A stretch of DNA of 5,159 bases from Candidatus Fermentibacterota bacterium. Lineage in GTDB: Bacteria > JAFGKV01. The notes under the pieces were generated by a model. That model searched no databases. It had not been told where the DNA came from and saw nothing but the letters and a program-made list of their open reading frames with translations. This document shows positions 1 through 5,159 of this stretch, piece after piece (the stretch's first letter is position 1; the number at the start of each line of letters is the position of its first letter). The DNA lies in NCBI GenBank assembly GCA_030620115.1, contig JAUXFG010000227.1, positions 1 to 5,159 on the forward strand, written 5' to 3'. A program made the position numbers and the translations under genes.

Positions 1-221
1 AGTTCCGCGACTGGAACGTCGAAGGCAGCGGTGATGTCCGAGAAGGAGTAGGAACCGCGGATATCGGCCGGGTTGTATTCCCCCGCCAGTTCTCCCGACG
101 CGTACTTGGCCGGAACCTTGGAACCCTCCGACCGCCACAGGTTGAAGGCCATGGTGACGCCGATGCCCACCACGAAGAAGCCCACAATCAAGGGCGCCAA
201 ATGCCGTGATCTCAGTTTCAT
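1..221 (-). CDS. small membrane-anchored protein, 3' part missing
   Basis: The 73 visible residues begin MKLRSRHLAPLIVGFFVVGIG. They show a short basic N-terminus, then one hydrophobic segment (about residues 9-26) that should anchor the protein or act as an uncleaved signal. A soluble part follows, containing the stretch DIRGSYSFSDITAAFDVP (about 54-71). I recall similar 'G-S/R-x-T/S-xx-D/E-hydrophobic...P' helical units in proteins next to, or fused to, membrane ferredoxins, but I cannot name a family. The ATG lies in an ATGA overlap with the stop of the upstream polyferredoxin gene. A GTGAGGGG Shine-Dalgarno-like stretch sits at 227-234. Co-translation with the polyferredoxin suggests a shared membrane redox complex, which is inference. 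The window edge removes the C-terminus, so total length and any further repeats are unknown. Confidence 0.75.
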   Translation of the reverse strand, partial: MKLRSRHLAPLIVGFFVVGIGVTMAFNLWRSEGSKVPAKYASGELAGEYNPADIRGSYSFSDITAAFDVPVAE

Positions 222-1114
222 GACTGCCCCTCACCGCCGCGTGGAACGCGGTTCGATCCTACCAGTCTATGCGAAGACAGCTCCACGGTCGATTCAACCG
301 GGCAGAACTGCTCCGATGTGCACCGCATGCACGTGATGCACTGGTGATCTCGAACCACCGAGGCCGTCGAGACCTTGATGTTCATGGGACACGATCGATC
401 ACACGCCAAGCACGATGTGCAGGAGTCCGCATTCCGGCGAATGGAGAAGATGCGGAACAGGTTGGACAGCCCCAGGAACGCTCCGTAGGGACAGAGATAC
501 TTGCAGAACGGTCGCTCCACGAACAGAGACAGAAGCAGCACCACACCCAACACCACCAGGCCGGCAACCGCCACCTCGCCCGTCCAGAAATTGAACAGGG
601 CGTAGTAGGGATCAATATTCGCAAAGACCAGCATGGTTGTCCGGGCCGTCATGAACACGACCCATACCAGCACGAGGTACCGAAGGTACCGCAGCACCCG
701 GTCCAGTTTGCGCGGGACCCATTTGTTGTATCTCTTTCTGAAGAGTCTTCTGCCTATCCTTCCGACCCATTCCTGGATGCTCCCCAGGGGGCCCACCCAA
801 CCGCAGAAAGCAGGTCCCACGGCGATAGCCATGGCCGCCACGATGATCATGAGGATGAACGACGACTCGTGGATCCTGTTCACGTAGGTGCCGGAAGTGG
901 CCAGCTGATAGATGGACACCACGCCACCGAAGGGACAGACCGCATGCAAGGACGCCGAAGAGAGAACCGGCAGAGATCTGCCGGCCTCCTCCAGGCTATG
1001 ATTGATGGCGATTGTCGCGATCAGAACGACAAAGAATATCTGCACCCCACGCCGCACCCATTGGACGCGGCCGCGCCGCGTCCGAGGGACGCGGCGCGTG
1101 TCACGGCTACTCAC
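218..1114 (-). CDS. NapH/NosR/CcoG-like membrane 4Fe-4S polyferredoxin
   Basis: This 298-residue integral membrane protein is predicted to move electrons through iron-sulfur clusters at the membrane. Hydrophobic segments lie near 24-40, 84-103, 143-165 and 181-199. Between them sit a CPFGG motif at C60, CGWVGPLG at 104-111 and CKYLCPYG at 204-211. The C-terminus carries two ferredoxin-like clusters: C232-x2-C-x2-C-x3-C242-P, and C259-x2-C-x2-C-x5-C271-P, whose last gap is longer than the usual x3. This layout is typical of the NapH/NosR/CcoG superfamily without the NosR FMN-binding domain. Position 108 is Gly where the family normally has Cys (CGWxCPxG). The start is GTG in a GTGA overlap with the DUF2202 gene, with no strong ribosome site, so translational coupling is likely. 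The natural electron donor and acceptor are unknown. A partner role with the neighbouring exported diiron protein is inferred from the operon. Confidence 0.9.
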   Translation of the reverse strand: MSSRDTRRVPRTRRGRVQWVRRGVQIFFVVLIATIAINHSLEEAGRSLPVLSSASLHAVCPFGGVVSIYQLATSGTYVNRIHESSFILMIIVAAMAIAVGPAFCGWVGPLGSIQEWVGRIGRRLFRKRYNKWVPRKLDRVLRYLRYLVLVWVVFMTARTTMLVFANIDPYYALFNFWTGEVAVAGLVVLGVVLLLSLFVERPFCKYLCPYGAFLGLSNLFRIFSIRRNADSCTSCLACDRSCPMNIKVSTASVVRDHQCITCMRCTSEQFCPVESTVELSSHRLVGSNRVPRGGEGQS

Positions 1115-1623
1115 TCGTACCGTCGCAGGTTGTTGCTGAATGCACGAAGATGGCTCTCCGATCCAGCCTTCAGCTGCTCAAAGACCTCCCGGACATCCTC
1201 TGGAAGCTCTCGGGCCAGGAATGACTCGTACATGGCGATGTTGTCTATCTCCGCCTGCACCCCCGTCTCGAATGCGGCCTTCAGTGTCGAGGGCAACACC
1301 ACGTGGAGAGCGGCGGTGTCTTTGGGAAGGGCGAAATCGTACTCTGCGAACAACTCGACAACCCACCCGATGTGCCGGACCTCCGCCTGCATGACATTGC
1401 TGAAGGGACGCATGGAGCCGTACTCCTCCATGATCAACTCGTACTCGGCCCGCGCCAGGTACTCATCCTGTATGGCGTAGGTGAGCATCTCCTCCAGATC
1501 GGGACTCTTGTTGACCGCCGCACCCGCTGCGCCGAAATCGTCCCCACCGGCCCAGGCACTCGTCACCATCACCGCAGCCGCCAGAACGGCCGCTACCATG
1601 ATCTTTTTGGAACTGCTGTTCAT
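1111..1623 (-). CDS. exported DUF2202 ferritin-like diiron protein
   Basis: This 170-residue protein is the first gene of the minus-strand operon. It begins with a clear Sec signal peptide: basic SKK, a hydrophobic run over about 8-22, and a likely cut after AWA at residue 25. The mature part matches the DUF2202 pattern of a four-helix bundle. Helix 1 holds DEYLARAEYE (53-62), helix 2 holds AEVRHIGWV (80-88, with the E81-x2-H84 metal pair), helix 3 holds QAEIDNIAMYE (123-133), and the C-terminus holds GSESHLRAF (154-162). E54, E81, H84, E125 and H158 are the likely iron ligands, although DUF2202 biochemistry is poorly known. The ATG at 1621-1623 is supported by a GGAGG site at 1631-1635 with a 7-nt spacer. 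The stop overlaps the next gene's GTG start. A peroxide- or oxygen-handling or iron-handling role fed by the membrane ferredoxin is plausible inference. Confidence 0.9.
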   Translation of the reverse strand: MNSSSKKIMVAAVLAAAVMVTSAWAGGDDFGAAGAAVNKSPDLEEMLTYAIQDEYLARAEYELIMEEYGSMRPFSNVMQAEVRHIGWVVELFAEYDFALPKDTAALHVVLPSTLKAAFETGVQAEIDNIAMYESFLARELPEDVREVFEQLKAGSESHLRAFSNNLRRYE

Positions 1624-1630
1624 CTCGTAA

Positions 1631-1635
1631 CCTCC
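1631..1635 (-). promoter_or_regulatory. ribosome binding site of the DUF2202 gene
   Basis: GGAGG on the minus strand sits 7 nt before the ATG at 1623. It is the only strong ribosome site in this three-gene operon. The second gene lacks one and probably depends on coupling, and the third has only a moderate GAGGGG. Confidence 0.8.
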
Positions 1636-1668
1636 GCTGCAAATCTACCCAGAGGCGGCGGAGAGCTG

Positions 1669-1696
1669 ATGAAGGGAATGTGAAGATACGGTGAAG
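1669..1696 (-). promoter_or_regulatory. three 11-bp-spaced direct repeats, likely activator operator
   Basis: Reading the minus strand toward the operon, CTTCAC, CTTCAC and CTTCAT occur at 1696-1691, 1685-1680 and 1674-1669, separated by two 5-bp spacers. The exact 11-bp period (one helical turn) of six-base half-sites is the usual pattern for OmpR/PhoB-family response regulators binding head to tail. A weak -10 candidate, TAGATT, lies at 1647-1642, which would place the proximal repeat near the -35 position of an activated promoter. The regulator itself is not in the window. The promoter assignment is weaker than the repeats, because transcription would start almost at the Shine-Dalgarno. 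Confidence 0.55.
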
Positions 1697-1700
1697 TCGC

Positions 1701-1703
1701 CTA
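1701..1703. repeat. left target-site duplication (CTA)
   Basis: CTA directly abuts the left terminal repeat and is repeated in the same orientation at 3735-3737 beyond the right end. With the alternative right boundary one base further out, the duplication would be TA (1702-1703 and 3736-3737). The rejoined empty site would read TCGCCTAGCAC. Confidence 0.65.
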
Positions 1704-1721
1704 GGGCTCACGCAAAAATAA
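1704..1721 (+). repeat. left terminal inverted repeat of the ISAzo13 element
   Basis: GGGCTCACGCAAAAATAA here matches, in reverse complement, GGGTTGACGCAAAAACAA at the right end (3717-3734). There are 15 matches in 18 positions, including the unbroken block ACGCAAAAA. The likely transposase-binding core is this A-rich block. Confidence 0.8.
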
Positions 1722-1938
1722 CTTGTCAAACTGAAGTGCAGTTCTAACAGGAATATTCCGGTTCTCGCACGCTTGCATACTCTTTTCGTTCGAAATCCGC
1801 CCCTTTTCCGGCTTGATTGCTTCTTTGGGGACGCTGTGCGAGGAGAGAGTGAGAATCCTTTCACTTCTTTATTGAAGAGATCTCGCGATTTTGGACTGAA
1901 AAGGCACAAGAACCCCCTTTTTGTGGCAGATTCTCTTG
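1722..1938. other. non-coding left part of the ISAzo13 element
   Basis: No plausible gene is seen on either strand. The stretch holds a perfect TTGACA facing outward at 1729-1724 (minus strand), a perfect 10-bp palindrome GGAATATTCC at 1750-1759, a small CTTC/GAAG hairpin at 1865-1878 and an 8-bp palindrome GAGATCTC at 1877-1884. The right end has no matching long non-coding arm, so this part may hold extra transposase-binding or promoter sites. That role is inference. Confidence 0.5.
1724..1729 (-). promoter_or_regulatory. outward-facing consensus -35 (TTGACA) in the left IS end
   Basis: The minus strand reads TTGACA from 1729 to 1724, a perfect sigma-70 -35 box pointing out of the element toward the DUF2202 operon. 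A 17-bp spacer ends exactly at the element edge, so any -10 would be formed by the boundary and flank (1706-1701, CCCTAG). That match is poor, so this copy may make little or no hybrid promoter. Confidence 0.4.
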
Positions 1939-1993
1939 CATAATGTTAGAATACGCCTTAGAATTGAGTTGAAAGGCGAATATCAACATTATG
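1939..1993 (+). promoter_or_regulatory. two-tier inverted repeat covering the transposase start codon
   Basis: CATAATGTT (1939-1947) is the exact reverse complement of AACATTATG (1985-1993), whose last three bases are the transposase ATG. Nested inside, CGCCTT (1954-1959) pairs with AAGGCG (1973-1978), the only Shine-Dalgarno-like bases before the ATG. Two six-base internal strands separate the stems, and the loop is 13 nt. In RNA this would hide both ribosome site and start codon. CATAAT (1939-1944) in the left arm also resembles a -10 box. Transcripts from it would start near 1951 and lack the outer left arm. Confidence 0.6.
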
Positions 1994-2755
1994 AGAACGG
2001 TTGTTTACTGCACGGAACTTCTCAGGTCGTTTTTGGAGGAGCGTAGGATTGCCACACTATCTGAACTGAAGAACGCTCTGGGCACCGATGTCGATATGAC
2101 GGTCTTCAGAAAGCTTCGAGAATTGACGTACCGAACAAGTTACTCTCATCGCGGAAAGTATTACACCTTGGATGAGATTGCTTGTTTCGACACTCAAGGG
2201 TTATGGTTCTTTCAGTCCATAGGCTTCTCTGTACATGGGACTCTGGTGAAGACGGCAAGAGCCCTGGTGGAGATATCGGAGAGCGGACTGACCGCGGCTG
2301 AACTGAAGCACGTACTGAAAGCTGAGGTGAGAGAGCCTCTCCTGCGACTCTTTCGGAGGAAGGAGCTTCATCGAGAGAAGATGTCGGGGGTGTACGTGTA
2401 CTTCTCAAATGAACCCTTCGGGCGAAGAAAGCAGGTGTTGCTTCGCAGGGACCGGGAATCTGAGACGAGTGATGGGTTGGAGAGTCTCAGAGGTGAGCTG
2501 TTGGCGCATGAGCTGAAAGCAGCCGTTATCATTTTCTTCAGTTTGCTTGATGAGAAGCAGCGGCGGTTGTATGCAGGATTGGAATCGCTGAAACAGGGAT
2601 ACGGGGGAGACAGCAGGATAGCGGATCTCTTGGGTTTGGATCAGCATACGGTGGCGAAAGGGCGGCAGGAGCTTCTGAGTCAGGATTTTGAAGTAGATCG
2701 GGTGCGCAGAAAAGGAGGAGGGAGATCGTCGGTGAAAAAAAAACGCCGGAAGTGA
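1991..2755 (+). CDS. ISAzo13 transposase, N-terminal part with extra winged-helix domain
   Basis: These 254 residues are the first reading frame of the element. Residues 187-245 (DEKQRRLYAGLES, then GYGG, a helix-turn-helix-like IADLLGLDQHTVAKGRQEL and VRRKGGGR) match the usual N-terminus of ISAzo13-family transposases. Residues 1-165 are additional. Two segments look like winged helices, one around 18-60 (DMTVFRKLRELTYRTSYSHRG then KYY) and one around 98-138 (GLTAAELKHVLK to GVYVYF). I recall the first motif in unnamed proteins tied to transposons. These segments probably add DNA binding. An in-frame TGA at 1970-1972 limits the start to the ATG at 1991, which lies inside an inverted repeat. 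The frame ends four codons after a run of nine A, overlapping the catalytic frame by 4 bp. A -1 shift at the run joins the two. Confidence 0.85.
   Translation: MRTVVYCTELLRSFLEERRIATLSELKNALGTDVDMTVFRKLRELTYRTSYSHRGKYYTLDEIACFDTQGLWFFQSIGFSVHGTLVKTARALVEISESGLTAAELKHVLKAEVREPLLRLFRRKELHREKMSGVYVYFSNEPFGRRKQVLLRRDRESETSDGLESLRGELLAHELKAAVIIFFSLLDEKQRRLYAGLESLKQGYGGDSRIADLLGLDQHTVAKGRQELLSQDFEVDRVRRKGGGRSSVKKKRRK
2712..2724 (+). promoter_or_regulatory. internal Shine-Dalgarno-like purine tract
   Basis: AAGGAGGAGGGAG lies inside the first transposase frame. It is too far (about 30 nt) from the GTG at 2752 to be its normal ribosome site. Its distal GGAGG (2717-2721) ends 13 nt before the A run, about the range in which upstream Shine-Dalgarno elements stimulate -1 frameshifting, as in E. 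coli dnaX. Confidence 0.5.
2735..2743 (+). other. A9 slippery site for -1 frameshift
   Basis: Frame 1 reads GTG AAA AAA AAA CGC. Slipping back one base on the A run gives KKK-TPEVIARIEELM, which restores the sequence expected of the family between GGGR and the DDE domain. The joined product is 574 residues (1991-2743 joined to 2743-3714). Nine A's also allow RNA-polymerase slippage. No obvious downstream hairpin or pseudoknot is seen. Confidence 0.75.
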
Positions 2756-3714
2756 TAGCGAGAATAGAAGAGCTGATGAAATATGAGACGGCAGGAGACC
2801 CCATGACGGGGCTGAAATGGACGAGAAAGACTACCGAAAAGATCGCTGAGGAGCTTGAATCGATAGGAATCACGGTGAGCCCGAACACCGCTGGAAAGCT
2901 GTTGAAGAAGCTGGGATTCTCCCTGAGAGTCAATCACAAGAAAATCGCGCATGGGGGCAAGAGCAGATCGCGCAAGGATCAGCAGCAGCGTGATCGGCAG
3001 TTCAGGTATATCGGTGAGCTCCGCGAAAACCATGCCCAGAGAGGTCATCCCAGCATAAGCGTAGACACCAAGAAGAAGGAACCGATCGGCAACTTCAAGA
3101 ATCCCGGGGTGGAATACCGTCGGGAGCCGAGGCTGGTGAACGATCATGACTTTGCAAGCTATTCCACCGGCAAAGGCGTTCCCTACGGGATATATGACAC
3201 GCAGAGAAACAAGGGAATGGTGTTCGTCGGCACTACGTTTGACACAGCGGATTTCGCCGTGGAGTGTATTGAGAAATGGTGGCGTAAAGAAGGGCAAAAG
3301 CACTATCAGCAGAGCAAACGCGTGTTGATACTGGCAGATGGCGGGGGAAGCAATGGCTCACGTTGTCGCCGCTGGAAACTCGGCATCCAGGAGAAACTCT
3401 GCGACCGCCACGGCTTGGACGTAACTGTGGCACACTATCCACCTGGAACCTCCAAGTGGAATCCGATTGAGCATCGGCTATTCGGTGAGATAAGCAAGAA
3501 CTGGTCCGGCACACCGCTAGATTCCTATGAGACGATGCTGAAGTTCATTCGTACAACCAAGACGAAAACCGGGCTGAAGGTGAAAGCCTATCTTGTACGG
3601 AAGAGCTACGAAAAAGGCAATAAGGTTCCTGACGAACAAATGGCACAGATCAAACTCGAGCGACATGCGACATTCCCTGAGTGGAACTACACAATCAAGC
3701 CCAGGAAAATGTGA
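2752..3714 (+). CDS. ISAzo13-family DDE transposase catalytic domain
   Basis: These 320 residues form the RNase H-like catalytic part of the transposase, which cuts and joins DNA at the element ends. The triad is visible: D105 in SISVDTKKKEPIGNF, D196 in LILADGGGSNG and E240 in PPGTSKWNPIEHRLF. Other family hallmarks are GDPMTGLKWTRKT (15-27), PYGIYD (144-149), FAVECIEKWW (168-177), TKTGLKVKA (271-279) and a C-terminal EWNYTIKP. The N-terminal 60 residues look like a second helix-turn-helix (KLAEEL/VSPNT-like). The drawn start is GTG at 2752, but family alignment runs through upstream T-P-E, so the real product is more likely the -1 fusion with the frame ending at 2755. Independent re-initiation at GTG (ATG/GTG-TGA overlap) would give a protein lacking the first DNA-binding domains. 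The sequence is uninterrupted and ends 2 bp before the right terminal repeat. Confidence 0.92.
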   Translation: MIARIEELMKYETAGDPMTGLKWTRKTTEKIAEELESIGITVSPNTAGKLLKKLGFSLRVNHKKIAHGGKSRSRKDQQQRDRQFRYIGELRENHAQRGHPSISVDTKKKEPIGNFKNPGVEYRREPRLVNDHDFASYSTGKGVPYGIYDTQRNKGMVFVGTTFDTADFAVECIEKWWRKEGQKHYQQSKRVLILADGGGSNGSRCRRWKLGIQEKLCDRHGLDVTVAHYPPGTSKWNPIEHRLFGEISKNWSGTPLDSYETMLKFIRTTKTKTGLKVKAYLVRKSYEKGNKVPDEQMAQIKLERHATFPEWNYTIKPRKM

Positions 3715-3716
3715 AC

Positions 3717-3734
3717 TTGTTTTTGCGTCAACCC
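3717..3734 (-). repeat. right terminal inverted repeat of the ISAzo13 element
   Basis: The minus strand reads GGGTTGACGCAAAAACAA from 3734 to 3717. It pairs with the left end at 15 of 18 positions. A fourth G at 3735 makes the exact outer edge uncertain by one base. Confidence 0.8.
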
Positions 3735-3737
3735 CTA
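3735..3737. repeat. right target-site duplication (CTA)
   Basis: This is a direct copy of the CTA at 1701-1703 beyond the right terminal repeat. If the edge is moved one base outward, it becomes TA. Confidence 0.65.
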
Positions 3738-3916
3738 GCACTACAGCGCAGCTTCCAGGATAGGCAAAGAATCAAGTAGATGATAGACTCCTCACCGGCA
3801 CTTTCGGGTGAGGGCGCGACTCTGTGGTGATCCGGATCAGATCTGAAAGAAGGTCTGATTCGGGAACACGAGAGGTGCGCCCACGCGGACAGGGTGTGGG
3901 GGAGAGGGGTTAGAGC
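3738..3916. other. structured non-coding leader before the DUF4338-transposase gene
   Basis: No gene is seen. The stretch must contain the junction between the old upstream region of the DUF2202 operon and the left end of the next transposon, but that junction cannot be fixed without the transposon's other end. It holds a 7-bp stem CCTCACC/GGTGAGG (3790-3796 with 3807-3813), a 12-bp stem (3832-3843 with 3852-3863, loop TGAAAGAA), and GGGCGC/GCGCCC (3812-3817 with 3877-3882), which could enclose the second hairpin. No T run follows, so these are not standard terminators. A GGAGAGGGG purine tract at 3901-3909 precedes the ATG at 3917. Confidence 0.5.
3832..3863 (+). repeat. 12-bp stem hairpin in the leader
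   Basis: CCGGATCAGATC pairs with GGTCTGATTCGG across an 8-nt loop. As RNA all 12 positions pair, two of them G-U. As DNA it is an imperfect inverted repeat. It could be a transposon-end recognition hairpin or a regulatory leader structure, and the sequence does not decide between them. Confidence 0.55.
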
Positions 3917-5159
3917 ATGGCTGAGTACGATCGCCGCATGGTTGAGCAAAAGGGTGAGGGCGCCGGTATTGATACGACAGTGGTGGAAGGGTCTCTGTCG
4001 GAGTTGGGGGACATTCGTCTGGAGCGGGCAAGCGGGAATGCTTTGAGTGGTCTGTGGAATGCCCTGGTGAGGGAGTACCACTATCTGGGTCATAGGAGGA
4101 TTGCCGGCAAGCGGATGAAGTACCTCGCCTTTGCCGGATGCAGAGCGATAGCGGCGCTGAGCTGGAAGTCCGGGTGTCTGCGTCTTGAGGCGAGAGACTG
4201 CTTCATTGGCTGGTCGGATGAGCAGCGAAGGGAATACGTGAAGCATGTACTGAACAACAACCGGTTTCTGATTCCGAGCTGGATTCGGGTCAAGAATCTG
4301 GCTTCCCATCTTCTTGCGCGGGGCACGAAGGTGATTGTGCGGGATTGGGAGCAGGAGTATGGGGTGAAGCCGTGGGTGTTGGAGACTTTCGTGGATCCGG
4401 CGAGATATCGGGCGACGAGTTATCGAGCGGCGGGGTGGGGAAATGTCGGACGGACGAAGGGATACGGGAGGGTCGGAGGGAGCTATGAGTATCACGGATC
4501 GTTCAAGGAGGTGTACGTTTATGTTGTAGAACAAGGTTTTCGGGGAATCATTGGCTGCCGGCAACGTCCTTTTCTCTGGAAGTGCCCACTACAGAAGAAG
4601 GAAGAGGCAGATGTCATGACGATACAGGAAGCGGACTACAACCCCGCGCTGATAGACTGGGAGGGGCTGACCCCGGAGGTGACAAAACAGATAGCGGAAC
4701 ACCTGGTGGTGTTTCACCGCGAGTTTGACGAGGCGTTCTGCCGAGTCGAGCAAGGCGTTCTGGGGCAACACTATTTGCAAGGATTGCTGGGAAACGTCAG
4801 TCGCAAGAACGTGGAAGCGATGGCCGTACAGTATGTGGGAGAGTCGCGCGTTCGGGCGTTGCAGAGCTTCATGACCAGCGGCCGGTGGGACGATCTGGTG
4901 ATGCTGGGGAGAGCGCAAGCGATGTTGGCCGGGCTCATAGCCGAAGAGAACGGGATGGTCACGTTAGATGAGTCGGACATACCCAAGAAGGGCACAGAAT
5001 CTGTTGGGGTCGCCAGACAATACTGCGGGAATACGGGCAAGAGGGACAACTGCCAGGCGGGTGTCTTTCTGGGGTATACCGGCAGCAAGGGCTACGGTCT
5101 GTTGGATCGAGAGTTGTACATGCCCCAGGCATGGTTCACCCCGGAGTATTCAGAGCGTC
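3917..5159 (+). CDS. DUF4338 (DruA-type) domain fused to IS701-family transposase, 3' end cut
   Basis: The frame is open for 414 codons and runs off the window. Residues about 35-205 match DUF4338, the family of the Druantia anti-phage protein DruA: LVREYHYLGHRR (50-61), FIGWSDEQRR (96-105), NNNRFLIPSWIRVKNLASHLL (113-133), LETFVDPARYRATSYRAAGW (155-174), VGRTKGYGR (177-185) and a closing VYVYVV. A linker with C214 and C223 follows. From about residue 253 the sequence is IS701-like: IAEHLVVFHREFDEAF, YLQGLLGNVSRKNVE, then TLDESDIPKKG with the probable first catalytic Asp D351, SVGVARQYCG and GKRDNCQAGVFLGY. The remaining catalytic Asp and Glu lie beyond the edge. An in-frame TAG at 3911-3913 limits the start to ATG 3917, preceded by GGAGAGGGG. 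The DUF4338 part may help recognise DNA or regulate transposition. That is inference, as its biochemical activity is not established. Confidence 0.88.
   Translation, partial: MAEYDRRMVEQKGEGAGIDTTVVEGSLSELGDIRLERASGNALSGLWNALVREYHYLGHRRIAGKRMKYLAFAGCRAIAALSWKSGCLRLEARDCFIGWSDEQRREYVKHVLNNNRFLIPSWIRVKNLASHLLARGTKVIVRDWEQEYGVKPWVLETFVDPARYRATSYRAAGWGNVGRTKGYGRVGGSYEYHGSFKEVYVYVVEQGFRGIIGCRQRPFLWKCPLQKKEEADVMTIQEADYNPALIDWEGLTPEVTKQIAEHLVVFHREFDEAFCRVEQGVLGQHYLQGLLGNVSRKNVEAMAVQYVGESRVRALQSFMTSGRWDDLVMLGRAQAMLAGLIAEENGMVTLDESDIPKKGTESVGVARQYCGNTGKRDNCQAGVFLGYTGSKGYGLLDRELYMPQAWFTPEYSER
3917..5159 (+). mobile_element. IS701-like transposon carrying a DruA-type domain (partial)
   Basis: The element is inferred from its transposase. 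The left boundary lies somewhere in 3738-3916 and the right end is outside the window, so no terminal repeats or target duplication can be assigned. It lies directly beside the ISAzo13 element in the same orientation, making a small cluster of mobile elements upstream of the divergent redox operon. Confidence 0.7.

What the first reader, a model, noticed from the sequence alone, without database searches (positions are those of the whole stretch)
3917..5159. DruA-family (DUF4338) domain fused in frame to an IS701-type transposase
I translated the frame codon by codon: it runs without a stop from DUF4338 hallmarks (YHYLGHRR, FIGWSDEQRR, LETFVDP, SYRAAGW) into IS701 hallmarks (DESDIPKKG, VGVARQYCG). 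Family knowledge: DUF4338 defines DruA of the Druantia anti-phage system, whose mechanism is poorly understood. The fusion suggests the domain works with a DDE transposase, for example in end or target recognition or in regulation, and that defence DruA may have been recruited from transposons. Similar fusions may already sit in databases under generic names. What could be new is the functional link.
Basis: partly seen in the sequence, partly recalled or inferred. Interest (0 to 1): 0.65.

Follow-up and report, generated by a model that had tools for sequence, protein, structure and literature searches.

The report
Mom-like DNA-modifying domain fused to transposase
A bacterial jumping gene carries, fused to its cut-and-paste enzyme, a domain that looks like the phage Mu enzyme Mom, which chemically modifies DNA; close relatives of this domain ride with at least seven unrelated kinds of jumping gene, which points to an undescribed general partnership between DNA modification and transposition.

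Summary
The fusion is real. Window ORF 3917-5159 (cut by the contig end) joins a PF14236 'DruA/DUF4338' domain to an IS701-type DDE transposase. Ten other loci carry the same fusion, several as complete TIR-bounded elements, so it is not an assembly join. The window holds the element's left end: TIR CACTACAGCGC from 3739, preceded by the IS701-type target CTAG. The domain is not specific to IS701. In the sampled genomes it is fused or adjacent to IS66, IS701, IS4/Tn5-type, ISAs1, ISKra4, IS1634 and IS1182-like transposases, usually inside the element. The window's genome has one IS701-type, two Tn5-type and one IS66-type case. The domain is a GNAT fold whose best structural match is phage Mu Mom (8bv8, Z 15.3; next 12.8). 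Profiles agree (98%, E 2e-13), and the Mom residues H58, Y59, R111, S124, D149 and Y159 are kept, S124 and H58 in 73 of 73. Druantia DruA has lost nearly all of them and forms a separate deep branch. Best reading: a Mom-type DNA base acyltransferase working locally with the transposase. Catalysis, base and role are inferred. No held paper describes this.

The parts
3735..3738 (.). CTAG, target-site flank of the element (IS701 target type YTAR)
   Evidence: Sequence. The same TIR in L010, L089 and L099 is flanked on both sides by TTAG, and in L097 by CTAT.
3739..3749 (+). Left terminal inverted repeat CACTACAGCGC of the DruA-IS701 element
   Evidence: Matches both ends of L010 (CACTACAGCGC) and the ends of L089, L097, L099 and L115 (TACTACAGCG). 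YTARCACTACAGCGC occurs once in the own genome, here.
3739..5159 (+). DruA-IS701 insertion sequence, left part; the right part lies beyond the contig end
   Evidence: TIR; one copy in the own genome.
3917..5159 (+). ORF of the fusion protein, 414 aa, 3' end missing
4004..4588 (+). Mom-like GNAT domain (Pfam DruA/DUF4338), about aa 30-224
   Evidence: Pfam DruA aa 35-189; AF2 model mean pLDDT 83; best PDB match Mom 8bv8, Z 15.3 over model residues 30-224.
4079..4084 (+). H55-Y56, equivalent to Mom H58-Y59 (241-aa numbering)
4262..4264 (+). R116, equivalent to Mom R111
4304..4306 (+). S130, equivalent to Mom S124, the residue changed in the 'inactive mutant S124A' crystal structure
4394..4396 (+). 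D160, equivalent to Mom D149
4421..4423 (+). Y169, equivalent to Mom Y159
4730..5143 (+). IS701-type DDE transposase domain, N-terminal part (aa 272-409)
   Evidence: Pfam DDE_5 E 8e-25; NCBIfam IS701 E 1e-37, 130 bits. The full-length relative L010 matches Tn5 transposase at Z 23.8.
4967..4969 (+). D351 in TLDESDIPKKG, first catalytic Asp by alignment
   Evidence: naming it as the first D of the DDE triad is family knowledge.

Best explanation
This is an IS701-type insertion sequence whose transposase carries an N-terminal Mom-type GNAT domain. I propose that the domain is an active DNA base acyltransferase (Mom acylates the N6 of adenine) that the transposase brings to the DNA it holds, so that bases at or next to the element's ends are modified locally. 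The likely use is to control or protect transposition, in the way adenine methylation controls other IS elements, or to shield the element from host nucleases. The same module has been coupled to at least seven IS families, by fusion or as a gene next to the transposase gene. Shown here: the fusion, element ends, recurrence, predicted fold, homology to Mom, conservation of the Mom residues and purifying selection. Inferred: catalysis, the base modified, where it acts and what for.
For: Fusion. Same genome: a complete Tn5-type fusion with 46-base TIRs (L006), a second Tn5-type fusion (L005), and druA plus an IS66 transposase gene inside TIRs (L007). Recurrence: about 69 of 80 transposon-clade frames (duplicate copies counted) lie in or within 900 bases of a DDE transposase, after adding L102 (IS1634) and L081 (ISAs1) by Pfam and NCBIfam. 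Inside the mobile unit: two copies 99% identical with druA inside and own 8-base target duplications (L055/L056), likewise L057/L058. Fold: 8bv8 first, Foldseek E 3e-8, Z 15.3 against 12.8 for the next. Profile against Mom: 98.0%, E 2e-13; shuffled and reversed controls 0.1-1.4%. Residues: H 73/73, Y 67/73, R 73/73, S 73/73, D/E 71/73, Y 70/73. In 8bv8, S124A is at this serine. dN/dS 0.20-0.29 in the domain of diverged fusion pairs, like the transposase part. Partner switching: AU test rejects one origin of the IS66 set (p 4e-63).
Against: No activity is shown for any member. GNAT folds also acylate proteins and small molecules, and the conserved residues could serve DNA or cofactor binding. 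Pfam's Mom model scores these proteins below its cut-off (17.6 against 27.1 bits). Eight transposon-clade copies have no transposase nearby and no TIRs. The window's own protein is cut off, so its transposase may or may not be whole.
Confidence: 0.55

Rival explanations
1. The domain is a non-catalytic DNA-binding part that recognises element ends or targets; the GNAT fold is only a scaffold.
For: Found with transposases of different end sequence; the stand-alone and Tn5-type versions carry an extra conserved N-terminal region (R, C, W, R, L, P invariant) that could bind DNA.
Against: The residues shared with Mom are among the most conserved of the whole family, and the related Druantia DruA shows what loss of them looks like. 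Tn5-type fusions already have their own DNA-binding domain (PF14706).
Confidence: 0.2
2. The domain modifies DNA, but as a cargo that protects the whole replicon or host from restriction or phages, like Mom in Mu, and not as part of the transposition reaction.
For: Mom protects Mu DNA from host restriction enzymes (PMC6483171). Phage sets and Druantia DruA show links to genome conflict.
Against: A global role would not need fusion to the transposase, which is seen with IS701, IS4, ISAs1 and IS1634. PADLOC finds no defence model in the fusions.
Confidence: 0.15
3. The domain acylates a protein, for example the transposase itself or a host DNA-bending protein, to regulate activity.
For: Most GNAT relatives in the structure list acylate proteins or small amines.
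Against: Closest by fold, profile and residues is the DNA-modifying Mom, ahead of protein acetyltransferases (Z 15.3 against 12.8).
Confidence: 0.08
4. The fusion is an assembly or sequencing artefact at about 4600-4680.
For: The window is a short contig of a MAG that ends inside the ORF.
Against: The same junction occurs in independent genomes and in complete elements with matching TIRs and target duplications; the tree puts the window inside the IS701 clade (100/97).
Confidence: 0.01

Closest known systems
Mom of phage Mu (Pfam PF25680, PDB 8bv8)
   Same: GNAT fold, best structural and profile match, same pocket residues; linked to a transposable element.
   Different: Mom is a separate late phage gene acting on the phage genome, with its own activator Com; here the domain is fused to or next to an IS transposase. 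Activity is untested here and the score is below the Pfam Mom cut-off.
DruA of Druantia anti-phage systems (Pfam PF14236)
   Same: Same Pfam family; homologous by profile (97.4%).
   Different: Separate deep branch; Druantia DruA lacks the Mom residues (W, S, mostly V, G), has longer C-terminal parts and sits with other Druantia genes; profile comparison of it with Mom finds nothing (0.5%).
IS701 family insertion sequences
   Same: DDE transposase domain, YTAR-type 4-base target duplication, short TIR.
   Different: Ordinary IS701 transposases, including one in this genome (C81), have no such N-terminal domain.
Phage-borne DruA-like proteins (for example those of Synechococcus phages, PMC12774648; L164-L176 here)
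   Same: One set keeps all Mom residues except the Asp.
   Different: Stand-alone phage genes in a separate clade.
IS66 family elements with tnpB and tnpC
   Same: Several DruA copies lie between tnpB and tnpC of such elements.
   Different: The described IS66 set has tnpA, tnpB, tnpC only (family knowledge).

Membership tests
IS701 family | IS701-type DDE transposase | tested here: met
   DDE_5 E 8e-25; NCBIfam IS701 130 bits against cut-off 150 in the cut-off window protein, 271 bits in the full-length relative L089.
IS701 family | Complete DDE triad | tested here: inconclusive
   Only the first Asp lies in the window; full-length relatives keep D, D and E.
IS701 family | TIRs and 4-base YTAR target duplication | tested here: met
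   TTAG both sides in L010, L089, L099; CTAT in L097, which departs from YTAR at the last base; the window shows CTAG on its one end present.
Druantia DruA | Match to PF14236 over its cut-off | tested here: met
   88.7 bits against 27.
Druantia DruA | Match to PADLOC DruA models | tested here: not met
   No match for the window or the Tn5-type fusions; 18 bits for the IS66-linked copy.
Druantia DruA | Neighbouring Druantia genes (large helicase and others) | tested here: not met
   None in the window, though the contig ends just downstream; genuine Druantia loci show them, complete DruA-IS701 loci do not.
Druantia DruA | Falls in the clade of Druantia DruA | tested here: not met
   Separate branch.
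Mom family | GNAT fold closest to Mom | tested here: met
Mom family | Pocket residues H58, Y59, R111, S124, D149, Y159 | tested here: met
   All six in the window: H55, Y56, R116, S130, D160, Y169. That S124 is needed rests on the PDB title 'inactive mutant S124A'; for the others on conservation only.
Mom family | Over the Pfam Mom cut-off | tested here: not met
   No Mom hit for the window; 17.6 bits against 27.1 for L005. Hence 'Mom-like', not a filed Mom member.
Mom family | Modifies DNA bases | not testable with these tools
   Needs biochemistry or native-DNA sequencing.

The most novel reading that the evidence does not exclude
A widespread, mobile DNA-modification module that has been coupled again and again to unrelated DDE transposases and marks the bases at their ends, so that insertion sequences of at least seven families carry their own epigenetic control of transposition; Druantia DruA would be a relative of this enzyme that has lost its active site.
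Probability: 0.3. Interest if true: 0.88.

Novelty: new variant of a known kind. Interest (0 to 1): 0.7.

Why it matters
If the domain is active, insertion sequences carry their own base-modifying enzyme in the transposase, a link between DNA modification and transposition not described in the papers held. It also splits the Pfam family 'DruA' into a branch with a Mom-type active site and a Druantia branch without one. That makes an open question, what DruA does in Druantia, directly testable (enzyme or dead fold), and it warns that calling every DUF4338 protein 'Druantia anti-phage system protein' is misleading.

Tried and rejected
Assembly join: rejected. Defence DruA nested among transposon copies, and the reverse: neither seen. 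One origin of all IS66-linked or all ISAs1-linked copies: rejected by AU tests (p 4e-63 and 5e-32), though the groups were named from the same data. Search of solved structures by sequence: no hit for the window protein or the 60-row profile; only the fold comparison showed Mom there. Plasmids and annotated phages hold almost no transposon-type copies. Full texts: no paper in the held library was found to join DUF4338/DruA to transposases or to Mom; the nearest is one sentence calling DUF4338 a GNAT domain (PMC10853773). The papers on Mom biochemistry that I tried to open are not held. The right half of the window's element could not be found in its genome. TIRs were not found around the ISAs1 fusions or the stand-alone copies. 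The N-terminal region of the stand-alone copies was aligned but its fold was not determined.

Full report
Observation. The window is the whole of contig C193 of a 4.1 Mb, 296-contig genome. ORF 3917-5158 is open to the contig end and matches Pfam DruA (PF14236) at aa 35-189 and DDE_5 (PF13546) at aa 272-409, both far above cut-off. The fusion is therefore as described.

Is the join real? L010, a gammaproteobacterial MAG contig, encodes a complete 641-aa protein of the same design, 45-47% identical to the window. L065, L082, L085, L089, L097, L098, L099, L115 and, with a frame change, L105 do too. Several are complete elements. The tree puts the window inside this group (100/97).

Element ends. 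L010 has CACTACAGCGC at both ends, flanked by TTAG on both sides. L089, L097 and L099 have TACTACAGCG with TTAG, CTAT and TTAG duplications. The window has CTAG|CACTACAGCGC at 3735-3749, so the element starts at 3739 and its target is of the IS701 type (YTAR, family knowledge). The right end is not in the assembly. Directly upstream lies an ISAzo13-type IS (1704-3734), flanked by CTA on both sides, which inserted at the border of the DruA-IS701 element.

The domain is not tied to IS701. The same genome has three more PF14236 genes: a complete 761-aa fusion to a Tn5-type (IS4 family) transposase with 46-base TIRs (L006), a second Tn5-type fusion whose frame ends early (L005), and a 293-aa stand-alone gene in front of an IS66 transposase gene, both inside 24-base TIRs (L007). 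In a sample of 345 genomes from the phylum of a Desulfobacteraceae MAG, 53 have a match; in 398 from that of a gammaproteobacterial MAG, 17. I fetched the surroundings of nearly all good matches and classified the transposases by cluster profiles, Pfam and NCBIfam. Partners are IS66 (gene next door, often in the order tnpB-druA-tnpC), IS701 (fused), IS4/Tn5 (fused), ISAs1 (fused or next door), ISKra4 (next door), IS1634 (fused) and an IS1182-like set (next door; below NCBIfam's cut-off). About 69 of 80 transposon-clade frames, duplicates counted, have such a partner. In multi-copy cases druA lies inside the repeated unit with its own target duplications: L055/L056 with 8-base duplications, L057/L058.

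What the domain is. AlphaFold2 on the window's domain with 16 related rows gives mean pLDDT 83 and a GNAT layout. Against the PDB, the best match is phage Mu Mom, 8bv8 (Foldseek E 3e-8; VIA-align Z 15.3, 173 residues; next 12.8). A profile of 60 transposon copies aligns with a profile of 11 Mom proteins over 164 columns (98.0%, E 2e-13); shuffled and reversed controls give 0.1-1.4%. A phage protein, L177, matches Pfam Mom (2e-23) and the transposon DruA profile (5e-20) and so bridges both. In a joint alignment, the Mom residues H58, Y59, R111, S124, D149 and Y159 (241-residue numbering) are kept in 73, 67, 73, 73, 71 (D or E) and 70 of 73 transposon copies; the window has all six. The crystal structure is titled 'inactive mutant S124A', and its sequence shows the change at exactly this serine. 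A GNAT assignment of DUF4338 has been published in one sentence (PMC10853773). The relation to Mom and the transposase link were not found in the papers held.

The whole protein. The model of full-length L010 (pLDDT 74, shallow alignment) has two domains: residues 18-198 match Mom (Z 11.8) and residues 246-641 match Tn5 transposase (Z 23.8). How the two domains are placed relative to each other is not reliable. dN/dS between diverged fusion pairs is 0.20-0.29 in the Mom-like part and 0.10-0.40 in the transposase part, so both are under purifying selection.

Relation to Druantia. Genuine Druantia DruA (with its neighbours) is homologous to the transposon domain (97.4%, E 1e-11) but shows no detectable similarity to Mom (0.5%), and its columns for the Mom residues read W, S, mostly V, G, not D, Y. 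The alignment in that region is less sure, but the loss is nearly uniform across nine sequences. With Mom as outgroup the transposon copies, one phage set, and Druantia plus a second phage set are separate branches. So the data support neither 'defence DruA came from transposons' nor 'transposon copies are a late offshoot of defence DruA'. The branches are long and the root is not firm.

How it probably works. Conservation of a Mom-type pocket in a family with about 32% mean column identity argues for catalysis. Mom acylates the N6 of adenine from an acyl-CoA (PMC7824862) and protects Mu DNA from restriction (PMC6483171). Fusion to the transposase in four IS families argues that the action is local, on DNA held by the transposase, and not genome-wide. 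I therefore propose local base acylation at the element's ends or flanks, used to regulate or protect transposition; adenine methylation by Dam is known to regulate IS10 and IS50 (established knowledge, not tested here). Catalysis, the base, the site and the purpose are all inferred.

Limits. The window's protein is incomplete. The genome sample is centred on two phyla and chosen by Pfam score. Eight transposon-clade copies stand without a transposase. Novelty is judged only against the held open-access library and the named databases.

Noticed in passing
window 1704-3734: ISAzo13-type insertion sequence flanked by CTA; its two ORFs (1991-2755, 2752-3714) overlap across a run of nine A with a -1 frame relation, suggesting a programmed frameshift, and ORF1 (254 aa) matches no Pfam family.
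   Followed up: partly
L165, L166, L167, L170, L171, L172, L176: Phage contigs carry two PF14236 genes about 2 kb apart: a ~410-aa one of the Druantia side (Mom residues lost) and a ~250-aa one that keeps most Mom residues. They may form an active/inactive pair.
   Followed up: partly
L177:2729-4348: Large phage protein whose C-terminal domain matches both Pfam Mom and the transposon DruA profile, with a zinc-finger or HNH-looking N-terminal part (by eye only).
   Followed up: partly
L059, L061: Full-length defence-type DruA genes next to HerA-like (DUF87) and NurA-like genes, in L059 also to a type III restriction-like helicase.
   Followed up: no
L070, L071, L072, L074, L075, L076, L077, L092: Transposon-clade DruA genes with no transposase of the tested classes within 900 bases and no TIRs found; L072 also holds a BrxC/D-like gene. 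They may have been domesticated.
   Followed up: partly
L103, L106, L107, L114, L105: ISAs1 (and one IS701) fusions in which the transposase continues in an overlapping second frame, in different genomes; possible programmed frameshifting.
   Followed up: no
L053:4721-7609 (-): 963-aa frame with no Pfam match that shares only the N-terminal region (about 75 aa) of stand-alone DruA proteins, overlapping a DruA gene on the other strand.
   Followed up: no
L063: An ISKra4-type and an IS66-type DruA element lie back to back, the two druA frames about 24 bases apart, on a 5.5 kb contig.
   Followed up: no
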